Assembly: GCA_012523135.1 (NCBI GenBank)
Contig: JAAYJD010000257.1
Location: 1-38,226, forward strand
Length of the DNA: 38,226 nt
From: Clostridiaceae bacterium
Lineage (GTDB): Bacteria; Bacillota; Clostridia; Saccharofermentanales; UBA5734
Reading direction: 5' to 3'
Shown: in pieces, positions 1 to 38,226 of the stretch
How the letters are laid out: each line of letters opens with the position of its first letter
Position numbering within the stretch: the stretch's first letter is position 1
Translations under genes and position numbers: made by a program
The notes under the pieces: model-generated
What the model was told of the DNA's origin: nothing
What the model saw: only the letters and a program-made list of their open reading frames with translations
Databases searched by the model: none

Positions 1-1394
1 AAGAACTGCCCGCGCGGCGCGTCCAGGCGCTCGTAGGTATGAGCGCCAAAGTAGTCGCGCTGGGCCTGCAGCAGGTTGGCCGGCAGGAATTCGCAGGTGT
101 AGCCGTCAAAATAGTTGAGGGCCGAGCAAAGCGCGGGGGCGGGGATACCCAGCTTCACGGCGGTGGCCGCGACGTTGCGCCAGGCCGGCACCAGGCTGTC
201 GATGGTCTCCTTGAAGTACGGGTCCAGCAGCAGGTTGCTCAGCTGCGGATTGTTGTCGTAGGCTTCCTTGATCTTGCCCAGGAAGACCGAGCGGATGATG
301 CAGCCGCCGCGCCACATCAGGGCGATGCCGCCATAATTCAAGTTCCAATTGTAGGTCTTGGCCGCCGCCTGCATCAGGATATAGCCCTGGGCGTACGAGA
401 TGATCTTGGCCGCGAAGAGCGCCTTGCGGATCTCTTCGATGAAGGCCTCACGATCGCCCTCATATTTCTCAACTTTCCGGCCAAAAGCACGCGCCGCGAC
501 GACACGTTCGTCTTTCATCGCCGACAGGCAGCGCGAGAAGACCGCTTCGCTGATCAGGGTCAGCGGCACGCCCTCGTCGAGCGCCGCTATGCCCGTCCAT
601 TTGCCGGTGCCCTTCTGTCCAGCCGTGTCAAGGATCTTGTCCACGATCGGCTGGCCGTCCTCATCCTTGAAGGCCAGGATGTCACGGGTGATCTCAATCA
701 GGTAGCTGTCCAGCTCGGTGGTGTTCCAGCGTTTGAAGACCTCGTGCATCTCGCCGGCCGACATGCCCAGCCCGTCGCGCATCAGCTGGTACGCTTCGCA
801 GATGATCTGCATATCGCCGTACTCGATGCCGTTGTGCACCATTTTAACGAAATGGCCGGCGCCGTTTTCGCCCACCCAGTCACAGCAGGGCGAGCCGTCT
901 TCGACCTTGGCGGCGATCGCCTGGAAGATCGGCTTGATGTGCGGCCAGGCCGCCGGCGATCCGCCTGGCATGATCGACGGGCCGAGCAGGGCGCCTTCTT
1001 CGCCGCCGGACACGCCGGTGCCGATGTAGAGCAGGCCCTTGCCCTCGACGTATGCCGTGCGGCGGATCGTGTCCGGGAAGTGGGAATTGCCGCCGTCGAT
1101 CAGGATATCGCCGGCTTCGAGATACGGCAGGATGGTCTCGATGAAATCATCGACCGGCTTGCCGGCCTTGACCATCATCATCACCTTGCGCGGCTTGGCC
1201 AGGTTGTCGACCAGTTCCTGCAGGGAATAGGTGCCGATGATGTTCTTTCCCTTGGCCCGGCCATTGACAAAGTCGGATACCTTGGAGACCGTCCGGTTGA
1301 AAACCGCCACGGTGAAGCCCTTCGACTCCATGTTCATAACCAGGTTCTCGCCCATCACGGCCAGGCCGATCAGGCCAATATCTGCTTTTTTCAT
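1..1394 (-). CDS. gnd: 6-phosphogluconate dehydrogenase, decarboxylating (3' end cut by window edge)
   Basis: Oxidises and decarboxylates 6-phosphogluconate to ribulose 5-phosphate with NAD(P)+ (oxidative pentose phosphate pathway, cytosol). The translation starts MKKADIGLIGLAVMGENL, the N-terminal Rossmann motif of the family. Further in are VSGGEEGALLGPSIMPGG (substrate-binding loop) and KMVHNGIEYGDMQ, which carries the catalytic Lys and the His/Asn of the active site. The C-terminal helical domain is present down to LDAPRGQF, so only the last few residues lie outside the window. The start is the ATG at 1394, 14 bp after the stop of the upstream sugar kinase, so the two are probably co-transcribed. 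No frameshift is visible. Family is certain; cofactor preference was not determined. Confidence 0.96.
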   Translation of the reverse strand, partial: MKKADIGLIGLAVMGENLVMNMESKGFTVAVFNRTVSKVSDFVNGRAKGKNIIGTYSLQELVDNLAKPRKVMMMVKAGKPVDDFIETILPYLEAGDILIDGGNSHFPDTIRRTAYVEGKGLLYIGTGVSGGEEGALLGPSIMPGGSPAAWPHIKPIFQAIAAKVEDGSPCCDWVGENGAGHFVKMVHNGIEYGDMQIICEAYQLMRDGLGMSAGEMHEVFKRWNTTELDSYLIEITRDILAFKDEDGQPIVDKILDTAGQKGTGKWTGIAALDEGVPLTLISEAVFSRCLSAMKDERVVAARAFGRKVEKYEGDREAFIEEIRKALFAAKIISYAQGYILMQAAAKTYNWNLNYGGIALMWRGGCIIRSVFLGKIKEAYDNNPQLSNLLLDPYFKETIDSLVPAWRNVAATAVKLGIPAPALCSALNYFDGYTCEFLPANLLQAQRDYFGAHTYERLDAPRGQF

Positions 1395-1408
1395 TTTCTT
1401 AACCCCTT

Positions 1409-2488
1409 TCAGCGCTTGACGCGGGCGTTGCCCTGCCAAATGCTCCAGACCTGTTCTTCGTCAGCCGGTGTCGCATAGTCTGTCAGCAAGGTGACGGTCA
1501 GCGCGCCGGTCGCCCAGGCGAACTGCAGGCAGCGCTCAGCGCTCCAGCCCCGGAGCACACCGTAGAGCAGGCCGCCGACAAAGCCGTCGCCGCCGCCGAT
1601 GCGGTCGAGGACCGGAATTTCACGCGGTTCGATCACGTTCCATGCCTCACCATCCAGGCTGAGGGCACCCCAGTTGTGCAAATTGGCGCTCTTGACCTCA
1701 CGCAGCGTGTTGGCGAACAGCGTCACATTCGGAAAGCTGGCCTTGACCCGCTTGATCATATCCTTGAAGCTGTCGATTTTCGATCCGAGCGACTTGCCGC
1801 CGGCTTCGGGGCCCTGGACGCCCAGGCAAAGCTGGAAGTCTTCTTCGTTGCCGATCAAAACATCGCTGATCGAAGCAATTTCTGCAAAGATGCGGCTGAG
1901 CTCCTCTTCCCGGTTCTCCCAGAACGACGCGCGGTAATTGAGGTCGAAAGAAATGACCGTGCCGTGCTTTTTGGCCGCTCGGGCCAGCTCCAGGCAAAAT
2001 TCGCCGGTTTTGGGTGACAGGGCGGCGATCAGGCCCGACACATGCAGGATCTGAACGCCTTCCTGGCCGAAGATCCGGTCGAGGTCGAAATCCTTGACGT
2101 CCAGCATGCGTCCGACCTCACCCGCACGGTCGTTGTGGACACGCGGTCCGCGCATGCCGTAACCGCTGTCGGCGATGTTGAACTGGTGGCGATAGCCCCA
2201 GGGCCCGCCCTGGTCGAATTCCTTGCCCTCATAGTCGATGTGGCGGTAAGCCAGTTCGCTCTTGATCAGCGACGCGATCGGGCTGCCGGCGACGAAGTTG
2301 GTCAGGACCTTGACCGGAAGGCCCAGCGACGAGGACACGTTGAGCACGTTGGTTTCAGCACTGGTCACCTGCATGTCGTAGTGGCGTGCCGTGTGCACGG
2401 GCTGACGGTCGAGCGGGGTGATCCGGACCCCCATGCTGCTCGGAACCACGAGCGAATAGCGACAATTCTGTTTAAGCTGGATAGCCAT
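1409..2488 (-). CDS. PfkB-family sugar kinase (2-keto-3-deoxygluconate kinase-like)
   Basis: Predicted 359-residue cytosolic ATP-dependent sugar kinase of the ribokinase/PfkB fold. The C-terminal signature DRIGGGDGFVGGLLYG corresponds to the PfkB anion-hole and catalytic-Asp motif (DTxGAGD in most members). The layout resembles Bacillota proteins annotated as 2-keto-3-deoxygluconate kinases. The start at 2488 (MAIQLKQ) was chosen because AGGAAAGAGAGG lies just upstream; an upstream extension to 2563 has no better site and would overlap the promoter. It sits 14 bp ahead of gnd and downstream of its own promoter. Being next to gnd and a LacI regulator fits hexuronate or gluconate catabolism. 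The exact substrate (2-keto-3-deoxygluconate, 5-keto sugar or other) cannot be read from sequence. Confidence 0.85.
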   Translation of the reverse strand: MAIQLKQNCRYSLVVPSSMGVRITPLDRQPVHTARHYDMQVTSAETNVLNVSSSLGLPVKVLTNFVAGSPIASLIKSELAYRHIDYEGKEFDQGGPWGYRHQFNIADSGYGMRGPRVHNDRAGEVGRMLDVKDFDLDRIFGQEGVQILHVSGLIAALSPKTGEFCLELARAAKKHGTVISFDLNYRASFWENREEELSRIFAEIASISDVLIGNEEDFQLCLGVQGPEAGGKSLGSKIDSFKDMIKRVKASFPNVTLFANTLREVKSANLHNWGALSLDGEAWNVIEPREIPVLDRIGGGDGFVGGLLYGVLRGWSAERCLQFAWATGALTVTLLTDYATPADEEQVWSIWQGNARVKR

Positions 2489-2534
2489 ATTCAATACCTC
2501 TCTTTCCTGGTTGCTATCTGGCATAGCTAATATT

Positions 2535-2563
2535 ATTATAGGGCAGGTCAGGCATACGGGCAA
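2535..2563 (-). promoter_or_regulatory. Promoter of the sugar kinase-gnd pair
   Basis: On the minus strand TTGCCC (2558-2563) is separated by 17 bp from a perfect TATAAT (2535-2540), 47 bp before the kinase start. It lies in the 126-bp gap after the YjbQ gene, so kinase and gnd can be transcribed apart from the LacI regulator. Confidence 0.6.
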
Positions 2564-2614
2564 TTGCAGGTATTGATAGAAGCCGGCCCGGCCTTTGCAA
2601 AAATTGACCTGCCG

Positions 2615-3031
2615 TCAGTCGCCGATGATCTTGATCAGGACACGCTTGGGCCGGCGGCCATCGAACTCCCCGTAGAAAATCTGTTCCCAGGGACCAAAGT
2701 CCAGCTGTCCCGCCGTCACGGCCACGACGACCTCACGGCCCTTGACCGAACGCTTCAGATGTGCGTCGGCGTTGTCTTCGTAGCCGTTATGCGCGTACTG
2801 GCTGTGCGGCTTTTCCGGGGCCAGCTTTTCCAGCCAGCGCTCCATGTCGCCGTGCAAGCCGCTCTCGTCGTCGTTGATGAACACACTGGCCGTGATGTGC
2901 ATGGCGTTTACCAGGACCAGTCCCTCGCGCACGCCGCTTTCCCGGAGGGCCTGGACCACCTGGTCCGTGATGTTGACAAAGCCGCGCCGTGCCGGCAGGG
3001 TGAACGTCAGTTCCTTGCGATAGCTTTTCAT
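2615..3031 (-). CDS. YjbQ/UPF0047 family protein (secondary thiamine-phosphate synthase type)
   Basis: 138 residues, the usual length of the YjbQ/UPF0047 family. The family signature is clear in the C-terminal half: [17 protein letters not shown], then [16 protein letters not shown], then [18 protein letters not shown]. The His residues of the first two blocks line the conserved cleft. Members are small cytosolic trimers; weak thiamine phosphate synthase activity has been reported for some, but the physiological role is not settled. The start at 3031 has AGGAGG eight bases upstream. It lies 16 bp after the LacI gene on the same strand, so both are probably on one transcript. Thiamine pyrophosphate is a cofactor in pentose metabolism, but a link to this cluster is only a guess. 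Confidence 0.85.
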
Positions 3032-3047
3032 GGGAGATACCTCCTGT

Positions 3048-4058
3048 TCAGGCTGAGCTGCGCACGATCAGGGTGCTGGGCAGGACAATCTGGCGCGGCT
3101 CGTGCCCGGGGTCGCGGATCTGCTCCAGCAGCATCCGCACCCCCTCGCGCCCCAGTTCATCTTTGGGCTGGCGCATCGTGGTCAGGGGCACGCACAGGTA
3201 TTCCGCCAGGTCGATGTCATCGTATCCGCTCACAGCCAGGTCGCCCGGCACCGCCAGGCCGCGGTCCTGGATCGCGCGGATGGCGCCGACCGCAATCAGG
3301 TCACAGCCGCAGCAGACCGCCCCCGTGCAGGGCGCCGCTTCGAGCCATTGGCTCATGGCCTCATAACCCGAAGCGATGTCCGGCTGGCAGTGACAGACCG
3401 CGGCATCGCACCAGTTCAGGCCGGCTTCCTGGAAGGCGCGCCGGTAACCGGCGATCCGGCTCTGGCCGCTTTGTGACGCCTGGGGCAGGCTGAGAAAACG
3501 GATCGGGTGCCGGCCCGTCTGAATCAGGTGGCGGACAATCTCGTACCCGCCCCGTTCGTTGTCGTTGACGACACTGTTGACCGGGACCGACCGGCTGGAT
3601 CGCATCAGCAAAACCAGGGGGACGCCAAAATGAACCAGGGTACGGATCTGGCTGTCATCGGTGTTCAGCGGTGCGGCCAAGAGCAGGCCGTCGATCCGCT
3701 TGTTTAAAAGCAGTTCGATCGCGGCTTTTTCACGCTGCGGGCTCTGGTCCGTGTTGGCCACGATGACACTGTAGCCGGCCTGCGCCGCTTCCGACTCGAT
3801 GGCCCGGATAACCTTGGCCAGGACGAGCTGCGAGCTGTCGGAAACGACCACGCCCAAGGTTCGGGTCTCTTCCACCCGCAGACTGCGGGCGACCTGGTTG
3901 GGCCGGTAATTCAAACGGCGGGCGATCTCGGTGACCCGCTGACTGGTGTCCCGGGAGACGCTGCCGCGCCCGTTGAGCACGTTGGAAACCGTCATCATGG
4001 ACACACCGGCCTCTGCGGCGATGTCTTTTAGAGTAACACGCTTGTTTTTTCTGATCAT
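3048..4058 (-). CDS. LacI-family transcriptional regulator
   Basis: 336 residues. The N-terminal helix-turn-helix (about residues 7-27) reads [20 protein letters not shown], followed by the hinge helix region [10 protein letters not shown]. The rest is a periplasmic-binding-protein-like sugar-sensing domain (from TLGVVVSD to the C terminus), with [11 protein letters not shown] near its end. The start at 4058 is preceded by GGAGG; an upstream reading frame to 4151 runs through the promoter and was rejected. The gene is divergent from the SDR-isomerase-transaldolase operon and upstream of the YjbQ and kinase-gnd genes, so it probably represses these sugar genes and itself. Two similar 13-bp sites, one in each divergent promoter region, are candidate operators. 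The inducer is unknown. Confidence 0.93.
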
Positions 4059-4091
4059 CAGGTCCTCCGCTGCAGGTTGGAAAAGGAACGG

Positions 4092-4104
4092 TTGAACGTT
4101 TGAC
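4092..4104 (+). promoter_or_regulatory. Candidate LacI operator in the repressor's own leader
   Basis: TTGAACGTTTGAC contains the palindrome AACGTT with the CG centre typical of LacI-family operators. It lies just downstream of the predicted lacI-type -10 box and matches the site at 4203-4215 at 10 of 13 positions. Binding is inferred. Confidence 0.35.
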
Positions 4105-4122
4105 ATGACTGCTGTCGCTTTG

Positions 4123-4151
4123 ATTGTAACGGTGCGCTCCGCTTCTGGCAA
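4123..4151 (-). promoter_or_regulatory. Promoter of the LacI-family regulator
   Basis: On the minus strand TTGCCA (4146-4151) and TACAAT (4123-4128) are 17 bp apart, placing the transcript start about 60 bp before the regulator's ATG. It is back to back with the SDR operon promoter. Confidence 0.55.
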
Positions 4152-4161
4152 GCTGGCTCAG

Positions 4162-4191
4162 TTGACACCTTTTTGCTGCCGGCGCTATAAT
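4162..4191 (+). promoter_or_regulatory. Promoter of the SDR-isomerase-transaldolase-garR operon
   Basis: Perfect TTGACA (4162-4167) and perfect TATAAT (4186-4191) with an 18-bp spacer, 59 bp before the SDR start. Such a consensus promoter next to a LacI gene implies tight repression. Confidence 0.75.
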
Positions 4192-4202
4192 AGCAAGGGA
4201 AA

Positions 4203-4215
4203 TTGATCGTTAAAC
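4203..4215 (+). promoter_or_regulatory. Candidate LacI operator downstream of the operon promoter
   Basis: TTGATCGTTAAAC lies about 12 bp downstream of the -10 box, where a bound repressor would block initiation or escape. It shares the pattern TTGAWCGTTWRAC with 4092-4104. Its own dyad symmetry is imperfect. Confidence 0.35.
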
Positions 4216-4250
4216 TCGCGGTAAAAAACACACATCCAGGAGGTATTCGC

Positions 4251-4997
4251 ATGACATTGGCAGGGAAAACGGCATTGATTACCGGCGGTGCCCAGGGCAT
4301 CGGCCGGGCCATCGCCTCTGAGCTGGCCCGGCAAGGCGCCCGGGTCGCCATCTACGACATCAACAGGGAGCAGGCCCAGGCTGTGGCAGACGACCTCGTC
4401 CGGGAGGGCTGCGATGGGGTCGCCGGCTATGTCGACGTCGCCAGTCTGGACAGCATCCGGGCGATGATCGGCGAAGCAGCCGAGCGGTTGGGCTGGCTCG
4501 ATATCGTGGTCAACAACGCCGGCATCCTCTCCTCGACGCCGGTTCAGGAGATCACGGAAGACGAATGGGACCGTATCATGGCGGTCAACCTCAAGGGCAG
4601 CTTTTTCGTCGCGCAGACGGCTTTCCCCTATCTAAAGGAACGGCCGCAGCCGCGGATCATCAACATGGCCTCGCTGGCCGGACGCATGGGCGGCTACGAA
4701 AGCAGCCTGGCCTATGCCGCCTCCAAGGGCGGCGTCATCTCCATGACCTACGGGCTGTCGCGCCAGTACGCGCCGTTCGGCATCACGGTGAACAGCATCT
4801 GTCCAGGACCGACCGAAACCCCGATGATCCGCCAGTGGTCGGATGCCCAGCTGGCCGGCCTGCTGGCCAGGATCCCGATCGGCAAGATCTGCAAACCGGA
4901 GCACATCGCCCTAACCGTCGCCTTCCTGGCCAGTGACGCCGCCGAGGTCATCACCGGCCTGGCGCTGGACATCAACGGCGGCTTGTATGTCGGGTAA
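4251..4997 (+). CDS. SDR-family NAD(P)-dependent oxidoreductase
   Basis: 248-residue classical short-chain dehydrogenase. TGGAQGIG (residues 11-18) is the cofactor loop. Asp36 at the end of the second strand (AIYDIN) suggests NAD(H) preference. NNAG (88-91), Ser141 and Tyr155-x3-Lys159 (YAASK) complete the catalytic set. PGPTETPM is the substrate-side loop. It would interconvert a hydroxyl and a keto group on a polyol, sugar or sugar acid. The start at 4251 has AGGAGG upstream; an in-frame ATG at 4203 overlaps the candidate operator and lacks a ribosome binding site. It is first in the operon with an isomerase, two transaldolase-like proteins and garR, so it probably performs the entry oxidation or reduction. 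Substrate unknown. Confidence 0.93.
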   Translation: MTLAGKTALITGGAQGIGRAIASELARQGARVAIYDINREQAQAVADDLVREGCDGVAGYVDVASLDSIRAMIGEAAERLGWLDIVVNNAGILSSTPVQEITEDEWDRIMAVNLKGSFFVAQTAFPYLKERPQPRIINMASLAGRMGGYESSLAYAASKGGVISMTYGLSRQYAPFGITVNSICPGPTETPMIRQWSDAQLAGLLARIPIGKICKPEHIALTVAFLASDAAEVITGLALDINGGLYVG

Positions 4998-5012
4998 GGG
5001 CAGGTGAGCGCC

Positions 5013-5888
5013 ATGTTTCGTTACGGCCTGGTTTGTTCCCTGGAAACCCTGACCCCGGACAAGCCGTCTGTTTTCCAGGGTTCGCTGGAGGGGTATGCCG
5101 ACAAGGTGCGCGCGATCGGCTACGACGCGATCGAGCTGCATCTGCGCAACCCGGCGCAGGTCGATCCCGACAAACTCAAGAGCGGTGCGGCCAATGCCGG
5201 GCTCTTTTTCTGCGCCCTGTCCACCGGCCTGGAATACGGGCTGAACCACCTGTCCCTGATCAGCGACGAAGCCAGGGTGCGGCAGGCCGCGATCCGGCGC
5301 CTGACCGAGCACATCGACCTGGCCGCCGAGCTGTCCTGCGGCGTGGTGATCGGCACCATGCGCGCCAACATCCCGGACAGGCGGCAGCAGACCCGCTATC
5401 TTGGCTACCTGAGCGAAGCGCTGCTGACACTGGCCGACTATGCCGCGCCGCGCCAGGTCACCTTGCTGGTCGAGTCGATCACACGCTACATCGACAACTA
5501 CCTCAACACGGTGCCTGAAACGGCGGCCTACCTGGTCCAGCTGAACCGGCCCAATCTGCTCCTGCACATCGACACGCATTCGATGCAGATCGAGGATCCG
5601 GATTTCCCGGCCGCGATCCGGGCCAGCAAACCCGTGCTGGGCTATGTGCACGTCTCCGATTCCAACCGCCGCTTCCCGGGCGGCGGCAACATCGACTTTA
5701 AAACGGTCCTGCGCGAACTGCGCGCGATCGGCTACAGCGGCCTGCTCACCAGCGAGTGCCTGCCCTGGCCGGACGCCGAAAGCTCGGCCCGGCTCGGTCT
5801 GACTTACCTGAAAGCGCTGGAAGCCTGCCTGGATGTCGAGGCTTATCGCCTGGCTCCAGCCGAACCAGAAAGGATACCTCATGTCTGA
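5013..5888 (+). CDS. Sugar phosphate isomerase/epimerase family TIM-barrel protein
   Basis: 291 residues of the xylose isomerase-like TIM-barrel superfamily. The metal-binding tetrad is visible: Glu154 (LLVESITRY), Asp187 (LHIDTHSM), His213 (YVHVSDSNR) and Glu248 (LTSECLPW). These residues bind a divalent metal in hydroxypyruvate isomerases, ketose 3-epimerases and inosose dehydratases. It starts 15 bp after the SDR stop and its end overlaps the next gene by 8 bp, so translation is probably coupled. The ATG at 5013 is chosen (AGGTG six bases upstream); an in-frame GTG at 5004 is possible. Beside garR, hydroxypyruvate-to-tartronate-semialdehyde isomerisation is one candidate, and ketose epimerisation is another. 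Sequence alone does not decide. Confidence 0.85.
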   Translation: MFRYGLVCSLETLTPDKPSVFQGSLEGYADKVRAIGYDAIELHLRNPAQVDPDKLKSGAANAGLFFCALSTGLEYGLNHLSLISDEARVRQAAIRRLTEHIDLAAELSCGVVIGTMRANIPDRRQQTRYLGYLSEALLTLADYAAPRQVTLLVESITRYIDNYLNTVPETAAYLVQLNRPNLLLHIDTHSMQIEDPDFPAAIRASKPVLGYVHVSDSNRRFPGGGNIDFKTVLRELRAIGYSGLLTSECLPWPDAESSARLGLTYLKALEACLDVEAYRLAPAEPERIPHV

Positions 5889-6912
5889 AAACGCCTACCT
5901 GCGCTGGCTGTCCGGCGCGACCCGTTCGATCTACTGGCACGACAGCGCCGTGATGGCGGAACTGGAAGATGCCATCGGCAACGGCGCCGTCGGCGTCACA
6001 ACCAACCCGTTCCTGGTCAACGCCACGCTGCGTGCCCATCCGGCCGACTGGCTGGCGCGCGGCATCTCCGCGGGCCAGACGCCGGAAGGCGACGCACGCG
6101 CCGAGCACCTCATCTGCCAGGTGGCCGGCCAAATCGCCGCCCGGGTGGCGGATTTTCGTCCCCGCGGTTTCGGTTACGGCCATTGCTGCGCCCAGGTCAA
6201 CCCCAACCGGCCCGGCCATGCCGCGATCATGCGGGCGATGGCCGACCGCTATGCCCAGATCGCACCCAACATCACGATCAAGCTGCCGGCTACCAAGGCC
6301 GGTCTGCTGGTCCTGGAAGACTGTGTCGCCAAGGGCTATTCGGTCGCGGCGACGGTCAGCTTCACGGTTCCGCAGGTGCTGGCGGCCGCCGAGGCCTACC
6401 AGCGCGGCGCCGCGCGCTGCCGGGCGGCCGGCCGCGAACCGGCCCTGGGCATTGCCGTGCTGATGGTCGGCCGGCTGGACGACTACCTGCGCGACGTGAT
6501 GCAGGAGAGCGGCGGCCCGGCGACCGAAGAAGACATCATCTGGGCGGGGACGGCCGCGATCAAGCGCGCCTACGCGATTTTCCAGGAACGCGGCTATGAA
6601 TGTGCCCTGATGCCGGCCGGCTGCCGGGGCACCTACCACATCACGGAACTGGCCGGCGCACGCATGATCATGTCGATCGCCCCCAAGATCGCCGCCGGCC
6701 TGGCCGGGCTGCGCGGTCCGTTCAGCGAAAAGATCGCCGATCCGGTCGAACCGGCTATCCTGCGCCGGCTCCAGTCGATGCGCGAGTTTGTGCGCGCCTA
6801 CGAGCCGGACGGTATGGCCCCGGAGGATTTCATCACCTACGGATCGACCAACCGCACCCTGAACCAGTTCTGCGACAACGGCTGGAACCCGCTCCAGACC
6901 CTTGACATTTAA
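5881..6912 (+). CDS. Transaldolase-family protein, first of a tandem pair
   Basis: 343 residues with the transaldolase TIM-barrel motifs: Asp21 (YWHDSA), the signature GVTTNP (residues 38-43) and the Schiff-base Lys134 in TIKLPAT. By eye, the residue aligned with transaldolase Glu96 is Gln105 (CAQVNP), as in fructose-6-phosphate aldolase (FAQVM, Gln59). The residue aligned with TalB Phe178 / FSA Tyr131 appears to be Met195 (VLMVGRLDD). It may therefore be an aldolase or have an altered donor. The insert and length differ from the ~220-residue FSA proteins. The ATG overlaps the isomerase stop by 8 bp, and the next paralogue starts 11 bp downstream. Fold confidence is high; reaction is unknown. 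Confidence 0.9.
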   Translation: MSENAYLRWLSGATRSIYWHDSAVMAELEDAIGNGAVGVTTNPFLVNATLRAHPADWLARGISAGQTPEGDARAEHLICQVAGQIAARVADFRPRGFGYGHCCAQVNPNRPGHAAIMRAMADRYAQIAPNITIKLPATKAGLLVLEDCVAKGYSVAATVSFTVPQVLAAAEAYQRGAARCRAAGREPALGIAVLMVGRLDDYLRDVMQESGGPATEEDIIWAGTAAIKRAYAIFQERGYECALMPAGCRGTYHITELAGARMIMSIAPKIAAGLAGLRGPFSEKIADPVEPAILRRLQSMREFVRAYEPDGMAPEDFITYGSTNRTLNQFCDNGWNPLQTLDI

Positions 6913-6923
6913 GGAGGTACCCG

Positions 6924-7979
6924 ATGGCACAGACCTACTTTGACTGGCTGTCTTACCAGACGCCAACCCGCTGGTGGCATGACTCGGGCAGCCCGGACGA
7001 GATCCAGCTGGCGCGCTCCCGCGGCGCGTTGGGCGTCACAACCAACCCGGTCCTGACCTACCGCACCTTCCAGAACGAGCCGGATTTCTGGCGCGAACAA
7101 GTCCAGGCCATCTCCGGCGATTTGGAGCTGGAAGCACGCGCCGAGGCGCTGCTCAGGCTGGTGGCCGTTTACGCGGCCAGCCAGTTCAAGGACGTGTTCC
7201 AGTCCAGCGGCGGCCGGCAAGGCCTGGCCCTGGGCCAGCTCAACCCCGGCCGGGCCGGTGATGCGGCCGGCATGCTGGCCCAGGCGCGCCGCATCCATGC
7301 CTGGGGCGACAACATCGCCATCAAACTGCCGGCCACCCGTTCCGGCGTCCGTGTCGTTGAAGAGCTGGCCGCCGAGGGGATCCCGGTCTGCGCGACGCTC
7401 AACGTGTCCGTCGCCCAGGCGCTGGCCGTCGCCGAAGCCTACGAACGCGGCGCCGGCCGCGCCGAAAAAGCCGGTATCCGCCCGGCCCTCTGCCTGGTGG
7501 TCCAGCAGGTCGGTCGTCTCGACGACTACATCCGCGATGTCGCCCACGACATGCAGGCGGCGGTTAGCGAAAACGACGTCATCCACGCCGGCCTGGCGGT
7601 TGCCAAGCGCACCTATGCCCTTTTCGAGGAAAAAGGCTACCGCTCGGTAATCATGCCGGCCGGTCTGCGCGGCGCCTACCACCTGACCGAGATGGCTGGG
7701 GCCAAGGTCACCTTCTCGATCACGACACGCGTCCAGGACATGGTTCTCGCGGCGGATCCGCCCCGGGAAACCGGCATTGACAAACCGCTCGACCAGGGCC
7801 TGATCAACCGGCTCTGCCAGATCCCGGAGTTTGTGCGCGCCTACGAGCCGGACGGCCTGAATCCCGGCGAATTCATCACCTACGGGGTCATCCAGAAGCT
7901 GCTTTCCCAGTTCACGGAGACCGGTTGGGCGCCGCTGGAAACCTACAACAGCACGAAGAAGTCAGGCCGCTGGATCTAG
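6924..7979 (+). CDS. Transaldolase-family protein, second of a tandem pair
   Basis: 351 residues, paralogous to the preceding gene over its whole length: shared motifs are HDSGSPDE (Asp20), GVTTNP (37-42), IAIKLPAT (Lys134), VGRLDDYIRDV and the C-terminal FVRAYEPDGLNPGEFITYG. As in its neighbour, the position matching transaldolase Glu96 is Gln105 (LGQLNP); the position matching FSA Tyr131 appears to be Gln (VQQVGRLDD). Catalytic Asp, Lys and Gln are retained in both copies, so neither looks dead. AAGGAGG precedes the ATG at 6924. The pair could be subunits of one hetero-oligomer or enzymes acting on two related substrates. It is translated between the first copy and garR in one operon. Confidence 0.9.
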   Translation: MAQTYFDWLSYQTPTRWWHDSGSPDEIQLARSRGALGVTTNPVLTYRTFQNEPDFWREQVQAISGDLELEARAEALLRLVAVYAASQFKDVFQSSGGRQGLALGQLNPGRAGDAAGMLAQARRIHAWGDNIAIKLPATRSGVRVVEELAAEGIPVCATLNVSVAQALAVAEAYERGAGRAEKAGIRPALCLVVQQVGRLDDYIRDVAHDMQAAVSENDVIHAGLAVAKRTYALFEEKGYRSVIMPAGLRGAYHLTEMAGAKVTFSITTRVQDMVLAADPPRETGIDKPLDQGLINRLCQIPEFVRAYEPDGLNPGEFITYGVIQKLLSQFTETGWAPLETYNSTKKSGRWI

Positions 7980-8005
7980 GCGGCACGACACAGGAGGATA
8001 TCGTG

Positions 8006-8893
8006 ATGAAAAAATTAGGCTTTATCGGACTTGGCATCATGGGCAAACCCATGGCCATCAACCTGATCAAGGCGGGCTATGATCTGACCGTCTACGACAT
8101 CAACGCGGAAGCCGTCACGGCCTTGGCCGCGGCCGGGGCCAGGGCAGCCGCTTCGATCGCCGAAGTCGCCCAAACGAATCCGGTGATCATCACCATGCTG
8201 CCCAATTCGCCGCACGTCAAGGCGGTCGCGCTGGGTCCGGACGGAATCGAAAGCCACGCCAGGGCCGGTACGCTGCTGGTCGACATGAGCTCGATCGCGC
8301 CGGCAGCTTCCCAGGAGATCGCCGCGGCACTCAAGGCGAAAAAGATCCGCATGCTGGACGCCCCGGTTTCTGGCGGCGAACCGAAGGCGGTCGACGGGAC
8401 ACTGGCCATCATGGTCGGCGGTGACGAGGCTGATTTTACTGAAGCGAAACCGCTGTTTGACATCCTGGGCAGCTCCGCCGTCCTGATCGGGCCGGTCGGC
8501 AGCGGCAACACCTGCAAGCTGGCCAACCAGGTGATCGTCGCGCTGAACATCGCGGCACTCAGCGAGGGCCTGATGCTGGCCAAAAAAGCCGGCACCGACC
8601 CGCAGAAAGTCTTCGAGGCGATCCGGGGCGGCCTGGCCGGCAGCACGGTCATGAACGCCAAAGCCCCCATGATCCTGGCCGGCAATTTCAAGCCGGGCTT
8701 CAAGATCGACCTGCACATCAAGGATCTGGCCAACGCACTGGATACCGGTTACCTGACCGGAGCGCCATTGCTTCTGACCAGCACGGCCATGCAGATCCTG
8801 CAACAGCTGCACGCCGGCGGCGACGGGCAGAACGACCACTCGGCCATCGCCAGGTTCTATGAAAAAGTAGCCGGCGAAACGATCGGGGACTAA
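8006..8893 (+). CDS. garR: 2-hydroxy-3-oxopropionate (tartronate semialdehyde) reductase
   Basis: Reduces tartronate semialdehyde to D-glycerate with NAD(P)H. The 295-residue translation is very close to E. coli GarR from memory: [16 protein letters not shown] (Rossmann loop), [33 protein letters not shown] (substrate loop), catalytic Lys171 in [28 protein letters not shown] and [16 protein letters not shown]. This is closer to GarR/GlxR than to 3-hydroxyisobutyrate dehydrogenase. GGAGG precedes the ATG at 8006; a GTG one codon earlier (8003) is possible. It is last in the operon and its TAA overlaps the stop of the opposing endonuclease IV gene. Its presence implies that the pathway produces tartronate semialdehyde, normally from aldarates or from hydroxypyruvate. 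Confidence 0.93.
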
Positions 8894-9723
8894 TCCGGGC
8901 GGATCTGGCGCAGCAGCCGGATCTCCTCGGCATAGCCATCCACTTCGTTGGGCGTTTCAAGATAAAAGGGCAGGTCCCTGAGCAGCGGATGTGTGATCAC
9001 CCGGGTCACAGCCTCCAGGCCCAGGGTCCCCTGCCCTATTTTTTCGTGTCGGTCCTTGTGGCTGCCGAAGGGATTCTTGCTGTCGTTGAGGTGAATGGCC
9101 TTGAGACGATACAGGCCGACGATTCGGTCAAATTCAGCCAGAACGCCATCCAGGTCGTTGACGACATCATAGCCGGCGTCGTTGGTGTGGCAGGTGTCGA
9201 AGCAGACGCCCAGCTTATCCGGCAGCGCCACCCGGTCGATGATCGTCCGCAGTTCCTCGAAGCGGGAGCCGACCTCGCTGCCCTTGCCGGACATCGTCTC
9301 CAGCAGCACCAGCGTCGTCTGGTCTGGTTTGAGGATCGTGTCGAGCAGGTCGATGATCAGGTCGATCCCCTTCTCGATCCCCTGGCCGACATGGCTGCCG
9401 GGATGGAAATTATAGTAGTTGCCCGGGGTCGCCTCCATCCGCAGCATGTCGTCGGCCATGACCTCGAAGGCAAATTCACGAACGCGCGCATCGGCACCGC
9501 TCGGGTTCAGGGTATAGGGCGCATGGGCCAGGATCGGGCCGAAGCGATGTGCCTCGGCCAGTTCCCGGAACCGGGCCACATCGGCGGCATCCATATCTTT
9601 GGCTTTGCCGCCGCGCGGGTTGCGGGTGAAGAACTGGAACGTGTTGGCGCCGATACTCAGCGCTTCCTCGGCCATGTGCGTGTAGCCTTTGGCAGCGGAC
9701 AGATGGCAACCCAGTAAAAACAT
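8890..9723 (-). CDS. nfo: Endonuclease IV (AP endonuclease)
   Basis: Zn-dependent enzyme that nicks DNA 5' to abasic sites in base excision repair. 277 residues in the normal size range. Family motifs are present: [11 protein letters not shown] at the N terminus, [31 protein letters not shown] (the NFHPGSH signature), [46 protein letters not shown] and LETPNE at the end. The His, Glu and Asp residues in these blocks form the trinuclear zinc site. The start at 9723 follows GGGAGG; an upstream in-frame start is not supported. It has its own TATGGTATAAT promoter and a hairpin leader. It has no evident functional tie to the sugar operon it faces. Confidence 0.96.
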
Positions 9724-9738
9724 ATCGGCCTCCCTGTT

Positions 9739-9765
9739 CTGCCGGGCCACTGCGCGGCCCGGCAG
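9739..9765. repeat. GC-rich 10-bp inverted repeat in the nfo leader
   Basis: CTGCCGGGCC (9739-9748) and GGCCCGGCAG (9756-9765) are perfect complements around a 7-nt loop. Read on the minus strand the hairpin falls early in the predicted nfo transcript, before its ribosome binding site. On the plus strand it is followed by GCTTTT, a weak terminator-like tail for transcripts antisense to nfo. Confidence 0.5.
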
Positions 9766-9779
9766 GCTTTTCTGGCCAG

Positions 9780-9790
9780 ATTATACCATA
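9780..9790 (-). promoter_or_regulatory. Extended -10 promoter of nfo
   Basis: On the minus strand TATGGTATAAT is a perfect TRTGnTATAAT extended -10 element. No good -35 box is seen at the usual distance. It lies 57 bp before the nfo ATG. Confidence 0.55.
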
Positions 9791-9801
9791 CCGGCCGTCA
9801 C

Positions 9802-11214
9802 TCAATCGCCGAGAAACGCGCCGAAGGTCAATAGCAGCGGGTAGTCCTTGATCGGGATGTTCTTGAGCAGGCGCCGTCCGCCACCCAGGTTTTCGACCAT
9901 GCTGTCCGGGAACCGGTAAATGCTGCCGTCAAGCAGGTCGACCAGGCGGATGTCTTCATCCAGGGCTACGGCCTGCAGCGTTACGGTCGACTCGAATTCA
10001 GTTGTCATCAGGTCTGAGGAGCACCAATAGACAAAGGCGCATGAGCCGTCCGGCTTCCTGAACCCGGAGCTGATCAGGTTCGGCCCGTCGAAATCCTGGC
10101 CGAACACCCGTTCCGACCGGCCCGGTTTGCGCAGCATCGGCAGGTCCGCCGGGGTCACTTCGCCGGCAAAGACAGAGCAGATCGTCTGCAGGGCGTAATA
10201 GGAGGGTTTGGGCGTATAGACACCGGATGAAAAGCCGTTCTCGTCAAAATCGGCGCCCAGTACGCCGAAGTAGCCGTAGTCGAGGTAGGAGTTTTTGTCC
10301 GCGACCAGGCCGTTCAGGGCTTCGATCATGTCCATGCTGGAAAAATAGGACGTGAACGCGACCGGGGAGATCAGGTCGGCCAAGGTGTGGCGGGCCAGTT
10401 GCTTGGCTTGCTTGCGTGGCGTCCAGGCGCCGCCTTTGAGCGCGCCGGCACCGCCGCTGCGCGACTGCGAGCCCGATTCACCCTGGATGATCTCGATGGC
10501 CGGGTTGTAACGGCTGCACAGGGCCTTCAGCGCGGCGACACGCTCAAAGACTTTTTCCTCGCGCGCCGTGTACTCGTGAAAGCTGACCGCGTCCAGGTAC
10601 CGGTGCAGGCCGGTGGCCAGGGCTTCGTCAAGGTAGAACAGGTCCCACAGGCAGATGGCGCCGCCGATGATGGTGGCCTCCGGATAGGCGCTCCGGATGG
10701 CCTGGGCGGTTTCGATGGCGAAATGACCGTACTCGGTCGCGCTGACGCCGTGTTTCCAGCACCACTGGCCGTCCGGCTCGTTCCAGATCTCATAATGGGA
10801 GATCCGGTTGCGGTAGCGGACGACCGTGGCAGCGACATAGGCGCGCCACGCTGCGCGGGCTTCCTCGGTGTGGATCGGCGGGCAGCCGACCGCTCCGAAC
10901 ACCTTATCGGCCGCCTCGTCGTACAGGCCGTTGCCATAGCACAAACACAACCAGGGCTTGAGACCGCGGCTGACCAGGTTGTCGACGATCGCGTCGAGCC
11001 AGCTGAAGTCGTAGCGTCCTTTCTCCTTTTCAGTCCGGGCCCAGCCAGACTGGATGCGGACCCATTTGACGCCCAGCGCGGCGACCGGATCGTAGGCTTT
11101 CTCCGGATCGAAGACGTTACGGTCCAGTTTCTCAAAACCGATTCCGATCCGGGAAAAGGCGATATCGCGCGCGTGACGGGCCTTGACTTGTCCCGTTTTG
11201 ATTAGTCTTTCCAT
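9802..11214 (-). CDS. Clan GH-A glycoside hydrolase (GH39 beta-xylosidase-like)
   Basis: 470 residues with a (beta/alpha)8 glycosidase domain. YEIWNEPDG carries the acid/base Glu146 (WNEP motif of clan GH-A) and EIIQGESGS carries the probable nucleophile Glu246; 100 residues between them is normal for the clan. The region VKWVRIQSGWARTEKEKG is a typical early-strand motif. The C-terminal ~100 residues look like a small beta domain. No signal peptide, so it is probably cytosolic and acts on imported oligosaccharides. The start at 11214 has AGGAGG upstream. GH39 (beta-xylosidase) is the best guess from motif spacing, but GH5- or GH30-like relatives cannot be excluded by eye. It follows its own promoter and is transcribed towards nfo. 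Confidence 0.78.
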   Translation of the reverse strand: MERLIKTGQVKARHARDIAFSRIGIGFEKLDRNVFDPEKAYDPVAALGVKWVRIQSGWARTEKEKGRYDFSWLDAIVDNLVSRGLKPWLCLCYGNGLYDEAADKVFGAVGCPPIHTEEARAAWRAYVAATVVRYRNRISHYEIWNEPDGQWCWKHGVSATEYGHFAIETAQAIRSAYPEATIIGGAICLWDLFYLDEALATGLHRYLDAVSFHEYTAREEKVFERVAALKALCSRYNPAIEIIQGESGSQSRSGGAGALKGGAWTPRKQAKQLARHTLADLISPVAFTSYFSSMDMIEALNGLVADKNSYLDYGYFGVLGADFDENGFSSGVYTPKPSYYALQTICSVFAGEVTPADLPMLRKPGRSERVFGQDFDGPNLISSGFRKPDGSCAFVYWCSSDLMTTEFESTVTLQAVALDEDIRLVDLLDGSIYRFPDSMVENLGGGRRLLKNIPIKDYPLLLTFGAFLGD

Positions 11215-11258
11215 TGTGAGCCTCCTTTTTCTGACTAGAATTACCACTCCCTGCTCTT

Positions 11259-11286
11259 ATTATGCCTGAAAACAGCGTTTCTTCAA
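11259..11286 (-). promoter_or_regulatory. Probable promoter of the GH-A glycosidase
   Basis: On the minus strand TTGAAG (11281-11286) and CATAAT (11259-11264) are 16 bp apart, 45 bp before the gene. The spacer contains GAAACGCTGTTTTC, a partial catabolite-repression-like dyad. Confidence 0.4.
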
Positions 11287-11332
11287 GCCGAATCCAATGG
11301 TTTTTTGCCCGGGACTGGCAAAATCACATAGC

Positions 11333-11343
11333 TGTGCTATGCT
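11333..11343 (+). promoter_or_regulatory. Extended -10 element before the sensor kinase
   Basis: TGTGCTATGCT fits TRTGnTAnnnT and lies 35 bp before the kinase start. The -35 region (CTGGCA, 17 bp upstream of TATGCT) is weak. Confidence 0.35.
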
Positions 11344-11378
11344 GAAAAAGGTTATGCCGGATCAGCGAGGACATGTCC

Positions 11379-12572
11379 ATGCCAAACCACCTTAAAAAAC
11401 CGATGACTGCTTTACGCATCGCTTTTCTGGCTGCGGCAGGTTTGGCACTGCTGATCGAGCACGCGGACCGTTTCTGGCTGATCATGCTGCTCCTGATCTG
11501 CGCGATCCTGCCCCTGGTGCTGCTGGGCCAGCCGTTATCTGGTCGGCACGGCTGGGCAGACAAGCTGCTCTGGCTGGCCAGCGCGGGCGCGGCTGTCGCC
11601 GCGCACCTGACAGCAGGGGGGATCGGCTCGCTGCTGCTGATCGATTGGCTGATGATCGAAGCCTGCCTGGTGTTCAGGCCGGCCGTTTTCGTCATGGGCC
11701 AACTGCTCCTGCTGTTCGTTCTGATCTGGCCGCCGCGGCTGCCGGATCTCGTGCCGCAGGTAGCTTTCACGGCAGCCGTCGCCGGCCTGGGCTGGTTGCT
11801 GCATCGCATCCGGCTCGAACAGGCCCGGCAGTCATCCTCCGTGACCAGGCTGCGCCTGGCGGGCAAAGACCTGCAGCTGCAAAGCCAACAGCTGGCGTCA
11901 CGGCAGCAGCTCGAGCTCGAGCAAACACGCCGGGCGGAGCGCCGCCGGATGGCCCGCGGCATCCACGATACGCTTGGCCATACCCTGACCTCGGTCCTGG
12001 TGCAGCTGACAGCCGCGCTGGAATGCCTGCCGTCTCGCGAAGGCAAGGCGTATGACCATCTCATCCAGGCCCAGCAGGAGGCGCGCAACGGCCTGGCCCG
12101 GGTTCGCCAGACGGTTGAGGCGCTGGACCGCCAGGGCCAGACTTTGGCCGAAAAGCTGCAGGCGGTCATCCAATCCGCCCAGACCGGCCTGGCCATCCAG
12201 ATCCTGCCCCTGGTTGAACCGGCGCTATCGCTCACGCCGGCCGCTGAGGAGCTGGTCTTGTCGGCTTTGCAGGAAGGGCTGACCAACGGGGTCCGCCACG
12301 GCCAGGCCACGCGGTTCGTTTTTCGTCTCGAGCAAGCGGATGACCAGCTGCTGTTTTATTTGGAAGACAACGGGCATGGCTGTCCTGAACCCAAACCAGG
12401 TTATGGTTTGACGGCGATCACCCAGTCGGCAGGACAGCTGGGCGGTGTCTGTACGGCCGGCAGCGCTGCGGGCGAAGGCTTTTGCCTGCGGATCGCTTTG
12501 CCTCCCCATACCGTCGTTAAGACCGATCCAGATCCGGCAGCCGGATCTTTGCATGGGGAGGGCATGCCATGA
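11379..12572 (+). CDS. Two-component sensor histidine kinase, NarL/LiaS-type (HisKA_3)
   Basis: 397 residues. The first ~130 residues hold about five hydrophobic segments with very short loops, so the input domain is intramembrane. A coiled region (about 140-190, rich in Gln/Arg/Glu) leads to the HisKA_3 block RRMARGIHDTLGHTLTSVLV with phospho-acceptor His196. The HATPase domain shows the N box EGLTNGVRHGQATRF and the G1 box EDNGHGC, then GYGLTAI. The start at 11379 is chosen because GAGG is eight bases upstream; the in-frame ATG at 11373 is only two bases from it. It overlaps the response regulator by 4 bp (ATGA). Such kinases often sense cell-envelope or membrane stress; the signal here is unknown. 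Confidence 0.92.
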   Translation: MPNHLKKPMTALRIAFLAAAGLALLIEHADRFWLIMLLLICAILPLVLLGQPLSGRHGWADKLLWLASAGAAVAAHLTAGGIGSLLLIDWLMIEACLVFRPAVFVMGQLLLLFVLIWPPRLPDLVPQVAFTAAVAGLGWLLHRIRLEQARQSSSVTRLRLAGKDLQLQSQQLASRQQLELEQTRRAERRRMARGIHDTLGHTLTSVLVQLTAALECLPSREGKAYDHLIQAQQEARNGLARVRQTVEALDRQGQTLAEKLQAVIQSAQTGLAIQILPLVEPALSLTPAAEELVLSALQEGLTNGVRHGQATRFVFRLEQADDQLLFYLEDNGHGCPEPKPGYGLTAITQSAGQLGGVCTAGSAAGEGFCLRIALPPHTVVKTDPDPAAGSLHGEGMP

Positions 12573-13222
12573 TACGCATCATCCTGGCCGATGACCAGCG
12601 GTTGATGACCGACGGCCTGAAAACGATTTTAGAAACACGCGCCGACATCCAGGTGGCCGGTCTGGCCGCCAACGGCCGCCAGGTTCTGGACATCCTGGAG
12701 AACCGCGCGGACCCGGCGGACCTGGTGCTCCTGGATGTGCGTATGCCGGAGATGGACGGGGTGCAGACGGTCCGGGCGATCAAGGAAAAGTGGCCGCAGC
12801 TGCGGGTCCTGATGCTGACGACATTCAATGACGAAACCTATCTTTTGGACGCGCTGGCGGGCGGCGCCGACGGATATCTGCTCAAGGATATGGAAACCGC
12901 GGACCTGTTTGCCGCGATTGACCAGGCCATGGCCGGCCACCTGGTGCTGCCGGGCCAGGTCGCCGACAAGCTGCGATCAAGCATCGCCAGGCTGAAGGAA
13001 CGCCAGCAAAACCTGGACAAGCTGCGCCAGGCCGGCTTCAGTCCGCGGGAAATGGAAATCGGCGCCCTGCTGGCCGAAGGCTACACCAACAGCCAGATCG
13101 CCGCCGCCCTTTACCTGACAGACGGAACGGTACGCAACTACGTCAGCGCCATTTATGACAAGCTGGCCGTAACAGACCGAACCCAGGCGGCGCTGCACCT
13201 GAAGCGTTATTTTACGACTTAA
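12569..13222 (+). CDS. Response regulator, NarL/LuxR (FixJ) type
   Basis: 217 residues. The receiver domain (1-125) has acidic residues ADDQ near the N terminus, phospho-acceptor Asp56 (LLDVRMPEMDG), Thr in MLTTFND and Lys in YLLKDME. The C-terminal LuxR-type helix-turn-helix reads FSPREMEIGALLAEGYTNSQ followed by IAAALYLTDGTVRNYVS. It is the cytosolic partner of the overlapping kinase gene (4-bp overlap). The lipoprotein and ABC exporter genes downstream are the likely targets, and a 23-bp palindrome at 13242-13264 is a candidate binding site. A terminator-like hairpin follows the gene. Confidence 0.94.
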   Translation: MIRIILADDQRLMTDGLKTILETRADIQVAGLAANGRQVLDILENRADPADLVLLDVRMPEMDGVQTVRAIKEKWPQLRVLMLTTFNDETYLLDALAGGADGYLLKDMETADLFAAIDQAMAGHLVLPGQVADKLRSSIARLKERQQNLDKLRQAGFSPREMEIGALLAEGYTNSQIAAALYLTDGTVRNYVSAIYDKLAVTDRTQAALHLKRYFTT

Positions 13223-13241
13223 CCCCCGGGCAGAAAACCTG

Positions 13242-13264
13242 CCTGTCATGAAAATCATGACAGG
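13242..13264. promoter_or_regulatory. Perfect 10-bp-arm palindrome after the response regulator gene
   Basis: CCTGTCATGA (13242-13251) and TCATGACAGG (13255-13264) are perfect inverted repeats around AAA. There is no T-tract behind it, so it is unlikely to be a terminator. Its position between the two-component genes and the ABC exporter genes makes it a candidate response-regulator site. Confidence 0.45.
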
Positions 13265-13281
13265 TGAGATGACATCCGTAT

Positions 13282-13317
13282 GACCGCTGTACCGTGCGCC
13301 GGACAGCGGTCTTGTTT
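13282..13317 (+). terminator. Terminator-like hairpin after the two-component genes
   Basis: GACCGCTGT (13282-13290) pairs with ACAGCGGTC (13303-13311), followed by TTGTTT. The T-tract is short and interrupted, so termination may be partial, allowing read-through into the exporter genes. Confidence 0.5.
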
Positions 13318-13353
13318 ATGCTGAAGGTAACCTGAAGGAAAGGATCTGATCGT

Positions 13354-13863
13354 ATGCGCACCCCATTCAGAAACACCCGGCTGGTCCTGCTGGTCGGCCT
13401 GGTGCTGATCGCCGTCACGTTATCCGCCTGCGCCCCGGCCGCTTCCGGAGGCATCAGCTGTGCCGAGACCTACCTGCAGCACCTGATCGACAAAAACTAC
13501 CATGAAGCCTATGCGCTGCTGTCCGACTACGACAAGCAGAACATCCCGGAAGACCTCTACCTGCGCTGGCGGGAAGCGGTGGCCCAGGTGATCACGATCG
13601 AGTCGGCCGAGGTCAACACGAGCGTTGATAAGTTCCCCGACTACAAATACCAGGGTACCGCGATCGGTTATGCGCTCGGTCTGAAGATCAGCCGCGAACA
13701 GGAGACAAAAATGGGCGGCATCGAGCTCGACGGGTATAACCAGCCGGCTTACCGCCAAATGGTGGTATACGAGAACGATCAGTGGAAAATGCTGCTGTTG
13801 CTGTCTGACCTCGAGGTGACCGTTGCCGGATACGAGGCCTTCCTGAAGCCGGCTGCCCGCTGA
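13354..13863 (+). CDS. Secreted lipoprotein, function unknown
   Basis: 169 residues. A signal peptide with hydrophobic core (about residues 10-22) ends in the lipobox LSAC, giving lipidated Cys26 and outer-face membrane anchoring. The mature part begins with CAETYLQHLIDKNYHEAYALLS, a helical pattern seen in NTF2-like/DUF4878 lipoproteins, followed by beta-rich sequence; this assignment is tentative. AAGGA precedes the ATG. Its TGA overlaps the ATG of the next gene (TGATG), so translation is coupled to the large permease and the protein probably works with the exporter, perhaps as an accessory or sensor lipoprotein. Confidence 0.85.
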   Translation: MRTPFRNTRLVLLVGLVLIAVTLSACAPAASGGISCAETYLQHLIDKNYHEAYALLSDYDKQNIPEDLYLRWREAVAQVITIESAEVNTSVDKFPDYKYQGTAIGYALGLKISREQETKMGGIELDGYNQPAYRQMVVYENDQWKMLLLLSDLEVTVAGYEAFLKPAAR

Positions 13864-16367
13864 TGCTGCAGGTAATGCTTCGCTACCTGGCGCGGGACAT
13901 CCTGCGCCAGGGCTGGCGGTCCGGCTTCGTCCTGCTGATCCTGGCCCTGGTTTCGGCCGCCCTGATGGCGTCGCTGTCCCTGGCCGAAACGATGGTTCGC
14001 TCCGGGATGCGCCAGTGGCAGGCAGAATTCGGACAAAGCGACCTGCTGATCCAGGCCAGCCGGCAAAGCGGCCAGCCGTTGTTCCGGGCCAGCCTGATCG
14101 ATACGACGGGTCCGGAAATCGATCTGGCGGTCGGCCGGCTGACGGCGCGAGGCCAGATCCGGACAGCGGGCCGGACCGAGCCGGCCATCCTGACCGGCGC
14201 CAGCCTGGCCGACCTGACCCGGCTGGTCGACCTGCACCTGAAAGAGGTCAAACCCGACCTTTTATTCACCGGCCGCCAGGCCATCCTCAGCGCCGCGGCA
14301 GCGGCGCGTCTGCAGGTGATTGTCGGCGACCTGGTCGAATTGGAGATCCAAGGCAACCGCCACGCTTTCGAGATTGCGGCCCTGGCTTATGCCGAAGGCC
14401 CGTTCGTCCAGGAAGACGGCCCGATCACCGTGCTGGTTCCGCTCGATAAACTGCAATCGGCCATGGGGGTTCCGGACCGCGTGGACAGCATCACGCTGCG
14501 CCTGGTCGACCGGGCCAGCCTGGGACCGGTCATGCGCGCCATGGCGCAGCGCCACCCGGCCCTTTCGGTGACCGAAAGCTATCCGGAGGACCACGCCCGC
14601 CTGCAGGCCAACCGAACCCAAGTCCCCTTTCTGTTCATCTCGATTATCCTCTGTTTTATGGCGATCTCGGTCCTGGTCATCCTATTCACCGGCCTGGTGA
14701 CCGAACGGCTTGCCCTGATCGGCTTGTTCCGGGCATTCGGAGCGTCGCGAACTGAAGCGCGCCGCGTCCTGCTGGCAGAAAGCCTGTGCTTTGGCCTGCT
14801 GGGCGGCATAGCCGGCTGGGCGTTGGGCATCGGTCTGCTGGCTGTTCTGGTGCGCCAGCTCAACGCCGGTACGCCCAACCGCTTCCTGGCCCTCCAGACT
14901 GGTTGGATCCAACTGGCGTTATCGCTCGGTACGGCCCTGGCGGTCAGTCTGGCCGCATCCTGGCTGGCCTTCCATACAACTGCGCGTTTGTCGGTCAGCA
15001 GCCTGATCCGGGGACAGGCTGCCGACCATGGCAGCGGCCGCCTGCGCCCGCTGCCGCTCATCGCCATGCTCCTGGCGCCTTTGACGCTTCTGCTGGCCTG
15101 GCAAAATGAAAAAGGCCTCGTCGTGTACCTGCTGGCGCTGGTCGTCCTGCTGGCCGGACTGGTTCTGCTGCTGCCCCGGCTGGCGCCGGCCTGGCTCAGC
15201 CTGAGTCTGAAAGCCGGCGCCAGGCGAGCCGGACCTGGCATCATCACGGTCTATCAGGCCCGCCGCTCGCGGGACTTTCTCGTTCTGGTCACCTTGCTGT
15301 CGCTGATCGTCACCACCGTCCTGATCGTGCACGCGATTTCGACCAGTGAGACGCGCGGCCAGGTCCAGCTGTCCGGACAGATCCATTACCAGCTGGAACT
15401 GTTCATAACGGACCTGAACCGGAGCGGCATCAACCGCATCAGCCAGATTTCAGGGGTTGACGCGGCTTGCCCGCTCTACACTTCGGGATCGGTGGAAGTC
15501 GCCGGCCAGCGCCTCGCACTGTACCGGGTCCAGGGTGTGCCGGAAACCTACAGCGGCACGTTTCGCGACCTGCAGCTCGATCCCGCGCAGCCGACGGCCT
15601 GGCCGGACCTGTTTGCCGGGCGCGGTCTGCTGCTGACACAAACCATGCGCCGCATCTACAAGGTCGCCGCCGGCGACCCGCTGATTCTTAAAATCTACGC
15701 CCGGGACCGGTCGTACCGGGAAGTCGCCTACACCGTCGTCGGCTTTTTCGACGACTACCAGACCAAGCTGGGCCGCTATGCCCTGATCTCCGACGTGTCT
15801 TTCCGCGAAGATTTCGCGGCCGGAGACTATGACAGCGTGCTGCTCCAGACAGCAGACGCGATCAGGACCCGGGACACCATCCTGGAAACGCTGGGACCCA
15901 GGCCGCTGGAGCTGCTGGTGCAGCGCGACGTGCTGGCCGATCTGGCCCGCGAGGGCCGCCAGGTGGTCGCCGCGCTGCAGCTGATCGCAGCTTTGTCTGT
16001 TCTGATCGGAATCCTTGGCCTGACCAACACCGCCTTGCTGCTTTTCATGCGCCGGCGGCGCGAAATCAGCCTTTACTACGCGTTTGGTCTGACCTCCGAC
16101 CATATCCTGCGCCTGTTCCTGGGGGAGCTGCTGCTGGCGGGGGCGCTGGGCTCCCTGAACGGGCTGGCCGGCGGGTTGCTTGTCGCGGCCGCCGCGCTGC
16201 CCCGGCTGGTGTTCGCGCTGCAGATTGCCCTGCGCATCTCAATTGGCCGCCCGGTTTTTTGGCTGGGGCCGGCCGTTGGCATGGGCATCGCCGCGTGCGT
16301 ATCGCTGCTCTGCCTGGTGTTCTTAAACCGTTCCAACCCGATGCGCGGGCTAAGGGAAGGAGAATAG
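13863..16367 (+). CDS. ABC transporter permease with two FtsX/MacB-type domains
   Basis: 834 residues. One transmembrane segment near the N terminus (about 18-40) is followed by a ~200-residue extracellular domain, then three segments (about 255-375, including FLFISIILCFMAISVLVILF), two further segments (about 395-440), a second extracellular domain (about 480-690) and three C-terminal segments (about 700-820). This is the duplicated FtsX-like layout of large lipoprotein- or peptide-exporting permeases. Motifs such as LIGLFRAFGASRTEARRVLL and ISLYYAFGLTSDHILRLFL are the coupling-helix regions after FtsX transmembrane segments. It partners with the ATPase 2 bp downstream. The substrate is unknown; antimicrobial peptide or lipid extrusion is typical for such systems. 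Confidence 0.9.
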   Translation: MLQVMLRYLARDILRQGWRSGFVLLILALVSAALMASLSLAETMVRSGMRQWQAEFGQSDLLIQASRQSGQPLFRASLIDTTGPEIDLAVGRLTARGQIRTAGRTEPAILTGASLADLTRLVDLHLKEVKPDLLFTGRQAILSAAAAARLQVIVGDLVELEIQGNRHAFEIAALAYAEGPFVQEDGPITVLVPLDKLQSAMGVPDRVDSITLRLVDRASLGPVMRAMAQRHPALSVTESYPEDHARLQANRTQVPFLFISIILCFMAISVLVILFTGLVTERLALIGLFRAFGASRTEARRVLLAESLCFGLLGGIAGWALGIGLLAVLVRQLNAGTPNRFLALQTGWIQLALSLGTALAVSLAASWLAFHTTARLSVSSLIRGQAADHGSGRLRPLPLIAMLLAPLTLLLAWQNEKGLVVYLLALVVLLAGLVLLLPRLAPAWLSLSLKAGARRAGPGIITVYQARRSRDFLVLVTLLSLIVTTVLIVHAISTSETRGQVQLSGQIHYQLELFITDLNRSGINRISQISGVDAACPLYTSGSVEVAGQRLALYRVQGVPETYSGTFRDLQLDPAQPTAWPDLFAGRGLLLTQTMRRIYKVAAGDPLILKIYARDRSYREVAYTVVGFFDDYQTKLGRYALISDVSFREDFAAGDYDSVLLQTADAIRTRDTILETLGPRPLELLVQRDVLADLAREGRQVVAALQLIAALSVLIGILGLTNTALLLFMRRRREISLYYAFGLTSDHILRLFLGELLLAGALGSLNGLAGGLLVAAAALPRLVFALQIALRISIGRPVFWLGPAVGMGIAACVSLLCLVFLNRSNPMRGLREGE

Positions 16368-16369
16368 CC

Positions 16370-17089
16370 ATGACCGTGCTGTCCTGCCGGAACCTGACCA
16401 AAGCGTATGTTCTGGGCGAACAGGTGACACCTGTCCTGCATGATGTCTCCTTGGCGATCCGGGCCAATGAATTCGTGGCCGTGATGGGCCCGTCCGGGTC
16501 GGGCAAGAGCACCCTGCTCCATTGCCTGGGCCTGCTGGAACCGATCGACCAGGGGGAACTGTCGGTGCTGGGCGAGCAGACGGCCGCGCTGAGCGACCGC
16601 GCCAAGGCCAGAATGCGGCGCAGCCATATGGGTTTCGTGTTCCAGTCCTTCTACCTAGTGCCGGGTTTGAGTGTGCGGGAAAACATCCTGCTGCCGCTTT
16701 TCATCAATCGCATCCGTCTCGATCGCGACGCCCGGGTCGACCGCATGCTGGACCAGGTCGGTTTGTCCCACCGGGCCGCCTATCGGCCCAACCAGCTATC
16801 CGGCGGCGAACAGCAGCGCTGCGCGCTGGCCAGGGCCCTGATCGGACACCCGGACCTGCTCTTTCTCGATGAGCCGACCGGCAACCTGGACAGCCAAAAC
16901 GGGGCGGATATCCTGCGCCTGGTCAGCGAGGCCGTTCGCAGCAGCCACGTGACGGCTATCATGGTCACCCACGATCTGGCGGCCGCCAGATGCTGTGACC
17001 GCATCATCACGATTCGCGACGGCCGGATCGAACGCATCAGCAGCAACCGCCAGGCAGCGGTCAAGGAGGTTCCAGATGATGACACATAA
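16370..17089 (+). CDS. ABC transporter ATP-binding protein (MacB/LolD type)
   Basis: 239 residues, cytosolic ATPase. Walker A GPSGSGKST, Q-loop FVFQSFYLVPGLSVRENI, ABC signature LSGGEQQRCALARAL, Walker B LLFLDEPTGNLDS and H-loop MVTHD are all intact. The Q-loop and DEPTGNLD wording is typical of the MacB/LolD group that pairs with FtsX-like permeases. The start at 16370, two bases after the permease stop and after GGGAAGGAG, is preferred over longer in-frame starts inside the permease. Its 3' end overlaps the adaptor gene by 14 bp, indicating coupled translation within the exporter operon. Confidence 0.95.
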   Translation: MTVLSCRNLTKAYVLGEQVTPVLHDVSLAIRANEFVAVMGPSGSGKSTLLHCLGLLEPIDQGELSVLGEQTAALSDRAKARMRRSHMGFVFQSFYLVPGLSVRENILLPLFINRIRLDRDARVDRMLDQVGLSHRAAYRPNQLSGGEQQRCALARALIGHPDLLFLDEPTGNLDSQNGADILRLVSEAVRSSHVTAIMVTHDLAAARCCDRIITIRDGRIERISSNRQAAVKEVPDDDT

Positions 17090-18206
17090 ACAAAAAATCT
17101 GCCGGATCGGCGTCCTGGCCTGCCTGGCCGTCCTGCTCGTCTGGCTGGCAGTCGGCTGCCAGACGCAGGCCGACCCGGGACAAGCCGAACCCACACCAGG
17201 CGGTGAACCCAAACCGGGAGCAGTTACCTTTTACGGCACCGTCAACCGCGGCCAGGTTCAGGCTGTCTCCTTGCCCTTCGCCGTCCAGGTCAACGCCTGG
17301 CTAGTCCGGGAAGGCGAGCGGATCGAGGATCAAAGACCCTTGCTGCAGCTGGACCTGGACCCGCTCCGGCAACAAGCGGACGACCTGGAGCGCCAACGGC
17401 AAACACTGCGCGGCGCAGCCGGCGTCCTGCAGGCACAGGCGGATTGGACCGACCAGCGCAGCATGGCGGTGCAAGAGGCCTTGAAGGTCGACCTGGAACC
17501 GGGTCTTGCCAACCTGGAGAAATGGTACCGGGCCACATCGCGTACCCGGCGCAGCCAATACGCAGCTGAACTGCGCCTGTTTCTAGACGGCCTGGAAAGC
17601 CTTGACCTTTACGGTTCCCTGCTGGCCCTGACCCGGGATGCCGACCAGGTCGCGGACCTGGCCCGTCCGATCCTGATGCGGCGGCAGGCAGACCTGAGCC
17701 GTCAGTGTGACGAGTATCGGCTGGCGCACATGAATCTACAGCAGCAGTTGCTGGAGAACCGGCTCGCTCAGCAGGCGGTGGACACCGAGCTGGAGCAGCT
17801 TGCCGCACTGCTGGACGGATCCTGGCGAACGTCATTCGGCCGGATCGACGACAAAGGGCGGCTGCTCTATAGCGGGGAGCCCCGGATGGTCGATGCGATG
17901 CCGGCCGATTGGCCGGCGGCGTTTTCGTCCGGCGAACCGCTGCTGCTCCTGGCGGAGGCAGCGGTGCATAGTCTGACCATCCAGGTCGAAGAACAGCTCG
18001 TAACGCAGGTGGTTCCCGGCGCACCCGTGCTTATCTCGCCACTTTATGACCGCACCCTGGCCTGGACCGGTGTGGTTGCCCAGGTCAGCGCAAAAGCTGA
18101 TATAATCAATGGCGAAACAGTCGTTCCGGTTCTGGTGACAACCGAGGCCGACCTGCCAGGGCCAGGCTACACCGTTATCGCCAAAGTCCTTCCGGTTAAC
18201 GGCTGA
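17076..18206 (+). CDS. MacA/HlyD-like efflux adaptor lipoprotein
   Basis: 376 residues. Signal peptide with lipobox AVGC, so lipidated Cys28 anchors it outside the membrane. A Pro/Gly-rich linker is followed by a barrel-sandwich (lipoyl-like) half from about 50 to 95, a long helical coiled coil (about 100-250, rich in Leu, Gln, Arg, Glu), then the second half with GEPLLLLAEAAVHSLTIQVE and a beta-barrel-like end. This is the order of RND/MacA-type adaptors. AAGGAGG precedes ATG 17076. In a single-membrane cell it may carry the substrate across the wall zone or gate the permease. It lies between the ATPase and the second permease. Confidence 0.85.
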   Translation: MMTHKQKICRIGVLACLAVLLVWLAVGCQTQADPGQAEPTPGGEPKPGAVTFYGTVNRGQVQAVSLPFAVQVNAWLVREGERIEDQRPLLQLDLDPLRQQADDLERQRQTLRGAAGVLQAQADWTDQRSMAVQEALKVDLEPGLANLEKWYRATSRTRRSQYAAELRLFLDGLESLDLYGSLLALTRDADQVADLARPILMRRQADLSRQCDEYRLAHMNLQQQLLENRLAQQAVDTELEQLAALLDGSWRTSFGRIDDKGRLLYSGEPRMVDAMPADWPAAFSSGEPLLLLAEAAVHSLTIQVEEQLVTQVVPGAPVLISPLYDRTLAWTGVVAQVSAKADIINGETVVPVLVTTEADLPGPGYTVIAKVLPVNG

Positions 18207-18216
18207 TGGTGATCCG

Positions 18217-19350
18217 ATGAATCCGCTGTCCGCGCTCGCCTATTACCGCTGTTTTCGCAAACGGCTGCTGCTGCTGTTCCTGCCGGTCATGCTCTGCGTG
18301 ATGGTCCTGTTCCTGATCCAGGCCGTGATCGTATCCAGCATCCAGCTTGAGCACCGGGCTTTTGTTGTCACCCGCAAAGCCTATACCAGCATCCAGGCCA
18401 AGGGTAAACCGATCAGCCTGGACACGATCGCGGCCATTCGCCTGCACGAGAACACCGCCCGGGTCGCGCCCTGCATCCTCAGCCATACGGAGATCACCAG
18501 CCTGCTGAGCCGGATCGGGGTTCGCGTCTATCTGCTCGGCGACCCGGATATGCGGTTGCTCATGGAGCGCATGGACGTCTCCCTCGTCTCAGGCCGCCTG
18601 CCCGCTGCCGGCAGCGACGAGATCGTCCTGCACGACGTTGTCGCGCGCAACAAGGGGCTGGCGGTTGGCGACCGGCTGGGCAGCGATCTTGATCCGTCCG
18701 AGACCTTGCTGGGCGCCTATACCCTGGTCGGCCTGTTGGAGGGGGACGCTCTGTGCGGCTTTGCCTCGCTGGAAAACTGGCAAACGGTGCACGATGTGGC
18801 GGTCCCCGAGGAATACGGCATCCTGGTCATGCCCCAGCCAGGCCGGCTGGCCGCGCTCAACCAGTTTGTTGCCTATCTGCCGCTCAGCGGCAACGAACTG
18901 AGCTCACTGCCGGTAAGCACAGCGACGCTCACCGAGTCGGCTAACCGGATTTACTTGCTGTTGAATACGGTTTTTGTCGCGGTTTTGCTGATCAACGCCA
19001 TCTGTGTCAGCTTCCTGACCTACCTGTTTACCTTGAGCCGGTCGCGCGAGTTCGCCGTGCTTAACGCGATCGGATATAGCCGGCGGGCCATTTTCCAACG
19101 CAGCCTGCTCGATGTCCTGATTCTCAACCTCCTGGCGGCGGCAACCGGCCTCCTTTTCTCCCTGCTGGTGGCCCTCGGCCTGCAAGCCACATTCTTTCTG
19201 GCCGCCGGCCGGCCGCTGACATTGCTATCGCTCCAGGTCTGGCTGCCGGCGCTCTGTGTGCCGCTGGCCTCTGTGCTGGCGGAAATGGTGGCCATCCGCA
19301 GCATCTTCAGTCGGCTGGATCCGATGCAGCTGCTGGACCAGGACGCCTGA
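18217..19350 (+). CDS. ABC transporter permease, single FtsX-type domain
   Basis: 377 residues with four transmembrane segments: about 18-42, then about 245-270 (LLNTVFVAVLLINAICVSFL), 295-325 and 335-360, with a ~200-residue extracellular domain between the first and second. This is the MacB/FtsX permease plan. The coupling region reads SREFAVLNAIGYSRRAIFQR. It starts 10 bp after the adaptor gene and ends 20 bp before its own ATPase. Being smaller than the first permease and having its own ATPase, it may form a separate exporter that shares the adaptor, or a mixed complex. The ribosome binding site is weak, so translation is probably coupled. Confidence 0.9.
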   Translation: MNPLSALAYYRCFRKRLLLLFLPVMLCVMVLFLIQAVIVSSIQLEHRAFVVTRKAYTSIQAKGKPISLDTIAAIRLHENTARVAPCILSHTEITSLLSRIGVRVYLLGDPDMRLLMERMDVSLVSGRLPAAGSDEIVLHDVVARNKGLAVGDRLGSDLDPSETLLGAYTLVGLLEGDALCGFASLENWQTVHDVAVPEEYGILVMPQPGRLAALNQFVAYLPLSGNELSSLPVSTATLTESANRIYLLLNTVFVAVLLINAICVSFLTYLFTLSRSREFAVLNAIGYSRRAIFQRSLLDVLILNLLAAATGLLFSLLVALGLQATFFLAAGRPLTLLSLQVWLPALCVPLASVLAEMVAIRSIFSRLDPMQLLDQDA

Positions 19351-19370
19351 GCTGGCGAAAGGAGCCTGAC

Positions 19371-20027
19371 ATGCAGCTGGATGCCTTTGAGCTGTCCCTG
19401 GTCTACCCGGTTCTTTCCGGTCCGCCGGTCGTCGCCCTTGACCATGTGAACCTGACCGTGCGTACAGGTGACCTGATCGGAGTCCTCGGTCCGTCCGGCA
19501 GCGGCAAGAGCACGCTGCTCTACTTGCTGGCCGGACTGAAAAAACCGTCCTCGGGCGCCGTTTTCCTGGACAACCAGGACTTGGCCAGCCATAACGACGA
19601 CGAGCTCGAACGCCGTCGTCTGGCCAGTTTCGGTTTTATCTTTCAGCGCCATTACCTGCTGCCTCACCTGGATCTGCTGGACAACATCCTGCTGCCGGTC
19701 CAGCACAACAGGCCCCAGGCAGCCGAAAAAGCACGTCAGTTGGCCGGAGAACTGGGGCTCGACGTCGACCTGAAGCGCCGGCCGCATGAGCTTTCGGTCG
19801 GCCAGCGCCAGCTGGTCGCGGTCGCCCGGGCCCTGATCAACGATCCCGTCCTGATTTTCGCCGACGAACCGACCGCGTCGCTGGACAGCGAGACCGGCTT
19901 GCGCGTGATGGACTGCCTGGCCCGGCAGCTGCATCGGGCCGGCATGGTCGTCGTGACACACGATTTCAAGATCCTCCACCAGGCCACGGAGATCCACCAG
20001 CTGCGCGACGGCCGGATCCTGGCCTGA
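19371..20027 (+). CDS. ABC transporter ATP-binding protein, second of the exporter operon
   Basis: 218 residues. Walker A GPSGSGKST, Q-loop FGFIFQRHYLLPHLDLLDNI, signature LSVGQRQLVAVARAL (the usual LSGGQ is LSVGQ), Walker B LIFADEPTASLDS and H-loop VVTHD. All catalytic elements are retained. AAAGGAG precedes the ATG. It is the last gene of the exporter operon; the ABC-F promoter begins right behind its stop codon. It pairs by position with the single-domain permease. Confidence 0.95.
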   Translation: MQLDAFELSLVYPVLSGPPVVALDHVNLTVRTGDLIGVLGPSGSGKSTLLYLLAGLKKPSSGAVFLDNQDLASHNDDELERRRLASFGFIFQRHYLLPHLDLLDNILLPVQHNRPQAAEKARQLAGELGLDVDLKRRPHELSVGQRQLVAVARALINDPVLIFADEPTASLDSETGLRVMDCLARQLHRAGMVVVTHDFKILHQATEIHQLRDGRILA

Positions 20028-20028
20028 A

Positions 20029-20057
20029 TTGCCTGCAGCGCCTGGCCATGCTAAAAT
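20029..20057 (+). promoter_or_regulatory. Promoter of the ABC-F leader
   Basis: TTGCCT (20029-20034), 17-bp spacer and TAAAAT (20052-20057), the latter preceded by TGC as an extended -10. It begins immediately after the upstream ATPase stop and would give a leader of roughly 210 nt before the ABC-F start. Confidence 0.6.
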
Positions 20058-20098
20058 AAATGCATCCGCCACCTGCTGGCCATGAAAGGAACACGTCC

Positions 20099-20119
20099 AT
20101 GATTGAGAAGATTGGCTGA
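20099..20119 (+). CDS. Six-codon leader ORF (MIEKIG) upstream of ABC-F
   Basis: ATG ATT GAG AAG ATT GGC TGA, preceded by AAAGGA eight bases upstream, an ordinary strong spacing. Its codons 3-7 are complementary to 20166-20179, so a ribosome stalled on it would melt that helix. An even shorter ORF (20082-20102, MKGTRP) ends in an ATGA overlap with it but has no visible ribosome binding site. The peptide is probably regulatory and not a functional product. This assignment rests on position and RNA complementarity only. Confidence 0.55.
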   Translation: MIEKIG

Positions 20120-20264
20120 ACGAAAAAGGCGCACAAGCCGGATTTTTTGCTTGTGCCGCTGCAGGCAGTGAATCTTCTTCAGATAGGACCTGGGCGACCG
20201 GGACTCGGCACGGCTGGCTTTCCGGCTGTGATACGCGTTAAAACCTGCCTGCGGCAGGTTTTTT
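20105..20264 (+). promoter_or_regulatory. Ribosome-mediated attenuator leader of the ABC-F gene
   Basis: Three mutually linked helices can be drawn. (1) The leader ORF 20105-20118 pairs with 20166-20179 (about 12 of 14 positions, two GU, one GG mismatch). (2) Enclosed hairpin: GCACAAGC (20131-20138) with GCTTGTGC (20149-20156). (3) Antiterminator: 20158-20168 (GCTGCAGGCAG) with 20245-20255 (CTGCCTGCGGC), 11 bp with one GU, which would destroy the terminator at 20240-20264. Helix 1 uses part of the antiterminator strand, so stalling on the leader ORF should favour antitermination and ABC-F expression. This logic is known for several antibiotic-inducible ABC-F genes; here it is inferred. Confidence 0.6.
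20240..20264 (+). terminator. Intrinsic terminator directly before the ABC-F start
   Basis: AAAACCTGCC (20240-20249) pairs perfectly with GGCAGGTTTT (20253-20262) around a TGC loop and ends in a six-T tract. It lies 10 bp before the ATG, with the GGAGG site (20265-20269) right behind it, so only read-through transcripts carry the gene. Confidence 0.8.
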
Positions 20265-20274
20265 GGAGGGTATC

Positions 20275-21825
20275 ATGACGGTTCTTCAGGTTTTACATCT
20301 ATCTAAATCGTACACAGACCGAAGCCTGCTCCAGGATCTGACGTTCAGCCTGGGCGTGGGCGAACGGGTCGGGCTGGTCGGCAACAACGGCTGCGGCAAG
20401 ACCACACTGCTGCGCATGCTGGCTGGCCAGGAAGTGCCGGACAGCGGCGAGATCCGCCTGGCCAGCCATCTGAGCGTTGGCTATCTGCCCCAGCTGCCGG
20501 ATCCGCGGGCCGACCTAGACAGCCTGCAGGCTCAGCACCGGGCCGGTGAAAAACCGCAGTTGGCCTGGCAGCTGAATCCGGAAGGTCTGGACGAGCGGAC
20601 CGTCGCACAGGCCGCCACCTTGTCCGGCGGCGAACGGACCCGCCTGGCCCTGAGCCGCTTTTTGGCGTCAGCCCCGGATATCCTGCTGCTGGACGAGCCG
20701 ACCAACAACCTGGATCTGGATGGGATCCAGACCGTGATCCGCCTGCTCCAGGACGCCATGGGCAGCATGATCATCGTATCCCACGACCGCTACCTGCTCG
20801 ATCAGCTGGTCACGCGCATCCTGGAAATCGACAACACCGGCATCCGCTCGTATACTGGCAACTATTCCCAGTACCGGGCGGAAAAGGAACGGCTGCTGCA
20901 AGAAAGCCTGCATCGCTACGCGGAAAGCCGAAAACAGCAGCGTCAGTTGCAGGAGGAGATCGTCCAGAAACGCCAGTGGGCCGACAAGGCGCACCGTGAT
21001 TCGACCAAGATGGACTCAAGCGGCAACAAAATGGGGCTTAAGGAATACAAGCGCGTCAAGGCCGGCAAGCTGGCCCGCAAGGCCAAGCAGGATATGCGCC
21101 GGCTGGAGCGGCTGCAGCAGGAAACCGGAACCAGGCCAAAAACGGAGCTGAAAACCACCATCGCGTTCGATGGCCAGGAACGGCATGGCAAGCGCATTCT
21201 GGAAGCGGTCGGACTCGGCAAAGCCTACCCGTCCCACCCCCTGTTTTTTGACAGCCACTTTTTCATCCTGCGCGGTGAGAAGGTCGCCCTGACCGGACCG
21301 AACGGCTGCGGCAAGACGACGCTGGTCCGCCTGATTCAAGGGCTGGAGCCGCCCGACAGCGGGCGGCTGCTGGTCAGCCCGAGCTGTTCGCCGGTCGTGA
21401 TGGGCCAAACCCTGGAGCGGCTGCCCTCCGGTCACACCTTGCTGTCCTACCTGACCGGCAAGCTGGGCAAGCTGGACGGCGCGGACCGGGCCACGCTGGA
21501 ACAAATGGGTTTTACGAACGCGCATCTGCTCCTGCCAGCCGACCGGATCAGCCCTGGCGAACTGGTTCGCTTGCGCATCGCCGAGCTGATCCTGACCCAC
21601 CAGGATTTCCTGATCCTGGACGAACCGACCAACTACCTGGATTTACGGGCGCGCGAACAGCTTGAACAGGCGCTGGTCCAGGTGCAGGCGACGCTGCTGC
21701 TCGTCTCACACGACCTTTACCTGCAAAAGGCCGTGTGCGATAAGGTGCTGGTCTTCACGGAAGGCCGCATCATGCGCCGGGAGGAATCCTTTGCCGACTA
21801 CCTGGAATACGAACGCGGCCTCTGA
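20275..21825 (+). CDS. ABC-F family ATPase (ribosome-protection type)
   Basis: 516 residues with two ABC domains and no membrane segments. Domain 1: Walker A GNNGCGKTT, signature LSGGERTRLALSRFL, Walker B LLLDEPTNNLDLD, H-loop SHDRYLL. A highly charged helical linker (about 210-300) carries the ribosome-contacting arm. Domain 2: Walker A GPNGCGKTT, signature SPGELVRLRIAELIL, Walker B LILDEPTNYLDL, SHDLYL. Second-domain signature is degenerate (SPGEL), as in several antibiotic-resistance ABC-F proteins. It acts on the ribosomal exit site, either displacing antibiotics or aiding translation. The attenuator leader favours the antibiotic-resistance type (Vga/Lsa/Msr/VmlR-like), but a housekeeping role is not excluded. 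Confidence 0.93.
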   Translation: MTVLQVLHLSKSYTDRSLLQDLTFSLGVGERVGLVGNNGCGKTTLLRMLAGQEVPDSGEIRLASHLSVGYLPQLPDPRADLDSLQAQHRAGEKPQLAWQLNPEGLDERTVAQAATLSGGERTRLALSRFLASAPDILLLDEPTNNLDLDGIQTVIRLLQDAMGSMIIVSHDRYLLDQLVTRILEIDNTGIRSYTGNYSQYRAEKERLLQESLHRYAESRKQQRQLQEEIVQKRQWADKAHRDSTKMDSSGNKMGLKEYKRVKAGKLARKAKQDMRRLERLQQETGTRPKTELKTTIAFDGQERHGKRILEAVGLGKAYPSHPLFFDSHFFILRGEKVALTGPNGCGKTTLVRLIQGLEPPDSGRLLVSPSCSPVVMGQTLERLPSGHTLLSYLTGKLGKLDGADRATLEQMGFTNAHLLLPADRISPGELVRLRIAELILTHQDFLILDEPTNYLDLRAREQLEQALVQVQATLLLVSHDLYLQKAVCDKVLVFTEGRIMRREESFADYLEYERGL

Positions 21826-21851
21826 CAGCCGCCCTCCGGTTGTGATAGGAT
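21822..21851 (+). promoter_or_regulatory. Promoter before the four-pass membrane protein
   Basis: CTGACA (21822-21827, overlapping the ABC-F stop), 18-bp spacer, TAGGAT (21846-21851) with an upstream TGTG extension (TGTGATAGGAT). Moderate match. Confidence 0.4.
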
Positions 21852-21890
21852 GGATATAGAACGACAGTCGCACACCAGGAGGACGCACGC

Positions 21891-22634
21891 ATGGAGCGTA
21901 TCCCGATCTTGCATCGCCGACCCTTTATCGTCTCGGGCATTTTCGCCTTGCTGGCCGCAGGGGTCATCGTGCTGGGCATTTATCGGCTGAATGTCTTAAG
22001 CGACTTCGACGCACCCGGCTACATCCTGATGGGTATCCTGTTGCTTGTGACCGCTCTGACCATCGCTGTGGTCTACGGTTTGCAAGAAAAACAGTTCCGC
22101 AAGGCGATGCGCCAGCCCCTGATGATCTATACGCTGGATCCGGTCTGGCTCAAGGAGATCATCGCCAAAAACAGCGCCGAGATCAGGGGCCAGAACAAGG
22201 TCATGCTGCTCGTGATGGTCTTCTTTTGCGCCCTGATGGCGATCATCTTCCTGTTTCTGGGCGAAGACGGACGGATGGTCAGCCTGGCCATGGTCGGCCT
22301 GGCCGCCTTTCTGGCCCTGGCCGCCTGGCTGATCACCCAATACCGGATCAGCAAGCTGAAAAAGGGCGGGCAGCATGTTCTGCTCAGCCCGGACGGCGTT
22401 CTTTTCCTGGGCCAGTTCCACACCTGGGCGTTGCCTGGCGGTCGCCTGGACCAGGCCGCTTATGATCCGCCGGTCCCGGAGCGCGGCCAGGCTGGTACGA
22501 TCGAACTGGTTTATTCGCTTCCGGGCCGGTTCAACCGCAACCGGGCGGTCCTCCATGTCCTGGTCCCGCCGGAGCTGGACGACCAGGCCCGGCAAAGCCT
22601 GATCCAACTGCGCCTTAAAAACCGTCTGAAATAA
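21891..22634 (+). CDS. Four-pass membrane protein, unknown function
   Basis: 247 residues, family not recognised. Four hydrophobic segments: about 12-32 (FIVSGIFALLAAGVIVLGIY), 43-63, 104-124 and 130-150. They are arranged as two hairpins with a ~40-residue cytosolic loop between. The last ~95 residues are soluble and beta-like, with LLSPDGVLFLGQFHTWAL and a final helix rich in Leu/Gln/Arg. This pattern resembles small PH-domain-like membrane proteins of Bacillota, but no firm match can be claimed. AGGAGG precedes the ATG. It has its own weak promoter and may also receive ABC-F read-through. Confidence 0.75.
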   Translation: MERIPILHRRPFIVSGIFALLAAGVIVLGIYRLNVLSDFDAPGYILMGILLLVTALTIAVVYGLQEKQFRKAMRQPLMIYTLDPVWLKEIIAKNSAEIRGQNKVMLLVMVFFCALMAIIFLFLGEDGRMVSLAMVGLAAFLALAAWLITQYRISKLKKGGQHVLLSPDGVLFLGQFHTWALPGGRLDQAAYDPPVPERGQAGTIELVYSLPGRFNRNRAVLHVLVPPELDDQARQSLIQLRLKNRLK

Positions 22635-22683
22635 GGTTCTCTCATGTTTAACAGAAGAAAAAGACGCAAATAGCAAAAAAGCC

Positions 22684-22714
22684 TTGCCTCTGACGTTACG
22701 TCAGCGTCTATAAT
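22684..22714 (+). promoter_or_regulatory. MerR-type promoter with 19-bp spacer and central operator
   Basis: TTGCCT (22684-22689) and TATAAT (22709-22714) are 19 bp apart, the long spacer typical of MerR-controlled promoters. The spacer holds the perfect dyad CTGACGTTACGTCAG (22690-22704). It lies 26 bp before the MerR-family gene, so the regulator probably controls its own expression by DNA distortion. Confidence 0.8.
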
Positions 22715-22740
22715 GAGCGGCAGGAAGGTGAGGAATCGTC

Positions 22741-23562
22741 ATGCTGATTAAAAAAGCTGCCCAGGCAACTGGCCTGACTGAACGTGCGATCCGCTTCTAC
22801 GAGGAGGCGGGCCTGATCGCGCCCAGGCTCAACGCGTCGCGTTTCCGCGATTACCGCGAGGAAGATCTGGAACGGCTCCGGCAAATCGCCGCTCTGCGCG
22901 GCCTGGGCTTGTCCCTGGACGAGATCACGGTTTTTCTGACCCAGCCTGAACAAGCCCGGGACTTGCTTGAAACGGTGCGCCGGCGGCTGCAAGCCAAGGC
23001 AGACCGGGCCCAGCAGGGCGAAGCCGCCCTGGCCCGGGCGCTGCAGGCTGCCCCGGCAGCACAAGACTCGTCCGACTGGATGCGGCTGCTGGCTGTGCCC
23101 GGTAACCGGCCGAAGCCGCCGCAGGCAGGCAGCGCGAAGAAACGGTACACAGGAGGAATCCCCATGCGCGAATCAAAAATGAGTTCCATTATCTGGATCG
23201 CGGGTCTGCTCGCGGTGATCGCAGGCGTCATCCTGGCTTTTGCCGGCCTGCTGATCGCATATCACAACAACCAGCCGTTCCCGCTTGGCAACGCCTTGCT
23301 GAACCTGATCGTCACGATCATCCCCGGCCTGGCCGCCATGGCGCTGGCCGAGGTCCTGGAAAACCAGGCGGCGCTCCAGCTCCAGAACCAGCGCCTGCAG
23401 CTGAGCCTGCTGGACATGGCTGACGGCGCATCAGACGAGGTGGTCGCGGAGACGCCCCCAACCCAGACCTGGAAGTGTGCAGCCTGCAACGGCCTCAACG
23501 CGTCGGACGCCCTCTACTGCCGCCACTGCCAGGCGCTGCGCGATTTCAGGGCCCGCTCCTGA
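22741..23562 (+). CDS. MerR-family regulator fused to a two-pass membrane domain and zinc ribbon
   Basis: 273 residues. The N terminus is a MerR winged helix: IKKAAQATGLTERAIRFYEE, then FRDYREEDLERLRQIAALRG and GLSLDEI, followed by a dimerisation helix to about 105. From residue 142 come two hydrophobic segments (about 149-173 and 183-203), a short coiled coil (ENQAALQLQNQRLQLSLLDM) and a C-terminal zinc ribbon with Cys246, Cys249, Cys260 and Cys263. An AGGAGG site lies in frame just before Met142 (23164), so a shorter membrane-zinc-ribbon product may also be made. No frameshift separates the halves. It converges on the arabinofuranosidase gene (stops 2 bp apart). Effector and targets are unknown apart from its own promoter. 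Confidence 0.88.
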   Translation: MLIKKAAQATGLTERAIRFYEEAGLIAPRLNASRFRDYREEDLERLRQIAALRGLGLSLDEITVFLTQPEQARDLLETVRRRLQAKADRAQQGEAALARALQAAPAAQDSSDWMRLLAVPGNRPKPPQAGSAKKRYTGGIPMRESKMSSIIWIAGLLAVIAGVILAFAGLLIAYHNNQPFPLGNALLNLIVTIIPGLAAMALAEVLENQAALQLQNQRLQLSLLDMADGASDEVVAETPPTQTWKCAACNGLNASDALYCRHCQALRDFRARS

Positions 23563-23564
23563 TT

Positions 23565-25100
<1,536 letters not shown>

Positions 25101-25125
25101 CTATGCCTGGGCCGCCTGCAGCTTC

Positions 25126-25154
25126 ATTATAGGCAATCCGGCGGGCATTGGCCA
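25126..25154 (-). promoter_or_regulatory. Promoter of the GH51 gene
   Basis: On the minus strand TGGCCA (25149-25154), 17-bp spacer, perfect TATAAT (25126-25131), 56 bp before the start codon. Confidence 0.55.
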
Positions 25155-25175
25155 GACAGGGGCGGCGTGATGGCG

Positions 25176-25181
25176 TATAAT
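25176..25181 (+). promoter_or_regulatory. -10 box of the DsrE-like gene
   Basis: Perfect TATAAT, 49 bp before the start; the -35 region 17 bp upstream is only CAGACA. Divergent from the GH51 promoter. Confidence 0.45.
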
Positions 25182-25230
25182 GGAGGCACCGGCCCGGTCA
25201 TGGCCGCTATTTACGAATGGAGGCAGTCAG

Positions 25231-25569
25231 ATGAACAAAACCGCTTTTTTCGTCTTCCGGGGAGATCCGCTCTGCTTCATGCACGTCATGCTCAACGCCC
25301 TTGATATGCAGACCCGCAATATGGATGTGAAAGTGATCCTGGAAGGCGAGTCTGTCAAGCTGGTCCAGGCACTGATTGAGTCGGGCAACAAGCTGTTCCA
25401 GCAGCTGATTGACAAGGGTCTGATCGACGCGGTCTGCAAGGCCTGCTCCGCCAAGATGGGCGTGCTCGCCTACAACCAGGCATCCGGCCTGCCCATGGCC
25501 GACGACCTCAACGGGCACCCCGCGATGTCCGCCTATCTGGACAAGGGTTATGCGATCGTCACAATGTAA
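25231..25569 (+). CDS. DsrE/DsrF-like family protein
   Basis: 112 residues, small cytosolic protein. The order of strands and helices fits the DsrE/F fold: KTAFFVFRGDP, then MHVMLNALDM, then MDVKVILEGESVKLV, and a central segment IDAVCKACSAKMGV containing two cysteines at the position where sulfur-carrier members have their reactive Cys. GYAIVTM at the end is the final strand. GGAGG precedes the ATG at 25231; a longer reading frame from 25180 has no site. Relatives handle sulfur relay or are uncharacterised. It is monocistronic between the GH51 gene and the ECF leader. Family moderately sure, role unknown. Confidence 0.75.
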   Translation: MNKTAFFVFRGDPLCFMHVMLNALDMQTRNMDVKVILEGESVKLVQALIESGNKLFQQLIDKGLIDAVCKACSAKMGVLAYNQASGLPMADDLNGHPAMSAYLDKGYAIVTM

Positions 25570-25578
25570 CCCTCGCGC

Positions 25579-25607
25579 TTGACGCTGTTGCCCCTCTGTG
25601 GTAAAAA
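25579..25607 (+). promoter_or_regulatory. Promoter of the ECF-kinase-rtcB operon
   Basis: TTGACG (25579-25584), 17-bp spacer, TAAAAA (25602-25607), the latter with a TGTGG extension. It predicts a leader of about 135 nt. Confidence 0.5.
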
Positions 25608-25661
25608 AGGGACACACGAGGCCAGCAGAAGCTGCCGTATTGCCTGAGACGACACGATCGA

Positions 25662-25714
25662 CACGCTGGAACCACGAAGGGGCCGCATCTATTTTGGCGC
25701 CTGCGTGGTTTTTT
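25662..25714 (+). promoter_or_regulatory. Leader with mutually exclusive hairpins before the ECF gene (T-box-like core)
   Basis: Terminator: AACCACG (25670-25676) pairs with CGTGGTT (25704-25710), with inner AGGGGCC/GGCGCCT pairing and a T-tract to 25714. Alternative: CACGC (25662-25666) pairs with GCGTG (25703-25707), leaving TGGAACCACGA bulged. TGGAACCACG matches the T-box core UGGNACCRCG, in which UGGN binds a tRNA 3' end. However only about 55 nt lie between the predicted transcript start and this core, too few for a standard T-box stem I. It is a transcription attenuator of unknown class. Confidence 0.5.
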
Positions 25715-25746
25715 CCGCAGGTGACCGCTTCGAGGAGGCTTTACCG

Positions 25747-26289
25747 ATGAACCCAACCCGAAAAACCCTGATCCGCCTGATCCTGGCCGGCATGTTTCTG
25801 GCCCTGGGACTGGTCCTGCCCTTCCTGACCGGCCAGATCCCGCAGATCGGCTCCATGCTGCTGCCGATGCACATCCCGGTCCTGATCTGCGGCTTTGTCT
25901 GCGGCTGGCCCTACGGCCTGGTCGTCGGCCTGATCACACCGGTTCTGCGCAGCCTGCTGTTTGGCATGCCGCCGATGTTCCCAGTCGCCGTGGCCATGGC
26001 CTTCGAACTGGCTGCCTACGGGTTCATGACCGGTCTGCTCTACAAGTTGCTGCCCAAGAAGATCCCCTTCATCTATGTCACCCTGGTCGCGGCCATGATC
26101 GTAGGCCGGGTCATCTGGGGTCTGGTCATGTTCCTGCTGATCTCATCCGGCGGCAACGCCTTTACCTTCTCGGCGTTCCTGGCTGGTGCGTTTATCAATG
26201 CGGTCCCCGGCATCGTCGTTCAGATCGTCCTGATCCCGCTTATCGTCCTGGCCCTGCAGAAGGCTCACCTGATGAAATATGCCGACTGA
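25747..26289 (+). CDS. ECF transporter S component (substrate-binding membrane subunit)
   Basis: 180 residues, about six hydrophobic segments and almost no soluble part, as in S components of energy-coupling-factor vitamin transporters. Recognisable blocks are LAGMFLALGLVLPFLTGQIP, MLLPMHIPVLICGFVCGWPY, RSLLFGMPPMFPVAVAMAFE and the C-terminal AGAFINAVPGIVVQIVLIP. The substrate class cannot be assigned. The energising ATPases and T subunit are not in the window and are probably shared from elsewhere. GAGGAGG lies just before the ATG at 25747. Its stop overlaps the kinase start by 11 bp. Expression is probably set by the leader hairpins. Confidence 0.88.
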   Translation: MNPTRKTLIRLILAGMFLALGLVLPFLTGQIPQIGSMLLPMHIPVLICGFVCGWPYGLVVGLITPVLRSLLFGMPPMFPVAVAMAFELAAYGFMTGLLYKLLPKKIPFIYVTLVAAMIVGRVIWGLVMFLLISSGGNAFTFSAFLAGAFINAVPGIVVQIVLIPLIVLALQKAHLMKYAD

Positions 26290-27367
26290 ATTTACTTTTC
26301 GCGACTGCCTGGGTCTTCATGCCCGGCGATACCCGCACATGGAGATCCAGGATCTGGTCAAGCTGGCTTACCAGGCCAGTCAGGGCGGCGGCCACCTGGT
26401 CGCCTCTGAAGCGGATGCGCTGGCCTTTCTGCGCGCCGAAAGCGAGCAGACGCGGACTGAACAGCATGAGCCGGAACCGGATGTCTGCGAACCGGCCGGC
26501 CCGGACTTCTGTCGCGTCCACCTGCGCGCGTTGCCCGCGGCGGGGTTGTCCCTGGATACCGTCGCCCGGGTCTTTATCCTGAGCGCCGCCCAGCCGCCGG
26601 GCGGACAGCAGGCACTCGACGACCTGCTCGGCCAGGTCCGGGCGGCGCTCGAACAGGATCTGCCCCTCGCGCGGCCAATCGGGCTGGCCGACTGGGACCG
26701 CTGGATCGCCGCCTACCGCGCCCAAGGCTGTCCGGCGGTGCATCACAGCGACGCGTACCGGCTATCCTACCGGCCGGCCTACCGCCTGGTGACAGCGCGT
26801 TTCGCCAGGATCCTGCCGCTGTTCCAGGCGATCGACCCCTTGCTGCGCGACAAGCCGCGCGTCGTGGTCGCGCTCGACGGCTGCAGCGGATCGGGGAAAA
26901 GCACCTGGGCAAATTTCCTGCACGAGGTGTATGGCGGCAACTTGTTCCACATGGACGATTTCTTTTTGCGGCCCGGACAGCGGACCGAAAAACGTCTGGC
27001 GGAGACGGGCGGCAACATCGATTACGAGCGGTTTGCCGCCGATGTGCTCGCCGGCCTGGCCGGCGATGCGCCGTTTGGCTATCGCCGCTACGACTGCCGG
27101 ACGCAGACGCTGGGCGAACCCATCCTGGTCAAGCCGGCCCGGTTCAATCTCATCGAAGGCGTCTACAGCCATCACCCGATATTTGCCGGCCATTATGACC
27201 TGAAAGCCTTTTTGCGCGTAACGGCGGACCAGCAGCACAAGCGCATCCTGGCGCGCAGCGGTCCTGAGCTGTACCGCCGTTTCGTGAACGAGTGGATACC
27301 GATGGAGAACCGTTATTTCAGCACCATGCAGATCGCTGAAAACAGCGACCTGATCCTGGATGTGTGA
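26279..27367 (+). CDS. Two-domain P-loop kinase (uridine kinase-like C-terminal domain)
   Basis: 362 residues. The C-terminal half is a uridine kinase/phosphoribulokinase-like P-loop domain: Walker A GCSGSGKS (201-208), then NLFHMDDFFLRP (Asp-Asp lid motif), then IEGVYSHHPIF and KRILARSG. The N-terminal ~170 residues contain RRYPHMEIQDLVKLAYQASQ followed by GGGHLV, a domain I recall as a separate uncharacterised family in Clostridia; its role is unknown. The substrate may be a nucleoside or a related small molecule. It overlaps the ECF S component and is 9 bp ahead of rtcB, so the three are one transcript. Whether it phosphorylates the compound imported by the S component is inference. Confidence 0.82.
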   Translation: MPTEFTFRDCLGLHARRYPHMEIQDLVKLAYQASQGGGHLVASEADALAFLRAESEQTRTEQHEPEPDVCEPAGPDFCRVHLRALPAAGLSLDTVARVFILSAAQPPGGQQALDDLLGQVRAALEQDLPLARPIGLADWDRWIAAYRAQGCPAVHHSDAYRLSYRPAYRLVTARFARILPLFQAIDPLLRDKPRVVVALDGCSGSGKSTWANFLHEVYGGNLFHMDDFFLRPGQRTEKRLAETGGNIDYERFAADVLAGLAGDAPFGYRRYDCRTQTLGEPILVKPARFNLIEGVYSHHPIFAGHYDLKAFLRVTADQQHKRILARSGPELYRRFVNEWIPMENRYFSTMQIAENSDLILDV

Positions 27368-27376
27368 GGCAGTCCG

Positions 27377-28477
27377 ATGATCCTCTTGCGCGGCAGGTAC
27401 AATACGGCCAAGGTGTTCACCGACAAGCTGGAGCCGCTGGCCCGGGCCCAGATCGAGCGGCTGCTGGACCAGCCGTTCGTGTCCGCCAGCCAGATCCGCA
27501 TCATGCCGGATGTGCACGCCGGTGCCGGGTGTACGATCGGCACCACGATGACGATCCAGGACCAGGTCGTGCCCAACCTGGTCGGCGTCGATATCGGCTG
27601 CGGCATGGCGGTCGCCGTCCTGGAGCAGGAGGATCTGGACCTGGCCAGGCTGGACCGGCTGATCCACCAGGCGATTCCGGCCGGCTTTGCGGTACGCAAA
27701 ACCGCCCACCCCCTGCACAGCGAGCATGAGCTGGAGCAGCTGCGCTGCCTGCCGGTCATCAACGCCCAGCGGGCCCGGCTCAGCATCGGCACGCTGGGCG
27801 GCGGCAACCACTTCATCGAGGTCGACCGGGACGACGACGGCTGTCTCTACCTGGTCATCCACACCGGCAGCCGCCACCTGGGCAAGCAGGCGGCAGAGCA
27901 TTACCAGAAAGAAGCGGCCCGCAAGCAGGCCGGTTCGGGGATCGACCGCGACCTGGCACCCTGCGAAGGCAGATTGCTTGACGACTACCTGCACGACATG
28001 GCCCTGATCCAGCGCTATGCCGACCGCAACCGCCAGGCGATTCTGGCCGAGCTGGTCCGTCTGCTCCGCCTGGATATCGCCGACAGCTGGTCAACCATCC
28101 ACAACTACATCGATCTGGACAGCCGCATCCTGCGCAAGGGCGCCGTTTCCGCCCGGGCCGGCGAGCGGCTTCTGATCCCGATCAACATGCGCGACGGCAG
28201 CCTGATCTGCCTGGGCAAAGGCAACCGCGACTGGAACGAATCGGCGCCCCACGGAGCCGGACGCCTGATGAGCCGCACCCAGGCCCGGAAGACGATCTCG
28301 CTGGACGATTACCGGCGCTCGATGGATGGCATCTACACCAGCACCGCCAACCGGGAAACGCTCGATGAGGCGGCTTTCGCCTACAAGCCGCTCGACGAGA
28401 TCCTTGATAACATCGGCGATACCGTGACGGTCGTCCGGCGCATCCGGCCGATCTACAATTTCAAAGCTGCGGAATAA
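27377..28477 (+). CDS. rtcB: RtcB-family RNA ligase
   Basis: Joins RNA 2',3'-cyclic phosphate or 3'-phosphate ends to 5'-OH ends using GTP and Mn2+. 366 residues, at the short end of the family (E. coli RtcB is about 408). Metal and catalytic residues are present: Asp72 and Cys75 in GVDIGCGM, His145 in GTLGGGNHFIEV, His162 in IHTGSRHLG, His242 in WSTIHNYID and the guanylylated His292 in SAPHGAGRLMSR. The start at 27377 is 9 bp after the kinase stop. No archease gene is nearby. Unusually it is in an operon with an ECF transporter and a P-loop kinase, which hints at RNA repair or nucleotide salvage. Confidence 0.93.
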   Translation: MILLRGRYNTAKVFTDKLEPLARAQIERLLDQPFVSASQIRIMPDVHAGAGCTIGTTMTIQDQVVPNLVGVDIGCGMAVAVLEQEDLDLARLDRLIHQAIPAGFAVRKTAHPLHSEHELEQLRCLPVINAQRARLSIGTLGGGNHFIEVDRDDDGCLYLVIHTGSRHLGKQAAEHYQKEAARKQAGSGIDRDLAPCEGRLLDDYLHDMALIQRYADRNRQAILAELVRLLRLDIADSWSTIHNYIDLDSRILRKGAVSARAGERLLIPINMRDGSLICLGKGNRDWNESAPHGAGRLMSRTQARKTISLDDYRRSMDGIYTSTANRETLDEAAFAYKPLDEILDNIGDTVTVVRRIRPIYNFKAAE

Positions 28478-28500
28478 GCAGTGAACGGGAGCGATGTCGT

Positions 28501-29442
28501 ATGGTCTATCGGATTTTAGGGAAAACCGGTTTTAGAGTCAGTCTCGTTTCGTTGGGCAGCGGCGGACACAGCCGAATCGGCCTGGCCACCGGCAAAACGG
28601 CCGCCGAAAGCGTCGCAGTCGTCAGGCAGGCGTTGGAACAGGGCATCAACCTGGTCGACAGTTCCGAAATCTACGGAACAGAAGAGCTGGTCGGCCAGGC
28701 ACTCGCCGGCTGGCCCAGTCACAAAATCATCCTGTCGACCAAAGGGGCTGTGACACAAGATAACCGGCTGAAGACGGCCAGGCAGCTGGAGGAGAGCCTG
28801 GAAAACAGTCTGAGGCGGCTGCAGACCGATTACGTGGACATCTACCATCTGCATGCTGTCAGGCCTGCCGATTATGACGATGTCGTCAGCGAACTGGTTC
28901 CGGTGCTGCAAAAACTGAAGCGGCAGGGGAAAATCCGCTCGATCGGCATCACGGAAGCCTTCGCTTCGGATCCGACCCACCAAACCTTGCGGCTGGCCGT
29001 CAAGGATGACTGCTGGGATGTGATGATGGTCGGCTTCAACCTGCTCAACCAGTCAGCCAGAACTCGTGTCATCGAGCCCGCCATGCAGAAAAACATCGGC
29101 ATCCTGGACATGTTTGCCGTCCGCAAGGCCTTGATCAGCCAGGAAAACCTGGCCGCTCAGTTGTCCGTGTTGTATGACAAGGGTTTGATTGATCCCGACG
29201 CGTTGGACATCCAACACCCGCTCGCCGATGTTCTGACCAGCAGCGGCTGCCGGAGCCTGACCGAGCTGGCTTACCGCTTTTGCAGCAGCGAGCCGGGCAT
29301 CCATTCCATTCTCAGCGGAACCGGAAATATCCGTCATTTGCATGACAACATCCGCGACATCGCCAGGGGGCCGCTGCCCGAGGCGGTCAGGGATAAATTA
29401 GTCGGCTTGTTTGCCCGCGTGGACTGCGTCTCAGGACAGTAG
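28501..29442 (+). CDS. Aldo/keto reductase
   Basis: 313-residue NAD(P)H-dependent carbonyl reductase with the AKR TIM barrel. Catalytic tetrad residues appear as Asp53 and Tyr58 (LVDSSEIYG), Lys81 (ILSTKG) and His118 (YHLHAV). The N terminus MVYRILGKTGFRVSLVSLG is typical. The C-terminal cofactor loop reads IHSILSGTGNIRHLHDNI. GGGAG lies before the ATG at 28501. It is 23 bp behind rtcB and may be co-transcribed, but a functional link is not evident. Substrate unknown. Confidence 0.9.
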   Translation: MVYRILGKTGFRVSLVSLGSGGHSRIGLATGKTAAESVAVVRQALEQGINLVDSSEIYGTEELVGQALAGWPSHKIILSTKGAVTQDNRLKTARQLEESLENSLRRLQTDYVDIYHLHAVRPADYDDVVSELVPVLQKLKRQGKIRSIGITEAFASDPTHQTLRLAVKDDCWDVMMVGFNLLNQSARTRVIEPAMQKNIGILDMFAVRKALISQENLAAQLSVLYDKGLIDPDALDIQHPLADVLTSSGCRSLTELAYRFCSSEPGIHSILSGTGNIRHLHDNIRDIARGPLPEAVRDKLVGLFARVDCVSGQ

Positions 29443-29463
29443 CGGCCGTTGCATGCCGGCGCT

Positions 29464-30435
29464 TCAGTCTCCTGTGGCGCCGGCGTACTGAAGCAGGATC
29501 TCCTGCAGCTGGTGCTGCAGCTGTCCTGCCTGCCCCTTGGCCTGGGACAGTTTAAGATCCAGCTCGCGTTCAACCTGGTGCAGCTTGCCCTTGATGCGCT
29601 GGACCGTGTCCAGGTCCTCGCGCACCCGGTCGCGCACCGACAGGTCCGTGAAAATGTTGTCGAAAAAATAATCCAGGGCCCGCGTGCCGCTGGTGTAGGT
29701 GTTGAGCGCGTCGCCCAGATCCATGCGGATATCGGCCAGTTCGGAGCGCAGGTCGCGCAATTGGGCGGACAGATGGCTCATCAGGTCGCTGGCGGCGTCT
29801 AGATGGTTGTACTTGGCTACGTGGGTGACGATGCCGCCCTTGAACCAGACATCGTAGCTGCTCCAGCCTTCGGCGGAACGCAGCCGTTCCAGCATGGTGT
29901 CAGCTGTCGCCTGCGCCCGGCGGGCGACGGTGCGGGCCTGCTCAATTTCACCGACCTGGCTGTTGACCTGGGACAGGGCGGCTTCCCGTTCGCGGTACGG
30001 ATCGGCGAGCGCATGCGCCGTTTCGGCGCGGATACCGCTTTTCAGATCGGCCAGTGCCTGGTTCCAGGCGCGTTCGGCCTGGCCGGCTGCCATGATCTGC
30101 TGCTGTTGCTCCAGCAGCGCCTGCCGCAGGTAACGCTGCTCTTCCCGCAGTTCGTCCAGCCGGTGGCAGGCTGCGACCAGCTCAGCTTCTTCTTTCTGGC
30201 GGCGCGCATCCAGCTTGCGACTCAGGCTGAGGATGTAGTTGCCCAGCGATTTTCCCTCAAGGCGATCCACATCGGCCTGTTCGCCGGCCAGGACCGCTTC
30301 CTGGTCCATGACGTTGCGGTCGGCTTCCTGGAGTTTCTGGCGCAGCTGGGACGCACGCCTTTGCAGGATCGGCAGGCGGTCTTTGTCCGCTTTCCAGGCC
30401 ATCAGGGATTCGCTGTCGGGGATCTTGTCTATCAT
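29464..30435 (-). CDS. Coiled-coil protein of unknown function
   Basis: 323 residues, cytosolic, mostly helical. Long heptad-rich stretches (about 20-65, 70-170 and 260-320) are rich in Gln, Glu, Arg, Leu and Ala. Between them is a conserved-looking globular block: GWSSYDVWFKGGIVTHVAKY followed by NHLDAA, then LNTYTSGTRALDYFFDNIFTD. I recall similar WSTWD-GGGxxxxxxKHSHLDEA blocks in uncharacterised Bacillota proteins. No catalytic motif or membrane segment is visible. GGAGG precedes the ATG at 30435. It converges on the aldo/keto reductase and diverges from the aminopeptidase. Role unknown. Confidence 0.82.
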   Translation of the reverse strand: MIDKIPDSESLMAWKADKDRLPILQRRASQLRQKLQEADRNVMDQEAVLAGEQADVDRLEGKSLGNYILSLSRKLDARRQKEEAELVAACHRLDELREEQRYLRQALLEQQQQIMAAGQAERAWNQALADLKSGIRAETAHALADPYREREAALSQVNSQVGEIEQARTVARRAQATADTMLERLRSAEGWSSYDVWFKGGIVTHVAKYNHLDAASDLMSHLSAQLRDLRSELADIRMDLGDALNTYTSGTRALDYFFDNIFTDLSVRDRVREDLDTVQRIKGKLHQVERELDLKLSQAKGQAGQLQHQLQEILLQYAGATGD

Positions 30436-30489
30436 CTTTCTCGCCTCCGTGTCTGCATCTGGACTTTTGCCCAGCCCATCTTAACCAAT

Positions 30490-30518
30490 TCGACAGGCCA
30501 GCGTCAAATATCTATAAT
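30490..30518 (+). promoter_or_regulatory. Promoter of the M55 aminopeptidase
   Basis: TCGACA (30490-30495), 17-bp spacer, perfect TATAAT (30513-30518), 33 bp before the start codon. Confidence 0.65.
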
Positions 30519-30551
30519 GGTCCTATCATCCCGTGAAAAAGAGGTGCGGAT

Positions 30552-31346
30552 ATGCGAATTTATGTCATGGTTGACGCGGAAGGCTTATGCGGCATTCACC
30601 TGCGCAGCCAGGTCATGCCGGACGGCGAGCGTTACGCCGAGTTTCGCCACCTGATGACCCAGGAGATCAATCACTTCGTCAAGGCGCTCAAGGATGCCGG
30701 CGCCAGCCGGGTGCTCGTCCGCGATGCCCACGCGGCCGGCAACAACGTGCTCTGGTCCCAGCTGACGGACCTGGCGGACGGCTACATCATGGGCAACAGC
30801 CACGGGCAGCGCATGCCGGGGCTGGCGGACTACGACGCGGTCGTCCTGCTGGGCTACCACGCGATGGCCGGAACCCCGCAGGCCATCCTGGAGCACACCA
30901 TGTCTTCGAAAGCCTGGCAGAATTGCTGGATCAACGGCGCGCTGAGCGGCGAGGTCGCCCTGGATGCGGCTTATGCCGGTGAGCTGGGCAAGCCGGTCAT
31001 CCTGGTCAGCGGCGACGACAAGGTCTGCGCCGAAGCCAGGCAGCTGCTGCCGGATGTGGTTACGGCTGAAGTCAAAAAGGCTTTGTCTTTGGAAGGCGCC
31101 GTACATCTGCCGCCCGGCCAGGCTTTCGCCCTGCTCGGCGAAAAGGCCCGGGAAGCGCTGGCGCGTTTACGCGCCGGACAAATCCCGCCTTTGCAGATCG
31201 CCCATCCCGTCACGCTGCGCCTGGAGCTGGTCGAGCGGGGCCAGATTCCCAACTCGCTGGCCCGTCCGGACCTGGTTCGCGTCGACGGCCGTACCTGCGA
31301 GGTGACGGCCGACACGATCGAGCAGGCGATCGACCGGCTGCCATAA
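30552..31346 (+). CDS. M55 family D-aminopeptidase (DppA-like)
   Basis: 264-residue zinc peptidase that releases N-terminal D-amino acids, cytosolic in known cases. The family opening MRIYVMVDAEGLCGI carries metal ligands Asp8 and Glu10; further ligands are His60 in VRDAHAAGN and His103 in LLGYHAMAG. INGALSGEVALDAAYAGELG and PVILVSGDDK are also family blocks. In Bacillus DppA is linked to dipeptide or peptidoglycan peptide use. Here it is monocistronic with its own promoter. Its 3' end is 5 bp from the convergent epimerase gene. Confidence 0.93.
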   Translation: MRIYVMVDAEGLCGIHLRSQVMPDGERYAEFRHLMTQEINHFVKALKDAGASRVLVRDAHAAGNNVLWSQLTDLADGYIMGNSHGQRMPGLADYDAVVLLGYHAMAGTPQAILEHTMSSKAWQNCWINGALSGEVALDAAYAGELGKPVILVSGDDKVCAEARQLLPDVVTAEVKKALSLEGAVHLPPGQAFALLGEKAREALARLRAGQIPPLQIAHPVTLRLELVERGQIPNSLARPDLVRVDGRTCEVTADTIEQAIDRLP

Positions 31347-31351
31347 GCCTT

Positions 31352-32221
31352 TCAGGCGAATATTTGCCGGCAGAAGGCCACGGACTTGAAGATCGCCGCG
31401 TCCAGTTCGCTTTCGCTCGCCCCCTGGGACAGATCGCGCCAGACGCGGATGTCCTGGCCGACCTGCCCGCCCATTTTGACGAACGGTTCCATGACAATCG
31501 GGCCCTGGTAGTCGATGCCCTTGAGGGCCGATGCGATTTCCGCCCAGGGCATCCGCCCCTGTCCGGGCGGCTTCCGGTTGGTTTCCCCGATGTGGAAATG
31601 GCCCAACCGGCTGCCGGCCTCCTGGATGGCGCCGGCAAACGAATCTTCCTCGATGTTCATGTGGAAGGTGTCGAGCATGACCTTGACGTTAACCAGGCCG
31701 ACTTCCTGGACGAACTGCACCGCTTCGGACGCGGTGTTGATCAGGTAGCCTTCGAAGCGGTTGAGCGATTCCAGGCAGTAGGCGATGCCCAGGTCTCGGG
31801 CGATCGCGCCGACCGCGCGCACGTTTTGCACGCTGCGCGCCCAGTCGCCGGGCTTGTCGATCGGCCGGGTGTAGTCCACCGGCCAATAGGAATAGATGCC
31901 GCCTCCAATCGAGCGGATGTTCATGAAGGCGAGCCGCTCCAGCAGATCGGTGTAATAGGCGATCGCTTGCCGCTGCACCGCCGGATCGGACGAAGCCAGG
32001 TTCTGGGCGGCCGACGGACCGTGGCCGGCCGTGAGCATGACGCCCAGATCGGCGGCCTCATCCCGCAGACGGGCCATTTCCGTCCGGCTCATCGCCGGGA
32101 CCGGCGTGCAGGCAATCTCCAGGATATCCAATCCCAGCTGGGCGGCCTTGCGGATGTAGCGGCTGTAGTCCGTCTGCCAGCGATCTTCCCAAAACGCATA
32201 ATAAATCCCGATGCGGGGCAT
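31352..32221 (-). CDS. Ketose 3-epimerase (D-psicose/allulose 3-epimerase family)
   Basis: 289 residues, strongly similar to clostridial D-psicose 3-epimerases: GIYYAFWEDRWQTDY, GHGPSAAQNLASSDP, GGGIYSYWPVDYTRPIDKPG, LNRFEGYLINTASEAV, VMLDTFHMNIEEDS and VMEPFVKMGGQVG. Mn/Co-binding and catalytic residues are Glu151, Asp184, His210 and Glu245. It epimerises ketoses at C3; known members also use ribulose and xylulose. The start at 32221 follows GGAGG; an upstream in-frame start is rejected. It is 25 bp behind araA in the same operon, so L-ribulose from AraA (to L-xylulose) is a plausible natural substrate. That is inference. Confidence 0.93.
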   Translation of the reverse strand: MPRIGIYYAFWEDRWQTDYSRYIRKAAQLGLDILEIACTPVPAMSRTEMARLRDEAADLGVMLTAGHGPSAAQNLASSDPAVQRQAIAYYTDLLERLAFMNIRSIGGGIYSYWPVDYTRPIDKPGDWARSVQNVRAVGAIARDLGIAYCLESLNRFEGYLINTASEAVQFVQEVGLVNVKVMLDTFHMNIEEDSFAGAIQEAGSRLGHFHIGETNRKPPGQGRMPWAEIASALKGIDYQGPIVMEPFVKMGGQVGQDIRVWRDLSQGASESELDAAIFKSVAFCRQIFA

Positions 32222-32246
32222 GGTCAATCCCTCCTCGCGCATGCAA

Positions 32247-33728
32247 TCAGCCTTTCAGCTTCCAGACCAAATCCTGCAGCATGAGCTTTTCGGCCAGTTC
32301 GTCGACATCGGTTCCGGCATGGATGTGGACCAGTTCGAAATCCAGCATCTGAGCCAGGGTACGCATATGCTCGATGGTCAGGGCGTAGCTCATGATCGAG
32401 TGGTGGGCGCCGCCGGCTTGCATCCAGGCTTCGGAGGCGCGCATCAGGTCAGGCAGCGGCTTCCACATGACGCCGGCAATCGGCAGTTTGGGCATGGCCC
32501 GGAGCGGTTTTTCGGCCAGCACATCGTTGACGATCAGGCGGAAGCGGTTGCCCATGTCGATCAGGGAGACCAGGATGGCCGGCCCTGTCCGGCCGCTGAA
32601 AACCAGCCGCGCCGGGTCGGCTTTGCCGCCGATGCCCAGCGGATGGACCTCGATGCGCGGCCGCCCGTCCGCGATGCTGGGGCAGACCTCCAGCATGTGG
32701 GCGCCCAGCACCCGTTCGTTCCCTTGCTCCAGGTGGTAGGTGTAGTCTTCCATGAAGGAAGTGCCGCCATCAAGGCCGGCGCTCACCTTTTTCATCACAG
32801 CCAGCAGGGCGGCCATTTTCCAGTCGCCTTCCGCGCCGAAGCCATAGCCTTTGGCCATCAGGTCCTGCACGGCCAGGCCGGGCAGCTGCTCCAGGCCGGC
32901 CAGATTCTCAAACGTGGTGGTGAAACCGGCAAACCCGCCCGCGGCCAGGAAGCGTTCCAGGGCGACCTCGATCCGGGCCTGGTAGCGAATGGCGTCGGGC
33001 TGACCGGTCGCCTGGTCGTAGGCGGCCGCATAGGCCCGCATCTGGACCTCGATGTCGGCTTCGGAAACCGCCTGCACGGCGTCGGCCAGTTCGCCGAGAC
33101 TGTAGCCGTTGACCTGCCAGCCCAGGCGAATCTGGGCTTCCACTTTGTCGCCCTCGGTGACCGCGACTTCGCGCATGTTGTCGCCGAAACGGGCGATTTT
33201 GAGTTTTTTGCCTTCCGCCAGCCCGATCGCAGCCCGGGCCCAGGCACCGATGCGGCGCTTGGTGGTTTCATCCTGCCAGTAGCCGACGACCACCGGGCGG
33301 TTCTTGCGCAGCCGGGTCAGGATGAAGCCGTGCTCGCGGTCGCCGTGCGCCGACTGGGTGAGGTTCATGAAATCCATGTCGATGCTGTCCCAGGGGATCT
33401 CCCGGTTGAACTGCGTGTTCAGCTGCAGCAGCGGTTTGGTCAGCATGCGCAGCCCGGCGATCCACATTTTGGACGGCGAGAAGGTGTGCATCCAGGTGAT
33501 CACGCCGGCGCAGAGCGGGTCCAGGCTGGCCGCTTCGCAGACGGCCTGGATCTCGTCGGACGATTTGACCACGGGCTTGAAGACGACGCGTCCGGGGATG
33601 CTTGCATCCCCGTCCAGGTGTTCGGCGATCACGCGGGAGTCGCGGTCGACCTGGGCCAGGGTCTCCTCTCCGTAGAGGCCCTGGGATCCGGTCACCAGCC
33701 AGAAGGTGTATACGGGTGGTTTTTTCAT
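32247..33728 (-). CDS. araA: L-arabinose isomerase
   Basis: Converts L-arabinose to L-ribulose with Mn2+. 493 residues, close to the ~500 of E. coli AraA. Clear blocks are FWLVTGSQGLYGEETLAQV near the start, WMHTFSPSKMW, LLQLNTQFNREIPWDSIDMD, GKKLKIARFGDNMREVAVTE, the metal-site region GGTSFMEDYTYHLE, and MLEVCPS, with a C-terminal AGGAHHSIMSYALT carrying the last His. The start at 33728 (MKKPPV) follows AAGGA; an upstream in-frame ATG lacks a site. No araB or araD is adjacent. It lies between a cupin-like gene and a ketose 3-epimerase gene on one transcript. Confidence 0.97.
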   Translation of the reverse strand: MKKPPVYTFWLVTGSQGLYGEETLAQVDRDSRVIAEHLDGDASIPGRVVFKPVVKSSDEIQAVCEAASLDPLCAGVITWMHTFSPSKMWIAGLRMLTKPLLQLNTQFNREIPWDSIDMDFMNLTQSAHGDREHGFILTRLRKNRPVVVGYWQDETTKRRIGAWARAAIGLAEGKKLKIARFGDNMREVAVTEGDKVEAQIRLGWQVNGYSLGELADAVQAVSEADIEVQMRAYAAAYDQATGQPDAIRYQARIEVALERFLAAGGFAGFTTTFENLAGLEQLPGLAVQDLMAKGYGFGAEGDWKMAALLAVMKKVSAGLDGGTSFMEDYTYHLEQGNERVLGAHMLEVCPSIADGRPRIEVHPLGIGGKADPARLVFSGRTGPAILVSLIDMGNRFRLIVNDVLAEKPLRAMPKLPIAGVMWKPLPDLMRASEAWMQAGGAHHSIMSYALTIEHMRTLAQMLDFELVHIHAGTDVDELAEKLMLQDLVWKLKG

Positions 33729-33774
33729 AAGCAATGGTCCTTTCATCGGCCCGATGCTGTCCGTATCGGTTGGA

Positions 33775-34200
33775 TCAGGCCAGAACGGTCTCGACCCTTG
33801 CGCGGATGACCGCCTTGTCCTGCTCCGTCAGCGTGTAGTAGCCGCTGTTGTCCCGGCTGGTGTCCTGGTTCTCGACGATCAGGACGATGCCCTGGTCCTG
33901 TAAAATCAGGGCATGCCAGACGCCTTTGCGGATGTTGTAACAGGTGTTGGCCTCCATTTCGACGACATGGATCTCGCCCGGATTGTCCGATCCGTCGGCG
34001 ACGATCAGGGCGCAGCGACCCTGGAGCAGGACAAAGACCTCGTCCGTCAAGCCGTGGTACTCCAAGTAGGACAGGGTGTCAAGGTTGCGGGCCGGGTCCT
34101 GGTTGAAAACGGCGACGCGCCAGTTCTCGTAGTGCATCAGGGGATGGTAGCCCGGCTCATGGTTGGCTGTCACATCGATCAAATGGCTGGGTATCTGCAT
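33775..34200 (-). CDS. Cupin-like protein (ureidoglycolate lyase-like fold), role unknown
   Basis: 141 residues, small cytosolic beta-barrel pattern. DEVFVLLQGRCALIVADG and YNIRKGVWHALILQDQGIVL are the cupin-type blocks; a single conserved His (WHAL) is evident but a complete metal triad is not. Similar proteins in sugar operons of Bacillota are labelled ureidoglycolate hydrolase-like. GGAGG precedes the ATG at 34200. It is first in the operon with araA and the epimerase (46 bp ahead of araA), so a role such as sugar mutarotation or small-molecule sensing is possible but unproven. Confidence 0.72.
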   Translation of the reverse strand: MQIPSHLIDVTANHEPGYHPLMHYENWRVAVFNQDPARNLDTLSYLEYHGLTDEVFVLLQGRCALIVADGSDNPGEIHVVEMEANTCYNIRKGVWHALILQDQGIVLIVENQDTSRDNSGYYTLTEQDKAVIRARVETVLA

Positions 34201-34244
34201 AGGGCCTCCTTGAACGGCGGTTATTTTGAGCAAGCGATGGTTTC

Positions 34245-34274
34245 ATGATACACCATTATGTTTGGCGTCATCAA
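34245..34274 (-). promoter_or_regulatory. Promoter of the cupin-araA-epimerase operon
   Basis: On the minus strand TTGATG (34269-34274), 18-bp spacer, TATCAT (34245-34250), about 45 bp before the first gene. Confidence 0.45.
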
Positions 34275-34336
34275 GCCGACTGCCGGTCCCCACGAGACAC
34301 CTGTTCCGGGCTTGATCCTATACCCGGCTTGCCCTC

Positions 34337-34347
34337 TGTGCTAAACT
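34337..34347 (+). promoter_or_regulatory. Extended -10 before the GH16-like gene
   Basis: TGTGCTAAACT fits TRTGnTAnnnT and is 43 bp before the start. The surrounding TTGCCC..TCTGTG resembles the sequence at 25589-25607. Confidence 0.35.
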
Positions 34348-34389
34348 GAACACAACCTTCAACATGACAGGCTTGGGAGGATGAATACC

Positions 34390-35211
34390 ATGCAGCAAAT
34401 TACCGTAACCGATCACGCGCCAAGCCTTTTACCGGATGGAAAGCAATGGAAACTGGCCTGGGCCGACGAGTTCGACGGGACCGAACTGGACCGGAGCAAG
34501 TGGGATTTCCGGCTGCACCTGATGCAAGAGCGCCACGAGACGTTCACGACGGAGGGCGTCGTTGTGCCCGGTGACAGCTGCGTTTATCTGAACCTGGTCG
34601 AAAAAGACGGCCAGTATTATTCGCCGCACCTGCAGACAGGCTATAACTTCATGGACGAGACGCCGGCCAACGGCCGCTACGGCAAGTTCACCTGGCCGAT
34701 CGCGGAATTCAAACAGCACAAATTCCTCCACCGCTACGGCTATTACGAGTGCCGCTGCCAGCTGCAAAAGCAAGCGGGCTGGTGGAGTGCATTCTGGCTC
34801 CAGTCCCCGATTATCGGCTGCTGCCCTGATCCCGCCGTTGCCGGCGTTGAGGTGGACGTGATGGAATCGTTCCGGCCCGGCTGGGTAACCCAGCCGATGC
34901 TGCACTGGGGCGGTTATGGCGCCGACCACAAAGACGAACCGGCGCGCGAGCCCGGCAGCGATGTCTTCTTCAACGACGGGTTTCACGTATTCGGCGTGCT
35001 CTGGGAGCCGGACGGCTATACGTTTTATTACGACGGGGTCCAGACCGGGCACAAAGCCTGCCAGGCGGTGTCGCACACAGACCAGTTCATGCTCATTTCC
35101 ACCGAATGCCAGGGTTACCGCACCGGTAACCAGCCCTCAGATATGCTGAAGAAGGTTGTCTTGCCGGACGCTTTTGTCGTCGACCACGTGCGCGTCTTCG
35201 ACCTGCTGTAA
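34390..35211 (+). CDS. GH16-like glycoside hydrolase, intracellular
   Basis: 273 residues. The opening KQWKLAWADEFDGTELDRSKWDF is the typical start of GH16 laminarinase/agarase-type beta-jelly-roll enzymes. The catalytic motif ExDxxE appears as Glu154, Asp156 and Glu159 in GVEVDVMESF, preceded by GWWSAFWLQS. WEPDGYTFYYDGV and the final VVDHVRVFDLL are also family features. No signal peptide, which is unusual for GH16, so it should act on imported material. The start at 34390 is preferred because GGGAGG abuts the earlier ATG at 34381 with no spacing. It lies between the arabinose operon and an AraC regulator. Substrate unknown. Confidence 0.85.
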   Translation: MQQITVTDHAPSLLPDGKQWKLAWADEFDGTELDRSKWDFRLHLMQERHETFTTEGVVVPGDSCVYLNLVEKDGQYYSPHLQTGYNFMDETPANGRYGKFTWPIAEFKQHKFLHRYGYYECRCQLQKQAGWWSAFWLQSPIIGCCPDPAVAGVEVDVMESFRPGWVTQPMLHWGGYGADHKDEPAREPGSDVFFNDGFHVFGVLWEPDGYTFYYDGVQTGHKACQAVSHTDQFMLISTECQGYRTGNQPSDMLKKVVLPDAFVVDHVRVFDLL

Positions 35212-35294
35212 GCCTCGCGGCAGCAACCGCTATCTATTCGCGTGCCTTTGACAAAACGCATGAGCTTGGACAACCAGGACAAGGGGCAAGAAAA

Positions 35295-36077
35295 ATGGAC
35301 AAAGAACATCGCGCCGGCAACGCACCGCAGGGAAACAGCCCTAACGACGCTACCAGCCAGGCTCTGCCAGGCCTGTTTTTCGATTGCTGCCCCTACCCGG
35401 TTCTGCTCTTCGATTGGTCGGGGAAACTGATCCAGCTGAATCAGGCTGCGATGCAGGACGATTTCCTTCCCGTTCCACCTGATTCCTTGATCTCTTTCGA
35501 CCTGCTTGCCGATCCGACTTGCGCCTGTCTGGGCTTCCAGCAGGCTTTTCAGCAGGCATGCCAGGGGGATACGATCTGCCTGGACCATGTCAGGATCCCG
35601 CTCAGGTTAATTGCGGCACGTTACGCAGCGCCCTGCCCGGAGGTTGACGCAATCGTCCAGGATGTCACATTTTTTCCGCTAACGAGCCAAAATACAACGC
35701 CTGCCGCCGTCGCAGCCTTGCTGACCAACCGACGTATCTTTCACGGTAAATGCGAAATCGTGCAGGCCATGGCCTATATAGCCTGCCACAGCATGGAGCG
35801 GCTGGATGTCGACGCCATGGCCAGGTCTGCCGGCCTCAGCCAGGCGCACTTCACCCGGCTGTTCAAGAAGCACACGAGACTGACGCCGCATGCATATTTC
35901 ATGACCTGTAAAATCGATCAGATCAAGGCGCGGCTGCTGGATGAGAATCTGACGATTGCCCAGGCTTTTTCCGCCTGCGGCGTCGATTACAGCGGACATT
36001 ACGCCAAGGTTTTCAAGAAGTCGACCGGCCAGACGCCAATGGAGTACCGCAAAGGCCAAGGCACGCAGTTTAATTAA
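35295..36077 (+). CDS. AraC-family transcriptional regulator with PAS-like N terminus
   Basis: 260 residues. The C-terminal ~100 residues hold two helix-turn-helix motifs: LDVDAMARSAGLSQAHFTRL then FKKHTRLTPHAYF, and LTIAQAFSACGVDYSGHYAK then VFKKSTGQTPMEYRKG. The N-terminal part (about 25-130) reads FFDCCPYPVLLFDWSGKLIQ then LNQAAM, which looks like a PAS fold and not the usual cupin. It contains several cysteines. AAGGGG lies upstream of the ATG. It probably regulates the neighbouring glycosidase or the arabinose operon; direct evidence is lacking. Confidence 0.88.
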   Translation: MDKEHRAGNAPQGNSPNDATSQALPGLFFDCCPYPVLLFDWSGKLIQLNQAAMQDDFLPVPPDSLISFDLLADPTCACLGFQQAFQQACQGDTICLDHVRIPLRLIAARYAAPCPEVDAIVQDVTFFPLTSQNTTPAAVAALLTNRRIFHGKCEIVQAMAYIACHSMERLDVDAMARSAGLSQAHFTRLFKKHTRLTPHAYFMTCKIDQIKARLLDENLTIAQAFSACGVDYSGHYAKVFKKSTGQTPMEYRKGQGTQFN

Positions 36078-36371
36078 GAACATCACATCTGTTGTAACAA
36101 AAACGAAAAACGGTCACAGGGTCAAATAGCATTTTTCTTACTTTCAATGATTGTTTTAAACCTATCCGGATGTGTTGATATAAGATAATATGGTTCATGA
36201 GTCCATGGAACAGTCGCCGATAAAAAAGATATGAACTTTCATCCATTTTTCATTCAGGCATTTTGACAATCTGATAACATCTGGCATATGCCTGAATTCA
36301 TATGTTTTATCGTCAATCTCACCTGACGAAGCATGTCACACGTGGGGAAAACAAAAATCGGAGGAAAAGCT
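36078..36371. promoter_or_regulatory. AT-rich promoter region of the 36.4-kb lipoprotein
   Basis: This ~290-bp gap is far richer in A/T than the rest of the window. It holds TTGACA (36263-36268) with TATGCC 18 bp on, enclosed by the perfect inverted repeat ATTCAGGCAT (36252-36261) / ATGCCTGAAT (36288-36297). The right arm covers the -10 zone, an operator-like layout. No ORF of note. Confidence 0.45.
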
Positions 36372-37181
36372 ATGAAGAAAATCATCTCAATCGCCTTGAT
36401 TTTGGCACTGCTTATCTTGAGCGCCGGCTGCACGGGACCTGGTTCAACGACCAAGGGCGATGCAACAGGCGGCCAAACCACCAAATCAGGCGGGCAGACC
36501 ACGACCGCAACCACCACCAAGGAAACCAGCAAGCCCGTCAACGGCGATGCCGACGATACGGTCTCTGCCGCCTATGGTGTGTACATCGAAGCTAAATCCG
36601 AAATGATCACCAACCTTATGGACGGATTGGGGGAAAATGACGAAACCGCCATGATGGTCCTCGATCTGCTTGGTGTGACCATGCTGGATTTGACATTGCT
36701 GCCGGCCAGCCTGTTTGGTCTCGGTGAAACGGCCGTTAACGCCGGACTCGGCTTCCTGGGAGCCAGCGATGTCCGCTATTCGGAAAACGGCAACCAGTAC
36801 AAGGTCACATACAAGGAGAAAGAGGGCAAGGCCATCAATGTGGAGGGCACCTATGACAAAGGCGCCAATTCCCTGGTCTGCTCATCCAGCACGGACGGCA
36901 AAGTCAATCTCTATTCGGAGTATTACGAGACGTCGTTTGGCTATATCGGCCAGTACTACCTGATCGGAGACGATGACGCCATCACGGTTTATCAGATCAG
37001 CATACAGGGAACAGACGGCGTCCTTGGCATTTCGCAGTCCGGCGACTATAACCCGTTGACCGGCCGCGAAAACGTGGATTTCCCCAAGGAATGCGACGCC
37101 TGGTATGCGATATCAGAACAAAAGATTACCGGCCTGACCGCCGACGGCAAGGAGATCTCGTTCACCGCCAAAGGTGAATGA
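36372..37181 (+). CDS. Secreted lipoprotein, function unknown
   Basis: 269 residues. Signal peptide MKKIISIALILALLILSAGC with lipobox LSAGC, so Cys20 is lipidated and the protein sits on the outer face of the membrane. A Thr/Gly/Lys-rich linker of about 40 residues follows, as in wall-spanning lipoproteins. The mature domain has a helical hydrophobic stretch (MMVLDLLGVTMLDLTLLPAS) and a beta-rich C-terminal half (YKVTYKEKEG, then YYETSFGYIGQYYLIGDDDA). No family recognised. GGAGG lies eight bases before the ATG. It is monocistronic, ended by a strong terminator. Confidence 0.85.
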   Translation: MKKIISIALILALLILSAGCTGPGSTTKGDATGGQTTKSGGQTTTATTTKETSKPVNGDADDTVSAAYGVYIEAKSEMITNLMDGLGENDETAMMVLDLLGVTMLDLTLLPASLFGLGETAVNAGLGFLGASDVRYSENGNQYKVTYKEKEGKAINVEGTYDKGANSLVCSSSTDGKVNLYSEYYETSFGYIGQYYLIGDDDAITVYQISIQGTDGVLGISQSGDYNPLTGRENVDFPKECDAWYAISEQKITGLTADGKEISFTAKGE

Positions 37182-37204
37182 CAAAACTGGAGCCTGGAAT
37201 TATC

Positions 37205-37237
37205 GGACCTCGCCGCACCAAGCGGCGGGGTCCTTTT
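37205..37237 (+). terminator. Intrinsic terminator after the lipoprotein gene
   Basis: GGACCTCGCCGC (37205-37216) pairs with GCGGCGGGGTCC (37222-37233), 12 bp with one GU, loop ACCAA, then TTTT. It lies 23 bp after the stop codon. Confidence 0.85.
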
Positions 37238-37475
37238 CAGCTAACAGCCTGTGTGGTCTTTCGCTTGCACCGCGGTTTCTTCACTGCAGGCATAGTAGGA
37301 CTCCTGACAAGATCATCGTGGCAATCTGTCAACATAGAAGCATTGCCATATCAACCATATGCTGGCCTGCCTGTTACAGCCTTTAATGATTGATCTGTCA
37401 TGCCTGCAAGAGAATCAAGCACCTTTCTAATTGTGGTAATCTGAAATATTGGGGTCTCATCGAGGAGATGTTATC
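37238..37475. other. Intergenic stretch with no recognised feature
   Basis: About 240 bp, moderately AT-rich, between the terminator and the HepT-like gene. No convincing ORF, RNA gene or repeat is seen; no clear -35/-10 pair could be chosen although a promoter for the next gene must lie here. Confidence 0.5.
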
Positions 37476-37907
37476 GTGAGCATCAACGAAATTTTAGTCC
37501 GGCAACGGCTTGTTTTGACCGGCCAGGCGGTTGACCACCTGTGGCGCCTTTCCACCGTGCCCATCGAGCGGTTTGTCAACAGTGACCTGTCTGCTGCCGC
37601 TGAGAGCCATTTGCATCGGACGCTCGAAGCCATTTTCGATGTCGGACGGCTACTTTTGTCAATCAATGGAACGAACGAGCCGGCTCAGAAAGACGCGTCC
37701 ATCGTGCGAGGTTTAGCCGAAAAAGGAATCATCAGCCCGGGGCTTCGTGCAACACTGACCGAAATGGCCGGATACCGCGACCGGTTGGTTCAATTGGATA
37801 ATCTGGTTCCAGACGAGGAAATCCATACGATCATGAACCACCAGCTAACTGATCATCATGACTTCATCACGCAGATCGAAAAATATCTCAAATCAGCCGT
37901 TACGTGA
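37476..37907 (+). CDS. HepT-like (DUF86) HEPN-fold protein with altered active-site motif
   Basis: 143 residues, all helical. The DUF86/HepT plan is visible: LHRTLEAIFDVGRLLLS, IVRGLAEKGIISPGLRATLT and MAGYRDRLVQLDNLVPDEEI. In toxin members the last block reads MAGFRNRLVH, with the RNase motif Rx4-6H. Here the His is Gln and Asn is Asp (RDRLVQ), so RNase or adenylylation function may be lost. The start is the GTG at 37476, eight bases after GAGGAG; an upstream TTG at 37449 is unlikely. No MntA nucleotidyltransferase precedes it, but it converges with an 8-bp overlap on an ANT(6)-like nucleotidyltransferase gene. Confidence 0.78.
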   Translation: MSINEILVRQRLVLTGQAVDHLWRLSTVPIERFVNSDLSAAAESHLHRTLEAIFDVGRLLLSINGTNEPAQKDASIVRGLAEKGIISPGLRATLTEMAGYRDRLVQLDNLVPDEEIHTIMNHQLTDHHDFITQIEKYLKSAVT

Positions 37908-38226
37908 CCGGATTATCCAGACTGGCTCTGACCTGGTTCAGGTATTGCCTGGCGCCCTGCTCGTCGTCGATCGGATAATCGTGTCCCATGCTCGTCCCCA
38001 CCGCCAGAGCCAGCAGGTGAAACAGGTCCATCATGGTCTCGATGGCGGCCCAGATATGTTGGGACGCGCTGTCGCAGTATCTTGCGGCAAATAACCGGTA
38101 CCGATCTGGCGATAAATAGCGTTTGAAATACTTGCCCGACTTGCCGACCGACAGGTTATACCCGTGGACTGACCCGATGTACCAGCCGATCATGTCGTGC
38201 AGTTCGGCGCGGACAACCACCTGGAG
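37900..38226 (-). CDS. Aminoglycoside 6-adenylyltransferase-like protein (C-terminal part, cut by window edge)
   Basis: Only the last ~108 residues are inside the window; the reading frame is open to the right edge. LHDMIGWYIGSVHGYNLSVG then KSGKYFKRYLSPDRY and IWAAIETMMDLFHLLALAVG then HDYPIDDE match from memory the C-terminal domain of ANT(6)/AadK adenylyltransferases (WxIG....SVGKSGKYLxKFLS, and MCxLFRxxAxEVA). Those enzymes transfer AMP to streptomycin, but many chromosomal homologues have no proven resistance role. The catalytic nucleotidyltransferase domain lies outside, so activity cannot be judged. Its stop overlaps that of the HepT-like gene tail to tail. Confidence 0.82.
   Translation of the reverse strand, partial: LQVVVRAELHDMIGWYIGSVHGYNLSVGKSGKYFKRYLSPDRYRLFAARYCDSASQHIWAAIETMMDLFHLLALAVGTSMGHDYPIDDEQGARQYLNQVRASLDNPVT

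Follow-up and report, generated by a model that had tools for sequence, protein, structure and literature searches.

The vmlR gene of Bacillus subtilis is preceded by a leader in which a three-codon upstream open reading frame (uORF) lies within an anti-antiterminator, together with an antiterminator, a terminator and a helix that hides the Shine-Dalgarno (SD) sequence, and this leader was dissected by mutation (PMC9226507). Drug-induced stalling on the uORF was established experimentally to prevent termination, lincomycin, iboxamycin and retapamulin were identified as inducers, and a NusG-dependent pause occurs in this leader (PMC9226507). The genes for VmlR2, CplR and LsaA carry other short conserved uORFs, and in the case of cplR attenuation of transcription was found by experiment to be combined with translational attenuation (PMC10201436).

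We analyzed a 38,226-nucleotide stretch of DNA from a Clostridiaceae bacterium (contig JAAYJD010000257.1), referred to below as the window, in which an ABC-F gene follows a leader of about 211 nt. In our assessment, this leader very likely acts by ribosome-mediated attenuation of transcription, probably with added control of translation, and keeps an ARE2 ABC-F gene off until ribosomes are inhibited. Upon comparison with the vmlR leader (219 nt), we found the same components, namely a uORF inside an anti-antiterminator hairpin, an antiterminator, an intrinsic terminator and an SD-hiding helix before a related ABC-F gene, and both uORFs start with Met-Ile (PMC9226507). In contrast, the vmlR uORF encodes MIN in three codons and the window uORF MIEKIG in six, and no similarity of leader sequence was noticed. 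The cplR leader of Clostridioides difficile is likewise clostridial and combines a short uORF, a terminator at the gene start and SD sequestration, but it belongs to another ABC-F subfamily (ARE1), its uORF reads MR[I/M], and its SD lies in the terminator stem, whereas that of the window lies just after the stem (PMC10201436). A short uORF with the consensus MK[L/Q] was also predicted before the VmlR2 gene of Neobacillus vireti (PMC10201436). The Rfam covariance models gave no match in the window at the gathering score; relaxed settings returned only a chance-level hit on the opposite strand (E 0.99).

The ABC-F protein downstream of the leader

The protein matched the NCBIfam ribosomal-protection equivalog model NF000355 with 426 bits (cut-off 380) and contains two ABC domains. 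Its best relatives of solved structure were VmlR2 (8BUU, 351 bits) and VmlR. In a maximum-likelihood tree of 39 ABC-F proteins, in which the VmlR and VmlR2 rows came from the HMMER alignment and were not full length, it was placed with VmlR, VmlR2 and clostridial orthologs in a group of 16 rows (support 99/98), with EttA and Uup outside the VmlR/VmlR2 group. As judged from its sequence, the gene is an ARE2-type ABC-F gene (group name as in PMC10201436) and a probable antibiotic-protection gene.

The extended interdomain linker (ARD; KAHRDSTK...KEYKRVKA) aligned almost end to end with that of N. vireti VmlR2 (8BUU; PMC10201436). In particular, E257 and Y258 correspond to VmlR2 E265 and Y266, which are reported to be important for resistance (PMC10201436). 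Some differences were present: the ARD loop is 2 residues shorter than in VmlR2 and longer than in VmlR, the protein falls on a separate ARE2 sub-branch from VmlR2, and it ends at residue 516 without the C-terminal extension of either protein, which VmlR requires for resistance (PMC9226507), a caution for the predicted protective role. The orthologs L002, L003, L112 and L114 are equally short (509-525 aa), and L111, L113 and L115-L119 are longer (577-600 aa). Because the close orthologs are equally short, the missing extension appears to be a trait of the branch and not the mark of a broken gene; the extension is a feature of VmlR and VmlR2, not a criterion of the ARE2 group, and we do not claim the protein as a VmlR. 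The plasmid collection contained no match of at least 60% identity (the best, from Paenibacillus, reached about 40%), and the plasmids searched thus give no indication that the gene has spread recently. Viral contigs held no relatives of the protein.

Leader elements and their conservation in the nearest ortholog

A first-pass annotation of this DNA had described a promoter, an SD sequence, a six-codon leader ORF, a long helix, an antiterminator and a terminator in front of the gene. Inspection of the sequence, a promoter scan and an inverted-repeat search recovered each of them at the positions given in Table 1.

Table 1. Features of the leader and of the ABC-F gene, in window coordinates.
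Feature	Position	Strand	Details
Promoter	20029-20057	+	TTGCCT 20029-20034, 17-nt spacer with TG, TAAAAT 20052-20057
SD sequence of leader ORF	20085-20090	+	AAAGGA, from the sequence; identical in L002
Leader ORF (uORF)	20099-20119	+	MIEKIG*, ATGATTGAGAAGATTGGCTGA; at the corresponding place MIEKMS* in G002 and MKKIR* in G009
Anti-antiterminator helix, 5' arm	20105-20118	+	within leader ORF; partner 20166-20179
Hairpin within anti-antiterminator	20131-20156	+	20131-20138 with 20149-20156
Antiterminator, 5' arm	20158-20168	+	partner 20245-20255
Anti-antiterminator helix, 3' arm	20166-20179	+	shares 20166-20168 with antiterminator arm
Intervening hairpin	20209-20230	+	CACGGC...GCTGTG; conserved in part
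Outer helix around terminator	20229-20275	+	TGATAC/GTATCA, 20229-20234 with 20270-20275; inverted-repeat search and predicted fold
Intrinsic terminator	20240-20264	+	20240-20249 with 20253-20262; its 20245-20255 is the antiterminator 3' arm
ABC-F protein, ARE2 type (VmlR/VmlR2 relative)	20275-21825	+	516 aa; NF000355, structure matches, tree

The putative promoter matches the sigma-70 consensus at 9 of 12 positions, which is weak taken alone; it has an extended -10 TG, and the extended -10 TGCTAAAAT was found again upstream of the orthologs L002 and L003. The SD of the leader ORF forms a duplex of -5.9 kcal/mol with the anti-SD sequence, and by itself the uORF SD score in the window was equaled by 10% of shuffles. 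The leader helix, that is the anti-antiterminator helix, contains a single mismatch (20114/20170), and the antiterminator comprises 11 bp including one G-U. The terminator has a perfect 10-bp stem, a TGC loop and six T; its T run stops at 20264, which leaves 10 nt to the ATG (20275). Additionally, we found an element that the first-pass annotation had not listed, the outer helix, which encloses the ABC-F SD (GGAGGG, 20265-20270) and, as modeled, would hinder ABC-F translation in read-through RNA. The fold of the 211-nt leader had a z-score of -3.5, with none of 200 shuffles as good, and the leader-ORF hairpin alone reached -2.4; the duplex between the uORF and its downstream segment was weak in a mononucleotide-shuffle test (z -1.1).

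Two further candidates were rejected. A second possible leader ORF, MKGTRP (ATG 20082), loses its ATG in L002. A perfect 11-nt inverted repeat (20030-20040/20157-20167) joins the -35 region to the antiterminator arm. Since it falls in that -35 region, before the point where transcription is expected to begin, and since L002 lacks it, it was rejected as an arm of the switch and is probably due to chance.

The nearest ortholog, L002, is 87% identical in protein sequence and comes from a genome of the same genus (G002; record JAAYLM010000130.1, labeled Oscillospiraceae MAG). DNA homology with its locus (L031) starts at 20026, just past the upstream gene, and extends across the ABC-F gene as far as 21830; the gene that precedes the leader in G002 is unrelated to that of the window, and the next homologous block spans 23571-25081. 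The promoter, leader and ABC-F gene therefore form a conserved unit whose neighbors change. Within the leader, uORF codons 1-4 (12/12), the SD (6/6), the terminator and the outer helix are identical, the last consequently giving no covariation signal there, and the stretch from the terminator to the ATG agrees at 47 of 49 positions. Only 29 of 45 positions agree in 20184-20228.

The first-pass annotation had made its reading depend on conservation of the leader ORF and pairings in relatives, and it had proposed a search for covarying homologous leaders. The comparison did not refute that reading: in L002 the uORF (as MIEKMS*), the SD and three helices are kept, and the two sequences show one compensatory and several pair-preserving changes. 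The compensatory change, 20133-20154 from A-U to G-C, lies in the hairpin inside the anti-antiterminator; 20115-20169 passes from G-U to G-C, and 20166 from C to T with pairing kept in both the leader helix and the antiterminator. Ten of the 11 antiterminator pairs are identical and one is kept as G-U. Pairing is lost at 20113-20171 in the leader helix and at 20138-20149 in the inner hairpin. With two sequences, one double change, several one-sided changes and two broken pairs, the substitutions are suggestive and do not amount to a statistical test of covariation.

Predicted switching and the level of control

Folding was computed on part-made transcripts in which the antiterminator 3' arm had emerged and most of the terminator 3' arm had not. 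For the free leader, the predicted number of leader-helix pairs was 14.3 in the window and 11.0 in L002, and that of antiterminator pairs was 0.2 and 0.9, respectively. When the leader ORF was masked by a ribosome, both sequences gave 0 leader-helix pairs and 10.9-11.0 antiterminator pairs, and codons 1, 4 and 6 as P-site positions led to the same outcome. As a control, the RNA between the leader ORF and the terminator was shuffled, and leaders whose ribosome-dependent gain was at least that of the real one were counted: 3 of 150 for the window, 0 of 150 for L002 and 6 of 150 for L003 (G009). The earlier claim that the helices exclude one another in the order expected for drug-induced stalling was thus supported by folding the free and the masked leader of two genomes and by the shuffles; antiterminator and terminator are, as computed in both, mutually exclusive, and a ribosome positioned on the uORF decides between them. 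Once the terminator is fully transcribed, equilibrium favors it, most clearly in L002, and the antiterminator must therefore win kinetically.

In the mechanism that we propose, ribosomes would clear the six codons quickly when no drug is present, so that the leader ORF RNA could pair with 20166-20179; this helix would block the antiterminator, and the terminator would halt RNA polymerase before the gene. A drug-stalled ribosome on the first codons would cover the leader ORF with its footprint and prevent the leader helix, whereupon 20158-20168 would pair with 20245-20255 and polymerase would enter the ABC-F gene. The outer helix would lower translation of leaked transcripts. By analogy, the most likely inducers are drugs that act on the peptidyl transferase center near initiation, namely pleuromutilins, lincosamides, streptogramin A and nucleoside antibiotics; these classes are expected because of the protein family (ARE2 factors) and the shortness of the uORF.

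The leader might instead act mainly or only on translation, with the terminator stem and outer helix hiding the ABC-F SD and stalling setting it free. The position of GGAGGG inside the outer helix fits such control, as does its placement in two orthologs, L003 and L004, where the SD (GGAGG and CGGAG, respectively) forms part of the terminator stem, on its 3' side; moreover, a C. difficile cplR reporter without the poly-U tract was still drug-regulated, so that translational attenuation alone suffices there (PMC10201436). However, a perfect 10-bp stem with six T is typical of an intrinsic terminator, the SD of the window lies outside that stem, and the outer helix shows no covariation. We therefore consider control mainly or only by translation unlikely and favor transcription attenuation, to which the outer helix probably adds a translational layer.

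Distant orthologs, neighboring genes and implications

To place the leader among wider relatives, we compared distant orthologs of 39-52% protein identity (L003 at 52%) from the same family and other families of the class. None, as far as searched, had leader DNA alignable with the window, and a DNA search of 58 related genomes for further copies of the leader returned only G000 and G002; two matches of 25-31 bases to the leader elsewhere look like chance. Nevertheless, uORFs with a good SD were found before the distant genes, encoding MKKIR, MISDE, MIIFSCK, MCGYSF, MRRIFLAF, MRISFLAR, MRICFLAS and MRITVLK. In L118, L112, L117 and L003 the uORF has a complementary segment farther downstream (z -4.5 to -2.7 in the mononucleotide-shuffle duplex test), and a terminator stood shortly before the gene in L003, L004, L116, L117 and L119 by an automatic criterion and in L115 and L118 by eye. 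Across 15 relatives the best-SD uORFs exceeded shuffle expectation (Fisher chi-square 89.6 on 30 df), a value that overstates independence, as the set holds close relatives such as L001 and L002. EttA/Uup-like control genes of related genomes gave no such uORF signal (chi-square 24.2 on 34 df). By the automatic criteria, L111, L113 and L115 had no convincing uORF. The plan thus appears, from these sequences, to recur in most ARE2 orthologs across Clostridia, with the uORF and leader sequence exchanged. In another family of the same taxonomic order, L005 and L008, on a separate ABC-F branch that groups with Vga/Msr in the tree, likewise have a short uORF (MRIYF and MQIYF, respectively) with a strong SD some 105 nt upstream of the ABC-F gene.

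The exchanged uORFs bear on what the leader senses. A leader ORF that responds to slow codons (a shortage of amino acids or charged tRNA) or to general translation stress, and not to a drug class, would agree with the finding that the masked state is the same for every stalled ribosome modeled, and defects in ribosome assembly likewise induce vmlR (PMC9226507). However, the uORF codons vary from ortholog to ortholog (MIEKIG, MIEKMS, MKKIR, MISDE, MRISFLAR, MRITVLK, MIIFSCK), no codon is repeated in the manner of amino-acid attenuators, and the controlled gene encodes a ribosomal-protection protein and not a biosynthetic one; we consider this reading very unlikely. That no leader-ORF regulation exists, the terminator of the upstream transporter operon lying by chance before the ABC-F gene amid coincidental pairings, is extremely improbable even though short ORFs and predictable helices occur widely and several single tests were weak, as G002 shares the promoter, uORF, helices and terminator but not the upstream gene, the switch exceeds shuffles, and the Clostridia orthologs mostly repeat the plan. 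Conservation of the leader with its gene, the plan of most distant orthologs and the ARE2 placement accordingly support the first-pass reading of an antibiotic-inducible ABC-F attenuator.

The neighborhood offers further observations. A histidine kinase, a LuxR-type response regulator, FtsX/MacB-like permeases and, directly upstream of the leader, an ABC ATPase are encoded at 11373-13222 and 13863-20027, possibly forming a stress- or peptide-responsive transporter module; in G002 this module is not adjacent to the ABC-F gene. Downstream, an unknown protein and a MerR-type regulator (21831-23570) lie between the ABC-F and arabinofuranosidase genes; L031 lacks the two intervening genes, and the ABC-F and arabinofuranosidase genes are adjacent there. 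An RtcB-type RNA ligase gene occupies 27377-28477, and the ORF before it (26279-27367) has a weak AAA_33 match.

It had also been suggested that the determinant might be an uncharacterized one. The type of system is well known: as modeled, the locus is a convincing but ordinary new relative of vmlR-type switches, from which it differs in its uORF and in the sequence of its leader. A more specific idea, which we regard as rather unlikely, is that this ARE2 branch of uncultured Clostridia, lacking the extension, has leaders that answer to, and proteins that protect against, a set of drugs unlike that of VmlR, with uORFs (MIEK-, MKKIR, MISDE) tuned to it. By prediction, the locus extends the vmlR-type RNA switch to uncultured Clostridia, in a lineage labeled Oscillospiraceae at NCBI. 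If the gene is inducible, it would add intrinsic resistance that the known catalogue does not contain, and the differing uORFs would be a usable set for asking which drugs cause stalling on which short peptides.
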